From Colwellia sp. TT2012 (GTDB lineage Bacteria > Pseudomonadota > Gammaproteobacteria > Enterobacterales > Alteromonadaceae): a DNA stretch of 64,000 nt. The position numbers and the translations under genes are program-made. The notes under the pieces were generated by a model. It was not told where the DNA came from. It ran no database searches and saw only the letters and a program-made list of their open reading frames with translations. Shown here in pieces: positions 1 through 64,000 of this stretch (position 1 is the stretch's first letter; every line of letters starts with the position of its first letter). The stretch lies in NCBI RefSeq assembly GCF_001440345.1, contig NZ_LJYX01000021.1, forward strand, positions 62,001-126,000, in the 5' to 3' direction.

Positions 1-189
1 CTGCGTTATAGCTTAAATCAAGAGGCAGCAGCAAAAGCGATTGAAGCGGCAGTATCGAGTGCCCTAGATAATGGCATATTAACCGCTGACTTATTATCTA
101 CCGCTGACAAAGCCAAGGCAAAATCCACCAGTGAAGTGGGTGATTATATCTGCCAACAAATTATTTCCCAGAAAAAAGAGAGCGCATAA
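1..189 (+). CDS. leuB: 3-isopropylmalate dehydrogenase, C-terminal fragment (cut by window start)
   Basis: Frame 1 is open from the first base and stops at TAA 187-189, giving the last 62 residues of a protein. The tail ([18 protein letters not shown], then [10 protein letters not shown] and a closing VGDYICQQI) matches the C-terminal helices of LeuB, which oxidatively decarboxylates 3-isopropylmalate in leucine synthesis. leuC begins one base after the stop, which fits a leuABCD-type operon and supports the call. The catalytic part lies outside the window. Confidence 0.9.
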
Positions 190-190
190 A

Positions 191-1609
191 ATGACCATAA
201 CTAATCCACAAACCATGTATGAAAAATTATGGCAAAACCATTTAGTTGAAGACGCTAAAGGGCAAACACCCTTATTATATGTTGACCGTCATTTAATTCA
301 TGAGGTGACCTCACCACAAGCTTTTGCCAGTTTACGCTTGCATAATCGCCCTGTACGTCACCCTGAACGTACCATTGCTACTATGGATCATAATATTTCG
401 ACGCGATCCATTAAAATAGATGCTGCCGGTGAAGGCGCGGCCAACCAATTACGCGCGTTAGCAATAAACTGTAAAGACTTTGGTATCGAGCTGTTTGATA
501 TGGGTCACAAAAACCAAGGTATCGCCCACGTTATTGGGCCTGAGTTAGGTTTGACCTTACCCGGTACTATTATTGTTTGTGGTGATTCACATACCGCCAC
601 CCATGGTGCATTTGGTGCCCTTGCTTTTGGTATTGGCACTTCAGAAGTAGAACATGTTTTTGCTACGCAGACCTTACGTCAAAACAAAGCCAAAACCATG
701 AAAATAGAAGTTAAAGGTCATGTCGGAGCCGGCATTAGTGCCAAAGATATTATCTTAGCCATTATCGGCAAAACCGGTAGTGCTGGCGCAACAGGTTATG
801 TGGTTGAATACTGTGGAGAAGCTATCGAAGCGCTAAGTATGGAAGAGCGCATGACGGTGTGTAATATGAGCATAGAATTTGGCGCAAAAGCCGGTTTAAT
901 TGCCCCGGATCAAACCACGTTTGATTATGTAGAAGGTAAAGAATACGCGCCAAAAGGTGAGGTATTTAGCCAAGCAGTAGCAGATTGGAAAAACTTAAAA
1001 TCAGATGCTGATGCAACATTCGATACGGTAATAACACTTACAGCAAAAGACATTAAAGCCCAAGTTACTTGGGGCACAAATCCAGGACAAGTTGTTAGTG
1101 TCGACGGTATTGTGCCTTCGCCGGACGATTTCAGCGATCCAACTGAAAAAGAGTCTTGCATCAAAGCGCTTAAGTATATGGACTTAACCCCTGGTACCAA
1201 GATGACAGATATACACGTGAACAAGGTCTTTATCGGCTCTTGTACTAACTCACGTATTGAAGATTTACGCGCCGCCGCCGGTGTTGTTCAGCAATATCAA
1301 GGTCAACAAGTGATAGAGGGCGTTGACGCCATTATAGTTCCTGGCTCTTACCGAGTGAAAGAACAAGCAGAAAGTGAAGGTTTAGATAAAATATTCACAG
1401 CTGCCGGCTTTGAATGGCGCTTACCCGGTTGCTCTATGTGTTTAGGTATGAACGATGACGTGCTAGAAGAAGGCGATCGTTGTGCCTCAACCAGTAATCG
1501 TAACTTTGAAGGTCGTCAAGGACGGGGTAGTCGTACTCATTTAGTCAGTCCTGAAATGGCCGCTGCGGCCGCAATTACTGGTCACTTTGTTGATCTAAAT
1601 AGCCAGTAG
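191..1609 (+). CDS. leuC: 3-isopropylmalate dehydratase large subunit
   Basis: LeuC pairs with LeuD to isomerise 2-isopropylmalate to 3-isopropylmalate in the cytoplasm. The 472-residue product has the aconitase-family signatures: [20 protein letters not shown] near residue 130, [17 protein letters not shown] near 340, and a C-terminal GCSMCLGMN followed by [14 protein letters not shown]. The three 4Fe-4S ligand cysteines sit in the SCTNSR and GCSMC motifs. A longer frame opens at 131 but would overlap leuB by 59 bases. ATG 191 starts just after the leuB stop and gives the usual length (about 466 residues), so I chose it. It is the second gene of the leuBCD run. Confidence 0.97.
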
Positions 1610-1772
1610 TTTTGAGCAATAGTTAATAGTCATCTTCAAATTATCTGATCGAAGAGTCTCTTGTTTTTAAGATAAAAAACAATGGATTATCGATTAAAAG
1701 ATCACGGAAATGACACTCAGTATTTGGCAGCTTGCTAACAATAGTAAGCTCTGCCTCAAAGAGGAATAGAAA

Positions 1773-2369
1773 ATGGAAAAATTTAACACTCATACTGGTT
1801 TGGTTGTGCCATTAGATATCGCCAATGTCGATACCGATCAAATCATCCCAAAGCAATTTTTACAAAAAACTGAACGCGTAGGTTTTGGCGTGCATTTATT
1901 TCACGATAGCCGTTACCTTGATCATGCCGGCACGCAAGTTAACCCTGACTTTATTCTTAACAAAGTCGAATATAAAGGTGCTAGTATTTTATTAGCCCGT
2001 GAAAATTTCGGTTGTGGTTCAAGCCGAGAGCATGCACCTTGGGCACTGCAAGAATTTGGTTTTAAAGTAATTATCGCGCCAAGCTTTGCTGATATTTTTT
2101 ACAGCAATTGTATCAACGTAGGCCTTTTACCGATTAAATTAAACGAAGCAGAAATTGAGCAGTTATTTCAACTGTCTACGGATGCTCAGCTAACTTTAAA
2201 AATAGATTTACCCAATAATGTGGTTACTTGTGGCGAACTGTCTTTTAAATTTAGCTTGAATGAATTTCAGCAATACAGTTTAGAAAATGGTGTCGATAGT
2301 GTCGGTTGGACTTTAGATAAACTTAATACCATCAAAGCCTTCGAAGCGAAAATGCCTGCTTGGCAGTAG
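1773..2369 (+). CDS. leuD: 3-isopropylmalate dehydratase small subunit
   Basis: LeuD is the swivel-domain partner of LeuC. The 198 residues carry the family landmarks: an N-terminal [20 protein letters not shown] segment, [19 protein letters not shown] near residue 72, and [21 protein letters not shown]. The length is normal (about 200). AGAGGA lies about 8 bases upstream of ATG 1773. A 163-base gap separates it from leuC, longer than the one-base leuB-leuC junction. I see no terminator in the gap, so co-transcription is likely. A hairpin terminator follows at 2412-2449. Confidence 0.97.
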
Positions 2370-2411
2370 CGTTAATCGCGACTTGATGAAATAACGACAC
2401 TTAGTCGATAT

Positions 2412-2449
2412 AAAAAGCCCAGTTAAGTAGCCCCTTAGCTGGGCTTTTT
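2412..2449. terminator. Bidirectional intrinsic terminator between leuD and the gspAB-like gene
   Basis: The arm AAAAAGCCCAGTTAAG (2412-2427) pairs with CTTAGCTGGGCTTTTT (2434-2449) through 16 positions, one of them a G-U. There are A and T tracts on both sides, so it can stop transcripts from leuD (+) and from the convergent minus-strand gene ending at 2483. Confidence 0.9.
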
Positions 2450-2482
2450 GAGCTTTACTACTCAACGATAAAGAGTAACAAG

Positions 2483-4198
2483 CTACCAGTTGGTTAACGC
2501 CGGTAAGCTAAATGTTTCACCTTGGAAAGAGAGAATAACCTGTTGTGGTAGTATTTTTTCAACCACTACGTTATCGCCAATATAGTCGCCTTCATAACGA
2601 TCTTGACCATTCACCTTTACCCAACCATTGCCATCTGAGACATATATATGTTGTTCAAATGTCATGCTCGGTAAGGAATTTTTTAAGCTTTTTGGCATTT
2701 GAGCAAGCGATCTAACAGCAGCCCTTGAGTTATCACTGCTTTCAGCTAACTCAAAGGCATTACGCTTAGCTAATGAGCCGCTTACTGACTTATTATTTGC
2801 TAAATATTCCGCTTTGCCTTCATCATTCGTTTCATCAAGTGCCGCCTGAAAACGTGCTAATAAATCACTAGAGACACCGGCAACTTCCCTCATTTGATAG
2901 TCTTGATATTTATTATTTGCTAAGGTTTTCTTCTCTCCGCTCACTACGAGGATTTTGTCAGTGTTGTCCTTGTCGGTCATTGCCCCAGCAACTGGCTGTT
3001 CAATAGCCGCTACTTTCACGGTTTTACTTTCATCCGTAACCTTATTAGATTTCTTAGCCGTAATAACGTCGGTATTGCTTGCTGGATTGCTGACTGAATT
3101 TTTCAGGCTAGCATAAGGCAGGTCTGCGGAAGTATGTGCTACTTGTTTACTGGTATGCATTACAGCTTGTTTTTTACTATGTTCATCAACTTTTGTTAGC
3201 TCAGAGCTGTTTAGCTGAACTGGGTTGCTAGTTACTCGCTCCTGCACTGTCCTTACCATGACTTGGTGCAAAGGTTGCAGTGTTTGGCCCCACCAAAATC
3301 CCGCTAAAGCAAAAAAAGCAGCGACACTTACTGCCGTGGAAAACAGTAAAACCCCGTTATAATTTTTTTGTCCTGGCATACCACTTAGGTCGTCACCCAA
3401 CGCCTGCTCTGCCGCCGCAATGACTGTTTTCTTATTAACAACACTGTCATTTTGGTTATAGGCCAGCATCAGTGCGCTATGACAAATGAGGTTGGTTAAT
3501 CTAGGCACACCTTGTGATAGCTGATGAATTTTAGCTAAAGCAGCTTTGTCAAAAAGTGTTCTGGCACAATCTGCAACCGTCAATCGGTGTTTAATATACT
3601 GATCCAGCTCTAGTTTTGTTAACGGCATCAAATGATAGCGAGCAGTAATGCGTTGTGCTAATTGACGTAAGTCACGACGTTGTAATAGTTGCTGTAATTC
3701 CGGTTGTCCAATTAAAATCACCTGTAATAATTTTTTAGTATTGGTTTCTAAATTAGTTAATAAACGTAACTGCTCTAGTACTTGCGGTTGTAAATGCTGG
3801 GCTTCATCAATAATCAATAAGGTATTGATATCACTGTCATGATTTTTCAGCAGCTTTTCGGCAATTTTATCGGTTAAGTTTTTTAAACTGGCATCATTTT
3901 TTCGATAACGAATCTTTAATTCATCACATATAGTTGCTAGTAATTCTTGGCAGGATAAGGTTGGATTAAGAATAAAAGCAGCTTGGGTGTTTTCAGGTAA
4001 TTGTTCCATTAAACAGCGACTAATGGTGGTTTTTCCTGTACCGACTTCTCCTGTTAATAACGCAAAACCTCCCGTTTCTCCTAAACCATAAGTTAAATGT
4101 GCTAAAGCCTCCCTATGCCTATCACTCATAAATAAATATTTAGGATCGGGGGAAATAGAAAAAGGTAATTCACTTAATGAGAAAAAATTGCGGTACAT
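2483..4198 (-). CDS. GspA-type AAA ATPase fused to a GspB-type C-terminal domain
   Basis: The 571-residue protein opens like GspA/ExeA: MYRNFFSLSELPFSISPDP, Walker A GEVGTGKT at 50-57 and Walker B LLIIDEAQ at 127-134. One membrane segment lies at about 282-302, followed by a long low-complexity periplasmic linker. In ExeA the periplasmic part carries peptidoglycan-binding modules. Here residues 508-571 (HIYVSDGNGWVKVNGQDRYEGD region, then VVVEKILPQQVILSFQGETF) look instead like the C-terminal domain of GspB (T2SSB family). In Aeromonas and Vibrio, GspA and GspB form an inner-membrane complex that helps insert the type II secretin through the cell wall. Here both roles seem to sit in one chain. 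No other gsp gene is nearby. Confidence 0.8.
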   Translation of the reverse strand: MYRNFFSLSELPFSISPDPKYLFMSDRHREALAHLTYGLGETGGFALLTGEVGTGKTTISRCLMEQLPENTQAAFILNPTLSCQELLATICDELKIRYRKNDASLKNLTDKIAEKLLKNHDSDINTLLIIDEAQHLQPQVLEQLRLLTNLETNTKKLLQVILIGQPELQQLLQRRDLRQLAQRITARYHLMPLTKLELDQYIKHRLTVADCARTLFDKAALAKIHQLSQGVPRLTNLICHSALMLAYNQNDSVVNKKTVIAAAEQALGDDLSGMPGQKNYNGVLLFSTAVSVAAFFALAGFWWGQTLQPLHQVMVRTVQERVTSNPVQLNSSELTKVDEHSKKQAVMHTSKQVAHTSADLPYASLKNSVSNPASNTDVITAKKSNKVTDESKTVKVAAIEQPVAGAMTDKDNTDKILVVSGEKKTLANNKYQDYQMREVAGVSSDLLARFQAALDETNDEGKAEYLANNKSVSGSLAKRNAFELAESSDNSRAAVRSLAQMPKSLKNSLPSMTFEQHIYVSDGNGWVKVNGQDRYEGDYIGDNVVVEKILPQQVILSFQGETFSLPALTNW

Positions 4199-4296
4199 GG
4201 CATTTGCTGAGCAGGAAAATTAAGATACAAAATTAACCGCTTGTTTGTCGGATGTCAAAGAATAACAAAATTAGAGTAAATGCGTAACATTTAATT

Positions 4297-4315
4297 GCAA
4301 ATCGTAACGATTACC
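4297..4315. promoter_or_regulatory. Candidate Fur box upstream of the TonB receptor
   Basis: Within these 19 bases is a perfect 6-1-6 palindrome, AATCGT-A-ACGATT (4300-4312). By my count it agrees with the E. coli Fur consensus at 12 of 19 positions. It lies about 50 bases before the receptor start, where iron control is expected. A single inspected match is weak evidence. Confidence 0.4.
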
Positions 4316-4364
4316 ATTACCGTATGGTCAATTGATTACTTATTATAATACTTATAAGGAAAAT

Positions 4365-6533
4365 ATGGTGTTAAAAACATCCCTCACCCTATTGGCACTC
4401 GTTATTGCCGGCCAAGCACACAGTCAAACGAATCAGCTTACTCCAACGAGCCAAGTCCAACAAAAGTCTAGCGAACAAGATATTGAGAGAATTATCGTTA
4501 CCGGTAGTCGTATTGCAGAAAGCATAGATGAAGTTCCCGCTTCGATAACCATAATCACCCAAAAACAAATAGCGCAGCAGTTAAAAGTTTCTTCGGAAAT
4601 TCAAAGTTTATTAGCTTACTTAGTGCCGGGCATGGCGCCAAGTACCGGCACATCAAGTAATTCAGGGCAAACTTTGCGAGGCAGAGCGCCCCTAGTGATG
4701 ATTGATGGTGTGCCGCAGTCTACACCGTTACGTAATGGCTCATTAGGTATTAGAACTCTCGACGTTAGCGTTATTGAGCGTATTGAAGTGATTAAAGGTG
4801 CTACTTCAATTTATGGTAATGGCGCTGCTGGTGGTATTATTAATTACATCACTAAAAAAGCTAATAGTGATAAGGCTCTTAGCGGCCATGCCAGTATTTC
4901 AAGTCGCTTTAGTGCAGTAAAAACAGATGATTCAATCGGCCAGCGTTATGAAGGCGGCATCAATGGTGAAATAAATAACTTCAATTACGTCTTTAATGCC
5001 AGTTACGAAGAAAATGGATTACAGCGCGATGCTGACGGCGATATTTTAGGTCTAAAATACGGCCTTTCTGATGCGGTAATGCAAGATTACTTTGCCAAAG
5101 TGGGTTATCACTTTGACGATGAAAAATCTTTACAGTTCACTTATAATTTCTATCAATCTAAACAAGACGTAGCGTTAATCGACCAGGTTGGCAATGCCAA
5201 TACCGGAGAAAAAACCCAAGCAATAGCAGTACCTGCTGGCAAGTCGGTATTAGGTGTGCCCCAAGGACCAAGCAACCATAATGTAATGCTTAAATATGTC
5301 GATGATGAGATCTTTGCGCAAACAGGATTGATGGTCGACCTCTACCGCCAAGAAGTAGAAAATATTTTCTTTTATTCGCCAACCTTGGCTAATCCTGATG
5401 CTGGTTACTCTGGCGGTCAATCGCTCATAAGATCGGAAAAAAAGGGCTTAAGGCTAACTTTCAATACTCGAGTTGATTTCAGTTTAGCTAATGGTGACTC
5501 AGTTGAAACCACTTTCATTTATGGTATCGATGCCCTCAATGATGTTACCTCTCAACCCATGGTAGATGGCAGAATTTGGGTGCCTGAAATGGATATGGAA
5601 AGTCTCGCCGGATTTTTGCAAACCAAGCTAATTTATAATGATGACCTTGTTATTAAATTTGGGGTCAGACAAGAAGATATTGATTTAACGGTTAATGATT
5701 ACAGTACGCTCAAGTTATGTAAAAACGTTGACCAGTGTTCTGTACCCGTTAATGTCATTGGCGATACCTTAAACTATAAAGCCACTACTTATAATATTGG
5801 CGTTAAATATAATGCTCTGCCACTCTTTAGTCCTTTTATTAGCTACTCGCAAGGCGCAGATATTTCTGATACCGGCCGTTTGTTACGTACTGCGACAGTA
5901 ACCGATATTGCACTTATTCGTACAGAAGCCTCTATTATTGATAATTATGAACTCGGTTTTAGCTCTGATTTAGAACAAGTTCATTTTGAGTTTGCCACGT
6001 ATTTCAGTACTTCTGAGTTAGGTACAACCAATAAATTTGATGAAAAAACTGGTGTGCATATGCCGGTACGTGCACCGCAAGAAATATATGGTTATGAAGC
6101 GTTAATCAATTATGAAATCAACGACGCTTGGGCAGTGAATGCCACCTATAGCTGGGTTGAAGGTAAAAATACCGAAGACGATGTATTTTTAGGCGCAAAA
6201 CAAATTAGTCCTCCTAAGGCGACAGTAAACCTAAACTGGCAGCCAAGTAATACTATCAGCCTAGCGTTAAATTACTTGTATGTTGGCGATCGTAAACGGT
6301 TTGAACCGGTTGATGGCAAGTATGTAGGCGATCAAGGGCCTATTGATAGCTATCAAATAGTGAACGTAAGTGGTAGCTATGATTTCGCCCAAGATTGGTC
6401 AACCTTTATCGGCGTGGAAAACTTATTTAATCAAGATTACTACCCAACAAAATCACAAGGTTATACCTATAATGGTTACAACATTAAAGGTCTAGGCACC
6501 ACGGTTAATATTGGCGTTAACTATCAATTTTAA
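4365..6533 (+). CDS. TonB-dependent outer-membrane receptor, siderophore type
   Basis: This is a 722-residue outer-membrane receptor. It has a signal peptide (MVLKTSLTLLALVIAGQAHSQ), a TonB-box-like ERIIVTGSR, a plug domain (QTLRGRAPLVMIDGVP, then VIERIEVIKGATSIYGNGAAGGIINYI split across residues of about 140-170) and a 22-strand type barrel ending in GVNYQF with terminal aromatic F. The frame opens at 4332, but ATG 4365 follows ATAAGGA and starts the signal peptide cleanly. The C-terminal ENLFNQDYYPTKSQ segment resembles ferric-siderophore receptors; the actual ligand cannot be read. The Fur-like palindrome upstream supports iron uptake. It stands alone, with no transport partner genes adjacent. 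Confidence 0.85.
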   Translation: MVLKTSLTLLALVIAGQAHSQTNQLTPTSQVQQKSSEQDIERIIVTGSRIAESIDEVPASITIITQKQIAQQLKVSSEIQSLLAYLVPGMAPSTGTSSNSGQTLRGRAPLVMIDGVPQSTPLRNGSLGIRTLDVSVIERIEVIKGATSIYGNGAAGGIINYITKKANSDKALSGHASISSRFSAVKTDDSIGQRYEGGINGEINNFNYVFNASYEENGLQRDADGDILGLKYGLSDAVMQDYFAKVGYHFDDEKSLQFTYNFYQSKQDVALIDQVGNANTGEKTQAIAVPAGKSVLGVPQGPSNHNVMLKYVDDEIFAQTGLMVDLYRQEVENIFFYSPTLANPDAGYSGGQSLIRSEKKGLRLTFNTRVDFSLANGDSVETTFIYGIDALNDVTSQPMVDGRIWVPEMDMESLAGFLQTKLIYNDDLVIKFGVRQEDIDLTVNDYSTLKLCKNVDQCSVPVNVIGDTLNYKATTYNIGVKYNALPLFSPFISYSQGADISDTGRLLRTATVTDIALIRTEASIIDNYELGFSSDLEQVHFEFATYFSTSELGTTNKFDEKTGVHMPVRAPQEIYGYEALINYEINDAWAVNATYSWVEGKNTEDDVFLGAKQISPPKATVNLNWQPSNTISLALNYLYVGDRKRFEPVDGKYVGDQGPIDSYQIVNVSGSYDFAQDWSTFIGVENLFNQDYYPTKSQGYTYNGYNIKGLGTTVNIGVNYQF

Positions 6534-6566
6534 TGAGCAATACTAGCAACAACTAAATAGCAAAAA

Positions 6567-6605
6567 GTTAGCACCAAGCAGCATTCAATGTTGCTTGGTG
6601 CTAAC
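6567..6605. terminator. Strong hairpin after the TonB receptor
   Basis: Perfect 14-base arms GTTAGCACCAAGCA (6567-6580) and TGCTTGGTGCTAAC (6592-6605) lie 34 bases after the receptor stop. No T tract follows on the plus strand (TGCCCCTCG), so this is either a weak terminator or a transcript-stabilising hairpin. It separates the receptor from cca. Confidence 0.55.
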
Positions 6606-6675
6606 TGCCCCTCGCTGAATTTTTTGCTGCCTTATGATACACTTTAGTTAATATTCCCTTCATTTTGGTCGTACC

Positions 6676-8010
6676 TTGTTAAGCAACAACTCTGAAAGTA
6701 AAAGTAGCCCACTTAACACTTATTTAGTCGGTGGTGCGGTGCGCGACAAATTACTTAATCGTCCGATCAAAGACAAAGATTATTTAGTGGTTGGCAGCAG
6801 TGTTGAAGAAATGCTAAAGCTAGGTTACCAACAAGTAGGTAAAGACTTCCCTGTTTTTTTACACCCAAAAACAAAAGCAGAATATGCTCTCGCCCGTACA
6901 GAGCGAAAGCAAGGCCAAGGTTATACCGGCTTTAGTTGCTACTTCGCCCCCGATGTCACTATTGAACAAGATCTAAAACGTCGTGATCTAACAGTAAACG
7001 CCATGGCAATGACTGATAATGGTGAAATTATCGATCCCTATAATGGTCAAAAGGATCTTAACGATCGTATTCTACGCCATGTCAGTAACGCTTTTGTTGA
7101 AGACCCTTTACGGGTACTGCGCGTAGCACGTTTTGCTGCACGTTATCACAAATACGGTTTTACCATCGCCGATGAAACGCTTACCTTGATGCAAGAAATC
7201 AGTGCCAGTGGTGAGTTAAAAAGCTTAACCCCTGAACGTGTTTGGCAAGAAATGCAATTAAGCTTGGCCGATGGTGGTGCTAATGCTGACATTAATTCCG
7301 GTAACCCGGAAGTATTCTTTCAAGTACTCAAAGAATGCCATGCTCTAGAAGAATTATGGCCTGAACTGGCGGTTTTATGGGGCATTCCCAACCCTGCGCT
7401 TTGGCACCCGGAAATTTGTAGTGGCATACATACCATGATGGTATTACAGCAAGCAGTGTTACTTACCGATACCATGGCTGATAATAAAAAAGATCATAAA
7501 ACCGCAATACGTTTTGCCGCCTTATGTCACGATTTAGGCAAAGGAGTTACCGAGACTCATTTATTACCTAGCCATAAAGGTCATGAAAAGTCAGGCTTAC
7601 CACTCGTTGAGAAGATATGTCTGCAACTGAAAGTGCCTTCACACTACAAACAATTGGCGCTAAAAGTATGCGAATATCACTTACATTGTCATAAAGCCTT
7701 TGAGCTTAAAGCCAGTACCTTGTTGAAAATGTTTAATCAACTTGATATTTGGCGTAAACCGGAAGAGTTTGATTACTTTTTAATGGCTTGTAAGGCTGAT
7801 TTTCTCGGCCGTTTAGGTTTTGAAAATCGCCCTTATCCACAAGAAAAATACTTACAAGCGGCAGTTAAAGCGGCGAGACAAGTAAGCGCCAAAGCTTTTG
7901 TTGAGCAAGGTTTGCAAGGCATCGCAATAAAAGAAGCGATGGCAAAAGCAAGGCTGAACGCTATCGTGACAGTTAAAGCTGACTGTGCGCATTTAAACCC
8001 TAACCCATAA
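6676..8010 (+). CDS. cca: CCA-adding tRNA nucleotidyltransferase with HD domain
   Basis: This enzyme adds or repairs the 3' CCA of tRNAs. The N-terminal class II nucleotidyltransferase core shows YLVGGAVRDKLLNRPIKDKD (metal-binding D33 and D35), ARTERKQGQGYTGF and RRDLTVNAMAM, then DPLRVLRVARFAARY. A C-terminal HD domain (LCHDLGKG) matches the phosphohydrolase part of the E. coli-type enzyme. At 444 residues it is somewhat longer than E. coli Cca (412). The only start codon between the upstream stop (6649-6651) and the conserved YLVGG is TTG 6676, so a rare TTG start is required. TATGAT at 6633-6638 could be its -10 element. Confidence 0.93.
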   Translation: MLSNNSESKSSPLNTYLVGGAVRDKLLNRPIKDKDYLVVGSSVEEMLKLGYQQVGKDFPVFLHPKTKAEYALARTERKQGQGYTGFSCYFAPDVTIEQDLKRRDLTVNAMAMTDNGEIIDPYNGQKDLNDRILRHVSNAFVEDPLRVLRVARFAARYHKYGFTIADETLTLMQEISASGELKSLTPERVWQEMQLSLADGGANADINSGNPEVFFQVLKECHALEELWPELAVLWGIPNPALWHPEICSGIHTMMVLQQAVLLTDTMADNKKDHKTAIRFAALCHDLGKGVTETHLLPSHKGHEKSGLPLVEKICLQLKVPSHYKQLALKVCEYHLHCHKAFELKASTLLKMFNQLDIWRKPEEFDYFLMACKADFLGRLGFENRPYPQEKYLQAAVKAARQVSAKAFVEQGLQGIAIKEAMAKARLNAIVTVKADCAHLNPNP

Positions 8011-8069
8011 AGTAGCACTCAGTCCTATCTACTAGGAACTATCTTGTTTGGAGCCTTGTTATTTAGCAT

Positions 8070-8105
8070 GAAGACTAGCTTAATTATATTGTTCAGCTAG
8101 TCTTC
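8070..8105. terminator. Hairpin after cca
   Basis: Perfect 11-base arms GAAGACTAGCT (8070-8080) and AGCTAGTCTTC (8095-8105) enclose a 14-base AT-rich loop, 60 bases past the cca stop. No clear T tract follows, so termination strength is uncertain. Confidence 0.45.
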
Positions 8106-8236
8106 ACAGCAAACAACAATTTATTGCAAGACATTTACAAACGACTACAACTACCTACTGTCCTTTTAACTATCATCTTTACATCAAGTCCGTATCAGAT
8201 TTTGGTACAACTTAGTAAAAAATAAAGGTGGTTAAC

Positions 8237-8785
8237 ATGACAATGCAAATAGCTTCTTCTGGTAACTTAACACCAACGTACAACATTCAACCTGTTTCTC
8301 CTGTCAGACCTCAAGGCGAGCCTCGTGCAGATTTAAGTGATATTTTAACGCCTGAACAAAAGAATACTGTGCAACAAGGTGTCGATGACAAAATTTCTGA
8401 GCAAGTTGAACAGGTAAAATCCAACGTTCAAACTGCTAAAGATATTGATTTGATGCAGTCATATTACCAGCAACAGCAAAAACTGTTTGATATCTACTTA
8501 CAAACCAGTACCAAGGATAATATTGACAGTAACTCCACTCAAGTGAATCAAAGTAGTAGCGCGGTATCGGCATTAACCAATAGTTATGCTGAATTATATC
8601 AATTCCATCAAAAGGTCAAAGAGGGTGTAGGTGATTTTATTGAATATGAACCAGTCAAAATCCAGCCGATAAAAACAGTAGCCAATGTTAGTGCTAGTAA
8701 TCAGCCATTAGCACTAAAACAAGTCGATGCTTACCATAGTTTAATAATGCCAACTAATGCTTCTTATTTATACCTAACTGCCTAG
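8237..8785 (+). CDS. Hypothetical protein, Gln/Ser/Val-rich
   Basis: The 182-residue product is not one I recognise. It has no signal peptide or membrane segment. The middle (LTPEQKNTVQQGVDDKISEQ to YYQQQQKLFDIYLQTSTKD, about residues 38-95) is polar and predicted helical, flanked by Pro- and Ser-rich stretches. A GTG opens the frame at 8228, but it overlaps the AAAGG ribosome site. ATG 8237 has AAGGTGG about 8 bases upstream and is the better start. It is bounded by a hairpin upstream and a convergent small gene downstream, so it is probably monocistronic. Codon use resembles its neighbours. Confidence 0.65.
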   Translation: MTMQIASSGNLTPTYNIQPVSPVRPQGEPRADLSDILTPEQKNTVQQGVDDKISEQVEQVKSNVQTAKDIDLMQSYYQQQQKLFDIYLQTSTKDNIDSNSTQVNQSSSAVSALTNSYAELYQFHQKVKEGVGDFIEYEPVKIQPIKTVANVSASNQPLALKQVDAYHSLIMPTNASYLYLTA

Positions 8786-8867
8786 GAACTTAATAGCTAA
8801 GCTTGAGCCAGTCCTTAAGTATTAGCCGCTTAGATTTAGACTGATACTTAGACTTAAAACACTAGGC

Positions 8868-9050
8868 TTAATGCTTGAATGCTTTTAGCAAGTTCAATTC
8901 CAGCAATAAACATTGAGGTAGCCAAAGCCAAAGGGTTAGCGCAACCACATAAGCAAGATTCACCTCACAAAACAGTCCAAGTAAACTTGCCACATAGATT
9001 ACTGCTCGATTACCGTATAACAGGTAATGCCGTTGCTTTTCAATTGTCAT
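8868..9050 (-). CDS. Small hydrophobic membrane protein, hypothetical
   Basis: This 60-residue frame has a basic N-terminus (MTIEKQRHYLLYGNRA) and two closely spaced hydrophobic stretches (VIYVASLLGLFCEV and AYVVALTLWLWLPQCLLLEL), consistent with a two-pass membrane hairpin. An earlier ATG exists upstream, but ATG 9050 has GGTGA five bases before it and is the likelier start. No family is recognised. Reality rests on the ribosome site and the coherent hydrophobic pattern only. Confidence 0.45.
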   Translation of the reverse strand: MTIEKQRHYLLYGNRAVIYVASLLGLFCEVNLAYVVALTLWLWLPQCLLLELNLLKAFKH

Positions 9051-9115
9051 AATGTTCACCATTAATATGATGCGCAAACTTAGTTAAAACAGCCAGTGTT
9101 CGACATTATTTCTTA

Positions 9116-9149
9116 TAACCTTTTATCGGCCAAGACTGATAAAAGGTTA
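9116..9149. terminator. Hairpin downstream of alkB
   Basis: Perfect 12-base arms TAACCTTTTATC (9116-9127) and GATAAAAGGTTA (9138-9149) lie 3' of alkB on the minus strand. There is no uninterrupted T run after it, so it is only a candidate terminator. Confidence 0.4.
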
Positions 9150-9200
9150 GCCCTAATTAACCTTCGATACGCTTTTTTGACACTTATTCGTTTTAATTCG

Positions 9201-9240
9201 ATCTATAGATTTCTATAGCTTTCTATAGCTTTCTATAAGA
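9201..9240. repeat. Four tandem 10-base units, TTCTATAGCT type
   Basis: The units ATCTATAGAT, TTCTATAGCT, TTCTATAGCT and TTCTATAAGA follow one another without spacing. The two middle copies are identical. Each contains CTATAG, itself a palindrome. The array lies 50 bases past the alkB stop. Function unknown. Confidence 0.75.
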
Positions 9241-9291
9241 ATAATGCATTTTTCAAGCCAATATTACGTCAAAAACTGAGTGAGAAAATCA

Positions 9292-9930
9292 TTAGCTTTG
9301 TTTTAACTCGGGAGTATCGATAGTTCTAAAGGTGAGGTTTATTCGCGGTTCAAATACTTTTTTGGTCGGGGGTAATCGGTGTAACCAATGTTGTTGGGTA
9401 GTACCTTTCATCACTAACAAGCTACCGGGTTTCAGTTGCAGGGCAACAACTTGTTTCGAGAGTTTGTGTTTAAAGGCGAACTTTCGCTCTGCGCCAAAGC
9501 TCAAGGAAGCAATAGCGCCATTTTCTTTTAAATCTTTTTCACCATCACTGTGCCAAGCCATGCCCTCTTCACCTGAGTGATAGAGATTTAAAAGGCAAGA
9601 GTTATAGCTTTCATTGCTATGTTGTTCAACTAAGCTTTTTAGCGTTAATAATTCTTGGGTAAAAGCTATAGAGTGCTTAGTAATACCTGAGTAGGTATAG
9701 GCAAAAGGTTTACCATCAATTGTATCTGCGCACCAAGCGACTTTTCTTTTCGTTTCGATGAGTTTGCCAAATACCAAGGCTTGATCGCAGCGCCAAGCAA
9801 TGGTGTTAAGTAACCGCTTAAAGTAGAAGTCGCTATCACTAAGCGGCATAATTTCGCCGTAATAATTAACCTCACCATCGTTAGGTAATATATTAAGCGG
9901 CTCATCGAGTAAGGTAGAAAATAAATCCAT
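9292..9930 (-). CDS. alkB: AlkB-family 2-oxoglutarate/Fe(II) dioxygenase
   Basis: AlkB enzymes oxidatively remove alkyl groups from bases such as 1-methyladenine and 3-methylcytosine. The 212-residue protein has the full set of ligands: iron-binding H127 and D129 in AWHSDGE, H184 in HWLHRLP, and the 2-oxoglutarate arginines R196 and R202 in EPRINLTFR. NLYHSGEEGMAWHSDGE resembles the ALKBH2/3-like branch more than E. coli AlkB. It starts 48 bases after the VF530-family gene on the same strand, so the two may be co-transcribed. Confidence 0.92.
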   Translation of the reverse strand: MDLFSTLLDEPLNILPNDGEVNYYGEIMPLSDSDFYFKRLLNTIAWRCDQALVFGKLIETKRKVAWCADTIDGKPFAYTYSGITKHSIAFTQELLTLKSLVEQHSNESYNSCLLNLYHSGEEGMAWHSDGEKDLKENGAIASLSFGAERKFAFKHKLSKQVVALQLKPGSLLVMKGTTQQHWLHRLPPTKKVFEPRINLTFRTIDTPELKQS

Positions 9931-9978
9931 GATTAGATAAAGTAGCCTTAGTGCAGATTAATAGCTTTCGTTGAAAAC

Positions 9979-10392
9979 TTATCTATTACCCCAAGGATTG
10001 GCAGGGCCTGAATTGGCCGAACGTTCACGGGTTTTCGTCGCTATTTTAATGCGTAACTCTTCCGCAGACTCAAGACTTAGCTCTTTTGGTGGTCTTTGCT
10101 CTAATCCTGATGGCACAATACGATCACGTGGTGGTAATTCAAAGTTGGCATCATCCGCTTTAGGTAGGCTGTTATATTGATACATATAAAAAGCTTCAAC
10201 CTTTTCTTGCGCCCATGAGGTTTTCTTTAAAAACTTTAGGCTCGACTCAATACTGGCATTTTGCTTAAAACAATTTAAGTTCATATAAGCCGCTAAAATT
10301 TCAAAACCGTAATGATCAACTAAAGTCGTTAATACTATTTCAAGGCTAGTGCCATGTAGTGGGTTATTTTTATAAATATCTTTATTGATCAT
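9979..10392 (-). CDS. VF530 family (DUF2132) protein with C-terminal extension
   Basis: Residues about 8-70 (NNPLHGTSLEIVLTTLVDHY, CFKQNASIESSLKFLKKT, WAQEKVEAFYMY) match the VF530/DUF2132 family, named after a Vibrio fischeri protein of known structure and suggested to bind DNA. This copy has an extra 50-60 residue basic, Pro-rich tail (RERSANSGPANPWGNR) not present in the core domain. TTAGGAAT precedes ATG 10392 at good spacing. It lies just upstream of alkB in the same direction. Confidence 0.8.
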   Translation of the reverse strand: MINKDIYKNNPLHGTSLEIVLTTLVDHYGFEILAAYMNLNCFKQNASIESSLKFLKKTSWAQEKVEAFYMYQYNSLPKADDANFELPPRDRIVPSGLEQRPPKELSLESAEELRIKIATKTRERSANSGPANPWGNR

Positions 10393-10616
10393 TATTATTC
10401 CTAAACAGCCTAAATTGGCAATTATGCTTTAACTTAACGGGTATGAATGAACTAATTATACCAGTTAAGCTAAAGCAAGTGGCAAAATAAAAAAGCCCCA
10501 GCTTACTTTATCAAGCAAAACCAGGGTCTTAATTTTCACACTTACCTGACTCATTTTTTGTCACTGAAGCTAGTAACTTAATGCTTAGCGAATGCTAATT
10601 ACTTAGTGATACTCAC

Positions 10617-10950
10617 TTAAGCATCGAGGTTATCAAGTGCTAATTTATAAGCGCATGAAACATAGTGATAACGCGAATTAAAGGTGTCGTCATCAATGGT
10701 AAAGCCAAAGTTATAGACTTTTCCTGCTGCAATTCTGCCACCGCCCGCTTTAATCAAGGCGTTAAAGTCTATAAAGATTGGCCGCACAATTACCGTAAGA
10801 ACAGCAGTGAAGGTAAAATTACCGTTATTGATGTTAATAGAATAACTATTCTCGTCACCCTATGCCTTGCTTTAAGGCTTTTAATGCTTTTAATGCTCGC
10901 TGCGTGGGAATAAAGTTATTGGAATTGCTATTCACAGTGATTGACCGAGT
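10617..10950 (-). pseudogene. Decayed reading frame on the minus strand (unrecognised)
   Basis: No intact gene is present, but the minus strand reads as protein in two frames. From about 10937 a frame reads SNSNNFIPTQRALKALKALK and ends QGIG at TGA (10855-10857). The overlapping frame 10617-10859 then reads GDENSYSININNGNFTFTA, VRPIFIDFNALIKAGGGRI and GFTIDDDTFNSRYHYVSC, ending LDNLDA and TAA. A single indel near 10857 would join them. The plus-strand frame over the same bases (10665-10913) looks much less like protein. The ancestral family is not recognised. Confidence 0.35.
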
Positions 10951-11028
10951 AAATCCTTAGTTAATCTGGCTTTATAATACGAAAGCTTTATCATGGGCTA
11001 ATAAACAATCGCTATAGGCTAACCGTAT

Positions 11029-11883
11029 ATGTTATCAACTTTTTTCAAAACAAAACCTGTGGTTGATGAATCAAGCAAAGAATGGATTTTTGATACTTTC
11101 TCTTGGTGTATGGAGCAACTTGATAGTGAATTTTTCAACGATAATAGTAAGCTGATCTTACCTAATAATACTTTTTACCCTGGTAGTTCAAGCAGTGTCG
11201 ATGAAATGGCAGCAGCAATTTTTGCTAATACCACAAAATACGCTGGCATGACTGCATGGCCACTAAAGCTGGTAGCAGCAGAGACCTTCAGCCAAAAGCC
11301 CATGCCGCAGTTGTTTTTTCAATCATCACTACGTGGTGAAAACGCGATTATTACCGCTAAAAAACCCGCTGATGCAAGCTCTCATATCAGTTACAAAGTA
11401 GAAGGTGAGGAAGTGCTGTCAGACTTAGACATGGGCATAGATATTGCTTTTCACTCAAGTCAGCTTAACCAACCGCAAGATTTAATTGCCTATTTAGTAC
11501 AAATACAAGCAGGTATTTTAGTTAATCAACATGGCAGGCTCCCTCCTGGGGGAAAAGAAGTATTGCAGCAAACCATTGATTTAGTCGCCTGTTTTATGGG
11601 CTTTGGTGTCATTTTTGCTAATACCGCTTACCAATTTAAAGGCGGTTGTGGCTCGTGTAATAACCGCAACCTTAACCGACAAGCAGCACTACCTGAACTA
11701 GAAACGGTTTATGCGTTGGCATTATTTTGTGTCATCAAAGGCATTGAGATTAAACAGGTCAAAAAAGAACTAAAGTCCCATCTCTATAAGCCATTTCGCC
11801 AAGCACACAAAGAAATCACCCTATATTTACAACAAACAACTAACCCTGAACATGCTTTGCTAACCGTAAATGTTAGCAAGTAA
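11029..11883 (+). CDS. Uncharacterised protein with GCGSC motif
   Basis: This 284-residue, probably cytoplasmic protein has no signal peptide or clear membrane span. The most distinctive part is residues 184-210 (LVACFMGFGVIFANTAYQF followed by KGGCGSC, C207 and C210), then ELETVYALALFCVIKGIE. The FANTAYQF stretch followed by a helical acidic segment recalls a widespread unnamed bacterial family, and the CxxC could bind a metal or form a disulphide. I cannot assign a reaction. The start ATG 11029 lies after an AT-rich leader with weak ribosome-site similarity. A cupin gene follows after 32 bases, suggesting a two-gene unit. Confidence 0.75.
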   Translation: MLSTFFKTKPVVDESSKEWIFDTFSWCMEQLDSEFFNDNSKLILPNNTFYPGSSSSVDEMAAAIFANTTKYAGMTAWPLKLVAAETFSQKPMPQLFFQSSLRGENAIITAKKPADASSHISYKVEGEEVLSDLDMGIDIAFHSSQLNQPQDLIAYLVQIQAGILVNQHGRLPPGGKEVLQQTIDLVACFMGFGVIFANTAYQFKGGCGSCNNRNLNRQAALPELETVYALALFCVIKGIEIKQVKKELKSHLYKPFRQAHKEITLYLQQTTNPEHALLTVNVSK

Positions 11884-11915
11884 TTAGTCTGTTAATAAGT
11901 TAAAGGTTTTAGAGA

Positions 11916-12227
11916 ATGGCCAATATATTTAGTAATATTCCAGCAGAATTAGCCAATGAAATATTCGAAGATATCCTTATTACCAAAAAGCTAAGAATTG
12001 AACGTATAGTATCAAAGGGGCAAACCTCTCCAGATACGGGCTGGTACGATCAAAGTGATAATGAATGGCTTATTGTTTTATCGGGTTACGGGGTCATTGA
12101 ATATATAAATGGTGCTAAGGTTACCCTTAAACAAGGTGATTACCTAAATATCAAAGCCCATGAGCAGCATCGAGTGATAGCAACATCATCGGATGAAGCG
12201 ACAGTTTGGTTAGCTATATTCTATTAA
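11916..12227 (+). CDS. Small cupin-domain protein
   Basis: The 103 residues form a single cupin barrel. EWLIVLSGYGVIEYINGAKV gives the first motif and KQGDYLNIKAHEQHRVIATS the second, with H-E-Q-H able to supply metal ligands. Such stand-alone cupins serve many roles (isomerase, dioxygenase, sensor), so no substrate is proposed. It lies 32 bases after the GCGSC protein in the same direction and probably shares its transcript. Confidence 0.8.
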   Translation: MANIFSNIPAELANEIFEDILITKKLRIERIVSKGQTSPDTGWYDQSDNEWLIVLSGYGVIEYINGAKVTLKQGDYLNIKAHEQHRVIATSSDEATVWLAIFY

Positions 12228-12320
12228 GCTTGCTGCGTACCTCCTCGCTACACAATTTTAGTAAAGTATTATCAGCCGCTTGCAGGGGCATTGATATGAC
12301 TATGAGGCAAGGCGGGTCTG

Positions 12321-12686
12321 ATGAATTACGATAAGTTTAATAAGTTTTGTGGCTCTTTAGTAGCAACTAGCTATGTAAGGCAATGGGGCAACTCTCATGT
12401 ATGGAAAGTTGATGGTAAAGTTTTTGCCATTGGTGGTTGGACCCAAGACAAACAAGCTGCGTTTACTTTTAAAACCTCAGTGTTAAATTTTGGCTTTTTA
12501 AGTGAGTCTGATGGTTATAAACCAGCCCCCTACTTTGCTAATCGCGGCATGAAATGGATACAACAATTCGACAGTAAAAAAGAAAAAGATGAAGACCTAC
12601 AGTACTATCTCAGCGAGTCCCATCGCATAGTTTCACTCGGTTTAACAAAAACAAAACAAAAAGATCTTGGTTTAAATCAAGGCTAA
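12321..12686 (+). CDS. MmcQ/YjbR family protein
   Basis: The 121-residue protein shows the MmcQ/YjbR (DUF419) pattern: an N-terminal helix (MNYDKFNKFCGSLVATSYVR), GNSHVWKVDGKVFAIGGW, AAFTFKTS, GYKPAPYFANRGMKWIQ and a C-terminal SHRIVSLGLTKTKQKDLG. The fold (CyaY-like) is found in proteins proposed to bind DNA, but function is unproven. It lies 93 bases after the cupin gene; whether it is in the same unit is unclear. Confidence 0.85.
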   Translation: MNYDKFNKFCGSLVATSYVRQWGNSHVWKVDGKVFAIGGWTQDKQAAFTFKTSVLNFGFLSESDGYKPAPYFANRGMKWIQQFDSKKEKDEDLQYYLSESHRIVSLGLTKTKQKDLGLNQG

Positions 12687-12937
12687 CGCTTTGATAAAGA
12701 TGATAAAATATATTTTTTGGATTGGGCGACACTTTTTTGAACGACTTCCTAAATGTAAACGGATAAATATGTGATTGGCAAAGTGCTGAGGCGGTGATGC
12801 TTACTTGTCCTGAAATCCACTACTGATTCAACAAGAGCATAGCAACCGCGCTATGAAATTTATTTGCTTATCGGTTCTGTGCTATAACAAACTAATAACA
12901 AAAGACTAAATAACAGAAAATACGGCAGGCTCAGTTA

Positions 12938-13249
12938 ATGATTTTAGCCAAGCATTTCAACCTGCTAATTTTACTAACTATTTTAAACTTCCTCTTTTGC
13001 CCATTAACCAGAGCTTTAATTCACAAAAGGAGTCTGTGGGTGTTTGAAAGTATTGCTATTCTTTCGGGATTAATTGCGACAATCTAGATTTTTATTGATG
13101 TTTATGTAGCAGGTCGATTTTATACTGGTTATGATCATGCTAAACAATTCTGTAGTGAATTAGCGGCTACTGTTAGTCCAACTACGGACACTATCCCTTT
13201 ATATTTTCTCTTATTCTTAATGGCATCGGTTATGGCGGCGATATACTAG
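12938..13249 (+). pseudogene. Small membrane protein gene interrupted by an in-frame TAG
   Basis: From ATG 12938 the frame reads a hydrophobic N-terminus (FNLLILLTILNFLFCPLTRA, then SLWVFESIAILSGLIATI) and stops at TAG 13085-13087. The same frame stays open for 53 more codons and reads sensibly (FIDVYVAGRFYTGYDHAKQF, then DTIPLYFLLFLMASVMAAIY) to TAG 13247-13249. With the first TAG read as sense, the product is a roughly 103-residue protein with three hydrophobic segments. This looks like a recent nonsense mutation. No family recognised. The rest of 12687-13465 holds nothing else I can support. Confidence 0.5.
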
Positions 13250-13477
13250 CTTTTCGCTATAGCTAAGTGTTTTTTCATTGATTTTAGTATGATTGAAACA
13301 AACAACATTTAACCTGCAATAAACAACAACCGATAGCGGTTGAGACAATTTTTTACTAGTATAGCCAGCTTATTCAAAGCCATAGATTAAAGTCCACGAA
13401 TTTAAATTTTTTAAAATAACTGATTTTACCAGCCTGATATTTTAAACTGCAGGCCGTTATACCTATTGGAGAAGACC

Positions 13478-14140
13478 TTGAATATTCTACTGGTAAGTAG
13501 TAGCCAAAGAAATGACTCTAACAGTTTTGCCGTCGCAAAATATCTACAAACAAATATATTGAATGACATGCAAGGTGTTGAGTCTTCAATAGTAGATTTA
13601 TCACGTTACCCTTTTTTATTAGACTATTACGGTATCGGTCGGGATGGGACAGGTGAAACTGGCACGGGTAGAGACGACTCAGCAGCATTGGCTGACAATA
13701 AAGATGACGTATTAACTCAGTTGTACGGCTGTGATGCTGTGGTGTTTATTGCGCCTGAATGGGGCGGTATGATCCCCCCGGCCCTCGTTAATTTATTATT
13801 GTTAACCGCCAATGGCTCGGCCAACGGTTTACCCCTAGGCCACAAACCCGCGTTTGCCATCGGTGTTTCAGCCTCGGGTGGTGGCAGTAATCCTATTTCG
13901 TTGCTAAAAGGTTATGCGGCAAAAAACAGTCACCTTACATGGATACCATTACATGCCATTGTGCAAAATGTTGATGATTTCTTAGCGCAAGAATGGGCTC
14001 CACAATTGAATAATAACTTATCGCAGGTGCAATCACGTTTATTGGTTGGTTTAAAGAGTTTAGTTATTTACGCAGAGCAATTAGCCGGTGTCAGAGAAGA
14101 GTTAGTAACACTGTCAAAAGTCCATCCTTTTGGCCAGTAA
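13478..14140 (+). CDS. NADPH-dependent FMN reductase-like flavoprotein
   Basis: The 220-residue protein has a flavodoxin-like fold: NILLVSSSQRNDSNSFAVAK at the N-terminus (phosphate-binding SSSQRNDSNS), DAVVFIAPEWGGMIPPALVN in the middle (the PEWxGxxPxxLKN-like flavin loop) and FAIGVSASGGGSNP. This is the NADPH-dependent FMN reductase/chromate reductase superfamily. An acidic Gly-rich insert (GRDGTGETGTGRDDSA) is unusual. The frame opens at TTG 13466, but that codon overlaps TTGGAGAAG, a good ribosome site. TTG 13478 immediately after it is the likelier start. Confidence 0.82.
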   Translation: MNILLVSSSQRNDSNSFAVAKYLQTNILNDMQGVESSIVDLSRYPFLLDYYGIGRDGTGETGTGRDDSAALADNKDDVLTQLYGCDAVVFIAPEWGGMIPPALVNLLLLTANGSANGLPLGHKPAFAIGVSASGGGSNPISLLKGYAAKNSHLTWIPLHAIVQNVDDFLAQEWAPQLNNNLSQVQSRLLVGLKSLVIYAEQLAGVREELVTLSKVHPFGQ

Positions 14141-14212
14141 CGTATCCAAGTGAATAGGGTAAGAAATAGAGTAAAACAATTATTTTTCCGCTGAAAACAT
14201 GAAGGGTGTATT

Positions 14213-14428
14213 TTGAGACAGGCATTCGGCTATATATTTTTTGCCTTATCATTTGCAGTTTGGGCTATTATTGCGGCCTTGCCATTTATAGATATATCTA
14301 ACAATGAAATAGCAGGCGCGACCACCTTACTGATTATTGCTGGTGAGCTATTCTTTCTCGCCGCCATCGCCTTATCAGGCAAAGCAGCGTGGCTGAAGGT
14401 AAAGGCTATTTTTAAGGCTAAGAACTAG
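14213..14428 (+). CDS. Small two-pass membrane protein (transporter-suffix type)
   Basis: The 71 residues contain two membrane segments (FGYIFFALSFAVWAIIAALP and TTLLIIAGELFFLAAIALSG) and a basic tail (KAAWLKVKAIFKAKN). The pattern matches the short transporter suffix domain proteins found next to, or fused to, efflux pumps. Translation must begin at TTG 14213: AAGGGTG lies 5-7 bases upstream, and the nearby ATG is out of frame. It lies 72 bases after the flavoprotein gene. Confidence 0.7.
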   Translation: MRQAFGYIFFALSFAVWAIIAALPFIDISNNEIAGATTLLIIAGELFFLAAIALSGKAAWLKVKAIFKAKN

Positions 14429-14545
14429 CTTTACCGCGTTTTTCGTCAGGACGGCGCAATACCGTCCACTAAACCTACGCAACGCCCCCGCTGATGTAAC
14501 TAAGCCAGTTTAGCTAATACTAATTACCTAATAGCAATGGCATCA

Positions 14546-15421
14546 TCAGCGCTTCCACAAGACATTAATTAACGCGCCGAACATAATGAAAGTACCGCCC
14601 ATGATAGTGGTGACCACCGGGACTTCACTAAAATACGCCCAACCGATAAAGACCGAAAACAGTACCTGCACGTAGGCATAAGCCGTGGCTTTATTAGCAT
14701 CGGCGCAGTGTAGTGCTTTTGTTAGGCCGACCTGCCCTACTTGGGTGAATATGCCGATTAAAATCAGTAAACCTGTCGCCGCTAAAGTAGGCATAACAAA
14801 ATCGTTACCCAAGAGAATAATTGAGATGGGCAAGGCGATCAGAGGGAAATAAAATATAATGACCGAGCTATCATCTGTTTTGGTCAGCTTTTTAATTATA
14901 ATATATGCCACCGCACTGCCAAAAGCACCGAGTACCCCCGCGCCAATACTTAGCCATGGATATTGAAAGCCGCTGTCTATTTGCAAGTTTGGCTGCATCA
15001 TAATAACTAAGCCAATCAAGCTCATAACGATGCAGGCTATGGTTGAGCGTTGGATGATTTCTTTCAAAAAAAATAATGCCAGAATAGCGGTAAACACTGG
15101 ATGCAAATATTGTAATACCGTCGCTTCTGCCAAGGGCAAAGTTGTTACCGCATAATAAACAAACATTAGGGCAAACGTTCCCACAGTACCGCGGGCAATC
15201 AGCAGGGTTTTATTATTCCCCCACAAGGAGATCTTTTTACGCTTAATATCAGCGTAACTAATCATACCCGAGACTATGGCGCGTGCGGCAACAATTTCTA
15301 ACACAGGAATACCTAAGCCACTGACTTCTTTTACACAGGCGGCCATTAAGGCGAAACCCAAAGCTGAGATCAACATATACCAAACACTTATTGGTACTGA
15401 ATTTTTAATGGTGGTAAACAT
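14546..15421 (-). CDS. EamA/DMT-family drug-metabolite transporter
   Basis: This 291-residue inner-membrane protein has about ten hydrophobic segments in two EamA repeats. Signatures include VPISVWYMLISALGFALMAA at the start, LLIARGTVGTFALMFVYYAV, LPLAEATVLQYLHPVFTAIL at the end of repeat one and ATAYAYVQVLFSVFIGWAYF in repeat two. The family includes RhaT, RarD and YdcZ-like exporters; the substrate cannot be told from sequence. ATG 15421 is a clean start. It is convergent with the small membrane protein gene ending at 14428. Confidence 0.88.
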   Translation of the reverse strand: MFTTIKNSVPISVWYMLISALGFALMAACVKEVSGLGIPVLEIVAARAIVSGMISYADIKRKKISLWGNNKTLLIARGTVGTFALMFVYYAVTTLPLAEATVLQYLHPVFTAILALFFLKEIIQRSTIACIVMSLIGLVIMMQPNLQIDSGFQYPWLSIGAGVLGAFGSAVAYIIIKKLTKTDDSSVIIFYFPLIALPISIILLGNDFVMPTLAATGLLILIGIFTQVGQVGLTKALHCADANKATAYAYVQVLFSVFIGWAYFSEVPVVTTIMGGTFIMFGALINVLWKR

Positions 15422-15513
15422 TTACTAGGGTACTCGAATAGGTAAGAGGCAGAGTTATACCAAACGGATAATTCGGTAAACGGGCGCTATTCTACCCCAT
15501 GAAGGCTAAGAAA

Positions 15514-15545
15514 AAAGGCTTAAGGTTAATTAACCTTAAGCCTTT
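15514..15545 (-). terminator. Perfect-palindrome terminator of the lost TonB receptor gene
   Basis: AAAGGCTTAAGGTTAA (15514-15529) is followed directly by TTAACCTTAAGCCTTT (15530-15545), its exact reverse complement. A further AAA on the left gives a T tract on the minus strand. It sits 60 bases past the stop of the receptor remnant, where that gene's terminator would be. Confidence 0.75.
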
Positions 15546-15607
15546 AATCGTATCTAATATACGAGTTAGCTCAAGTATTCGCTCACTCGCTTAATGTTTG
15601 CCTATAG

Positions 15608-15870
15608 CTAATAGCTATTACTGTATTCAACAGCGATGCGACGGCCGTAACCTTTGAATTGGTTCCTGTATGTTTGCCAAACCACTTCGTTATTCATTTG
15701 TGAGACCCGTGGTTGGTAATGTGCATTAAGGTAGTTATCAATACCCAAGGTAATGCGACCAAGGTCGGTGTTAAAAGTAGCAATTAGATCATCATGTTAG
15801 AACGCTAAGATAAAGTCATAATGATTTTTCAAGACAAGCCGCCCCGTAACTATATCTTTTAACAATACGG
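15608..15870 (-). pseudogene. C-terminal remnant of a TonB-dependent receptor
   Basis: One minus-strand frame reads LLKDIVTGRLVLKNHYDFIL, AF, an in-frame TAA, HDDLIATFNTDLGRITLGID, NYLNAHYQPRVSQMNN, and a closing YGRRIAVEYSNSY before TAG (15608-15610). This is the end of a TonB receptor barrel: compare the GVENLFNQDYYPTKSQ tail of the intact receptor at 4365-6533. The upstream 5' part of the gene is missing, and an ochre codon interrupts what is left. The terminator at 15514-15545 remains. No further coding signal is seen in 15871-16244. Confidence 0.75.
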
Positions 15871-16032
15871 TTAGAACTTATTGATCTATTCATATTTATC
15901 TCTGTTTGAACAGCATACTTTTTCTTTATCTTTTCCTTGTTACGCCGCCAACTGCACGTTTTGCCTTTTTATTAACGGCTATTTAAACGTTATAAAAATG
16001 TAAATTTTGTAACAAAACACGGGCAATATAAG

Positions 16033-16059
16033 ATATACAATATATCTAATATTGTATAT
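16033..16059. promoter_or_regulatory. AT-rich inverted repeat upstream of the M43 peptidase gene
   Basis: Perfect 11-base arms ATATACAATAT (16033-16043) and ATATTGTATAT (16049-16059) flank ATCTA. The position, 186 bases before the start of the peptidase gene, suits an operator for a dimeric regulator. No known binding motif is recognised. Confidence 0.4.
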
Positions 16060-16244
16060 GATGTTTTTCGCTACAAAGTTTGCCTGATTTATAGTCGTTT
16101 AATTTTTCAAACCTTTATTTGTAGCGAATTAACAAATAAAAAACAAGTCTTTGATATCCGAAACTTTTATAGTGAATTATCAACTTATGGATAAGATAAG
16201 TGTTGGCTATCAGATAAAAATATAATAATAACCAAGGATAGAAA

Positions 16245-19200
16245 ATGAGTCTCATCAACAATAAAGTCATGAGTCTGTCTATGTTAATGGTGCTATGTGC
16301 ATCACTAACGGCTATAGCAGGAAAGCAAACGTCGGATAATGGCCTTGCTAAAGAATTAAAAATAAAGGCAAGTAAACAGGCCTCGCCGGTGAAACCAAAA
16401 ACGCTTGTTAAGGGCAATACCCTAGCAAAAAGTTTACTGAAAAGTCGTAATGTTCATCAGTCTCGCGTTAGTGCAGCAAATCAAGTTTGTGCCATTGATG
16501 AAAACGGTCAGGATTGGAGTAAATTACAAAAAAAATTAACTAAAGAGCTTAAACAATTTACCTTGTCAGCTAGCAAGACCCGTAGATCGTTATCAAGTAG
16601 ATCTTTGGCAACTAGCCGTATGGCTAGAACCAGCACCTTAGCGGCAACTTCTGGTGTAGCCGACAATGGTGTAGCGGGACGTTATTATATTCCGGTAGTT
16701 TTTCATGTTTATGGAGCAGATTTCACCTGTGATGATGCCGCCCAAAGCTGCTTAACCGATGCAAAAATAGTTGATGCACTACAACGCCTTAATGAAGATT
16801 TTCAAGGCACCAATACCCAAGATGGCCCGATTGCTCCACAGTTTCAAGCTATTCGTGACAACTTAAATGTTGAGTTTGTTTTAGCTAAGAAATCTCCAAC
16901 GGGTGCTGACACCACAGGTATTGTACGTTACGGGCGTGAGCAAGCAGGTTATGGTAATGGCGCTGGCGCTGATACGGCCATTGCAGGGGATGCTTGGGAT
17001 AACTTTAAGTACATGAACGTTTATATTATGAACGACTTGTATGATGATGGTTCAACCAATAACTCAGGCGTTGCTTGGTATCCTGATGTAGCAATGAGCC
17101 AAGCCAACACCTCGCGCGTGGTTTATAACGGTTGGTATGTTGGTGATAATACCGATGAAAATTTCCGTTCGGTATTAACCCATGAGTTTGGCCATTGGTT
17201 GAATCTACCACATACCTTTGCCGATAATAGCTGTTCATTAGAAAACGAAACCTTTTGTGCTTTAACCGGCGATAGAAGCTGTGATACACCACAAATGTCG
17301 TTATCAACTGACATGTATGAAAACTCGAAAAACTGTCTTGGTCAGCCGACCAACACCGAAAACTTCATGCACTATACCAGCAATTATGCCATGTTTACTC
17401 AAGGGCAAGTAGCACGTATGACCGCTGCTTTACATGGCGACGCACGGGCAACACTTTGGTCCAATGACAACCTAATTGCTACCGGTTTAACAGCTTACAC
17501 CAGCAATGCTGATCATCCGTGGGATGGTATTTCAGGTACGGATAATGGTCCAACGGGCGAGGTTATCGCTAGTTTTGATAACTTATCAGCAGAAATAGAT
17601 GCCATCGATACTTTTGTCGTTGATGTGCCTGATGGCACTGAAGCTTTGGCATTTTACTTATCTGGCTATAGCCAAGATCCTGATATGTATGTATCTGTTG
17701 GTCAAGCTTCGACTCTACAAACGGATGGTTCTTGGCAAGCAGATTATATTTCATTCTTGTCTGCAGCTACGCCAGAGTTTATTGGTGTCTTAGGACCAAA
17801 AACAACGGATTCATATCACGCCACAGTACATGCTTTTAGCGCTTACGATAAAGCTAACTTGCAAATATTAGCGGTTGAAGATCCTTTATTAGCTAAGGGA
17901 AATAAACGCTACCATGTTATTAAGCAAGCCGGTTTATGGTCAGCTGCAGGTATAGCGCCGAAAAACTATCAATTTACTATCCCTGATAGCGCTGAAAAAG
18001 TAGTTGTCGTTTTTGCCGGTGCTTACGGCGGTGATCCAGACATGTATGTTAGCCGCAATAAAGCCGTTGATACTCAAGCTGCTGATTGTGCGCCATTTAG
18101 CGCCGCTAAATTAGCTGAGTATTGTGAATTTGACCAAGGTGGCACCTTTAATATCTTAATCGACCCCTTTGCTGAGTATTGGGATGGCGAATTGCATGTG
18201 TATTATGAAACAAGTGATGATAGCAATCAGCCACCTTTCGCCATTACAGCACCAACTTATCAAGCAATGCTTGACCATGAAGTACACTTTAACGGTGACT
18301 CTTCAACAGATGTAGATGGCAAACTTGTTAGCTACCTTTGGGATTTTGGTAACGGTGAAAGTAGCACTGAAATTAATCCAGTTTATGTTTATAACCAACT
18401 AGGTCAATACAACGCCAGCTTAACGGTTACTGATAACATGGGTATCAGTAGTACTACTAATACGGTTGTTAATATCACTTTATACAATCCAAACGATGCG
18501 GTGTTATGTGACGGTTGTAGTCGTGTTTATTTAACCGAAGAAATAGGTTTATCTGCGGCTAAAGGTAGTGAACCCCGTACTTATAAATTCAGTGTACCCA
18601 CTGCTGCATCTCTGGTAGTGATTGAAATTGTTGCCGGTTCAAATGGAGATCCAGATTTACATGTGAGTCAAAACAAAGCGGTATCTATTGAATCCTTTAC
18701 TTGTCGTCCTTGGGACGGTCCAGGTGCATTAGAAAGCTGTCAGTTCACAGAGGGTGGCATATTTAATGTCATGATTGACCCTTTTGATGCTTACAGTGAC
18801 GTTACCTTTAAAGCGTATTACGACATTAGAGATGATGCCGACCATTCAATGCCTAACGAGTTGCCAATTGCGCAAGCAGGTGCAAGTTATACCGGTTTTA
18901 CCGGCAATGCCTTAACGCTGAGTAGTGCCGGTTCAATGGATGAAGATGGTCACATTGTTAGCTACTTGTGGAACTTAGGTGACGGTAATACTAGTGACTT
19001 AGAAAATCCTCAGCATAACTATGCACAAGCGGGTCAATATAACATTAGCTTAACGGTTACCGATAACGATGGCGCAATGGCTACCGCTACAGCGACAGTT
19101 ATTATTAACCCTGCGGGTGATATGGATGGCGACGGTGATGTTGACAGACTTGATATTCGCGCTTTTGGTTTAGCGCTTCGTCGTGGACAAGCGTTAGATG

Positions 19201-19934
19201 CATCATTTGACTTAAATGGTGACGGTATCATTAACTCTCGTGATGTTAGATTAATGAGAAGTTTATGTTCTTATGATCGCTGTAGCTCAATTGCACCACC
19301 ACCACAACCACCAACAGCAGTTGCTACGGGCAATGATAACGTAGAGCAATTTAACTCTATAACCTTTAGTAGTGCCGGTTCAAATGATCAATACGGACGC
19401 ATTGTGAGTTATTCATGGGATTTTGGTGACGGTGCAACAAGTAACCAAACCAACCCGAGCCATAGCTTTGAACAAGTAGGTAGCTTCAACGTAACACTGA
19501 CCGTAACGGACAATGATGGTATGACAGCAACAGATACTATTGCCCTTAATGTAAATTACGGACCATTAGCTGATAGCTGTGCAGCTCAGCCAGCTTTTGT
19601 TGATGGCACGTTAGAAGCAGGCAGTGTTACTTGTTTAGGTGCAGACAGCAGCCAAAGCTTCTCAGTACCTGATATTAATAACCATCAAAGCATCGCGATT
19701 ACTGTTGCCCATGGCACGGGTGATTTATCACTGTATTACCGTAATAGCGGCTGGGTAAACCTTAATAATGGCGGTTTTGATGCCTCTTCAACTGAAGCAA
19801 ATAATCAAGCTTGTATCTACCTTGAGTTAACGCCAGAAATGGATTACTGGAGTTATATAGAGCTTACCGGTGCCAGCTCTGGCGCAACCATAGTGGTTGA
19901 TTTTGATGTTCAGGGTTGTCGCCCTGCTCAATAA
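16245..19934 (+). CDS. Secreted M43-like metallopeptidase with PKD domains and internal dockerin
   Basis: This 1229-residue exoenzyme has a signal peptide (about 1-26), a propeptide-like basic region (27-145) and a zinc peptidase domain. HEFGHWLNLPH (313-323) gives the HExxHxxxxxH ligands, and NFMHYTSN (Met-turn M375) completes the M43/pappalysin-type site. After it come pre-peptidase C-terminal-like beta domains (about 440-540, 551-656 and 751-860), PKD domains (about 664-747, 872-956 and 1022-1105, each with WDFG(N/D)G or WNLGDG and LTVTDN) and a last beta domain (1106-1229). At 958-1014 is a dockerin with two calcium loops (DMDGDGDVDRLD and DLNGDGIINSRD). It lies between PKD domains rather than at the end. 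The likely substrate is extracellular protein. A cohesin-like gene follows. Confidence 0.88.
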   Translation: MSLINNKVMSLSMLMVLCASLTAIAGKQTSDNGLAKELKIKASKQASPVKPKTLVKGNTLAKSLLKSRNVHQSRVSAANQVCAIDENGQDWSKLQKKLTKELKQFTLSASKTRRSLSSRSLATSRMARTSTLAATSGVADNGVAGRYYIPVVFHVYGADFTCDDAAQSCLTDAKIVDALQRLNEDFQGTNTQDGPIAPQFQAIRDNLNVEFVLAKKSPTGADTTGIVRYGREQAGYGNGAGADTAIAGDAWDNFKYMNVYIMNDLYDDGSTNNSGVAWYPDVAMSQANTSRVVYNGWYVGDNTDENFRSVLTHEFGHWLNLPHTFADNSCSLENETFCALTGDRSCDTPQMSLSTDMYENSKNCLGQPTNTENFMHYTSNYAMFTQGQVARMTAALHGDARATLWSNDNLIATGLTAYTSNADHPWDGISGTDNGPTGEVIASFDNLSAEIDAIDTFVVDVPDGTEALAFYLSGYSQDPDMYVSVGQASTLQTDGSWQADYISFLSAATPEFIGVLGPKTTDSYHATVHAFSAYDKANLQILAVEDPLLAKGNKRYHVIKQAGLWSAAGIAPKNYQFTIPDSAEKVVVVFAGAYGGDPDMYVSRNKAVDTQAADCAPFSAAKLAEYCEFDQGGTFNILIDPFAEYWDGELHVYYETSDDSNQPPFAITAPTYQAMLDHEVHFNGDSSTDVDGKLVSYLWDFGNGESSTEINPVYVYNQLGQYNASLTVTDNMGISSTTNTVVNITLYNPNDAVLCDGCSRVYLTEEIGLSAAKGSEPRTYKFSVPTAASLVVIEIVAGSNGDPDLHVSQNKAVSIESFTCRPWDGPGALESCQFTEGGIFNVMIDPFDAYSDVTFKAYYDIRDDADHSMPNELPIAQAGASYTGFTGNALTLSSAGSMDEDGHIVSYLWNLGDGNTSDLENPQHNYAQAGQYNISLTVTDNDGAMATATATVIINPAGDMDGDGDVDRLDIRAFGLALRRGQALDASFDLNGDGIINSRDVRLMRSLCSYDRCSSIAPPPQPPTAVATGNDNVEQFNSITFSSAGSNDQYGRIVSYSWDFGDGATSNQTNPSHSFEQVGSFNVTLTVTDNDGMTATDTIALNVNYGPLADSCAAQPAFVDGTLEAGSVTCLGADSSQSFSVPDINNHQSIAITVAHGTGDLSLYYRNSGWVNLNNGGFDASSTEANNQACIYLELTPEMDYWSYIELTGASSGATIVVDFDVQGCRPAQ
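19116..19286 (+). other. Dockerin domain segment in the M43-like peptidase
   Basis: Codes for residues 958-1014 of the enzyme. By my count, 46 of 57 residues are identical to the dockerin of the M9-like enzyme (23955-24131). The DNA differs at many third positions, so the protein sequence has been kept by selection rather than by recent copying. Both end in a CxYDRCS motif that could add a disulphide. Confidence 0.85.
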
Positions 19935-19952
19935 AACTCACATCTAAAAAAT

Positions 19953-19985
19953 AAAAGAAGCCAGTCATGTGGCTGGCTTCTTTTT
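19953..19985 (+). terminator. Intrinsic terminator after the M43-like gene
   Basis: GAAGCCAG (19957-19964) pairs with CTGGCTTC (19973-19980), with an A tract before and five T after. It separates the peptidase transcript from the cohesin-like gene starting 61 bases later. Confidence 0.85.
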
Positions 19986-20045
19986 AAACAATGAATAAAA
20001 TTTATTAATAACACTTCATAAAAATAACTATATAAAGGAAAAACC

Positions 20046-20600
20046 ATGAAAAAATTTATTGCTATGCTTACTTTACTTATCGGCTTTAATGCTAATGCTG
20101 GCTTATTAACTATCGACTTTTCAGCTGATGAGGTTTCAGTAGGCGAATCAGTATTGGTTACTATTAGTGCTACTGATTTTGAAGAAAGCACATACTTTGG
20201 TTTTAACTTTAACTTTGATAACTCTGGGATGATTTACCAAGAAAGTTCATTAACTAGTGGTCTAGATTTAAGTATAGATACCCCTATGCTTGACGGCCTA
20301 GAAGTAGTGACTGAAGCTTTTGGCTTAAATTTCAATTTTTTATCGGATGACCCTTCAATATTTGCAGCAGGTAACTTTGTACTTGCTAGTTTTAATTTGA
20401 TTGCTGATGCCACAGGCTCATTTGATTTCTCAATCTCAGATCTTTATGACGATTGGAGTTTTGTTGATCACACTGTCGCTTTTTCTGGTGCTGACTCAGT
20501 GAATGTGACTGCTGCTGTAGCGGTATCTGAGCCTAGTGCTGCATTTATGATGATGTTAGCTGGTTTTGCTTTAGTTAGCAGCCGTCGTAAAGCTAAGTAA
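20046..20600 (+). CDS. Cohesin-like domain protein with PEP-CTERM anchor signal
   Basis: The 184-residue protein has a signal peptide (1-18, MKKFIAMLTLLIGFNANA), a beta-rich domain (20-155) and a PEP-CTERM tail (161-184): SEPSAAFMMMLAGFALV followed by SSRRKAK. The domain follows the cohesin pattern: FSADEVSVGESVLVTISATD (strand 1 with the VGE/VGD turn), FGFNFNFDNSGMIYQESS, then FAAGNFVLASFNLIADATGS (like the FATIxFKxxxxAxxG region of cohesins). In PEP-CTERM proteins the tail is recognised by an exosortase and the protein is anchored or processed at the surface. The tail has SEP rather than PEP. AAAGGAAAAACC precedes the ATG. Dockerin enzymes flank it on both sides. No exosortase gene is in the window. 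Confidence 0.75.
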   Translation: MKKFIAMLTLLIGFNANAGLLTIDFSADEVSVGESVLVTISATDFEESTYFGFNFNFDNSGMIYQESSLTSGLDLSIDTPMLDGLEVVTEAFGLNFNFLSDDPSIFAAGNFVLASFNLIADATGSFDFSISDLYDDWSFVDHTVAFSGADSVNVTAAVAVSEPSAAFMMMLAGFALVSSRRKAK

Positions 20601-20680
20601 CTCATCACATATATAGCGAAGTAAACCGCTAAATAAACGCCTACAAAAGTAAAATAGTAATACATGGATGTATTTTTTCA

Positions 20681-20710
20681 CCGAGAAAGTTGTTTTGGCA
20701 GCTTTCTCGG
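20681..20710 (+). terminator. Hairpin after the cohesin-like gene
   Basis: CCGAGAAAG (20681-20689) and CTTTCTCGG (20702-20710) are perfect 9-base arms followed by TTCAT. The T tract is short, so some transcription may read on into the M9-like gene at 20802. Confidence 0.6.
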
Positions 20711-20801
20711 TTCATAGATGCTCCTACCTTGAAAACTATAAAACTCATATAAATCAATTAAAAATCAATTAAAAACAACAAAAATTGAAATAGGTCTTAC
20801 A

Positions 20802-23800
20802 ATGAAATTTTTACCTAAAAAGTCGCTACTTGCTAGCGCACTGTTACTGTCGATGAATATCGCCAATGTCCAAGCTGTAGAAATGTGTGGCGAGAAAACA
20901 TTGCCACGTCAAGGCGAAGTTCCCGCTAACGAAATACACTGTATGACTGATTATGGTCATTACTTATATGTCGATGTTCCTTATGATAATAGCGATGTAA
21001 CCATTACTACTTCGGGTGGTACTTTTACTGGCTCTGATGCTGATATTTCTCTTTATACAGGAACTTGGTGGGGTGACGGAACTATCGAAGCGACTAGCGC
21101 TAACCCTGATACCAACGATGAAAGTATTTCATTTGTATCACATGCTGGTAAACGTTACTTCCACATTGGCGGTAACATTCAACAAACCAGTATAATTATT
21201 AACATTAGCGGTGGTGATATTCCAGAGCCGCCACCACCTATGGGGGAATATAATAATGATTACCCTACAAGTACTGCTATTAGCGTACCTGCAGCACTTA
21301 TTACGGCTAAAGCCCAGTATGGCGCTAGCATTAGTGAAATATTAGCCTCTGATTATAGTGGTTTTAAAGACATTGCCGGCGCTGTGAACGACCCAATCAC
21401 TGATGTTTCACAAGCTATTCATTATCTTGCTGAAGCAGATGATTTAGCCGATCCGGACCTTAACCAGTTATTATACTTTTTAGCCACTTATAAATATTAT
21501 GCTGAGCAAATGACGGACTCAGAAGCACAAGCGTTAAGCACTGCATTATTAGCGGTTACCCAAATGACCGGTTTTGTCAGTCCTGCCGGTAGCGTAATAC
21601 AAGAAGGTTATGCTTATGCATTAACAAACTTAGAACGCTACTCGGGCGCAGCATTTTATAAAGATCAATTACCGCATTTATTAGGCCTTATTCAATACTA
21701 TTCATTACAAAGTAACCCATTCGCTATCAGCAATGCTGGTGATACCACTATGGCATTAATGGGCGCTATTGCTTCTGCCGCCTATTATGGTGATGCTCCA
21801 GTTAAAGCCACGTATAACGAGAATATGTTAGATGTATTATCTGTTATGCGCTCATTTATATTTATAGGTGAAACTTCACTTGATATGCGCTGGTCTGCTG
21901 AAGATGACAGAAAATGGATAATGCCTCATTCGTTTAATGCCATGGGTAAAATTTCCACTATTGCTACCGATGAAGCTAAAGCCCGTTTTGACAGTACTAT
22001 TCTAGAAGCTCACGGTAAAGTTACTGGTGATATTTCACAAGAAACAGCAAGCATTATTGTGACTAAGAATTATCTAGATAACGCTGGCCGTAGTTGTGAA
22101 GAAGGCGATGCCTTATTTGGTAGCTGTATTGTGCCACCTAAAGTAGCAGATATTTTAACGGTAAATCATGCTTGTACTGATAACATTACTATACGTGCAC
22201 AAAGCTCAATCAGCCCAGCAACGCTTGCACAATCATGTGCAGATATGGCACTACAAGAAAGCGAATTTCATGCCTTCTTTAATACTGCCGGCATTCCCGT
22301 AACTGGCGATTTAAATGAACACATCGAAGTAGTTGCTTTTGCTAGCCCTGAAGATTATGAAAAATATGCTGGCGAATTTTTTGGTATCAGTACTGATAAC
22401 GGCGGTATGTATTTAGAAGGCACACCAACAGCTCAAGGTAACCAAGCTCGTTTTATTGCCATGCAATGCCCTGATTCTTGGCTTGGTGGCTCATGCCAGT
22501 ACATTGATCAAATATATAACCTAAGACATGAATTTACTCATTATCTTGACGGTCGTTATATTAAAGCCGGCTCTTATGGTAATTTTGATTATGCCGTGGC
22601 TTGGGCAGAAGGCATGGCTGAGTACATGGCTATGGGTAATGAACATCCCCGTACCCTAGCGACTTTACAAGGTGAAACCATTCCTCCTTTATATAACATC
22701 GTATTTATGGATTATGAGTACGATGACTTATATCAATGGGGCTATTTTGCCATGCGTTATTTAGGTGAACAGCATAAAGACGATTTAAACCTTATCGTTG
22801 CCGCCTTACAATCAGGCAATAACAATGCTTATGTTGCTACACTTAAAGAGGTAGTACTGCGCACAGCTTCAGGATTTGAAACTTTTGTACTAGCAAACTC
22901 TGAAACAGTGGCGCCAATCGCTGCACAAATGCCGGCAGCTGATACCATTGGCAGCTGTGACTTAGTCCAGCAATATCCGCGTTATTATGATGCCAGTAAA
23001 ACTAACTTTACCTTTACTAACACCACAGATACGCCAGTTTCACTATTCTGGGTAAATAGTACTACCGGTAAAACTAACTTTGGCAAAAACTATAAAACCT
23101 TAAACCATGGTGATACTTACACATCAGCCAGTTGGACGGTAGGCGATCGCATGATGTTAAGCGATAACAACATGAATTGTTTGGGTGTTGCGGTAATGGC
23201 AGCAGATGACAATACTTTCACCATTACAGCTGATTTAGTGAAAGATGTTATTGTTGATGAAATCCCTGAATTAAACCAAATGGGCAGTTGTGACTTAGCA
23301 CTACCTCATTTGATCATGGATGAATCACATCAATTCACTATTACCAATACCTCTGATACACCGGTACGCTTATTTAGAATTGATAATACCACAGGTGAAA
23401 TTATTACTACCAGTGGTGCCAATGACTTTACCCACGGCTATGGCATATTAGCGCCTGGGGCAAGTTATAGTAACGATGTTTGGTATGGTGACCGTCGCTT
23501 AATGGTGACTGACAGCAATTTAAATTGCTTAAGTATAGGTGTATTAAATAATGCGGTAAGTAGCTTTACGGTTGATGAAACCATTGTTGCTAAAGCCGCT
23601 ACACCAGAGGTTATTCCAGCAGCAAATGTTATTGGTAGCTGTGCGTTACAAGCGCCTCATTTGGTTGGTCCATTTGAAAGTGATTTCTCTTTTGTTAATA
23701 ACAGCGATCACACTGTGCGAGTTTATCGTGTTGATAATGTTACTGGTGAGCTAAGTGAGAGCTTTGGTTTTACCACACTAGCAAAAGGTGAGACTTACGA

Positions 23801-24152
23801 CAGTATCGCTACTTGGAAATGGTTTGGTAACCGTCGTGCCGCTATTACTGATGAAAGTGGACATTGTGCTGGTGTGGCTGTGATGACAGAAGAAGATACT
23901 AGTAACGATTATGAAATTACTAATGTGCTTTTTGAACCCAATGTACCTGATGTTGTCATTGGCGATATGGACAACGATGGCGATGTTGACAGAATTGACA
24001 TCAGAGCGTTTGGTTTAGCACTTCGCCGTGGTGAAGATCTCCATATATCATTTGATTTAAATGCAGATGGCGTTATCAATTCACGCGATGTGAGATTAAT
24101 GAGAGGCATTTGTACTTACGATCGTTGTAGTGAAAACCCAACACCGGAGTAA
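20802..24152 (+). CDS. Secreted M9 collagenase-like metallopeptidase with three VHL-like repeats and dockerin
   Basis: This 1116-residue enzyme has a signal peptide (1-25), a beta domain (about 28-137), a Pro-rich linker (PEPPPP, 141-146), a helical M9 activator region (about 150-430) and the catalytic part. HEFTHYLDGRY (H576, E577, H580) with WAEGMAEY (E603) is the collagenase zinc site. Three repeats follow (about 715-815, 825-925, 943-1045), each starting with GSC(D/A)L and containing FxxxNxxDxxVxLFxVxxxTG and a closing NCLGVAVM-like strand. They resemble pVHL beta domains. Residues 1052-1110 are a dockerin (DMDNDGDVDRID and DLNADGVINSRD) almost identical to that of the M43-like enzyme. 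The likely substrates are collagen-like or other matrix proteins. A terminator follows. Confidence 0.88.
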   Translation: MKFLPKKSLLASALLLSMNIANVQAVEMCGEKTLPRQGEVPANEIHCMTDYGHYLYVDVPYDNSDVTITTSGGTFTGSDADISLYTGTWWGDGTIEATSANPDTNDESISFVSHAGKRYFHIGGNIQQTSIIINISGGDIPEPPPPMGEYNNDYPTSTAISVPAALITAKAQYGASISEILASDYSGFKDIAGAVNDPITDVSQAIHYLAEADDLADPDLNQLLYFLATYKYYAEQMTDSEAQALSTALLAVTQMTGFVSPAGSVIQEGYAYALTNLERYSGAAFYKDQLPHLLGLIQYYSLQSNPFAISNAGDTTMALMGAIASAAYYGDAPVKATYNENMLDVLSVMRSFIFIGETSLDMRWSAEDDRKWIMPHSFNAMGKISTIATDEAKARFDSTILEAHGKVTGDISQETASIIVTKNYLDNAGRSCEEGDALFGSCIVPPKVADILTVNHACTDNITIRAQSSISPATLAQSCADMALQESEFHAFFNTAGIPVTGDLNEHIEVVAFASPEDYEKYAGEFFGISTDNGGMYLEGTPTAQGNQARFIAMQCPDSWLGGSCQYIDQIYNLRHEFTHYLDGRYIKAGSYGNFDYAVAWAEGMAEYMAMGNEHPRTLATLQGETIPPLYNIVFMDYEYDDLYQWGYFAMRYLGEQHKDDLNLIVAALQSGNNNAYVATLKEVVLRTASGFETFVLANSETVAPIAAQMPAADTIGSCDLVQQYPRYYDASKTNFTFTNTTDTPVSLFWVNSTTGKTNFGKNYKTLNHGDTYTSASWTVGDRMMLSDNNMNCLGVAVMAADDNTFTITADLVKDVIVDEIPELNQMGSCDLALPHLIMDESHQFTITNTSDTPVRLFRIDNTTGEIITTSGANDFTHGYGILAPGASYSNDVWYGDRRLMVTDSNLNCLSIGVLNNAVSSFTVDETIVAKAATPEVIPAANVIGSCALQAPHLVGPFESDFSFVNNSDHTVRVYRVDNVTGELSESFGFTTLAKGETYDSIATWKWFGNRRAAITDESGHCAGVAVMTEEDTSNDYEITNVLFEPNVPDVVIGDMDNDGDVDRIDIRAFGLALRRGEDLHISFDLNADGVINSRDVRLMRGICTYDRCSENPTPE
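23955..24131 (+). other. Dockerin domain segment in the M9-like peptidase
   Basis: Codes for residues 1052-1110, six residues from the end of the enzyme. Two duplicated EF-hand-like calcium loops flank the shared core RAFGLALRRGE. Partner-contact positions after the loops (R-I and S-R) are nearly the same as in the M43-like enzyme (R-L and S-R), so both should bind the same cohesin. Confidence 0.85.
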
Positions 24153-24271
24153 TAGGTGAGATGGTAGCAATGTTAGCTAATTAGATATAAATAAACATTG
24201 CTACTGTTTTACTATTAAGTATTTATTGTTAAACATTTACCTTTAAAAATTTAACGGTAAATTACGGTTAT

Positions 24272-24301
24272 AAAAAAGTGGCTATTGTTAGCCACTTTTT
24301 T
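24272..24301. terminator. Bidirectional terminator between the M9-like gene and the RecQ-type gene
   Basis: AAAAAAGTGGCTA (24272-24284) and TAGCCACTTTTTT (24289-24301) are perfect 13-base arms around a TTGT loop. It serves the convergent genes on both strands. Confidence 0.95.
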
Positions 24302-24350
24302 CATTATCTACTTACAGTTAATTTATTTCTCGATATTTAGTTCGATAAAT

Positions 24351-26417
24351 TTAATCAGCTAAACTCGCCAACTTATCACGAATGGCTTGATACCTTTGTT
24401 GCTCACAGATAGCAAATCCTGATAATTGTCTTACTTTATTACGACCAAATAATGGCACTGTCATGCCAGCAAAAAAGCGACAGTAACTCTCTAAAGATAA
24501 AGGTTGTTTTATTTTACCGCTAAGACGCTCAGCTAATTCAGTCATACCCTGTTTTAATGTTTCATCACTCGGCCATGGCGTATTTTCTTGAGAGCGCTTA
24601 AGCACCGCCACTTGCCCACGACAAACACTACAATGCCCACATTGTGGCACTGTGCCTGATTCACCAGAGTCATCCGTATCTAGGCGCTTACTGTCAAAAA
24701 AATCATCATCAAAATAACGGGCAAGATTTACCGTTAAGCAAGTATCAAGTTGAAAAAAACGCACTAAGGCGGCGATGCGTTTTATTTCTTTTTCTTCATT
24801 ATCTTTAAAGTAATCACTTAAGGTTTGGCACAAGCTAGGATCCGCTAACTCATCAAGGTTTATTTTAAATACTTCCGTCATGCCTTTAGTTTCCAGTACT
24901 ATCAGTTGCTGCTCTTGCAAGTACTCAAGGGCAGCAATGACCCTATTACGCTCAATACTTTTATCTTGTAATAAGCGATCAAAATTTAAACTGCCCCAGA
25001 CTTTCTTAAACTCGGTGGCGTTAAAAATACGCTGGAGAAAATCTTTGCGTTGCTCATTAAAACTATTAAGTATTTCATCTTTCGGCTTTAACAACTTAAT
25101 TTTAAAATCAGCGAAATAGGCGTACAGTGGCTCAATCACGCCAGCTAACTCTAACTGAACCAGTAAAGTTTTTAACGGCAACTGCTTAATATTGACAGCA
25201 TTAGATAATTGTAAAATCTGCAATTCCCACTTACTGTCATAAGCAGTCGTTATTACTTCATCTTTGATGCTGTTTAGTAGCATTTCAATACCGGCATACT
25301 CTGGGGTATCACCATAAACAAAATTTTCTACCGTATTTAAACCATCAAGGTTTGCTAAGGTAAAACATTGCGCAGGCGTGCCATCACGCCCTGCTCGGCC
25401 TATTTCTTGGCTATAATTTTCAATGGATTTAGGTAAGTCATAATGAATAACAAAACGGATATCACTTTTATCTATGCCCATACCAAAGGCAATGGTAGCG
25501 ACAATCACTTGAATTTTACCCGCCATAAAATCTTGTTGAATCTGACTGCGAGTATCACTATCAAAACCCGCATGATAAGCACAGGCATTTATGCCTTGTT
25601 GCGATAAATATTGCGCAACCTTTTCAGCACTGTGTTGCAAAGTAACATAAACAATACCTGCGCCTTGTTGCTGAGCACTTTGTTGAGCGATAATCTGCGC
25701 TAAACAAGCGTTTTTATCGACTGAGCTGACGGGCACTACGCTTAAATCAAGATTGGCGCGGTAAAAGCCCGTTTGCACAATATGTTCATCTCGAATAGCA
25801 AACTTAGCGGCCATATCCATTTTCACTTTACGCGTAGCCGTAGCGGTAAGTAACAATACCAAAGGAATTTTTAATGCTTGGCAGTAGCTCGGTAGTTTTA
25901 AATAATCGGGTCTAAAGTTATGACCCCACTCTGAAATACAATGTGCTTCATCAACCACCAACATAGACACAGGTACGGACTCAATAAACTGTCTAAATCT
26001 TTCGTTTTTAAAACGCTCGACTGATACCATCAAGACTTTAATATCACCATCACGCACCCCTGCCATCACGGTTTGTGCTTCATTGCCTTTTAGAGTCGAA
26101 TCAATGCTTGCTGCCTTAATGCCTTTGCTCGCAAGAAAGGCCAGTTGATCTTTCATCAAGGCTAATAACGGGGATACCACTAAGGTTAAATGTGGCAAAT
26201 GCAACGCCGTTAATTGATAACACAAGGACTTACCTGAGCCAGTCGGAAAAATAGCTAAAGAAGATTGACCATTTAATAATTGCGCAATGGTCTGTTCTTG
26301 TCCTGGGCGAAAGCCATCAAAGCCAAAGATTTTTTTGAGTGATGGCGCTAATTCGCTAATTTGTCTGACTTGCTGAGTCATTGCTGGCGCTTGCTGGCCG
26401 AATGTAGGGTTGGTCAT
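24351..26417 (-). CDS. RecQ-family ATP-dependent DNA helicase
   Basis: The product unwinds DNA in recombination and repair. All superfamily 2 motifs are present: FRPGQEQTI (motif 0), FPTGSGKS (I), VVDEAHCISEWGHNFRPDY (II and the RecQ aromatic loop), LTATAT (III), AYHAGF (IV region), VIVATIAFGMGIDKSDIR (V) and YSQEIGRAGRDG (VI). The zinc-binding CGHCSVC near the C-terminus follows a longer than usual spacer. No clear HRDC domain is seen. The protein is longer (688) and more diverged than E. coli RecQ (609), so it may be a second RecQ-like helicase rather than the canonical one. A GTG at 26444 opens the frame. I chose the first ATG; neither has a good ribosome site. Confidence 0.88.
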   Translation of the reverse strand: MTNPTFGQQAPAMTQQVRQISELAPSLKKIFGFDGFRPGQEQTIAQLLNGQSSLAIFPTGSGKSLCYQLTALHLPHLTLVVSPLLALMKDQLAFLASKGIKAASIDSTLKGNEAQTVMAGVRDGDIKVLMVSVERFKNERFRQFIESVPVSMLVVDEAHCISEWGHNFRPDYLKLPSYCQALKIPLVLLLTATATRKVKMDMAAKFAIRDEHIVQTGFYRANLDLSVVPVSSVDKNACLAQIIAQQSAQQQGAGIVYVTLQHSAEKVAQYLSQQGINACAYHAGFDSDTRSQIQQDFMAGKIQVIVATIAFGMGIDKSDIRFVIHYDLPKSIENYSQEIGRAGRDGTPAQCFTLANLDGLNTVENFVYGDTPEYAGIEMLLNSIKDEVITTAYDSKWELQILQLSNAVNIKQLPLKTLLVQLELAGVIEPLYAYFADFKIKLLKPKDEILNSFNEQRKDFLQRIFNATEFKKVWGSLNFDRLLQDKSIERNRVIAALEYLQEQQLIVLETKGMTEVFKINLDELADPSLCQTLSDYFKDNEEKEIKRIAALVRFFQLDTCLTVNLARYFDDDFFDSKRLDTDDSGESGTVPQCGHCSVCRGQVAVLKRSQENTPWPSDETLKQGMTELAERLSGKIKQPLSLESYCRFFAGMTVPLFGRNKVRQLSGFAICEQQRYQAIRDKLASLAD

Positions 26418-26664
26418 GGGTATTATCACATTAAAGGTAGTCACTTATTCATCTGTTCATCATACCTTGCATCAACTAAAAATACTTAGTTCAGCCCATT
26501 TAAAATAATCAAACCAGTCTTTATGTCGATTCAAAGGCAAATAATGTCAGTTCAAAGAAAGTAGACCGACATGCCCCTGCTAACGCGCTAAATTAATCCC
26601 ATCAAGACAAAAGTGCTGCAACGATATAGCACAGAATAATAAATAAAATATAAGGGATTAACAA

Positions 26665-28533
26665 ATGAAAAAATCATCACTGACCATGACCAGTCTATTG
26701 GCTGGCCTTAGCTGTATTAGTAGCCTAAGTGTTCAAGCCATCGACTTACGTATTGACAATGTTCGCTTATACCAAGCGGAGCAAAGCGCTTTTAGTCAGC
26801 CAAGTACCTTGTATATTGAAGATGGCAAGATTATTGAAATAACCTCCAGTAAAGCTAAAAGCAAAACCGCAGATAAGATTGTTGATGCACATAATAACTT
26901 CGCCCTACCCGGCTTTATTGATTTACATGTACATCTTGGCGCATCAGGCAGCAACTACGGTAAAGAGTTTCAATACTTACCGGTGGAATCTCATTTTAAT
27001 TCAAACCTGTATTTAGGTGTCACCAGTATTGTCGACTTGTTTTCCTTTGATAGTACCCTTAACGAGGCCAGCCAATTAATCGCTAAACAGATCTCGCCAA
27101 ACTTATTTTACGCCGGCGTCTTATTTACCAACCCTGGTGGCCATGGCACTCAGTTTGGTGGTAGTGCCTTAGAAGTCACTAATTTTGCGGCTATTGATGG
27201 TTTATGGCAACAACATATGGCACGCAAGCCTCATCTAACCAAAGCGGTTATTGAAACCTTCGGCGGTCATGGATCATCACTGACTGATAGCCAACTAACC
27301 GAAATTGGCCGACGTTCAAAAGCGGCTGGACTGCCTTACTTTGTCCATGTATCTACCTTAGTCGATGGCAAAAGAGCAATTAAAGCTGGAGCAACCGCTT
27401 TAGCCCATGGCATATTTACTGAAGCAGTAGATGATGAATTTATTAATTTAATGGTTAAACACAAGGTAGCTTACATACCAACACTCGCTGTAACTCAAAA
27501 TCACAGTGCCGAATATAAACATCAGCAAGTTAGCAGTAACAAAACTTTGTTAGCGACAGTGCCAGATAAACTGCAACATTGTTTATTTGATAAAGTAGCA
27601 AAACCATCAAAATGGCAAAATATCATTTGGCAAAAACGGCAAGTTGCTTTTCAAAATATTCGAATACTTGCCCAAGCCGGTATTATCATTGGTACAGGCT
27701 CTGATGCAGGCAACCCTTATACTTTACATGGCAGCGGTCTGCATAATGAACTACAAGCGCTGAGTCAATCTGGCTTAACGAATGCACAAGTAATAAATGC
27801 AGCGACCATAGATGCGGCCAAAATAATTAATGCAGCAGAGCTAGGCCAATTGAAAGTAGGATTTCAAGCAAGTTTTATTTTACTCGCACAAAACCCGCTT
27901 AACGACATTAGCCAGTTAAGTAATATCCAAGCAGTGTATAAATCAGGGATAAAAATTGATAGAAAAGATCTGATTGCCAAAAATAAAAAGCTAATACCAC
28001 ATGGTGAACAGTGTAACGTCGCTACAACCATTGCCAGTACAGCGAAAAAAACTATTGATGACTTTAGTGGCGAAATTCAGTGGCAGGCGATAAGCGATAC
28101 CATGATGGGCGGTCAATCAACCGCAAAACTAGCGCAGCAAGATAATATGCTATCTATAGATACTCAATTAGGTAAACCCGCTGGTTTTGGTGCTTGGGCC
28201 GGTATGCAGGTTATGTTTGATACGCCCATTGACGCTTCTCAATATAAGGGCGTGAAAATAACTTACCAAGGATCTAAAGTTCCCTTTGGCATTTCTGTTT
28301 ATCATAGCGAAGTACAAGACTGGGACCATTTTTCTGCCACACTACAGCCAAGTGATAGCTGGACAACAGTAGAAGTGCCATTTAATCAGTTGCAGCAATT
28401 TGGTTTTGGCAGCCAGAAAAATTGGTCGGCAAAAAGCTTAGCGGGTTTGAGTTTAGTGTGGCGTACTACGCCAGGGCAGCAATTGCCTAGTAACAAAAAC
28501 ACCTTACAAATAAGTAATATAAGTTATTTTTAA
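26665..28533 (+). CDS. Secreted amidohydrolase fused to a CIA30-like domain
   Basis: The 622-residue exported protein has a signal peptide (1-25). An amidohydrolase domain (about 26-440) has the metal ligands HVH (H88, H90) in LPGFIDLHVHLG, further His in HVST and AHGIF, and a late Asp in GTGSDAGNP. The C-terminal 160 residues (TIDDFSGEIQWQAISDTMMG, GFGAWAGMQVMFD, WTTVEVPFNQL) form a CIA30/CBM11-like beta sandwich. The catalytic part resembles imidazolonepropionase- and prolidase-like periplasmic amidohydrolases; the substrate is unknown. It has its own promoter region and is followed by a hairpin. Confidence 0.85.
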   Translation: MKKSSLTMTSLLAGLSCISSLSVQAIDLRIDNVRLYQAEQSAFSQPSTLYIEDGKIIEITSSKAKSKTADKIVDAHNNFALPGFIDLHVHLGASGSNYGKEFQYLPVESHFNSNLYLGVTSIVDLFSFDSTLNEASQLIAKQISPNLFYAGVLFTNPGGHGTQFGGSALEVTNFAAIDGLWQQHMARKPHLTKAVIETFGGHGSSLTDSQLTEIGRRSKAAGLPYFVHVSTLVDGKRAIKAGATALAHGIFTEAVDDEFINLMVKHKVAYIPTLAVTQNHSAEYKHQQVSSNKTLLATVPDKLQHCLFDKVAKPSKWQNIIWQKRQVAFQNIRILAQAGIIIGTGSDAGNPYTLHGSGLHNELQALSQSGLTNAQVINAATIDAAKIINAAELGQLKVGFQASFILLAQNPLNDISQLSNIQAVYKSGIKIDRKDLIAKNKKLIPHGEQCNVATTIASTAKKTIDDFSGEIQWQAISDTMMGGQSTAKLAQQDNMLSIDTQLGKPAGFGAWAGMQVMFDTPIDASQYKGVKITYQGSKVPFGISVYHSEVQDWDHFSATLQPSDSWTTVEVPFNQLQQFGFGSQKNWSAKSLAGLSLVWRTTPGQQLPSNKNTLQISNISYF

Positions 28534-28540
28534 TTTGTTA

Positions 28541-28583
28541 AGCTAGCGTTAAAATTCAACTCGTAAATAGATTAACGCTAGCT
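28541..28583 (+). terminator. Hairpin after the amidohydrolase gene
   Basis: Perfect 12-base arms AGCTAGCGTTAA (28541-28552) and TTAACGCTAGCT (28572-28583), followed by CAATTGTTTTAG. A likely terminator, only moderately T-rich. Confidence 0.65.
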
Positions 28584-28609
28584 CAATTGTTTTAGTAGAA
28601 CTAAAACAC

Positions 28610-28634
28610 TGCCTAGTGATCAAATGACTAGGCA
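28610..28634 (+). promoter_or_regulatory. Leader hairpin before the sensor kinase gene
   Basis: TGCCTAGT (28610-28617) pairs with ACTAGGCA (28627-28634), 27 bases before the kinase ATG. It lies in the probable 5' leader and could affect translation or simply end upstream readthrough. Confidence 0.35.
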
Positions 28635-28661
28635 ATATCCCCCAATAAAATCGAGTATACA

Positions 28662-29684
28662 ATGTTAAGCCAGCCCTTTTTTAAATACAGTTTTTTTACC
28701 TTACTCGCCGTTGATCTTATGTATACTGCTGGCTTGATTATTTCGGGCCTATCAACGATTTCTCTCGATACCTTACTCGCGACCACAATCTGGTTTGTCA
28801 GTTTTTATTGGTTACCTGTTTGGGCGGCGGCTTATGTAATTTTTAAACTTAGATATCGAAGTATTGAAAATGCCTTGATTGAATGGATCATCACGGTAAT
28901 GATGATGAGCATAGGTATACTCATTACGGAAAAATTTCTAAAAATAAGCTTTGGTGATTCATTTTCTTTGGGTAACTTCTTAGTTTTAGGTGGCGTAGTT
29001 TGGGGCACGCCTATCTACTTTATTAGCCGATATATTGAAAGCAGAGGCAAGATAACACAGGAAAAACAAGCCAGAAAACAAGCTCAGCTACAGGCCTTAA
29101 GGTATCAACTCAACCCGCACTTTATGTTCAATAGTTTAAATACCATTTCAGCTTATATTCATTCAAACCCAGATTTAGCTGATGAAGTATTACATGAATT
29201 GGCTGATATCCTTCGTTATTCATTAGATACCGGCGAAAAAAACAGTGTATCTCTCCAACAAGAAATTGCCATTATTGACAAATATTTGAATATAGAAAAA
29301 GCGCGTTTTGGCGACCGACTTATCGTTAACTTTGATATTCCAGCAGAGCTGTTAAATACCCAAGTTCCGCCGCTAATTTTACAGCCTATAGTTGAAAATT
29401 CGGTCAAGCATAATGCTCAACAAAACGAACTGGTAATCACCATTAAAGTAGAAAAAATCGCTAAAAACAAAGATGAAATATTAAGAATATCGATCAGTGA
29501 TAACGGCTCTGGTTTTAGTGAAGCTGTGTTAACTAAAGGCTATGGTAAGGGCATTGGTATGAAAAACTTGCAACTGCGCATGCAACAACTGCCGCGAGGT
29601 AAAGTCAGTTTAAGCAATGGCACTAATGACAAGGACTCTGCAGACAACACAGGTGCGACGGTACTGGTGGAGATGGCGCTATGA
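28662..29684 (+). CDS. LytS/YehU-type sensor histidine kinase
   Basis: The 340-residue inner-membrane kinase has four membrane segments (about 10-30, 40-62, 72-90 and 103-122), a short coiled linker and a His_kinase domain. LRYQLNPHFMFNSLNTISAY carries the phosphorylated H153, and the ATP site is PPLILQPIVENSVKHNA with SDNGSGF. The family signals to LytTR regulators. The 3' end overlaps the next gene by four bases (ATGA), a tight translational link to its partner. The stimulus is not evident. Confidence 0.93.
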   Translation: MLSQPFFKYSFFTLLAVDLMYTAGLIISGLSTISLDTLLATTIWFVSFYWLPVWAAAYVIFKLRYRSIENALIEWIITVMMMSIGILITEKFLKISFGDSFSLGNFLVLGGVVWGTPIYFISRYIESRGKITQEKQARKQAQLQALRYQLNPHFMFNSLNTISAYIHSNPDLADEVLHELADILRYSLDTGEKNSVSLQQEIAIIDKYLNIEKARFGDRLIVNFDIPAELLNTQVPPLILQPIVENSVKHNAQQNELVITIKVEKIAKNKDEILRISISDNGSGFSEAVLTKGYGKGIGMKNLQLRMQQLPRGKVSLSNGTNDKDSADNTGATVLVEMAL

Positions 29685-30463
29685 ATAAGTTAACGGGCAA
29701 GGAAATACCAGATAAAATGCGCGTTATTTTTGCTGACGATGAAAAACCAGCCAGAGATAAACTCGCCCATCAGTTAAGTCTTATTGCAGATATTGACGTG
29801 GTCGGTTTTGCCACCACAGGCAAGGAAGCTGTCGCGCTAATTAATACCCAAAAACCTGATTTAGTGTTACTGGATATTCAAATGCCTGAAATTAGCGGCA
29901 TGGAGTTATTAAGTTTACTTGATTATAAACCACTGATCATTTTTACCACTGCTTATGATCAATTTGCCATCCAAGCCTTTGAACAGTCATCTACTGATTA
30001 CCTGTTAAAGCCCTTCCCTCTGGGACGGTTAAAAGCGGCTATAGATAAAGCAAAAAAACAGTTTTTGGCCGGCTTAACGATAGAGAGAACCCAACAAGAA
30101 CAGCACTATATACTCAATAATAACGCACCGATTAAACGCTTGGTCAGTAAAAATGGTGAGCGCATGACCATATTATCACCAAGTGACTTACTCTTTATCA
30201 AATCGTCTCAAGGTAATTGCTTAGCTTGGGATGGTAAAGAGCATCATTACTTATCAGAAAAACTCGACTGCTTAGAGCAATCATTAGCGTCAGCAGACTT
30301 CGTACGTATTCATCGAAGTTACCTAATTAATATCGATAAAATTAAAGAGATTCAACGTTGGTTTAATGGCAAATTAATGGTGATCATGAATGATGAGGAT
30401 AAAACAGAACTCAGCACCAGTCGCGCTGGTGCTGATAAGTTAAAGCAGTTATTAAGTTTATAA
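29681..30463 (+). CDS. LytTR-family response regulator
   Basis: The 260-residue protein has a receiver domain: acidic pocket FADDEKPARDKL, phosphorylation site D65 in LVLLDIQMPE, switch T in FTTAYD and K in LLKPFPLGRL. A LytTR DNA-binding domain follows (about 155-256, LLFIKSSQGN, FVRIHRSYLINIDKI). It starts inside the kinase stop (ATGA overlap), with GGAG eight bases upstream. A second Met at residue 13 is closer to typical starts but lacks this arrangement. LytTR proteins bind short direct repeats; the target genes are not obvious here. Confidence 0.93.
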   Translation: MNKLTGKEIPDKMRVIFADDEKPARDKLAHQLSLIADIDVVGFATTGKEAVALINTQKPDLVLLDIQMPEISGMELLSLLDYKPLIIFTTAYDQFAIQAFEQSSTDYLLKPFPLGRLKAAIDKAKKQFLAGLTIERTQQEQHYILNNNAPIKRLVSKNGERMTILSPSDLLFIKSSQGNCLAWDGKEHHYLSEKLDCLEQSLASADFVRIHRSYLINIDKIKEIQRWFNGKLMVIMNDEDKTELSTSRAGADKLKQLLSL

Positions 30464-30483
30464 CCTAGCGTTGATAAAGAGCC

Positions 30484-32028
30484 TTAAGTACCACAAAAAG
30501 TATGATAGTTTTCATCTCCATCACTGGGTGCATCTTGATAATTGTGAGTATCATCTAATTGTGTATAAGGTTGCTGTAATACCGCTAGAAAGTTATTTAA
30601 GTCTGATAAGTCACCATTTTTTTGATAAGAAGCTTGGCTAGTCGCTAGAATAGCTTCAACATGATGATTTCTTGGGATAACTAACGGATTAGTTTTTGCC
30701 ATCAAATCTTTAGCGCCACTAACATCGGCGGAAATTCTGATATACCAACGCTTTAACCATTGTTGCCACTTGTCTTGCGCTTGCCCAGCTTCATCAGCGC
30801 TTGCTTGAGCACTTTGGCCCTTTGCTGGGCTCTTTACTTGCGTAATGACCTTATTCACCTCTTCCTGGCTTAAGTTCTCGGCTAAGGTAACAAAAGACTG
30901 ACTGTAATCTAATTTCTTCTCGGCCATGATCCCTAGAAAATCATTGATCAATTCATGATCTGTGTCTTCCAACTCAGCGATGCCTAACTTGTTCGCCATC
31001 ATGATAAAATAACCTTGCTTAAAGTCATCGGTAAACTGCTGCAACAAGGGCGCTAACTTAGCTGAGGCAATGTCCTCATCTTCATCAATCAGCGGTAATA
31101 AACAATCGGCAAGACGCGCCATATTCCAGTGCATTATTTTACTTTGGTTACCAAAAGCATAACGCGCATTTCTATCAATAGAGCTAAACACTGTATCGCT
31201 GTGATAATGGTTCATCATCGCACAAGGACCGTAATCAATGGTTTCCCCTGAAATGGCGGTATTATCAGTATTCATCACGCCATGAATAAAACCAACCCGT
31301 AACCATGATACAACCAAGGTAACTTGTTTGGCGATTACCGCCGCAAAGAAATCAACTATTTGCTCGCCAGATAGTGCTTCACCTTCAACGCCTTTAAGCT
31401 GGGGAAAGTGGCGTTCAATGGCATAACTGGTCAGTTTTTTTAAGGAATCAATATCATTACGAGCAGAAAAATATTGAAAAGTACCAACACGAATATGACT
31501 AGTGGCAATACGAGTAACCACGGCGCCAGGTAATGCTTGCTCTCGATAAACCGCTTCACCGGTAGCTACTACGGCTAAACAGCGTGTGGTGGGTACACCT
31601 AAGGCGAACATCGCCTCACTCATTATATATTCACGTAGTGCTGGTCCTAGCGCGCAACGGCCATCACCTTGTCGAGAAAAGAAACTTGTACCTGAGCCTT
31701 TTAATTGTACATCCCAATACTGACCTTGCTTATCGCTAAGATCACCTAATAAGTGCGCACGACCATCACCTAATTGTGGATTAAAATGACCAAACTGGTG
31801 ACCTGAATAAGCTTGGGCGATGGGCTCAGATCCCGAAAACAGTTTATTACCCGAAAAGTATTGCGCTATTGCAGCACTGTCTTTTTCAGCAGAAAAATCA
31901 ATGGATAACTCATTCGCTAAGTCTTGATTCCATAATAACAATGAGGGTTTAGCCACGGGCGTTGGTAGGGATTGTTGTGAAAAGGCTGGTCCAAGTGCCG
32001 AGTAACTATTCGTTAGATTTAAGGGCAT
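30484..32028 (-). CDS. selO: Protein adenylyltransferase SelO
   Basis: SelO is a pseudokinase-fold enzyme that transfers AMP to Ser, Thr or Tyr of target proteins. Family landmarks are clear in the 514 residues: [85 protein letters not shown] and [10 protein letters not shown]. The C-terminus FCGT keeps the conserved Cys that is selenocysteine in eukaryotic SelO. It is slightly longer than the E. coli protein (478) because of a Gln/Ala-rich insert near 395-410. It is convergent with the LytTR gene, 20 bases apart. Confidence 0.95.
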
Positions 32029-32076
32029 TTATTTCTCATCAGTGGGTGGCAATATTTTTATAAAATTGTACGCTAT

Positions 32077-32430
32077 TTATTGTTGTTTTTCTGCAGCAAC
32101 CACTGAAATTTCTACTAGTAAGGCTGCTCTAGCCATTTTAGCAGCAACACAAGCGCGTGCTGGTGCATGCCCTTCTGGTAGCCAAGCATCCCATACCGCG
32201 TTCATATCAGCAAAGTAACTCATGTCTTTAACATAGATGGTCGCTGATAAGATGTGCTCTTTGTCACTACCTGCTTGTATTAACAAGGCATCAACCTTAT
32301 CCAGCATGGTTTGTGTTTGTTCGGTAATGTCTTTACTGGCATCGGCCGCCACTTGGCCACATAAATAAATAGTACCCTTATGTTTAACAATCCTACTCAT
32401 TCTTTGTTTAGTTTCTAGTCTTTCAATCAT
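32077..32430 (-). CDS. RidA/YjgF-family protein
   Basis: The 117 residues follow the RidA fold: [60 protein letters not shown], and [22 protein letters not shown]. The family deaminates reactive enamines or imines such as 2-aminoacrylate. The PARACVAA region holds the usual active-site Arg. The sequence ([15 protein letters not shown] start) is nearer the YoaB-like branch than RidA proper, so I give no symbol. It lies 48 bases upstream of selO on the same strand. Confidence 0.88.
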
Positions 32431-32472
32431 GGTGTGTTTTCCAAAGTTTTTATTAATAGGCTAATTTCAAGT

Positions 32473-32572
32473 ATTGCGGGGTAAACAAGTAAGACGCGGT
32501 AAACCCATCCATGGGCGCTCTACATAATCATCCCTGATTATGAAGCTTACTTTTATCACCTCAACAAAACTT
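32473..32572 (+). repeat. Structured intergenic repeat, family 1, copy A
   Basis: About 100 bases align base for base with 53104-53199. Two stems are visible: AAGTAAG (32487-32493) with CTTACTT (32546-32552), and ATAATCA (32524-32530) with TGATTAT (32535-32541). The segment CCCATCCATGGG lies inside. It sits between the RidA-family gene and the guaA 3' end. Confidence 0.75.
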
Positions 32573-32682
32573 AAAATTTTCTCATACCTGATGTAGCAGC
32601 AGTTTACTAAAATAAATCAAAAATAAAACCCCAGTGTTTTTCAACAATGAGGTTCTATAAAAAATTGAGCATTAGAATTTAG

Positions 32683-32789
32683 ATGTTAGACGATGGAAAA
32701 TCAGTCAAATTCTAGGAGAATGCACGGAGCTGACGTTAGTCAGTGAGTACCTTCGACAACGAAGTTGTTTGATTTAACGAGTCTAACAT
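32683..32789. repeat. Structured intergenic repeat, family 2, copy downstream of guaA
   Basis: Outer arms ATGTTAGAC (32683-32691) and GTCTAACAT (32781-32789) are perfect. The core CGGAGCTGACGTTAGTCAGT contains a CTGAC/GTCAG hairpin and recurs after guaB with one change. It ends five bases from the guaA stop. Confidence 0.7.
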
Positions 32790-32793
32790 TAAA

Positions 32794-34371
32794 TTATTCC
32801 CACTCTATGGTAGCTGGTGGTTTACCTGAGATATCGTAAACTACGCGAGATATGCCATCAACTTCGTTAATAATACGGTTAGACACTAACCCTAAGAAAT
32901 CATAGGGTAAATGTGACCAACGAGCGGTCATAAAGTCAATAGTTTCCACACAACGTAAGCTTACTACCCAATCGTATTTACGCTGATCGCCCATTACGCC
33001 TACTGAACGTACTGGTAAGAATACGGTAAAGGCTTGGCTTACTTTTTTGTATAAGTCGTGCTTGTGAAGCTCTTCAATGAAGATAGCATCAGCGCGACGT
33101 AATATGTCACAATATTCTTTTTTCACTGCACCTAAAATACGTACACCTAAACCAGGTCCAGGGAACGGATGACGATAAAGCATGTCGTACGGTAAACCTA
33201 GCTCTAAACCTATTTTCCGTACTTCATCTTTAAATAATTCACGTAAAGGCTCAACTAAGCCCATTTCCATATGCTCAGGTAAACCACCGACGTTATGATG
33301 AGACTTAATGACATGGGCTTTACCGGTAGCAGAAGCCGCTGATTCAATAACATCTGGGTAAATAGTGCCTTGTGCTAACCATTTGGCGTTGTTAAGCTTT
33401 TTAGATTCTTCTTCAAAAACTTCAACAAAAACGTTACCAATGATCTTACGTTTTTTCTCTGGATCACTTTCACCGGCTAAACGATCTAAGAACCTGTCTT
33501 CAGCCTTAACATGCACAATTTTCAAGCCGAAATGATCACCAAACATATCCATCACTTGCTGACCTTCGTCTAAACGAAGTAAACCATTATCAACAAATAC
33601 ACACGTTAGCTTATCGCCAATAGCGCGTTGTAATAACATGGCCACAACCGATGAATCAACACCACCTGAAAGGCCTAAGATAACTTCGTCATCACCCACT
33701 TGCGCTTTCATTTTAGCAATAGCATCATCAATGATTGACGCTGAGGTCCATAATTTTTCACACTGACAAATATCAACAACAAAGTTTTCTAAAATACGTA
33801 AACCTTGTTTAGTATGAGTAACTTCTGGATGGAATTGCACACCGTAGAATTTTTTATTCTCATTGGCCATTGCGCCATAAGCACAACTTGCCGTTTTTGC
33901 AACCGTAACAAAACCGTCTGGAAGACTTGAGACCTTATCGCCGTGGCTCATCCAAACATCGAGTAAGGCATTACCGTTATCACCCACGCTATCTTCAACT
34001 TTGTTGAATAACGCAGACTGAGTAACGAGCTCAACCGCAGCATAACCAAATTCTTTATGGTCAGAGCTTTCAACACCACCACCAAGTTGCTCGGCCATGG
34101 TTTGCATGCCGTAACAAATACCTAAGACTGGCACACCCGCATTAAATACATATTCAGGTGCTCGTGGTGAATTAGCTTCCGTTACTGACTCTGGGCCACC
34201 AGCAAGGATAATGCCGGTTGGGTTAAAGCCTTTAATTTGCTCTTCGGTAACATCCCAAGCCCAAAGCTCACAAAAAACGCCAATTTCACGGACGCGACGG
34301 GCAATAAGCTGAGTGTATTGAGAGCCAAAATCTAATATTAGTATGCGGTGATCATGAATGTCTTTGCTCAT
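32794..34371 (-). CDS. guaA: GMP synthase (glutamine-hydrolysing)
   Basis: GuaA converts XMP to GMP. The 525 residues equal the E. coli length. An N-terminal class I glutamine amidotransferase has nucleophile C86 in GICYGMQ and the HPEVTHT histidine-glutamate pair. The ATP-pyrophosphatase domain has [11 protein letters not shown] near 233, and the C-terminal dimerisation domain ends [11 protein letters not shown] longer frame opens at 34521, but the conserved start [20 protein letters not shown] falls at ATG 34371, with AGGAAAA upstream. It is the second gene of a guaBA unit, 278 bases after guaB; a structured repeat fills part of the gap. Confidence 0.98.
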
Positions 34372-34544
34372 GGTTGTTTTCCTACTGTTAACGCTCGTCA
34401 TGAACAAACCTTTAGCTCGTTCATTTAGGGCGGTGTATATTAAGTAAAAAGCTGAGTATCTCTTTTTAGATATACTCAGCCTATTTGAATTTTTTTTGAT
34501 GATAAATTCCGTCATCATCAATTATCTTTTACTAGCAACCTCAC

Positions 34545-34641
34545 GTTGAGAGTATTTTAGTTCTAGTTCAAGGCGCTAGCGCGGAGCTGACGCTAGTCAG
34601 TGACCACTTGCAACGCTGAAATTGAGCTAAAATAACTCAAC
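34545..34641. repeat. Structured intergenic repeat, family 2, copy downstream of guaB
   Basis: Arms GTTGAG (34545-34550) with CTCAAC (34636-34641) and TATTTTAG (34553-34560) with CTAAAATA (34627-34634) form a long closing stem. The core CGGAGCTGACGCTAGTCAGT matches the guaA copy. It also carries GGCGCTAGC and CACTTGC, shared with the ndk copy. Confidence 0.7.
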
Positions 34642-34649
34642 CAAGTTTA

Positions 34650-36122
34650 CTACCCCGTTCTATAGTTGGGGGCTTCTTTGGTGATGGTCACGTCATGTAC
34701 ATGTGACTCACCCATACCTGCTGAAGTGATTTTCATAAACTCAGGCTTGGTACGCATGGTTTCAATATCTTTACAGCCAGTTAAGCCCATTGATGAACGT
34801 AAACCACCCATTTGCTGATGAATAATAGCTGCCACTGGCCCTTTATAAGCCACGCGACCTTCAATACCTTCTGGTACTAATTTATCTGCTTCACCTTCAG
34901 CTTTTTGGAAGTATCGATCACTTGAGCCATCTTTTTGCGCCATTGCACCTAAAGAGCCCATACCGCGGTAAGATTTATAGTAACGACCTTGATAAAGTTC
35001 AACTTCACCGGGAGCTTCTTCCGAGCCGGCAAACATGCTGCCAACCATAACGCAGTGCGCGCCAGCAACAAGTGCTTTAGCAATATCGCCGGAGAAACGA
35101 ATGCCGCCATCAGCAATCACTGGAATACCGGTACCTTTCAAGCCTTCAACTGCATTTGAAATGGCCGTTAATTGTGGTACACCAACACCCGTGACAATAC
35201 GCGTGGTACAAATTGATCCTGGGCCAATGCCAACTTTAACAGCATCAACACCGGCATCAGCCATAGCTTTTGCACCCGATGCAGTTGCGACATTACCGGC
35301 AATAATTTGTAAGTCAGGGTATTTATTACGTGCTTCTCTAACTCTATCTAATACACCTTGTGAATGACCATGTGACGTATCAATTAATAAAACATCGACA
35401 CCGGCAGCAACTAAAGCATCTATACGCTCATCGGTACCTGCGCCAACACCAACAGCAGCACCAACACGTAAACGACCTAGCTCGTCTTTACAAGCGTCTG
35501 GCTTATCTTCAGCTTTTTGGTAATCTTTCGCAGTAATAAGACCCACTAACTTAAAAGCATCATCAACCACTAAGATTTTCTCAATACGGTTACTGTGCAT
35601 TAAACCTAAAATTTGTTCGCGTGCTGCGCCTTCTTTTACTGTCACTAACTTTGCTTTTACTGTCATTAGTGACGATACCGGTTTGCTTAAATCCGTTTCA
35701 AAACGTAAATCACGACCGGTAATGATACCAACTAAGTTGTTATCATTATCAACAACCGGGAAACCGGAGAAGCCTAAGTCATCGACTTTGTGCATGACTT
35801 GTTCAATAGTAAAGTTACTATTTACCGTAACAGGATCAGAAACGATACCGCTTTCATACTTCTTCACTTGAGAAACATTTTGCGCTTGTTCGGCAATGGT
35901 CATGTTTTTATGAATAAAACCTAAACCACCTTCTTGCGCTAACGTGATCGCCAGACGCGCTTCTGTCACTGTGTCCATAGACGCAGAAATCATAGGTATG
36001 TTTAAATTAATTTTACGGGTTAATTTAGTTTTTAAATCAGCCGTGTGTGGGAGTACTTTTGAATGGGCAGGTATAAGTAACACATCATCAAAAGTTAAAG
36101 CTTCTTGGGCAATTCTTAGCAT
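34650..36122 (-). CDS. guaB: Inosine-5'-monophosphate dehydrogenase
   Basis: GuaB oxidises IMP to XMP, the step before GuaA. The 490-residue protein opens [20 protein letters not shown] and has two CBS domains (about 93-205, [20 protein letters not shown] onward). The barrel has the catalytic Cys loop [15 protein letters not shown] and the flap [20 protein letters not shown]. Length and motifs match E. coli GuaB (488). The order guaB-guaA on the minus strand is the classic operon. I saw no PurR-type box in the upstream 250 bases. Confidence 0.98.
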
Positions 36123-36484
36123 CGCAACATCTCTCTAAAAAGGTTGGTTAGGGAGTGAATATTGCGGCAGAATTTTAACCGTTTTCTTGTTTTAGGTAAA
36201 CCTATTTTTTTAAACTTTTATCAAGTCACAATAAATCATCGAAAAAAAAGTACCGGAATATATCTTTTAGAAGAATATAATTTGAATTATTAGCCTCTTA
36301 GCTAATTATTGACAGATGTGTCAACTTATTTAACATAGCGAGTAAAAATATAAAATTTATTTGAAAGCATAACTACTTGGATAAATATGGCTGCTACCTT
36401 TGCAATGATGAGTTCGATATTATTTTATTAGACTTGATATACTCGTTAGCTATCCGCCTAAAACACGACTATTACCTCTGCATT

Positions 36485-37819
36485 ATGAGCCAACAGCATA
36501 TTTTACAAATCAGTGAATTAACTAAAAAAGTACGTTTTATACTGGAAAGTGAACTAAATACGGTGTGGTTAACCGGTGAAGTATCTAACTTTATCGCCGC
36601 CAGCTCAGGTCATTGGTATTTATCATTGAAAGACGCAAAGTCACAAGTGAAATGCGCCATGTTTAAGGGCAGTAATAGACGAGTTCGATTAAGTAATGGT
36701 GCCACACCTAAGAATGGCCAACAAGTCTTAGTGCGCGCTAAAGTATCTTTATATGAGCCGCGTGGAGACTTCCAGTTAATTATTGAACATATGGAAGATG
36801 CAGGTACCGGTATCTTGCGTCAGCAGTTTGAACAATTAAAAAACAAACTGAACGCCCAAGGTTTATTTGACCTAAGCCATAAAAAAGAAATACCTGCACA
36901 TATCAACTGTGTTGGCATTATCACCTCGCCAACGGGCGCAGCGGTGAAAGATATTTTAACGGTACTCAAACGTCGTAATCCCAATATCAAAGCGATTATC
37001 TACCCAGCCTTAGTGCAAGGAGAATATGCGCAAGCCGACATTTGTCATGCCATTGAGACGGCCAATAGCCGCCAAGAATGTGATGTCCTCATTGTTGGTC
37101 GAGGTGGTGGCTCTTTAGAAGATTTATGGCCCTTTAATGAAGAAAGTGTCGTGCGGGCCATTTATCAAAGTGCTCTGCCGGTAATTAGCGCCGTCGGCCA
37201 TGAAATTGATAGCACGCTAAGTGACTATGTTGCTGATTTACGAGCCGCCACCCCCTCTGCTGCCGCTGAGTTAGTATCAAGCGATAGTAATGAGTTGCTT
37301 AACCATGTAGTTATGCTTAAACAGCGGTTAATTAAAGCCCTACAAGGGACACTAGCGCATTTAGGCAATGAAAAAAGTTATTTACAGCACAGGTTATCGC
37401 AAGTACACCCCGAGCAACAGTTACAATTACAGCAACAAAAAGCCGATGAGTTGGCGTTACGTTTAAAGCAAGCGATGAAACGTAATATTGTCCAGCTACA
37501 AGGTAAACCAGCTCAACTTAGCCAACGATTATTACAGCAATCACCCACAAAGGTGATTCAATTACAGCAACAACAAGTCAGCCTAAATAAGCAAAGAATT
37601 AGCCAAGCTATGCAAAACACTTTACAGCATAAAAGTGAACGCTTTGTGCATTTACTTGAGCAATTACAACTTGTCAGCCCGCTAGCGACGATAGCACGGG
37701 GCTACAGTGTCACGCGCAATAAAAACAATGCCGTTATTACTAAGGTTGCTCAGGTGAGTAAGGGTGAAGAAATAAGCGTGCAGTTAAGCGATGGCCATAT
37801 TAATGCTAGGGTAATCTAA
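36485..37819 (+). CDS. xseA: Exodeoxyribonuclease VII large subunit
   Basis: XseA with XseB degrades single-stranded DNA. The 444 residues contain an OB-fold N-terminus (LTKKVRFILESELNTVWLTG, GHWYLSLKDAKSQVKCAMFK), the catalytic region (GVITSPTGAAVKDIL-like GIITSPTGAAVKDILTVLKR, VGRGGGSLEDLWPFNEE, PVISAVGHEIDSTLSDYVAD) and a long Gln-rich coiled coil (about 300-410), ending ARGYSVTR. A frame opens at 36377, but ATG 36485 begins the conserved MSQQHILQISEL and gives the normal length. It is divergent from guaB. The 362-base gap (36123-36484) is AT-rich with no other feature seen. Confidence 0.96.
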   Translation: MSQQHILQISELTKKVRFILESELNTVWLTGEVSNFIAASSGHWYLSLKDAKSQVKCAMFKGSNRRVRLSNGATPKNGQQVLVRAKVSLYEPRGDFQLIIEHMEDAGTGILRQQFEQLKNKLNAQGLFDLSHKKEIPAHINCVGIITSPTGAAVKDILTVLKRRNPNIKAIIYPALVQGEYAQADICHAIETANSRQECDVLIVGRGGGSLEDLWPFNEESVVRAIYQSALPVISAVGHEIDSTLSDYVADLRAATPSAAAELVSSDSNELLNHVVMLKQRLIKALQGTLAHLGNEKSYLQHRLSQVHPEQQLQLQQQKADELALRLKQAMKRNIVQLQGKPAQLSQRLLQQSPTKVIQLQQQQVSLNKQRISQAMQNTLQHKSERFVHLLEQLQLVSPLATIARGYSVTRNKNNAVITKVAQVSKGEEISVQLSDGHINARVI

Positions 37820-37874
37820 GCTTTGTCAGTTAATCTGAAGTCTAGATAAGTTAAGGCAAGCTAGGTTAGTGATC

Positions 37875-38549
37875 TTATGCTAGCCCTTGATAAAGCAATT
37901 CAATGACTTGTTGTTTACTCACTTGGTTGAATTTAACACCAAAAGATACGCCATCAATTTGTTGTTTAATATTGCAAATAGTGGCGTTGAGTTTAAGGTT
38001 AATTTCCCCTTCGCCCATTACCACGACAATCTCGATTATTTTATCTTCGGCCAACAACAACTTTTCGCCATTAATAATATCTAGCTGACCACCATCAACT
38101 GATATGTTGGTCATGGTCGTTTGCCAGTAAACACCATCTATTTTTACTTTCGCGTGAATATGAGTATCGATACGCACAGAGGAACGTAATTGCTGTAAGG
38201 TGACCTTATTAGGGATATCTAACACCATAATACGTGAGGGTATTTGCAAAGTTTGTCTAATACTACTAATAAAAGCAATCGCGGCACCATCGCGACCTTC
38301 AATAAGACCACGCACGGTGATCACAGTACCTTGACAAATATATTGAGAAAATGCGCCTAGCTTGCTTGCATCAGGAAATTCAATGAGTACATATTTTTTA
38401 GGCGAGTAACCAATATAAAAAGTATGGAACTTTCTTTTTTGACCAGCAGGGGTTGCTATATCAATAGTGATAGCTGCACCCGCTTTTAAAAAAGCTAAGT
38501 GACGAGCAGAGGGTTTAGTTGCATCGGTTAGAATTACTTTTCCAGCCAT
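37875..38549 (-). CDS. PilZ-domain c-di-GMP-binding protein (YcgR-like)
   Basis: The 224-residue protein has an N-terminal YcgR-like beta domain (about 20-110, GAAITIDIATPAGQKRKFHT, YIGYSPKKYVLIEFP) and a C-terminal PilZ domain (about 118-222). The c-di-GMP signature is present as LRSSVR (RxxxR) and NISVDGGQL ((D/N)xSxxG). Such proteins adjust motility or surface behaviour when the second messenger binds. It is convergent with xseA, 55 bases apart, and stands alone. Confidence 0.85.
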   Translation of the reverse strand: MAGKVILTDATKPSARHLAFLKAGAAITIDIATPAGQKRKFHTFYIGYSPKKYVLIEFPDASKLGAFSQYICQGTVITVRGLIEGRDGAAIAFISSIRQTLQIPSRIMVLDIPNKVTLQQLRSSVRIDTHIHAKVKIDGVYWQTTMTNISVDGGQLDIINGEKLLLAEDKIIEIVVVMGEGEINLKLNATICNIKQQIDGVSFGVKFNQVSKQQVIELLYQGLA

Positions 38550-38645
38550 ATTTTCAATAAAATTAAGTGTGAAGTGTAGCTGATACCTTAATTAAATCAG
38601 CTAAAAATTGCAACTTACTGTTGGCACAGTAAGTTGCGACAAATC

Positions 38646-40133
38646 TTAATCTTTCTTATAACCCTGCGTTAAACGAGCAATTTTCTTTTGCTGGGTATAG
38701 GTCAATTTTTTCTTACCGGCAAAGGGATTCAAGGTGTCTTTAAACTGAACTCTAATCGGGGTGCCCATCATTTTTAACGACTTACGATAGTAATTCATTA
38801 AATAACGTTTATAAGACATGGGTAATTTCTTCGCCAAGTTTCCATGAATGATAATGATAGGTGGGTTATAACCACCCGCATGGGCATATTTAAGTTTAAT
38901 TCGACGGCCTTGGTGCATGGGTGGTTGATGATCAAAAGTCGCCATATCGAGTATTTTAGTAACCATAGCAGTAGAGATACGCTTAGTTGCTGAAACAAAC
39001 GCTTCTTCCACTGACTCATATAAGTGACCAACACCTGTGCCATGCAATGCTGAGATGAAGTGTATACGGGCAAAATCAATAAAGCCTAAACGTCGGTCTA
39101 ACTCAGTCTTAATACGATTTTTTTGATGCTCTGCCAAACCATCCCATTTATTTACGACTAAAACTAATGAGCGCCCTGCTTCGAGAATAAAACCTAATAA
39201 GCTTAAATCTTGATCGCTAATGCCATCTTGAGCATCAATGAGAAGTAAACAAACATTAGCGTCTTCAATGGCACGTAAGGTTTTAATGACAGAATATTTT
39301 TCGACGACATCGGTGACGTTTTTACGACGTCGAATACCGGCTGTATCAATTAAGGTGTACTCTCGACCGTTATGTTCCATGGGAATATAAACGCTGTCAC
39401 GAGTAGTCCCGGGCATATCAAAAACAACAACACGCTCTTCACCCAAAATACGGTTAATAAGGGTTGATTTACCCACATTAGGGCGACCAATAATAGCGAG
39501 TTTTATTTTATCATTTTCTTTTGGCTCATCTTCAATCTTTTTAGCCAGTTGTTCTGCAGTTAGTTCTGCCTCTTCTTCTTCAGCAAACTCATCATCCTCT
39601 TCACCTTCTACTTTAGGCTGAACTGGGTTAGCTAGGGCTTCAATATGAGGTGTTAGTGCCAGTGTTAATAGTTGCGTAACTCCACGACCGTGTGCTGCAG
39701 CAATTTGGTAAACATGTTCACCTAAACCTAAAGAGTAAAATTCGGCTACGGCTGAATCACCATCAATGCCATCGATTTTATTGGCCACTAAGAATACTTT
39801 TTTATCTTGCTTACGCAAGTATTCGGCAATACCATGATCGGCAGCGGTTAAGCCTTCTCGAGCATCGACCAAAAAGAGTACCGCATCGGCTTCTTCAATA
39901 GCCACCAATGACTGCTCGGCCATAAGAACATCAATACCTTTTTCATCACCATTGATACCACCGGTATCAATAACAATAAATGGATGTTCTTCTACTACAG
40001 CTTTACCATATTGGCGATCGCGAGTAAGACCTGGGTAATCAGCGACAAGTGCATCACGACTACGGGTTAAACGGTTAAATAACGTTGATTTTCCGACATT
40101 AGGACGGCCAACAAGAGCAACTACAGGAAGCAT
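38646..40133 (-). CDS. der: Ribosome-assembly GTPase Der (EngA)
   Basis: Der is an essential GTPase for maturation of the large ribosomal subunit. It has two tandem G domains: GRPNVGKS at 9-16 with DTGGI and NKID, and [10 protein letters not shown] near 209 with DTAGIRRR and NKWD, joined by an acidic linker ([20 protein letters not shown]). A C-terminal KH-like domain follows ([25 protein letters not shown]). It has 495 residues from ATG 40133, where [16 protein letters not shown] begins and GAGGTG sits upstream; the frame itself opens 36 bases earlier. It is downstream of bamB in the usual order. Confidence 0.97.
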
Positions 40134-40273
40134 GAGCACCTCAAAAAATTCACCATACAAGTAAGTCATGCATGGTTTACAAACAAATAAAAACTAAATA
40201 TCACTAATAAGTAAGTGTCTTAGCTTACTGAGCTAAAAATGATATGACTAAAAATGATACTGCTAAAAACAAG

Positions 40274-40309
40274 TAACGGCTCCTGATGCACTTAGCATAG
40301 GAGCCGTTA
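40274..40309 (-). terminator. Hairpin between bamB and der
   Basis: Perfect 11-base arms TAACGGCTCCT (40274-40284) and AGGAGCCGTTA (40299-40309), followed on the minus strand by CTTGTTTTT. It could terminate or attenuate the bamB transcript before der. Confidence 0.65.
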
Positions 40310-40374
40310 GTATACCAAATCAAATAGTTTTATTCTCACTGAGTAAAAAACAAAACTAATTTAATTGGTATTAA

Positions 40375-40410
40375 TTTTAGTGGCTTTATTCGAAAATAAA
40401 GCCACTAAAA
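40375..40410. terminator. Hairpin just past the bamB stop
   Basis: Perfect 16-base arms TTTTAGTGGCTTTATT (40375-40390) and AATAAAGCCACTAAAA (40395-40410) around a CGAA loop, 10 bases downstream of bamB on the minus strand. A and T tracts sit at the stem base rather than after it. Confidence 0.7.
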
Positions 40411-40419
40411 AAGTGCGAC

Positions 40420-41664
40420 TTATTGCGCCTCACTGACAATGATTGGTGTAATGATAGCTTGTAAGTCACCATCACGAGATTGGCTATACAAGATATCATC
40501 AACCACTGTTGGTGTTGAATGTATACCACTGCCATCAACTTTATGGCGAGAAACAATTTCACCAGTTTCTTGATCAAGCCAATGTAAGTAACCTTCAAAA
40601 TCACCAACAACAATGTATTTATCCACAACAACTGGCCCCGTAACACTACGGTTTGTTAACTCCATATTACTCCAGCGTTCAATACCATTAATACGGTTAA
40701 GGGCATAAACGTGACCACTAGTATTAGTAATAAAAATGTCATTACGATAAACAGCAATTTGTCTAAATGATGAATATTGGCGTTTCCATAAAATGCGCCC
40801 TGATTTTAATTCAATAGCAACAAGGTTGCCACGAGCAGAGATAACATAAATTTTGTCACCAAAAACCACCGGCGCTGAGTCAACATCAATAACTCGCTGT
40901 AATTCAGTGGAACCGGTTGCTTCACCAACTTCTGTAGTCCAGCCTGCTTGGCCTTTCTCAAGTATGTAAACGGAAAGTTCACCCTTGCCTGAGCCAATCA
41001 AGACACCACCAGAGGCGATTACCGGCGTGCTAATACCGCGCAGTGTAAGTGCTGGAACATCTTGCTCAACTTTCCACAGTTCTTCCCCCGTATTGGCGTT
41101 AAAAGCTTTAATTAAGCCTGAAGCAGAGTTAACCACTAAGATACCTGAATCTAAGGCTGGTGGAGTGAGCACTTCACCCCGTATTTTTGCTTGCCAAACC
41201 AGCTCACCCGTTTCTGCATCTAAGGCGAAAACTTCACCGTTTTCAGTACCCAAAAATATTTTATTAAGCCCGGCTGTCGGACCACCAGCAACTAAAGCCG
41301 AAACTCGGCTATCCCAAAAACTGCGTTCGTTATTAAGGTCACTTAAGTCAACTTGCCAAGCTTTTTTACCACTGTCTTTATCAAAGGCAATAACGTCACC
41401 CATACGACTTGCGCTATAGACTTTGTTATAAGCAACAATAGGTTTTATCCGGGAAAAATAATCATCAACACCATCACCAACGCTACGTTCCCATAATACT
41501 TCCACATCAAAAACATTATCTAACGCTGAGAGTTCTGCCACCTTGGTACTAGGGTCTTCATCATCATTTGAAGAACAAGCAAATAAACCTGCAGACAACA
41601 AGACAATGGCCAGTGCTTTTTTAACACTCAGGCCCTTAAAAAATTTACTATCAAAATAACGCAT
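40420..41664 (-). CDS. bamB: Outer-membrane assembly lipoprotein BamB
   Basis: BamB is a periplasm-facing lipoprotein of the BAM complex that inserts beta-barrel proteins. The lipobox LFAC places the lipidated Cys at residue 30, followed by an acidic SSNDDEDPS. The rest is an eight-bladed PQQ-like propeller with recurring WxxxxDxGxxLW-type blades (GKKAWQVDLSDL, DAETGELVWQAKI, NANTGEELWKVE, LKSGRILWKRQYS, DQETGEIVSRHKV). At 414 residues it is a little longer than E. coli BamB (392). It sits between yfgM and der, as in most gammaproteobacteria. Confidence 0.96.
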   Translation of the reverse strand: MRYFDSKFFKGLSVKKALAIVLLSAGLFACSSNDDEDPSTKVAELSALDNVFDVEVLWERSVGDGVDDYFSRIKPIVAYNKVYSASRMGDVIAFDKDSGKKAWQVDLSDLNNERSFWDSRVSALVAGGPTAGLNKIFLGTENGEVFALDAETGELVWQAKIRGEVLTPPALDSGILVVNSASGLIKAFNANTGEELWKVEQDVPALTLRGISTPVIASGGVLIGSGKGELSVYILEKGQAGWTTEVGEATGSTELQRVIDVDSAPVVFGDKIYVISARGNLVAIELKSGRILWKRQYSSFRQIAVYRNDIFITNTSGHVYALNRINGIERWSNMELTNRSVTGPVVVDKYIVVGDFEGYLHWLDQETGEIVSRHKVDGSGIHSTPTVVDDILYSQSRDGDLQAIITPIIVSEAQ

Positions 41665-41712
41665 AGTCTGCCTTTTAACTAAAATAAAGGATTGTGAAAA
41701 TAACGGAATAAG

Positions 41713-42384
41713 TTACTTACCTTCAGGCTCGGCAACGACGAGTTTAGTCGTTGGCAAAGTAGTTACTTGGGCTAAATCATCTAATTTAATTTGTAAACTT
41801 GGGCTAGTCGCTATACCGTTAGCCGCAAGAGCCGCTTGATAGGCATTACGAGCAAGATCTTTTTTACCTTGTTGTAAATACGCATCACCTTTAATTTCTT
41901 CAATAGCGGCGGTAAATGATGCCGGTAAGTTGTTATTTAACGTGGTAAAGGCTTGCGAATATTGCTCAAGTTGCACTTGAACTCGTGCTAAACGTAAACT
42001 GGCAATCGCTTTAATACCATCCGTTGGCGCTGACGCTATCGCAGTGATTAGTTGTTTTTCAACTTGAGTCCAATCTTTATGGGTCGCTGACTCTTTTGCT
42101 AGCGCCAATGCCGTTAAAGAGACATAGCTATTGTTACCATGTTCACTGATAAATTTTTCAGCATTAGCCGTAAAAGCGGCAACGTCTTTACCGCTTTGCT
42201 CTATAAGCGTTTGATAGCTATCAGATACGGCAAGCTCTTGTTCAAGTTTATTATCTAGATAAAAGTTAAAACCGATAAAACCAGCAAAACCTAAGGCAAT
42301 ACCAGCCATAATAGTATTACCATTTTTTTGCCAGTAACCTTTAATGGCTTCTACTTGTTGTTCTTCCGTTTGATAAATTTCCAC
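41713..42384 (-). CDS. yfgM: YfgM-type ancillary SecYEG translocon subunit
   Basis: The 223 residues begin with a cytoplasmic N-terminus (MEIYQTEEQQVEAIKGYWQK), one membrane segment (about 24-40, TIMAGIALGFAGFIGFNFYL) and a periplasmic TPR-like domain (EQYSQAFTTLNNNL, DAYLQQGKKDLARNAYQAAL). YfgM associates with SecYEG and periplasmic chaperones through PpiD in E. coli. It starts 23 bases after hisS and precedes bamB by 48 bases, a tight operon. The order hisS-yfgM-bamB-der is conserved. Confidence 0.92.
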   Translation of the reverse strand: MEIYQTEEQQVEAIKGYWQKNGNTIMAGIALGFAGFIGFNFYLDNKLEQELAVSDSYQTLIEQSGKDVAAFTANAEKFISEHGNNSYVSLTALALAKESATHKDWTQVEKQLITAIASAPTDGIKAIASLRLARVQVQLEQYSQAFTTLNNNLPASFTAAIEEIKGDAYLQQGKKDLARNAYQAALAANGIATSPSLQIKLDDLAQVTTLPTTKLVVAEPEGK

Positions 42385-42407
42385 TACTTCACCCTGGCTT
42401 AAAGCCC

Positions 42408-43688
42408 TTAAATTAATTCAGTTAACAAGCTCGAAATTTGGTTGAATTCCACGCTTTGCTGTTCTTTTTGACCGCGCAAGTATTTCACCATAATTTTCTG
42501 TTGAGCAATTTCATCATCACCCAATATTAACGCGATTTGTGCGCCGGACTTATCGGCACGTTTTAATTGTTTCTTCATATTGCCACCACCACAGTGACAC
42601 TGCAATCTAATATCAGGTACTTGATCACGCCATTGTTCCGCTAATTTGTTTGCTATCACTTGCGCGTCATCACCTAAGATCACCACATAAGCATCAACTT
42701 GCGGGCGAGTATTAGTGACTTTATCTAACTCTGTTAGCATTAAAATTATGCGTTCAATACCTAAGGCAAAACCAAAAGCCGGCGTTGCTTTACCACCAAG
42801 TTGTTCAACTAAACCATCATAGCGGCCACCCGCACAAATAGTACCTTGGGCGCCTAAAGTTGTAGTAACCCATTCAAATACGGTGCGATTATAATAATCC
42901 AAACCACGTACTAGACGCTCATTTAATACATAATTAATACCCGCAGCATCTAAACGAGCACAAAGGCTAGTAAAATGCGCTTGCGTTTCTTCACCAAAAT
43001 GATCGGATAGCTTAGGCGCATTAGTGAGTGCTTGTTGAACTTGTGGGTTTTTACTGTCTAATACTCTTAACGGATTGGTGTGCATACGACGTTTAGAGTC
43101 TTCATCAAGTAAATGCTCATGTTCAACTAAATAAGCAATCAATGCCACGCGGTAATTTGCTCGTTCATCGTTTGAACCTAACGAATTCAACTCTAGTGTG
43201 ACAAACTCATTGATGCCAAGTTCCTTCCATATTCGCGCAGTCAGCAAAATAATTTCAGCATCTATATCAGCAGTCGCTATACCAAAGGCTTCTAGGCCAA
43301 ATTGATGGAATTGGCGATAGCGACCTTTTTGTGGTCTTTCGTGGCGAAACATTGGCCCCATATACCAAAGACGTTGCTCTTGGTTATACAATAAGCCATG
43401 TTGAACACCCGCGCGGACACAACTCGCCGTGCCTTCTGGGCGCAGCGTTAAGCTATCACCGTTAAGATCATCAAAGGTGTACATTTCTTTTTCAACAATG
43501 TCGGTGACTTCACCGATACCACGTTTAAATAATGCAGTTGACTCAACAATTGGCATGCGAATTTCAGCAAAACCATAATTACTGGCAACGCGGCGTAGTA
43601 CCGCTTCAACCATTTGCCAAATATGAGTTTCACTTGGGAGGCAATCATTCATGCCACGAATTGCTTGTAGAGCCTTTTGTTTAGCCAC
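42408..43688 (-). CDS. hisS: Histidyl-tRNA synthetase
   Basis: HisRS charges tRNA-His. The 426-residue class II synthetase shows motif 1 ([20 protein letters not shown]), motif 2 ([12 protein letters not shown] and [19 protein letters not shown]), the His-specific [15 protein letters not shown] and [13 protein letters not shown], and motif 3 ([12 protein letters not shown]). The C-terminal anticodon-binding domain ends [14 protein letters not shown]. Length equals E. coli HisS (424). It follows ispG by 240 bases, with a hairpin in the gap, and is followed closely by yfgM. Confidence 0.98.
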
Positions 43689-43716
43689 TGAGGGGTCTCT
43701 CTTTCTTATAATTTTA

Positions 43717-43759
43717 TAATGCTAAAGACTGGCCATGAAAGGCAAAATCTTTAGCATTA
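43717..43759 (-). promoter_or_regulatory. Hairpin in the leader of hisS
   Basis: Perfect 12-base arms TAATGCTAAAGA (43717-43728) and TCTTTAGCATTA (43748-43759) lie 29 bases upstream of the hisS start on the minus strand. On that strand AAAATTATAAG follows. It could end the ispG transcript or act in the hisS leader. Confidence 0.45.
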
Positions 43760-43928
43760 CGTTGAATAAATCATTAAACTGTTAAGTGCGGTGTTAACTG
43801 CTGTGTTAAATTTACGCAGCGCGCAGTATACCTAATAACAGAGCGCTAATAAACCAATGCGAATAAAGGCTCAACAATTAAGTATTTATGCTTTAGCTTC
43901 GGGTAAAATTACGGGTTATTATCAGACG

Positions 43929-45059
43929 TTAATCGACTGACTTAAAGTCGATTTTATTCTTTTCATCTTGGCGTTCACTTATCGCGTGTGCTTTGGCACG
44001 GATACGCTGCTCCAGTTGATCAACAAGATTATTATTATCAAAACGTTCTTTTTGACGTATGCCATCTAAATAAAAGCCACTTTTTTTACTACTGCCGGTT
44101 AAGCCTAAGTCTGACACCATAGCTTCCCCCGGACCATTAACAATACAGCCAATGATAGAGACATCCATCGGCGTCATAATATCTTCAATACGCTGCTCTA
44201 ATGCATTGACCGTTGCCACCACATCAAACTCTTGCCGAGAACAACTTGGGCAAGCAATCAAGTTAATACCGCGACTGCGTAATTTCAGCGACTTTAAAAT
44301 ATCAAAGCCCACTTTTATTTCTTCAATCGGATCGGCGGCAAGAGAGATACGTATAGTATCACCAATGCCTTGTGCTAATAATATGCCCAAACCAACGGAT
44401 GATTTTACCGAACCAGAACGTAAACCACCAGCTTCTGTGATGCCCAGGTGTAATGGGTTATCAATTTGCTTGGCCAGTAACTTATAAGACTCAACGGCAA
44501 GGAAGACATCAGACGCTTTAACGCTGACTTTGAACTCATGAAAATTTAATTTATCGAGAATATCGACATGACGCATAGCCGACTCTAACAAAGCTTCAGC
44601 GGTTGGTTCAGTATACTTTTCTTGAATATCTTTCTCTAAGGAGCCGCCATTAACGCCAATGCGAATGGGAATGTTGTAATTTCGAGCACACTCAACCACA
44701 CTACGTACTCTATCAATCCGGCCGATATTACCTGGATTGATACGTAAACAGTCGGCGCCGTACTCAGCAACTTTTAGCGCGATACGATAATCAAAGTGAA
44801 TATCAGCGACTAAAGGCACATTCACTTGTTTTTTAATGGCACGAAACGCTTCAGCAGCATCCATTGTCGGTACACTTACCCGTACTATATCGGCACCAAC
44901 AGCTTCCAGCGCCTTTATTTGCGCCACGGTCGCGTCAACATCTGTGGTCGAGGTATTGGTCATTGATTGCACAGTAATAGGGGCATCGCCGCCAACCGGA
45001 ACATTACCGACCATAATTTGGCGCGAGACACGACGTATAATTGGAGATTCTTTAAACAT
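43929..45059 (-). CDS. ispG: 4-hydroxy-3-methylbut-2-enyl diphosphate synthase
   Basis: IspG (GcpE) is the penultimate enzyme of the MEP isoprenoid pathway. The 376-residue protein has [20 protein letters not shown] at the start, [42 protein letters not shown], and the iron-sulphur ligands CPSCSR and CIVNGPGEA. The rodZ-ispG-hisS order matches other gammaproteobacteria. Length is normal (E. coli 372). A 110-base gap with 14-base tandem repeats separates it from rodZ. Confidence 0.97.
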
Positions 45060-45112
45060 AATTTTTCTTTATATAAAGGGTAGTAACTTAACTCAACAGT
45101 AAGTACTAATAA

Positions 45113-45166
45113 CTATTCAACAGTACCTATTTAGCAATACCTATTTAGCAATACCTATTTTAATAT
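45113..45166. repeat. 14-base tandem repeat between rodZ and ispG
   Basis: CTATTCAACAGTAC (45113-45126) is followed by two identical CTATTTAGCAATAC units (45127-45154) and a partial fourth, CTATTTTAATAT. Such arrays vary in copy number by slippage. It lies in the leader of ispG. Confidence 0.85.
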
Positions 45167-45169
45167 GGC

Positions 45170-46180
45170 CTACTCAACAATGATGGGTAAATTAAATTTA
45201 GCAATATTTCCAACAGCAAACGCAGACATGTCTACGGGCTGGCCATTAAAGACAATACTGGTTAACTCAGGTTTACCGACGGTAATACGCAGTGGCGCCT
45301 TACCTTGAATAGTCATCACATAACCTGACTTTTTAACACCCCAAGCAATCCGCTCACCGTTAGCATCATAAATATTTACCCAGCAATCACCCTTAAAAGT
45401 AAACACTGCGGTACTTATCTCTGGCTCCTGGGATTGTGACACGTCACTTGCTGCTATTACTGCCGATGAAAGCTGAGTATCTTTAGCAATAACAGGCTCA
45501 CTCTCAGGCTTCGACACTAGTTCAACTTTGCTGTTATTGGCAATGGCTTGAACTTGGCTATTAACTAAAGCGGGTCGTTCACTTAAAGGGTTAAGCACAA
45601 TCGCTGCATTTTCTCGCTCTTCGCTAGTATTTTCCAGGTTAACGGCTAAAGGCTTTGCGCTAACATTGGAAGCACCAGCCGCTTGCTGGTCACTGTCTTG
45701 CTGCCACCATAAAACGGTCAAACCGATTAATACAGCCACGATAAGATAGCTTAACCACATAACACGACTATGCTCAGCTTGCTTCGTGGTTTCATTAGAA
45801 AAACTCAACATTTCACTACGTTGAATATTAGCCGCATCAAGTGCATCATAACTGGCCAAGACATCCTCTACGTCAACGGCGACTAATTTAGCATAATTAA
45901 CCAGGTAACCTCGGGTGAAAGTAACCGGTATTAAAGGGTCAAAGATATCGTGTTCCATATCGTTAACCAGAGCTACCTTAAAGTTCAGCTTACTGGTGAT
46001 ATATTCTTGTGAGAGTGATAACGTTTTTCGAGCGTCGCGCAACATAGCTCCTGGGCTCACCATTTCCATATTTTTACTTAGCTCGGTGGTTTTGTCGCTA
46101 ATTTTATCGGTGACTTGTTCGGTAATATCACCTTGTTGTTCTTTATCTGGTTTTCCAGTCGGGGTTACATCATTAATCAT
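45170..46180 (-). CDS. rodZ: Cytoskeletal protein RodZ
   Basis: RodZ links MreB to the membrane and helps set rod shape. The 336 residues contain a cytoplasmic helix-turn-helix domain (about 42-112, SPGAMLRDARKTLSLSQEYI, FTRGYLVNYAKLVAVDVEDV), one membrane segment (141-160, MWLSYLIVAVLIGLTVLWWQ), a Ser/Val-rich linker and a periplasmic DUF4115 domain (about 262-336, FKGDCWVNIYDANGERIAWG). The first 40 residues form an extra polar N-terminal extension. It overlaps pilW by eight bases, so translation may be coupled. Confidence 0.94.
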   Translation of the reverse strand: MINDVTPTGKPDKEQQGDITEQVTDKISDKTTELSKNMEMVSPGAMLRDARKTLSLSQEYITSKLNFKVALVNDMEHDIFDPLIPVTFTRGYLVNYAKLVAVDVEDVLASYDALDAANIQRSEMLSFSNETTKQAEHSRVMWLSYLIVAVLIGLTVLWWQQDSDQQAAGASNVSAKPLAVNLENTSEERENAAIVLNPLSERPALVNSQVQAIANNSKVELVSKPESEPVIAKDTQLSSAVIAASDVSQSQEPEISTAVFTFKGDCWVNIYDANGERIAWGVKKSGYVMTIQGKAPLRITVGKPELTSIVFNGQPVDMSAFAVGNIAKFNLPIIVE

Positions 46181-47720
46181 TAATATTATTCACTGTTAGA
46201 GGGGCAACCACATAGAGCTTATCGCCTGCCTGGATTTTGTTTTTTTCAGAGATATGATTCCACTGCCGTAATGCTTTTAACTTAACGTTATATTTCAGCG
46301 ATATATTGTAAAGATTTTCACCTAGAATCACGGTGTGCAAAACATTTTTAGCATCAACTGAGGTTATCTGAGCGACGACATTCGTTACTTCTTTAGTTAT
46401 TACTGGTTCAGGCGTTACCGATGCAGCTGTTATAACCTCGGCGGCAAGTTGTTGAGGTAACGTTTCAGGTAAAGGCACATCACGTGTCGCTGGTATAGGT
46501 TTAGTTGAAGTAGGTTCAATGGTATCTAATAGCGATTGTTCAACTACTGGCACGGCTTTACTGACCGCTGTCATTTGCTCAGTGTTAGCTACGTGAGTTT
46601 GACTGACCGGCGTGCTAGCCGCTGCTACCGTTGCCACTACTGTAGTAGAGAGCAAAGCACTTCCTGAGCCAAGTGCGGCAAGTTGTGGCATCATAGTCTC
46701 TGCAGGTGCAACAGCAGTCGTAGCTGTCATTACTCTCGTAGGTACTTGCGCCGCCTCTACTAGGGCATTACTATTTTTAGTTAAACTAGCTGTTTTAACA
46801 CTTGTGGTATAAGGCGAGTCGCCTACTTTTCTAGGCGAAAGTTTTACTACTCGTTTATTGCTAGTGGGGAATAACTGAGGATATTTTCCTTTCTGGCTAA
46901 CTTTATACTTTCTCGCTAAATCATCCGCTTCAATAAAGTCCAAGTTATTGAGTAGATATTGCTTAGCCTCCCACGATTGCGGATACATTTTCACTAGCAT
47001 ATTGGCGTAATTACTTGCGGTACGCCGCTGACCTAACTTGCTATATAATTTATAAGCGAGTGCAAATGAGTCGGCCGTAAAGCGCTGGGTATGACGTTCA
47101 AATTTTTGTAAAAATCGCTTAGCTTCTGGGTAGTTTTCCATGGCATATTGTAACCGTACCATTTGTAATAAGCTTTTTGTTCTATTTGGACTATGTAATA
47201 TAGCTTTATGAAAATACCTTTCAGCTTTTTCAAAGTCATTAATTTGTAAATAACAGGAGGCAATATTTTCATAACTTTGCGAGACCAAGATGTAACTCGG
47301 CACAGCAATCGCTTTTAAAAATTGAACTTCAGCAGCATCAACTTTACCTTGTCGACATAAAAACACCCCATAGTTATTTAGAGTATCCGCACTGTCGGCT
47401 TTGATAGCTAAAGCTTGTTCGAACGACGCAATGGCGAGCTTACTTTCACCTACTGTTTCATAGTAGTGAGCGAAGGCAGTATGTACTTGTACTAAGTCTG
47501 GAGAGAATCTTTTCGCTTTGTCTAAATTGAACTTAGCTTGAGACATGTTGCCCATTCTTAGGTAACCTAAACCTAAAGAAATACGAGTTGCCGCCATTTC
47601 ATCTCGATTAGCTTTGTTTCTTACAATGGGCTCATTATTTTCAAAACTTTGGGTAACACAACCACTTAACAGCGACATTGAAACCACAGTCAAAATTGTC
47701 GGGAGAATATATTTAGCCAT
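46173..47720 (-). CDS. pilW: Type IV pilus lipoprotein PilW/PilF with C-terminal LysM domain
   Basis: PilW/PilF is an outer-membrane TPR lipoprotein that helps assemble the PilQ secretin. The lipobox LLSGC is about 20 residues from the chosen start. TPR units fill about residues 40-260 (ISLGLGYLRMGNMSQAKFNL, ALAIKADSADTLNNYGVFLC, AERYFHKAILHSPNRTK). The chain then has a long Thr/Ala/Val-rich linker and ends in a LysM domain (HTVILGENLYNISLKYNVKL, NKIQAGDKLYVV) that should bind peptidoglycan. Typical PilF proteins are about 250 residues and lack LysM. The frame opens at TTG 47741 and has ATG at 47732 and 47720; I prefer 47720 (GGAT six bases upstream). Confidence 0.88.
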   Translation of the reverse strand: MAKYILPTILTVVSMSLLSGCVTQSFENNEPIVRNKANRDEMAATRISLGLGYLRMGNMSQAKFNLDKAKRFSPDLVQVHTAFAHYYETVGESKLAIASFEQALAIKADSADTLNNYGVFLCRQGKVDAAEVQFLKAIAVPSYILVSQSYENIASCYLQINDFEKAERYFHKAILHSPNRTKSLLQMVRLQYAMENYPEAKRFLQKFERHTQRFTADSFALAYKLYSKLGQRRTASNYANMLVKMYPQSWEAKQYLLNNLDFIEADDLARKYKVSQKGKYPQLFPTSNKRVVKLSPRKVGDSPYTTSVKTASLTKNSNALVEAAQVPTRVMTATTAVAPAETMMPQLAALGSGSALLSTTVVATVAAASTPVSQTHVANTEQMTAVSKAVPVVEQSLLDTIEPTSTKPIPATRDVPLPETLPQQLAAEVITAASVTPEPVITKEVTNVVAQITSVDAKNVLHTVILGENLYNISLKYNVKLKALRQWNHISEKNKIQAGDKLYVVAPLTVNNIND

Positions 47721-47968
47721 AGCTTTATCCATAATATGCAAAGTGTTGAACGCCTCTTATTGTCAGAGAAAGGTCACTAACTTAGTGACCATTTTAAAAT
47801 AGCTTAAATAGCCAATAACATCGTTGTTTTCAATGCCAGCAGCCAGCTATTGCTCAAGCAAGCGCTTGGCGCTTGAATATTTGCCTTCATTGCTGCTGGT
47901 ACAGTGGCAACGGTAAGTTTAATGAATGAAGTTGCTACTATTTTTCACTAAAAACAATACCCTAATGC

Positions 47969-49141
47969 TTAGACTACTTTGATAGAGATAGTGTCAGCTT
48001 TAGCCTGATCTTTCAATGAACTTATTTCAGCATTTTTTGCGCTGTTTTTAGCACTAAGAAAAGCACTTCGCTTAGTTCTATCTAATACATCACCGGCAAG
48101 CTGACCGCAAGCGGCATCAATATCACCACCACGTGTACGTCTAGTAATTACCGTTAAGCCATAACTTTGCAATACTTTATCAAAACGGTCGATTCGAGAG
48201 TTACTTGAGCGCTTATAAGGTGAGCCTGGGTATGGGTTAAAAGGGATCAAGTTAATTTTACTCGGCAAGCCTTTTAAAACATGAGCCAGTTCGTGTGCTT
48301 GATCAGTACTGTCATTAACATGATCCATCATGACATATTCAATCGTTACTTGTTTGTTTGCTTTTGAGCCATCAATATATCGTCCAGCTGCGGCAAGAAA
48401 ATCTTCCAAGGGGTATTTCTTATTGATTGGCACTAATTCATCACGTAACTTATTATTTGGCGCATGAATGGAGATAGCTAAAGCACAATCAATTTTTTCT
48501 TTAAGCATGTCTAACGCCGGAACTACACCGGAAGTACTGACCGTCACTCGACGCTTGGACAGACCATAGCCTAAATCGTTCAACATGGTATCCAGTGCCG
48601 GGATTAAATTTTTCATATTTAATAGCGGCTCTCCCATACCCATCATAACAATGTTGGTAATAGGGCGAGTACCGGTAATGCGTGTTGCGCCAATATCATT
48701 GGCAACACGCCATACTTGGCCAATAATTTCAGCCACAGTTAAATTGCGATTGAAGCCTTGCTGGGCGGTAGCACAGAAGGTGCACTCTAATGCACAACCA
48801 ACTTGAGAGGAGACACACAAGGTGGCACGACCATTTTCAGGGATCCATACGGTTTCAATTTCTTGGCCGCCTTCAAGTCTTAATGAATATTTAATAGTAC
48901 CGTCAACCGACACTTGTTTTTCAGAAATTTCAGGTGCCGTTATTACACAATTACGCTGTAGTTTTTCCCGTAACTTCTTATTAATGTTAGTCATTAATTC
49001 AAAGTCACTGTAACCAAAGTGATAAATCCATTTCATCATTTGATCGGCCCTGAATGGTTTTTCGCCAATAGACTCAAAGTATTCACGCATACCTTTATGA
49101 TCAAAATTAAGTAGGTTTATTTTACCGCTTACATCACTCAT
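47969..49141 (-). CDS. rlmN: Dual-specificity 23S rRNA/tRNA A2503/A37 methyltransferase
   Basis: RlmN is a radical-SAM enzyme that makes 2-methyladenosine in 23S rRNA and some tRNAs. The 390-residue protein has [19 protein letters not shown] near the start, [20 protein letters not shown] with the CxxxCxxC iron-sulphur motif, [32 protein letters not shown], and [17 protein letters not shown] with the methyl-carrying Cys. A short upstream extension exists in frame; ATG 49141 gives the conserved [11 protein letters not shown] start. A polar C-terminal tail adds about 20 residues. Confidence 0.97.
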
Positions 49142-49281
49142 ACAAAAAACTCTCAATAACTAACATCAAACTACGGCTAACAGTAGTCTAAAGAACAAGG
49201 CGCGAATTGTACGCTTTTTAAGCAACAATCGCAATTTTACTGGCTTATTTTACTGCGAATTATTATCCGCTTAAAATAACA

Positions 49282-49315
49282 AAAGGATTTTACTAATTAC
49301 TCAGTAAAATCCTTT
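49282..49315. terminator. Hairpin between ndk and rlmN
   Basis: Perfect 13-base arms AAAGGATTTTACT (49282-49294) and AGTAAAATCCTTT (49303-49315). On the minus strand TTGTTATTTT follows, so it can terminate ndk transcripts. Confidence 0.75.
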
Positions 49316-49339
49316 GTATTCGCTGCAATTAATGTTGCA

Positions 49340-49428
49340 TTAACAGCTCGCTAATTTGTTCAAAATTATGGCGCTAGCACTACGTGTGCACTTGCGACAA
49401 AAAGATTGCACAAAGCAGTAACTGTTAA
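49340..49428. repeat. Structured intergenic repeat, family 2, short copy downstream of ndk
   Basis: Outer arms TTAACAG (49340-49346) and CTGTTAA (49422-49428) enclose GGCGCTAGC and CACTTGCGAC, shared with the guaB copy. The apical hairpin is replaced by GCACTACGTGTGC. It ends seven bases before the ndk stop. Confidence 0.6.
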
Positions 49429-49434
49429 GCAATA

Positions 49435-49866
49435 TTAACGAGTGCGAGCACAAATTTCGTCGTCTGAGAAGAAATAAGCAATTTCACGTGCCGCGGATTC
49501 TACCGCGTCAGAGCCGTGAGCAGCATTTTCGTCGATGCTATCAGCAAGGTCAGCACGGATAGTGCCAGCAAGTGCTTCAGCAGGGTTAGTAGCACCCATG
49601 ATTTCACGGTTTTTAAGAACAGCGTTTTCGCCTTCTAAAACTTGAACCATAACAGGACCTGAAGTCATAAACTCAACTAAAGCACCAAAGAAAGGACGCT
49701 CACTATGTTCAGCATAGAAACCTTCGGCTTTTTCTTTGCTTAAGTGAATCATTTTAGCAGCAACGATTTTTAAACCAGCAGTTTCAAAACGGTTGTAGAT
49801 TTGACCGATGAAGTTTTTAGCAACTGCGTCTGGTTTTACGATAGAAAAAGTACGTTCGATAGCCAT
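49435..49866 (-). CDS. ndk: Nucleoside diphosphate kinase
   Basis: Ndk balances nucleoside triphosphate pools. The 143-residue protein shows [40 protein letters not shown], the nucleotide loop [20 protein letters not shown], and the active-site histidine in [20 protein letters not shown]. Length equals E. coli Ndk. It is upstream of rlmN on the minus strand, the usual gammaproteobacterial order. AGAGGG precedes the ATG. Confidence 0.98.
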
Positions 49867-49975
49867 GATAAGCCCTCTTAATTTAATTTAAGTTAAGTTG
49901 AAAATTTAAATGTCTCTTTAGCCATTGGTAAAACGGCTAAAAATTTGCGCGCATTATAGACGAAAAAACAGCAAA

Positions 49976-50011
49976 AAACTAATGATATCGTGTCAACAAC
50001 ATCATTAGTTT
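49976..50011 (-). terminator. Intrinsic terminator of maeA
   Basis: Perfect 11-base arms AAACTAATGAT (49976-49986) and ATCATTAGTTT (50001-50011). On the minus strand the stem is followed by a run of T (complement of AAAAAA at 49973-49978), 44 bases past the maeA stop. Confidence 0.85.
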
Positions 50012-50054
50012 ATTTAGTGGCTCTCAATTGAAAGTACTTTGTTAGCTAGAGGCC

Positions 50055-51743
50055 TTACGCACTGGTTCGACGATAGTGGCGGTAAACAGGTTTCCAGAAG
50101 TTACGCTCTATTTTAGCGCGCAATTCATCATCACTCATTGCCAACGCTAGGTTTTCTTTAAAAGCAACTTTAGCAATAGCAAAAGCGATGTCTTTGCTTA
50201 ATTGGGCAATGGCTGTTAGCGGTGGTAATAGCTCATCAGACTCTTTATTAGCCAGTGGAGAAGCCGCGGCTAACTTTTCGCTAGCAACTTTCAGCATATC
50301 ATCAGTTATGCGAGTAATACCTACTGAAACAACCGCTAAACCAATACCAGGGAAGATGTAACCATTATTACACTGGGCAATAGGGTACGTTTTACCTTGA
50401 TATTCAACTGGCTCAAATGGACTACCTGTAGCAATAATCACTTGCCCTTTTGTCCAATTAATCACTTGGCTAGGGGTAGCCTCCACTTGACGAGAAGGGT
50501 TACTTAGCGGAAAGATAATTGGCAACTCGCAATGAGATTTCATCGCGGTAATCACCTCTTCAGTAAATAACCCCGCTTGACCAGAAACACCAATAAGAAT
50601 ATCAGGTTTTCCGCCGTGCATTACTTCAACAAGCGTGGCAAAATCCCCTTTAATATCCCAGCTAGCAATGTCGTCAGTGCTTTGCACGAGTTTTTCTTGG
50701 AAATCACGAAGGTCTTTCATACCTTGAGTTAACAAACCAAATCTATCCACCATATACACTTGGCTTCGGGCTTGTTTAGCTGAAATACCTTCAGACACCA
50801 TCTGACTGATAATTTGTTCAGCAATACCACAACCCGCAGAGCCAGCACCAACAAAAGCCACGCTCAGCTCGGATAATTTAGTGCCTTTACTGCGACAGGC
50901 AGCAAGTAAAGTGCCAACAGTTACCGAAGCGGTTCCTTGGATATCATCATTAAAACAACAAATTCTATTACGGTATTTTTGTAATAATGGCATGGCATTG
51001 GCTTGAGCAAAATCTTCAAACTGCAGTAGAACCTGTGGCCAGCGGCGTTTAATAGCGCTAATAAATAACTCTAAAAACTCATCATATGAATCTTGATCGA
51101 TACGCCTATGTCGTGCGCCCATATACATAGGATCGTCTAATAATTTCTGATTATTAGTACCGACATCAAGCATCACAGGTAAAGTATAGGCTGGGCTAAT
51201 ACCACCACAAGCGGTATAAAGTGATAACTTACCAATGGGAATGCCCATACCACCAATGCCTTGGTCGCCTAAACCTAAGATACGTTCACCGTCGGTAACA
51301 ACAATGACTTTAACTTTGTTTTTAGTGGCATTACGTAAAATATCATCAATATTAAATCTATCTTCGTAAGAAATAAATAAGCCACGCGAGCTACGATAGA
51401 TATCCGAAAACTGCTCACAAGCATCGCCTACCGTCGGGGTATAAATGATAGGCATCATTTCGGTTAAATGACTTTGTACTAACTTAAAAAATAGGGTCTC
51501 ATTATTATCATGAATAGCACGTAAATAGATGTGCTTATTAATGTCACTATTAAAGCAGCGGTATTGACGATACGCCCGCTCAGCTTGTTCGTCAATCGTT
51601 TCATATCGTGGTGGCAATAAGCCCGTTAAGTTGAAACTACCGCGCTCTTCTTTGCTAAAGGCACTGCCTTTATTAAGTAGAGGGGTTTCTAATAATGAAG
51701 GTCCCGCATAATGGATATAAAGTGGGCGTTTGGATTGGGGCAT
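50055..51743 (-). CDS. maeA: NAD-dependent malic enzyme
   Basis: This enzyme decarboxylates malate to pyruvate with NAD. The 562 residues match the MaeA (SfcA) type in length and motifs: [20 protein letters not shown] at the start, [40 protein letters not shown], the metal and catalytic [33 protein letters not shown], and the Rossmann loop [29 protein letters not shown] is the malic-enzyme NAD-domain signature. It has its own terminator and a 289-base gap from iscX with nothing else recognised. Confidence 0.97.
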
Positions 51744-52032
51744 TTGACTGACTGCTTATATGTTTGTGAATAATGGAAATCAGCCAAAAGTATAGATGAT
51801 ATTACCCCGACTGAAAAGCAAGACAATGCTTGAATTTGTTAAAAAAGAGCGCTATTTATCGAAATATATTGGTAATAAATTTTAAAAAGATATTTTGATG
51901 CTACTCTGTGAAAAATCAGTTACTTTTTTGTGGTGAAAGTACAGGCTTTACCTTCAGGAGACTATTACTTCAGGACATTATTATTTAGGACTAACAATCA
52001 TTGCAGGTTAATCCATTCGCCTTAACCAAGCA

Positions 52033-52239
52033 TTAATCAATCTCGGCTATCCAAGCCAGTTGAATGGCTTCAAGTACCCGTTCGCCGCAATGTTTTGGAT
52101 CATCTTCAAAACGATCTAATGCCAGCACCCATAGTCTTAATTCGGTAAAGTGTAATTTGAAGGGATCAACATCAACATGTTGATCCATTAGATCAAGAGC
52201 GATCTCTTGAGAATCACTCCATAGTAGCCCATTTGCCAT
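52033..52239 (-). CDS. iscX: IscX (YfhJ), iron-sulphur assembly accessory protein
   Basis: IscX is a tiny acidic protein that binds IscS and iron and tunes cluster assembly. The 68 residues (LLWSDSQEIALDLMDQHVDV, DPFKLHFTELRLWVLALDRF, EDDPKHCGERVLEAIQLAWI) match the family closely (E. coli 66 residues). Normally it is the last gene of iscRSUA-hscBA-fdx-iscX. Here no other isc gene is in the window on either side, so it is detached from the operon or the operon lies elsewhere. Confidence 0.92.
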   Translation of the reverse strand: MANGLLWSDSQEIALDLMDQHVDVDPFKLHFTELRLWVLALDRFEDDPKHCGERVLEAIQLAWIAEID

Positions 52240-52609
52240 GATATTACCCCCATACTTAACTGCATGATTTTAAGGACTTAGCTAGCCACTAAAATAACAA
52301 TTGAAAGAAAAATAAATCTATAAGTAACATTAGTATAAGCCAGATGAATAGCAACCTAGCCTTTCGACAAAAAGGACAATCGGTATGCCACCATTTTTTA
52401 AAACTCTTCATTATTAATCTACTCGTAAAACACCGCGCTATTATATCTCAACAAAATGATATCAACAGAACTTTTAAAAGATAATACCAAGATCCCTCGG
52501 CGAAAGTATTTGTCCTTATTCAATGTTAACTTGGTCACAACAAGAAATAAAATGCTAATATTACATAAATATTTAGTTTTATATTCTCTATAAATACCCA
52601 GGTGACCAA

Positions 52610-53068
52610 ATGGATTCGTTCGACAAGCATATCCTTAGTATTTTACAAAAAGACTGTACCCTTTCAACCAGAGACATTGCCGAGCGAGTGGGTCTATCAA
52701 CTACCCCCTGTTGGCGCAGAATTCAAGCAATGGAAAAATCAGGTGTTATTAAAGGCCGTGTTGCTTTAGCCGATCCTGAAAAATTAAATGTTGGCCTGTC
52801 TATTTTTGTTATGGTAAAAACCAATCAACATAACCCTGCTTGGTTAGCAAAATTTGCCCAAGTTGCGCAAGATTTCCCCGAAATTGTCGAGTTCTATCGT
52901 ATGAGTGGCGATGTTGATTATTTGCTGCGTGTAGTTGTGCCCGATATGAAAGCTTACGATCGCTTTTATAAGGAGTTGATTACCAAGGTAGACTTTTCTG
53001 ATATTAGCTCGAGCTTTGCGATGGAAGAAATTAAATATACCACTGCCCTACCGGTAGATTATATTTAG
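52610..53068 (+). CDS. Lrp/AsnC-family transcriptional regulator
   Basis: The 152-residue protein has an N-terminal winged helix (DSFDKHILSILQKDCTLSTR, DIAERVGLSTTPCWRRIQAM) and a C-terminal RAM effector domain (about 65-148, FVMVKTNQHNPAWLAKFAQV, SGDVDYLLRVVVPDMKAYDR). The first helix and STTPCWRRI recognition helix are typical. Which amino acid it senses is unknown. The 370 bases upstream (52240-52609) are AT-rich with no other gene. A family 1 structured repeat follows 35 bases after its stop. Confidence 0.92.
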   Translation: MDSFDKHILSILQKDCTLSTRDIAERVGLSTTPCWRRIQAMEKSGVIKGRVALADPEKLNVGLSIFVMVKTNQHNPAWLAKFAQVAQDFPEIVEFYRMSGDVDYLLRVVVPDMKAYDRFYKELITKVDFSDISSSFAMEEIKYTTALPVDYI

Positions 53069-53103
53069 GCACACTTTCTAAATGGTTCTGTTGTAGTTTA
53101 GTG

Positions 53104-53199
53104 TTGCTGAGTAAAAAAGCGAGACGCGTTAACCCATCCATGGGGCTCTACACAAGCATCCATGCTTGTGAAACTCGCCTTTATCACTTCAGCAATACT
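53104..53199 (+). repeat. Structured intergenic repeat, family 1, copy B
   Basis: It aligns with 32473-32572. Stems are GCGAG (53119-53123) with CTCGC (53174-53178), ACAAGCA (53152-53158) with TGCTTGT (53163-53169), and an outer TTGCTGA (53104-53110) with TCAGCAA (53189-53195). Changes relative to copy A are paired. Confidence 0.75.
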
Positions 53200-53301
53200 T
53201 AATATAAAATCATAGGGGTATAATGTAGACCACTGTATTATGGAACAGAGCCGTCTAAATAGAAATCGAATAAAAGTAGAGTTTTTTAATAAGTTTTTAT
53301 C

Positions 53302-53340
53302 AAAAAACCACCGTTACCTTGAGCTAACTGTGGTTTTTTT
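53302..53340. terminator. Terminator between the Lrp-family and porin-like genes
   Basis: AAAAAACCAC (53302-53311) pairs with GTGGTTTTTT (53330-53339), with inner GTTA/TAAC pairing. The A and T tracts make it usable on both strands by these convergent genes. Confidence 0.85.
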
Positions 53341-53364
53341 ACTTTTACTTTTACTTTTACTTTT
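53341..53364. repeat. Four ACTTTT hexamers
   Basis: ACTTTT is repeated four times without interruption directly after the terminator T tract and seven bases before the porin-like stop. A slippage-prone microsatellite outside coding sequence. Confidence 0.9.
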
Positions 53365-53371
53365 TAGTTGA

Positions 53372-54313
53372 TTAAAATTGCGCTCCAAAGCTCAGGTAGT
53401 AGCCATCCAATTTAAAATCATCTTTGCTATCAACTACTGAATTATAACCCGCTTGTACTGAGTAGTTTGAGTTAATGAAATAACTCGCACTTACGCCATA
53501 ATAATCACCCTCGCCAAAAGAATATTCATCTGAGTACACTACTGATATTGATGTTTTAGCGTCATAATAATAACTGGCATTAACACTCCAGTAATCATCA
53601 ACGAATACAACATCTCTATTATCAAGGGTATATGCACCACCGAGCACTAAGTAGCTTTCCTCTCCTACCCCAAAGAAATAGCGAGATGACAGCTGATGAA
53701 TATCAAAATTTTCATCAACATTATAGCTAAAGCCAATATAGTCGCTACCCGCTAATTGCCAGTTATAACTGGCGCTATAATTAAAAAAATCATCGCCATC
53801 ACCACCATCGTTATAATGGGCGCTAATAACTAAATCGTCTGAAATTAAGTAGCCTAACTCGGTCGAATAATAACTAAGGCTGTTATCATAGGTATGACTT
53901 CCAACTGTATTCTCAGACTTGATGTAGGTATAACCTGCACCAATGATAAAGTTATTGGTTATCCACTGGCCGCCAATATCTACAGTATTATTACTATTTT
54001 TCCAGTTAACGCCATCAATACGTGAAGTGAAAGTCTCAATATTACTGTTACTTAAAGAAGCATAGATATTACTGCTGGTATTAATATAATCAAACTCATT
54101 TAAAGGACCAAGTGTTTGTTGCTCTTCAAAATAATACTGGCTAGATAAGACAATACTTGCTGAGTCCCATTTACTATAATAATCAAACACAGGTTCATTT
54201 ACTGTCTGATTTTTTTGTGAATAATTTAATGTCGAAAATGACTGGTAACTTTCGGCAAGTACCGCATTTGAGAGCAGAAAAGCTGCTAGAGCTGAGAGTT
54301 TTGAGACTTTCAT
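53372..54313 (-). CDS. Putative outer-membrane porin-like beta-barrel protein
   Basis: The 313-residue protein has a signal peptide (MKVSKLSALAAFLLSNAVLA) and then alternating polar/aromatic strands rich in Tyr, Ser, Asp and Asn. Many strands end in Y or F (YYSTELGYLISDDLVISAHY, YLVLGGAYTLDNRDVVFVDD), and the chain closes with YYLSFGAQF, a terminal Phe typical of BAM substrates. This fits a 14-16 strand barrel of the putative-porin type; the solute is unknown. The frame opens at ATG 54325, but AAGGA abuts that codon, so ATG 54313 is more likely. Confidence 0.78.
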   Translation of the reverse strand: MKVSKLSALAAFLLSNAVLAESYQSFSTLNYSQKNQTVNEPVFDYYSKWDSASIVLSSQYYFEEQQTLGPLNEFDYINTSSNIYASLSNSNIETFTSRIDGVNWKNSNNTVDIGGQWITNNFIIGAGYTYIKSENTVGSHTYDNSLSYYSTELGYLISDDLVISAHYNDGGDGDDFFNYSASYNWQLAGSDYIGFSYNVDENFDIHQLSSRYFFGVGEESYLVLGGAYTLDNRDVVFVDDYWSVNASYYYDAKTSISVVYSDEYSFGEGDYYGVSASYFINSNYSVQAGYNSVVDSKDDFKLDGYYLSFGAQF

Positions 54314-54582
54314 AAAATTTAACATCCTTATTATATTGCTTATTAAAAAGTAAAATTAATATGTCACTCTAATAGTAAACTGTCTACTAATAGATAATAA
54401 ACCTACACTTTTTAGACAAATAGCTCACAGATAATATACGATTACTAAGGTGAATTAACGTAGTGTTTCACCCTGAAATGGCTTTATTAAACGATAAATA
54501 CCACTAACAACTTCACTGTTGGACTAGCTATACTATTGAGATACAACGAAGCATTCAAATCGTCTCCTCTTACAGGTTTATT

Positions 54583-54840
54583 ATGAGCACCATTAAGTTT
54601 TCCAGCACTGAAACAGAGCAACTAGTGAGTAAAATACAAGGCTATTTTAGCAAAGAACTCGACCAAGATTTGGGTCAGTTTGATGCCGAATTTTTATTAG
54701 ATTTTTTCTCCAAAGAAGTTGGCGCTTATTTTTATAACCGTGGCTTGTTTGATGCACAAACGGTTATTGCCACTAAGCTAGAATATGTTAGTGAAATGAT
54801 GCAAGAAGGTATTAGTGAAATAGAAAAGCCTGTTAGCTAG
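54583..54840 (+). CDS. DUF2164 family protein
   Basis: The 85 residues match DUF2164: an N-terminal IKFSSTETEQLVSKIQGYFS, KELDQDLGQFDAEFLLDFFS and KEVGAYFYNRGLFDAQTVIA. The protein is small, acidic and cytoplasmic, with no known function. It is alone between a 257-base upstream gap and a strong bidirectional terminator. Confidence 0.85.
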   Translation: MSTIKFSSTETEQLVSKIQGYFSKELDQDLGQFDAEFLLDFFSKEVGAYFYNRGLFDAQTVIATKLEYVSEMMQEGISEIEKPVS

Positions 54841-54903
54841 TTTCTAAAAAATGAGCGAGGTAATGCACTATGCCACTAACATAGGCATAAAAAGATACCC
54901 ATA

Positions 54904-54929
54904 AAAAAACTCGCCGAAGCGAGTTTTTT
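54904..54929. terminator. Bidirectional terminator after DUF2164
   Basis: AAAAAACTCGC (54904-54914) and GCGAGTTTTTT (54919-54929) are perfect arms around a CGAA tetraloop. It serves the convergent M3 peptidase gene too. Confidence 0.95.
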
Positions 54930-54999
54930 AATAACAGTAACAGCTAAATGCTATTACTGTTTATTTAAAATATTTACTTTGAACATTTACGTTAAAGGA

Positions 55000-57189
55000 C
55001 TATTTTTTGCTTTTTATCGGAAAACCGCGATCACGCATTAACGCCTCAACTCTCGCATTACGCCCTCTAAAGGCGCGGTACGCTTCGCTTGGAGCAACCG
55101 CGTTACGAACACTAAATAAATGCTCAACGAGTTTAGCGGCAACTTCTTTATCGTAAAAACCACCTGGCGCTTGGGCAAAGGCTTCAGCCGCATCAGAGGT
55201 TAATACTTCTGCCCACATGTAACCATAATAGCTAGCCGCATAACCTTCGCTGCTAAAGATATGACCAAACTGAGGACTACGATGACGCATCACAATTTGC
55301 TTCGGCATATTAAGGGCAGCTAACGTTTCACGCTCAAACTTATCGACATCAATACCAGTTGGGTCTACCGTATGGAATTTCATATCCACTAGAGCTGAAG
55401 CTAGATATTCCGTGGTTTTAAAGCCTTGATTAAAGGTAGCTGCTTGTTTAATTTTAGCCACTAACGATTTTGGCATTGGCTTGCCGGTTTTATAATGCAC
55501 AAGGTAATTATCAATGACTTCATCGGTAGATAACCAACGCTCTAATAGCTGTGATTGAAATTCAGTGTAATCACGTACCCCTGAGTTCAACGTTGGGTAC
55601 TCAACTTTAGAGGCTAAAAAGTGCAATGCATGGCCAAATTCATGGAAGTAAGTTTCCGCATCAGACCAAGAAATCAAGGTAGGCTGTCCAGCGATACCTT
55701 TAGAGAAATTGGAGTTGTTAGCAGACAAGACATTTTTCTTACCGTCAAAGGTGGTATGCGACCGATAAGTAGTTGCCCATGCACCTGAGCGTTTACCCTT
55801 GCGCGCAAATGGGTCTAAATACCATAAGCCAATATGCTCACCAGAGGTTTTATCTTTAACTTCCCAAACACGCACATCTTGATGGAATACCGGCACAGAG
55901 CCATCGGTTACTTCGGTAAAGTTAAAGTTAAATAAACGCCCTGCCACATAAAACATAGCTTCACGCAGGTTATTCAATTGCAGGTACTGTTTTACTTCAT
56001 CTGAGTCTAAGTTGTATTTATCTTGACGCACTTTCTCAGCATAAAAACGATAATCCCATGCTTGGATTTGCTCGATACCATCTTGTCTCTTGCCTATGGC
56101 AAGCATATCAGCAACTTCTTCTTCGACACGGGCAATCGCGGCCGGCCAAACTGATTCCATCAAGGCAATGGCATTTTCAGGTGATTTAGCCATACGGTCT
56201 TCTAAGCGCCATGACGCATAATTTTTATAACCTAATAAACCAACACGCTCATGACGTAACTGTAAAATTTCAGCAATAATGGCATTGTTATCATACTGGT
56301 CGCCGTTATCACCACGACTATAGTAGCTGTGCCATACATTTTTGCGTAATTCACGCTCGGTTGAGTAAGTTAAAAAGGGATCCATTGAGGAGCGAGTATT
56401 GGTTATGGCATATTGACCTTGATGATCACGTTCATTCGCGGCGGCGGCGGCCACGTTAATAATGGATTCAGGTAATCCACCTAATTGTGACTTGTCTAAA
56501 TACAGTACATAGCCTTCTTCATCCGCTAAGATATTATTACCGAACGTGGTTTGCAGCTGGGCTAAACGCAAATTTATATCTGCATAACGTTTTTTATCTG
56601 CCACATTTAAGGTCGCACCATTACGGGCAAAGCTATTATAAGTTAATAACACTAAACGCAGATTTGCTGGGCTCATCGCCTTAGTTTCATCACTGTTATA
56701 CACCGCAGAAATACGTTTAAACAACTTTTCATTTTGATTTATTTTTGAATAAAACGTCGACAGTTTTGGTGCTATCTCACCTTGTAGTGCCCTAAATTCT
56801 GGGCTAGATTTGTTGGCACTCCAAATACCGTAATAGCTGAACAGACGGCTTAACTCTGCGCCCGTTTTTTCCATCGCTACTATGGTATTTTCAAAAGTAG
56901 GTGCTGAGGTGTTATTGGCAATGAATTCTACTTCCACCAATTTATCAGCCATGGCTTTATCCATCGCTGGCACTAGCCCAGTTAAGGTCACTTGATCAAA
57001 GGCAGGGACGCCCTGAAAAGGTCCTTGCCACTTAGCCAAAAGTAGATCTTGTGACTCTTGTACGGTTTGCACACTAGTCGCGTTATTTAATGTCTTAGCA
57101 GCAGGCTGAACATCCGTAGTATTAATTGCTGTTGAGCAACCCATCAAAATACTAGAAACTAAAAATGCCTTGATAAATAGGGGGTTCAT
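55000..57189 (-). CDS. dcp: M3-family peptidyl-dipeptidase lipoprotein
   Basis: The 729-residue zinc peptidase has the M3 motif HEFGHALHF (H516, E517, H520), a downstream Glu in FQSQLLERW, and GYAASYYGYMWAEVL near the end, as in Dcp/oligopeptidase A. The N-terminus is a lipoprotein signal with lipobox LMGCS (C18), so the enzyme is anchored to a membrane and faces the periplasm or exterior, unlike cytoplasmic OpdA. It should remove dipeptides from peptide C-termini, plausibly finishing peptides made by the secreted proteases. It stands alone. The 360-base gap upstream (57190-57549) holds only a hairpin. Confidence 0.88.
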   Translation of the reverse strand: MNPLFIKAFLVSSILMGCSTAINTTDVQPAAKTLNNATSVQTVQESQDLLLAKWQGPFQGVPAFDQVTLTGLVPAMDKAMADKLVEVEFIANNTSAPTFENTIVAMEKTGAELSRLFSYYGIWSANKSSPEFRALQGEIAPKLSTFYSKINQNEKLFKRISAVYNSDETKAMSPANLRLVLLTYNSFARNGATLNVADKKRYADINLRLAQLQTTFGNNILADEEGYVLYLDKSQLGGLPESIINVAAAAANERDHQGQYAITNTRSSMDPFLTYSTERELRKNVWHSYYSRGDNGDQYDNNAIIAEILQLRHERVGLLGYKNYASWRLEDRMAKSPENAIALMESVWPAAIARVEEEVADMLAIGKRQDGIEQIQAWDYRFYAEKVRQDKYNLDSDEVKQYLQLNNLREAMFYVAGRLFNFNFTEVTDGSVPVFHQDVRVWEVKDKTSGEHIGLWYLDPFARKGKRSGAWATTYRSHTTFDGKKNVLSANNSNFSKGIAGQPTLISWSDAETYFHEFGHALHFLASKVEYPTLNSGVRDYTEFQSQLLERWLSTDEVIDNYLVHYKTGKPMPKSLVAKIKQAATFNQGFKTTEYLASALVDMKFHTVDPTGIDVDKFERETLAALNMPKQIVMRHRSPQFGHIFSSEGYAASYYGYMWAEVLTSDAAEAFAQAPGGFYDKEVAAKLVEHLFSVRNAVAPSEAYRAFRGRNARVEALMRDRGFPIKSKK

Positions 57190-57316
57190 TGAATATTCTC
57201 TTTTATAGTAATTAGTTCTAGTTTACCAAGCATCAAGTGGCGGGGATATATCAGTGATTACCGTCTATCGCAGTATCTATACGATTAAACTTATTTTTAT
57301 ACAGTAGACATAAAAA

Positions 57317-57343
57317 AGGCCGACTACTCATTGTAGCTGGCCT
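57317..57343 (-). terminator. Intrinsic terminator downstream of the carboxylesterase gene
   Basis: AGGCC and CTAC on the left pair with GTAG and GGCCT on the right (57317-57343). A run of six A before it becomes a T tract on the minus strand. It lies about 200 bases past the esterase stop. Confidence 0.75.
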
Positions 57344-57549
57344 AAAGGGGAGTGGAGTATAACAAGTCCTTTCTCTGTCTCTTAAGAATGATAATGAAAC
57401 CAATTAATATGGGTTGGCTGCATCCCTAAAAATGTGCTGAACTCGTTATTTACTCGCCGTAGTTTTAGCGTTATTATCAAAAGCAATAACGCAGCAGGTA
57501 AGCATTTTTAAACTCGCCTATTACCATGCTAACGTCGACATATTAACTA

Positions 57550-58224
57550 TCAAGCAAGTAGCCGCTCTTGTAACCAAGCCGAAATATCTGTCAGCTGCTC
57601 GGGTAATACCGAATGCTCCATGGGGTAAGTTTGCCAAGTCACCTTATATTGAGCTGCGTTTAGCAATGCATTTGCCATTTTACCAGCACTCAAAGGGACA
57701 ACATCATCTCGCTCGCCATGATTTTGCAAAATAGGGGTCGCTAGATTGGCGGGATGACATTGCTCGGGAAGTTTATCCGCGGTCGGTAAATAACAAGATA
57801 ATGCCAAGATACCGGCTAAACTTTGCTCAAAACGTAAACCGGTAAATAAACTCAACACACCACCTTGGCTAAAACCAGCTAAGACAATATTTTTCGAGGC
57901 TATGCCCAAGTCAATTTGTTCTTGGATTAAGGTCTGTACTCGTTTTTCGGACTCAAGTACACCGGCCATATCAGCGCGATTATGTAAATCCATGCTTTTA
58001 ATATCATACCAAGAGCGCATAACACAGCCTTGGTTAATCGTTACGGGCTGCTCTGGTGCATGAGGAAAAATAAAGCGAATACCGTGATTTTCTGGTAAAG
58101 CTAATACCGGCACAATAGGAGCAAAGCCTGCTCCTGAGTCGCCCAGTCCATGTAACCAGATGACACAGGAGGTTGCTGGTGATTTCGGTTCGATGGTAAT
58201 TCGTTCAAGTGGCGGTGTTGACAT
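57550..58224 (-). CDS. Alpha/beta-hydrolase carboxylesterase (EstB/phospholipase type)
   Basis: The 224-residue cytoplasmic hydrolase has SCVIWLHGLGDSGAGFAPIV (oxyanion region), the nucleophile elbow GFSQGGVLS, and C-terminal acid and base in HGERDDVVPLS and EHSVLPEQL. These are the marks of the bacterial carboxylesterase/phospholipase family that includes Pseudomonas EstB. The natural substrate is unknown. The frame opens at TTG 58233; ATG 58224 is preferred. Confidence 0.9.
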   Translation of the reverse strand: MSTPPLERITIEPKSPATSCVIWLHGLGDSGAGFAPIVPVLALPENHGIRFIFPHAPEQPVTINQGCVMRSWYDIKSMDLHNRADMAGVLESEKRVQTLIQEQIDLGIASKNIVLAGFSQGGVLSLFTGLRFEQSLAGILALSCYLPTADKLPEQCHPANLATPILQNHGERDDVVPLSAGKMANALLNAAQYKVTWQTYPMEHSVLPEQLTDISAWLQERLLA

Positions 58225-58351
58225 AAAATTCAATGTTTTATTCGTTAATAAAAAGTTGTCACATCATAGCAACCGTTAGTCCTTGTGGCAAAAAGCAGCG
58301 TAGAATTACACTATTTTTACAATAACCTACCGACATTACTTTGAAAACAAT

Positions 58352-58558
58352 TTAAAATGTGCGCGTTTTACTGGCAATATGACGACTCTGACAAAAAACA
58401 CTTAAACGCTGGGCGACACTCTCGTGGCTCAATGATAATCGTTGTAAGGTCTGCCCTTGGCCATTATTCTTTAGCAAGTCAGTATTGAAGGCATTATTTC
58501 TTAGTACGTCATTTTTTAAATCATCATTGCTAAGTACATAATCAGGTGGTTTGCACAG
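58352..58558 (-). other. Possible relic coding segment in the gap before nnrS
   Basis: The 531-base gap 58234-58764 has no intact gene. One minus-strand frame stays open for 69 codons and reads like protein (LLKNNGQGQTLQRLSLSHES, then VAQRLSVFCQSRHI) to TAA 58352-58354. It has no ATG, GTG or ribosome site. It may be a remnant or chance. No NO-responsive regulator box was recognised before nnrS. Confidence 0.2.
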
Positions 58559-58764
58559 CTATCAACACTCGCTAGCTTAAGCTAAAAGTTTTAGAGCCAC
58601 CATTCAACTTATCCATTTCCCGGTATTTATTTAGCCCCCTACAAATTAACCTAAGTAATGCACTTTTCATTGATCTATTCCGAGCATCCGCTTTTACTCT
58701 TCATTACAATCATTCATTACCATACTGTCGTAATCATCTTAGCTGTATATAAGGCACACATCTG

Positions 58765-59967
58765 ATGCAAATCACCGACTTAAAAACCGAACAACAAATA
58801 CCGCCACTATTGCGCTTAGGCTTTCGACCATTTTTTCTGAGCGGTGCTCTCTTTAGCGTTTTTGCCGTTACTCTTTGGCTATTAATGTATAAGGGTACCA
58901 TCAGCCTATCCCCATTAGGTGGCGGCTATTGGTGGCATATCCATGAAATGATTTTTGGCTTTGGTGGTGCCATCATTGCCGGATTTTTATTAACAGCAGT
59001 GCAAAACTGGACCGGCGCACGAGGCGCTCAAGGAAATACCCTATTAGCCCTATGGCTACTTTGGTTAGCTGGACGTATCTTGCTCATAGTACCTGAGTTG
59101 CTGGGCGAAAACTTGAGCAGTTTAATTGACCTAGCCTTTCTGCCCACCGTTGCTTTTGTCTTGGCAAAAGCTATTATTGCCATCAAACAGTACCGTAATT
59201 TGTTTTTCGTGCCGCTATTAGCATTATTCACCTTGGCTAATGCACAGATGCACTTAGCCCTACATTATCCAACCAGCTTCAGTATTACTTTTTCTGGTTA
59301 TGCTGGGGTAATGTTAGTGACATTTTTAATGTCGGTAATGGCGGGGCGTGTTGCTCCTATGTTCACCGCAAACGGTACAAAAACACCCAAAGCAACACCA
59401 CTACCTTGGTTAGATAAAGCGGCCAATGGTAGTTTATCGATTGCCATGTTCAGTTTGCTATTACAACCAGTCTTTGGTTTTTCAGCACGATTTTTTGGTG
59501 TTTTACTCATTATTTCCGGCATATTGCAAACCATACGTTGGTTAAGATGGCGACCTTGGCTCACCTTAAACGTGCCCCTGTTATGGTCTCTACATACCGC
59601 GATGAAATTCATTTGTTTTGGTTTACTGCTCTTAGGCTTGAGTTATTTACTGCCTGAGATACCAAGCAAGCATATTTGGCATTTACTTACTATTGGCGGC
59701 ATGGGTGGTTTGATTTTAGCGATGATTGCCCGAGTTTCTTTAGGCCATACCGGCCGTCCACTAACGCCACCAAAATCGATGGCCATTGCTTTTATTTTAA
59801 TTAGCTTAGCGGCCTTAGTGCGTACTTTTGGCCCTTGGGGGTTACCCGACAAAACGTTACTCTTTATTGATATCAGTGGCGGTTTATGGATTGGCGCCTT
59901 TGCTATTTTTATTTTCGGCTATGCGCCGATGTTAATAAGCGCAAGAAAAGATGGTCGCCCAGGGTAA
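58765..59967 (+). CDS. nnrS: NnrS family membrane protein
   Basis: NnrS is a haem- and copper-containing inner-membrane protein linked to nitric-oxide stress. The 400 residues have about twelve hydrophobic segments. Family landmarks are LLRLGFRPFFLSGALFSVFA, WWHIHEMIFGFGGAIIAGFL (conserved HxHEM-like histidines), TAVQNWTG, MAGRVAPMFTANGTK, and HLLTIGGMGGLILAMIARVS with LGHTGRPL. No norB, nsrR or denitrification gene is adjacent, so it probably protects against external NO. Confidence 0.93.
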   Translation: MQITDLKTEQQIPPLLRLGFRPFFLSGALFSVFAVTLWLLMYKGTISLSPLGGGYWWHIHEMIFGFGGAIIAGFLLTAVQNWTGARGAQGNTLLALWLLWLAGRILLIVPELLGENLSSLIDLAFLPTVAFVLAKAIIAIKQYRNLFFVPLLALFTLANAQMHLALHYPTSFSITFSGYAGVMLVTFLMSVMAGRVAPMFTANGTKTPKATPLPWLDKAANGSLSIAMFSLLLQPVFGFSARFFGVLLIISGILQTIRWLRWRPWLTLNVPLLWSLHTAMKFICFGLLLLGLSYLLPEIPSKHIWHLLTIGGMGGLILAMIARVSLGHTGRPLTPPKSMAIAFILISLAALVRTFGPWGLPDKTLLFIDISGGLWIGAFAIFIFGYAPMLISARKDGRPG

Positions 59968-60012
59968 TGTTCGTTGTCTGCAGTTAACATGCTAGTATTA
60001 AATGTACTTTTT

Positions 60013-60046
60013 GGCGTTAATTATTTATAGCCAAATAATTAACGCC
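60013..60046. terminator. Hairpin between nnrS and the dehydrogenase gene
   Basis: Perfect 13-base arms GGCGTTAATTATT (60013-60025) and AATAATTAACGCC (60034-60046). It ends 20 bases before the next start codon and lacks a T tract, so it may be a terminator or a leader hairpin. Confidence 0.5.
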
Positions 60047-60066
60047 CTAAACCTTTGAGTACAATC

Positions 60067-61020
60067 ATGCGCGCGGTATTTTTAGATAAACAAACCTTTA
60101 GTTCAACCCTTGATTTTTCTATCATTGAGCAACAATTAACTGAATTAAGCTGTTATGCCAAAACCTCAGCGACTGAGGTCATCAGCCGTTGCCATGATGC
60201 AGAGATTATTATTACTAATAAAGTCCCCTTAAGCGCAGAAATCTTAGCCGACTTACCGAAATTGCAGCTAATTTGTATCAGTGCAACGGGTTATAACAAT
60301 GTTGATATTGTTGCAGCCAAGCGTTTAAATATTGCCGTGACCAATGTCAGTGGTTACGCTGGACCATCCGTTGCTCAATATGTTTTTGCTCAGTTACTCG
60401 AGTGTTATCAGCAAACCAACCATCACAATAACAATACTGCACAAGGTTTATGGTCAACAAGCGATGCTTTTTGCTATCACGGCAATAGTTTTAATGAATT
60501 GGCCGGTAAAACACTCGGTATTATTGGTTACGGCAATTTAGGTAAAGCCGTTGCCGCGATTGCGCAAGCATTTAATATGCAAGTGCTTATTAGTGAACGA
60601 CCCAAGACAACGGCTATTCGAGCAGGTCGAGTTGCTTTTGAGCAGGTAATAGCTCAAGCGGATATTATTAGTTTACATTGCCCACAAACTCCTGAAACAG
60701 AAAACCTTATTGATGCTAGCGTTTTATCACGGATGAAAAACACCGCAGTACTAGTCAATACGGCCCGCGGCGCATTGGTTGATGAGGTAGCGTTACTAAA
60801 CGCCTTAAAAAATAAAGAGATAGCTTATGCTATTTTAGATGTTTTAACACAAGAGCCTCCGCCAGCAGACCACCCCTTGCTCAATAGCAAATTAGCGAAT
60901 TTGAAAATAACTGCCCATATTGCTTGGGCAAGTAATGAAGCCCAACAGCGTCTGATTAATTTATTAGCTGACAATATCATGGCATTTAAACTAGGTAGGC
61001 GCTTAAACCGCTTAGACTAA
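60067..61020 (+). CDS. D-2-hydroxyacid dehydrogenase (glycerate dehydrogenase-like)
   Basis: The 317-residue NAD(P)-dependent enzyme has the family pattern: LICISATGYNNVDIVAAKRL (substrate domain), LAGKTLGIIGYGNLGKAVAA (Rossmann GxGxxG), ADIISLHCPQTPETENLIDA, MKNTAVLVNTARGALVDEVA (catalytic Arg), AILDVLTQEPPPADHPLL (Glu) and ITAHIAWASNEAQ (His). It is closest in style to HprA-type hydroxypyruvate/glycerate dehydrogenases. The frame opens at TTG 60055; ATG 60067 begins the usual MRAVFLDKQTF and is preferred. Confidence 0.88.
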   Translation: MRAVFLDKQTFSSTLDFSIIEQQLTELSCYAKTSATEVISRCHDAEIIITNKVPLSAEILADLPKLQLICISATGYNNVDIVAAKRLNIAVTNVSGYAGPSVAQYVFAQLLECYQQTNHHNNNTAQGLWSTSDAFCYHGNSFNELAGKTLGIIGYGNLGKAVAAIAQAFNMQVLISERPKTTAIRAGRVAFEQVIAQADIISLHCPQTPETENLIDASVLSRMKNTAVLVNTARGALVDEVALLNALKNKEIAYAILDVLTQEPPPADHPLLNSKLANLKITAHIAWASNEAQQRLINLLADNIMAFKLGRRLNRLD

Positions 61021-61153
61021 TCTAACTCAGCTTAGTCTTTTAATGTCACCCTCAAATTCTCTATTAGAATTCACATGGAAACATAGCTGCAACGTGCTCG
61101 CAACTTTGCTATCTTAGGTCTGATGTAAGCAATTAAATGCCTTAAGAAATTCC

Positions 61154-61744
61154 ATGACTAATCAAAAAAATACTATTCGCTATGTGCCGTTAACCTCAGC
61201 ATATTTTTCACAAGTTATCACCCTAGCTAATCAAGTGCACGGTGAGGGTTATTTGGATAATGACAAACTAGGTCAATGGACTAATAAAGGCATAGTTAAG
61301 ACAATTAACTGTAGTTTTGTTGCCTTGCTCGATAATAAGCTTATTGGCTTTCGTAGTACTTATTCAGCCAATCAGTGGCCAATAGATCATTGGTGTAGCC
61401 CAACGTTATGGCAAGTAGACCGGCAAAAGTGTTGTTACTTTAAATGCAATACCGTCGATGAAAAACACCGCGGCTTAGGCATTGGCAAACAACTACTGCA
61501 ACTTGCCATTGAAGCTGCAAAACAGCAAGGCGCGCTAGCGGGTATAAGTCATTTATGGCAACAAAGTCCCAATAATAGTGCCGTGTCCTATTTCACTAAA
61601 TGCGGTGGAAAACTGATAAAGTCTCATCCTGATAGATGGCATGAAGAAAGTAAACAAGGCTATCAGTGCATTTTATGTGGTCATGATTGTCATTGTGACG
61701 CCGCAGAGATGATCATTCACTTTGACAATGATTTACTTGAATAA
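61154..61744 (+). CDS. GNAT N-acetyltransferase with cysteine-rich tail
   Basis: The 196-residue protein has a GNAT core with the acetyl-CoA loop CNTVDEKHRGLGIGKQLLQL and GISHLWQQSPNNSAVSYFTK. The last 30 residues carry CILCGHDCHCDAAEMIIHF, a Cys/His cluster (CxxCxxxCxC) that could bind zinc or iron. A further CC pair precedes the CoA loop. The substrate is unknown. The gene is alone, 134 bases after the dehydrogenase. Confidence 0.82.
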   Translation: MTNQKNTIRYVPLTSAYFSQVITLANQVHGEGYLDNDKLGQWTNKGIVKTINCSFVALLDNKLIGFRSTYSANQWPIDHWCSPTLWQVDRQKCCYFKCNTVDEKHRGLGIGKQLLQLAIEAAKQQGALAGISHLWQQSPNNSAVSYFTKCGGKLIKSHPDRWHEESKQGYQCILCGHDCHCDAAEMIIHFDNDLLE

Positions 61745-61812
61745 TGATTTACTTTGATAACCATTCTCTTTGAGAATAAATGCTCACTTAGTGATTAATT
61801 TTATTGATGCCA

Positions 61813-62115
61813 CTAAATAGTATTTTCATCATCATTAAGCTGCTCTTTTAAATGCTTAAAAATATCTTCATTAAATAGCGCTAAACCTTTTCGAGTAAGA
61901 ATAAAAGATGAGGCGCTACCTACGTCATGGGCAATAAGGTCCTCATGTCGTAAAAAAGCTAGCGTGCCTATATGAGCTGAGCGTTTATCGACATCACTCT
62001 CGATGTCGGGAAAAATATCATTAAAGCCAATTTCTGTCGGTGTAGGAAAGTGTTGCGCTAATACGTTCAGTATAACGACAGCTGACTCATCAAATTGGAT
62101 AAAACTTACATTCAT
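61813..62115 (-). CDS. Hypothetical small protein, winged-helix-like
   Basis: The 100 residues (FDESAVVILNVLAQHFPTPT, RSAHIGTLAFLRHEDLIAHD, SSFILTRKGLALFNEDIFKH) resemble a winged-helix unit: a helical start, then a beta wing (SSFILTRKGLALF) common in MarR- and PadR-like proteins. I do not recognise a named family. It has no signal peptide. It lies 119 bases downstream of ung on the same strand. Confidence 0.65.
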   Translation of the reverse strand: MNVSFIQFDESAVVILNVLAQHFPTPTEIGFNDIFPDIESDVDKRSAHIGTLAFLRHEDLIAHDVGSASSFILTRKGLALFNEDIFKHLKEQLNDDENTI

Positions 62116-62234
62116 TATTATTCCTGCTGGTGCGATTAAATAACGGCTACTTAAAATATAGCAGACTCACTTCAATTAGAAAGTTGTTAGCGCTCCGCGA
62201 TAACTTAAGCAATGATTAATAATATTGTTAGCCG

Positions 62235-62930
62235 TCATTCGTTGTCATCCGGTGAAGTATTCATAGGTAGCTGCCAATTAATCGCGCTAACCTTGCGATG
62301 AGTTAACCATACATTTGTTTTAGAGAAATGCTGACAACCATAAAAACCTCGATAGGCCGACAGTGGTGAAGGGTGTGGACCCGCTAACACTAAATGTTTT
62401 TCCTGGTTGATGTTTTTTCCTTTTTTGTGGGCATGTGCGCCCCAAAGAATAAAAACACAGCCCTTATTATGGTTATTTAATTCCTCAATAACTTGCTGCG
62501 TAAAGCTTTCCCAGCCTAGTTTTGCATGTGAATGAGCATTAGCCTGCTGTACGGTTAACACGGTATTAAGTAATAATACTCCTTGCTTAGCCCAATGCGT
62601 TAAACAACCATGTGTTGGCGTAGTAAAACCCTTGATATCCGTAGACAATTCTTTATATATGTTAACCAGTGATGGCGGCACTTTAATCCCTACTGGTACG
62701 GAAAAGGCTAAACCATGGGCTTGATCTTTGCCGTGATAAGGATCCTGACCAAGAATAACCACTTTAACATCCGCTAAATCAACGTACTTAAAGGCGTTAA
62801 AAACATCCTTTTCTGCTGGGTAAATGGCCATTTCAGCGGTTCTTTGTTTGGCTATTTCTGTCACTAAGTTTTGAAAGTACTCTTGCTTCGCTTCACGGTT
62901 AACTAACTGCTGCCATTGGGGTTTGATCAT
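62235..62930 (-). CDS. ung: Uracil-DNA glycosylase
   Basis: Ung excises uracil from DNA. The 231-residue protein has the catalytic water-activating loop [63 protein letters not shown] and the Leu-intercalation loop [19 protein letters not shown]. Length matches E. coli Ung (229). A longer frame opens at 62957, but ATG 62930 with AGGAAAAATC upstream gives the standard start. It is downstream of the thrC terminator on the same strand. Confidence 0.98.
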
Positions 62931-62997
62931 GATTTTTCCTAGAAAGTTAACCTTCACTTTAACAGCTAAAGTTTTACAATTGATACATTAAAAGTAA

Positions 62998-63025
62998 AAA
63001 AGCCATCACCGAGGCGATAGCTTTT
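62998..63025 (-). terminator. Intrinsic terminator of thrC
   Basis: AAAAGC and ATC on the left pair with GAT and GCTTTT on the right, with a C-A mismatch. The minus strand continues TTTTTTACTTTT, a good T tract, about 60 bases past the thrC stop. Confidence 0.8.
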
Positions 63026-63083
63026 ATATTTTCCCTTAGTCTTATACCTTAAGTAATGCGACTAGGAATTTTCAAGTAAGTTA

Positions 63084-64000
63084 CTAAGCAACTGTACGGG
63101 TTGACCTACTTAACAGGTAGCTGCGTAAATCACTAAAATTCGCCGAGAGATCTTCTGATAAAATAGGCTCGCCGACACAAGCAGCCAACTCTTTTGGTAA
63201 ACTTATAGGTTGCCCAAGAATACTTTCAACAACTTCTTTAAATTTCGCCGGATGAGCTGTGCCTAAAAATATGCCAAACTCGCCTTCCTCCGCACTGTAT
63301 TGTAGTGCTTTATAGGCAATAGCTGCATGGGGCTCAGTAATATAACCCAGTTTACTTAACTGAATGATCGCAGACTGGGTTTGCTCTTCATCGATAGATA
63401 CCGAGCTGACACAACCCTGATCAACAATACCGCTTTTCAGCATATGTTCAACTCGTGGCCAGTTATTCGGGTTACTGACATCCATCGCATTGGAAATAGT
63501 TGCCACCGTCTTGTTCACCGTCCATTGCCCTGTTTCAAGGTAACGTGGCACAGTATCATTCATATTAGTTGCGGCAATAAAGCGCTTTATCGGTAAGCCC
63601 ATAGCTTTGGCAAATAAGCCAGCCGTTAGATTACCAAAGTTACCACTTGGAATAGAGAAAACGATATTGCTTAAATCACTTTTTACCCGTGATAATTGCG
63701 CTACTGCTTCAAAGTAATAACACACTTGCGCTATCAGTCGACTAATATTAATGGAGTTGGCGGAGTTTAAACCAATGATATTAGCCAACTCTTTATCATC
63801 AAAGGATTGCTTAACTAACGTCTGACAATCATCAAAATCACCATCAATCGCTAATGTTTCAATATTACCGCCTAGGGTAGTAAACATCTTCTCTTGTAGT
63901 AAGCTGATTTTCCCCTTGGGGTACATAATAACCACACGAATGTTATCAATGCCGTGAAAAGCATGAGCAACGGCTGCCCCGGTATCTCCTGAGGTCGCCG
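63084..64000 (-). CDS. thrC: Threonine synthase, C-terminal part (runs off the window)
   Basis: ThrC turns O-phosphohomoserine into threonine with PLP. The frame is open from the window edge (ATSGDTGAAVAHAFHGIDNI at the edge) to its stop at 63084, about 305 residues. Landmarks are YPKGKISLLQEKMFTTLGGN, LGLNSANSINISRL-like IIGLNSANSINISRLIAQVC, SGNFGNLTAGLFAKAMGLP, FIAATNMNDTVPRYLETGQW, SNAMDVSNPNNWPRVEHML and FLGTAHPAKFKEVVES. The Met at 63935 is internal, not a start. The N-terminal PLP-lysine region lies beyond the window. Confidence 0.96.
   Translation of the reverse strand, partial: ATSGDTGAAVAHAFHGIDNIRVVIMYPKGKISLLQEKMFTTLGGNIETLAIDGDFDDCQTLVKQSFDDKELANIIGLNSANSINISRLIAQVCYYFEAVAQLSRVKSDLSNIVFSIPSGNFGNLTAGLFAKAMGLPIKRFIAATNMNDTVPRYLETGQWTVNKTVATISNAMDVSNPNNWPRVEHMLKSGIVDQGCVSSVSIDEEQTQSAIIQLSKLGYITEPHAAIAYKALQYSAEEGEFGIFLGTAHPAKFKEVVESILGQPISLPKELAACVGEPILSEDLSANFSDLRSYLLSRSTRTVA

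Follow-up and report, generated by a model that had tools for sequence, protein, structure and literature searches.

A probable two-part cohesin-dockerin clip for keeping secreted proteases, DNases and other enzymes on the surface of Colwellia-related marine bacteria

The window analysed here is a stretch of 64,000 nucleotides from Colwellia sp. TT2012 (the host), in which two genes for large secreted peptidases flank a gene for a small protein with a predicted signal peptide. The genes and features of this locus are as follows:

16245..19934, plus strand: gene 1, a secreted M43 (pappalysin-type) metallopeptidase of 1229 aa with three PKD domains, a PPC domain and an internal dockerin (open reading frame and Pfam scan; signal peptide by eye)
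19116..19289, plus strand: dockerin 1, two calcium-loop repeats followed by a C-x4-C pair, within the M43 protein (Dockerin_1 match, alignment and match to solved dockerins)
19953..19984, plus strand: 14-bp hairpin in the gap that separates gene 1 from gene 2, leading into a U-run and resembling a terminator or attenuator (-21 kcal/mol when folded, z -7.1)
20046..20600, plus strand: gene 2, a putative single-cohesin anchor protein of 184 aa (family profiles and structure prediction), with a signal peptide at residues ~1-18 (by eye), a cohesin at ~19-155 and a PEP-CTERM-like tail at ~159-184
20680..20711, plus strand: 14-bp hairpin in the gap that separates gene 2 from gene 3, not followed by a clear U-run (-21.1 kcal/mol when folded, z -6.8)
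20802..24152, plus strand: gene 3, a secreted M9 collagenase-family peptidase of 1116 aa with a C-terminal dockerin (Pfam scan; signal peptide by eye)
23961..24134, plus strand: dockerin 2, at the C-terminus of the M9 protein (Dockerin_1 match under the cut-off, and alignment)

With strong hairpins in both gaps, the three genes need not share one transcript, which suggests separate control of genes 1, 2 and 3 here, unlike in the many relatives in which the dockerin and cohesin genes are only 12-38 nt apart. A separate hairpin scan of 19953..19984 reports a stem of 12 pairs for the minus strand alone, and for the plus strand one of 5 pairs. A sigma-54 consensus, sought as in Haft 2006 with at most two mismatches allowed, is matched 51 times in the window, compared with an average of 39 after shuffling (5 of 100 shuffles hold as many), and none of the matches immediately precedes gene 1 or gene 2. 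Downstream of the locus, a sensor kinase and a LytTR-type response regulator form a pair at 28662-30463 of the window, as judged from translations read by eye.

The assignment of an M43-like and an M9-like peptidase, each carrying a dockerin, was first made in a sequence-only reading of this DNA and agrees with the Pfam scan, which finds Peptidase_M43, PKD, PPC and Dockerin_1 in the product of gene 1 and Peptidase_M9 and Dockerin_1 in that of gene 3. Against Dockerin_1 (PF00404), dockerin 1, located internally between PKD domains, scores 24.9 bits and dockerin 2, at the C-terminus, scores 20.5 bits, the latter being below the cut-off of 22.9. The calcium-loop residues are intact in both, giving each the two repeats of a type I dockerin, and the profile of the dockerin family matches solved dockerins in the PDB at 2.4e-7. 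The previously claimed identity of 46 out of 57 positions between the two dockerins was reproduced, and both are real dockerins. At positions 10 and 11 of each repeat loop, which we take to be the partner-contacting positions, the dockerins carry R-L and R-I, respectively, in the first repeat and S-R in both second repeats, confirming the match proposed earlier. Across an alignment of 48 dockerins (A4), from which the interrupted dockerin of locus L053 with a stop in frame was left out, the Asp ladder is invariant, as is the C-x4-C pair after the second repeat (48/48). The model built from this alignment detects two dockerins in the host genome, both at the locus, of which the Pfam model picks up dockerin 1 alone. 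An adjacency arising by chance, from dockerins being everywhere in the genome, is thereby ruled out.

The cohesin of gene 2 is far less conspicuous. Gene 2 alone gives no match to the Pfam cohesin model PF00963 at E<=1, and single-sequence searches yield nothing useful, the best PDB matches being pantetheinases at E 0.09, so that the cohesin is recognised only through its family profile. PF00963 does match 27 of 40 members of the gene 2 family at E<=1 (best 1.7e-7), and the family profile matches cohesins in the PDB at 2.9e-11. AlphaFold folds both the cohesin and the dockerin domains, and the cohesin-like domain proposed for the small protein is thus upheld by family profile and predicted fold. 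None of 102 cohesin proteins contains two cohesins. In the host genome, the cohesin model (A1, which like the dockerin model A4 was made in this analysis, so that "two dockerins" and "one cohesin" denote matches to these models) finds one full-length cohesin, with two more matches that cover the C-terminal end only. Colwellia accounts for 11 of the 15 named relatives of gene 2, and a search of a plasmid collection with gene 2 gave no match.

Scored with the PEP-CTERM signal models (TIGR02595/PF07589), the C-terminal tail of gene 2 obtains 15.0 bits at a cut-off of 16, reaching 18.7 bits and thus passing 16 in the genome search, and 12.6 bits for PF07589 (cut-off 20.7). PF07589 matches at E<=1 in 32 of 40 members of the gene 2 family. 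Twelve PEP-CTERM tails exceed the cut-off in the host genome, at a lax E-value at which 2 of 14 control genomes pass as well. The sequence-only reading had associated the tail with sorting by an exosortase, and the host genome does encode a single one, XrtA (TIGR03109, 334.9 bits). Its gene belongs to an XrtA/PEP-CTERM exopolysaccharide (EPS) locus on a different contig of the same genome (L072, G000:C13:29001-49000), with genes for an XrtA-associated FemAB protein, a deacetylase, an amidotransferase, glycosyltransferases, export and chain-length proteins and a tyrosine autokinase. Exosortase A and EPS genes thus occur together in this genome, as expected of a PEP-CTERM/XrtA system. In an even sample of 295 genomes from the larger taxonomic family of the host, an exosortase match is found in 206 genomes overall and in 120 of the 123 genomes with a cohesin, three lacking one.

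The association of the cohesin gene with a dockerin gene extends well beyond the window. Single-sequence searches found relatives of gene 2 in 77 of the 295 sampled genomes. Of the matched places 39, mostly the best-scoring ones, were inspected, and in all of these, as at the locus in the window, the sequence just before the cohesin gene codes for a dockerin in the same orientation; at L053 the dockerin frame holds a stop, and at L065 the end of the dockerin gene lies just before the cohesin start. The same upstream arrangement is present at all 15 named loci, which mostly belong to the same genomes as the 39 places. With the family models, a dockerin is detected in 140 of the 295 genomes and a cohesin (E<=1e-10) in 123; both occur in 116, only a dockerin in 24, only a cohesin in 7 and neither in 148, the absences being soft since the first look scored ~11 candidates for most genomes in the cohesin search and the dockerin and cohesin listings each end at 150 entries. 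For 92 of these 150 cohesin matches, the dockerin listing has an entry no more than 1.5 kb away, in each case upstream and on the same strand. Inspection of all of the other 58 revealed a dockerin gene upstream in 44, downstream in 6 and none at threshold in 8. Altogether, 142 of the 150 listed cohesins adjoin a dockerin gene on the same strand, which directly precedes the cohesin gene in 136 cases and directly follows it in 6. The adjacency noticed at the original locus is thus general.

Two observations concern unusual forms of this arrangement. In six of the eight cohesins without a scored dockerin (L135, L152, L168, L169, L174 and L186), the upstream protein has one or two divergent calcium-loop-like motifs near its end; these were found by eye or by regular expression, are left out of the counts and perhaps represent further dockerin subtypes. 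Locus L099 has two tandem dockerin-cohesin cassettes whose cohesins and dockerins are alike by eye, one of the partner proteins matching BNR_4.

Dockerins also occur on their own. The sequence-only reading had made the pairing depend on related genomes not keeping dockerins without the cohesin-like gene, which does occur in 24 of the 140 dockerin genomes (no cohesin at E<=1e-10). This weakens the pairing and does not overturn it, since the reverse case is rarer, with 7 of 123 cohesin genomes lacking any dockerin. For 58 of the listed dockerins the cohesin listing has no counterpart, and 20 of these loci were inspected: 16 have no cohesin beside the dockerin, and at the other four (L098, L099, L101 and L107) an adjacent cohesin is present that was absent from the listing. 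Three of the 16 (L102, L103 and L105) are M43-PKD proteins of the gene 1 type with an internal dockerin, one of them from the genus of the host; the genomes of these three include two without an exosortase match (G186 and G018) and one with a match (G155).

Such orphan dockerins, some of them on the enzyme type of gene 1, would fit an explanation in which cohesin and dockerin do not bind each other, the cassette being kept for another reason and the dockerins binding elsewhere or serving as calcium-stabilised spacers. It is likewise compatible with the docking results, by which binding is neither shown nor excluded. When dockerin 1 of the window through gene 2 was modelled with AlphaFold as one chain, a pTM of 0.39 was obtained, and the compact dockerin and cohesin pair of C. 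psychrerythraea ND2E, also as one chain, reached 0.57 against a preset bar of 0.75; both runs lack interface values, and each alignment contained just two paired rows. Distances among cohesins and among dockerins correlate (84 pairs) with r 0.67, or 0.57 as a partial correlation given signal peptide and tail, against a shuffle maximum of 0.11. This supports pairing only mildly, since linked genes share their history when a cassette is inherited together and the control region is short. In the column covariation of the same 84 pairs, a small set, the top pairs are scattered. However, a cassette of partners that ignore each other is difficult to reconcile with 142 of 150 listed cohesins lying next to a dockerin across very different enzymes, and we consider this explanation distinctly improbable.

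The diversity of these enzymes was examined in two scans. The first covered 38 of 49 dockerin-bearing ORFs, including the two window genes, and found Exo_endo_phos in 20, Endonuclease I in 14, M43 in 7, porphyranase in 4, M9 in 1 (that of the window) and S8 in 1, where families may overlap within a protein. The ExeM/NucH extracellular nuclease model is matched by 23 of the 38 partners, and another NCBIfam model, ExeM-GG by name, also by 23. The second scan, of 50 out of 51 dockerin-bearing ORFs (one duplicate was left out), adds M9 in 19, Exo_endo_phos in 10, Endonuclease I in 3, porphyranase in 2, M4 in 2 and IgGFc_binding in 4. Since the partners comprise DNases, M9, M43, M4 and S8 peptidases and porphyranases, the pair is better described as a general enzyme clip than as a protease complex. 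Of four partners studied singly, one gave no match. The other three are ExeM/NucH proteins, and in each the match extends to the last position of the nuclease model, with the dockerin starting a few residues further on. Work on GlyGly-CTERM and rhombosortase describes this C-terminal sorting tail on proteins whose annotations include extracellular nuclease, secreted protease, M6 peptidase and the like, and lists five GlyGly-CTERM proteins for Colwellia psychrerythraea 34H (PMC3237569). In contrast to these, the ExeM/NucH-type nucleases found here have a dockerin at their end, whereas a separate cohesin protein bears the sorting tail. The dockerin thus appears to take the position that a sorting tail has in other relatives, an arrangement that would favour anchoring as its role.

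Taken together, these data are probably best explained by a one-slot surface anchor, in which a tail-held cohesin protein keeps a dockerin enzyme with the cell or its matrix. It builds on the observed domains, predicted folds, gene pairing, exosortase and EPS locus, and from these we infer binding, its calcium dependence, processing by XrtA and the final location. The M43 and M9 enzymes would be exported and fold outside the cell with calcium-loaded dockerins. The signal peptide of the gene 2 protein would direct its export and the C-terminal tail would hold it, and after processing by XrtA the protein would reside at the outer surface or in the exopolysaccharide. There its one cohesin would bind a single enzyme molecule at a time through the dockerin, and the captured enzyme would stay with the cell or matrix instead of diffusing away.

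With one cohesin per anchor, only one enzyme should be held at a time, making the protein an anchor and not a scaffold, for which the two peptidases would compete or else sit on different copies. The near-identical dockerins with matching contact positions on two enzymes of one locus could also be taken to mean that both peptidases join one multi-enzyme complex. However, none of the 102 cohesin proteins has two cohesins, the genome has one full-length cohesin, and a multi-cohesin scaffold of the gene 2 cohesin family was not found. A true assembly is therefore very unlikely, and single-cohesin anchors would bring two enzymes close only by the crowding of many copies. The "proteolytic assembly" originally suggested for this locus is accordingly not supported in that form, as each anchor has one cohesin and the partner in many relatives is a DNase or another non-protease.

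Anchoring must further be weighed against a transient role, in which the cohesin protein would act in the periplasm, bound to the dockerin as an adaptor for secretion, a chaperone or a temporary inhibitor, before letting the enzyme go. The tail should keep the protein in the inner membrane until the exosortase acts, and the gaps of 12-38 nt in many relatives would suit a co-made partner. Cohesin-dockerin binding is, however, generally tight and lasting, and we regard release of the enzyme as unlikely. One article bears on both sides, describing the final destination of PEP-CTERM proteins as still debated and also reporting that such proteins stabilise cell-surface EPS (PMC12188702), the latter being in line with a lasting anchor.

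The proposed one-slot anchor looks like a new use of a clip known from cellulose-digesting Clostridia. Cellulosomal Clostridia and Ruminococcus have cell-surface anchors with one cohesin each, OlpA and ScaE, whose attachment is achieved by SLH repeats or an LPXTG sortase signal. Cohesins of this kind are represented in the PDB by entries whose titles refer to OlpA and ScaE (3ul4 and 2zf9). The protein described here resembles them in being a presumably cell-anchored protein with one cohesin that would capture a dockerin-bearing partner. It differs in its Gram-negative host, in having an exosortase-type tail in place of SLH repeats or an LPXTG signal, in the pairing of the anchor gene with an enzyme gene and in its partners, which are foremost DNases and proteases and not cellulases or scaffoldins. 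Nor does the genome resemble that of a cellulosome producer: it has one single-cohesin protein (model A1) where a multi-cohesin scaffoldin would be expected, and its two model-A4 dockerins are on peptidases and not on plant-polysaccharide hydrolases.

Cohesins and dockerins outside cellulosomes are reportedly the subject of a study by Peer et al. from 2009. Their role outside cellulosomes is called unknown in one paper that cites this study (PMC5244752), and the paper on the Saccharophagus degradans genome mentions two dockerin-like and six cohesin-like ORFs while leaving binding open (PMC2386152). The present case likewise lies outside cellulosomes, and its fixed gene pair, sorting signal and exosortase suggest a concrete function. 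The signal peptide, C-terminal tail, XrtA and EPS locus agree with the PEP-CTERM/XrtA system as outlined in Haft 2006 (PMC1569441). There, most PEP-CTERM genes are described as forming operons of their own and as showing hardly any homology to known proteins, whereas the gene described here adjoins its presumed client. In full-text searches of open-licence papers, no description of a cohesin or dockerin together with PEP-CTERM was found, although work on non-cellulosomal cohesins may mention such modules; one review of methanotrophic archaea covers cohesin, dockerin and exosortase in separate passages.

A broader proposal, to which we give somewhat better than even chances, is that Gram-negative marine bacteria possess a general plug-in surface display, consisting of a dedicated exosortase-sorted single-cohesin protein and any secreted hydrolase with a matching dockerin, such as a DNase, collagenase, metzincin or porphyranase. 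If so, enzymes could gain or swap anchoring by acquiring a dockerin, and a PEP-CTERM family would obtain a defined binding partner in a Gram-negative cousin of the cellulosome clip. A PEP-CTERM cohesin encoded beside its own dockerin enzyme makes both the role of non-cellulosomal cohesins and dockerins and the destination of PEP-CTERM proteins testable in Colwellia or Paraglaciecola strains, where the location of the enzyme would report that of the exosortase substrate. The system bears on how marine bacteria keep the digestion of collagen, DNA and algal polysaccharides near the cell, and may offer a new orthogonal protein clip for engineering.

The cassette is also found at a greater taxonomic distance. 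Among 274 sampled genomes of the class of the host, nine have a cohesin match at E<=1e-10, seven of them outside the family of the host. In these seven, the adjacent gene encodes a dockerin with i-E<1e-3 in four and a weaker one (0.016) in one, and none by the model in two. As a separate observation, three loci (L127, L129 and L141) encode very large proteins (~1640-1850 aa as read, with frames cut) that have a dockerin match near the N-terminus and lie beside a cohesin PEP-CTERM gene.
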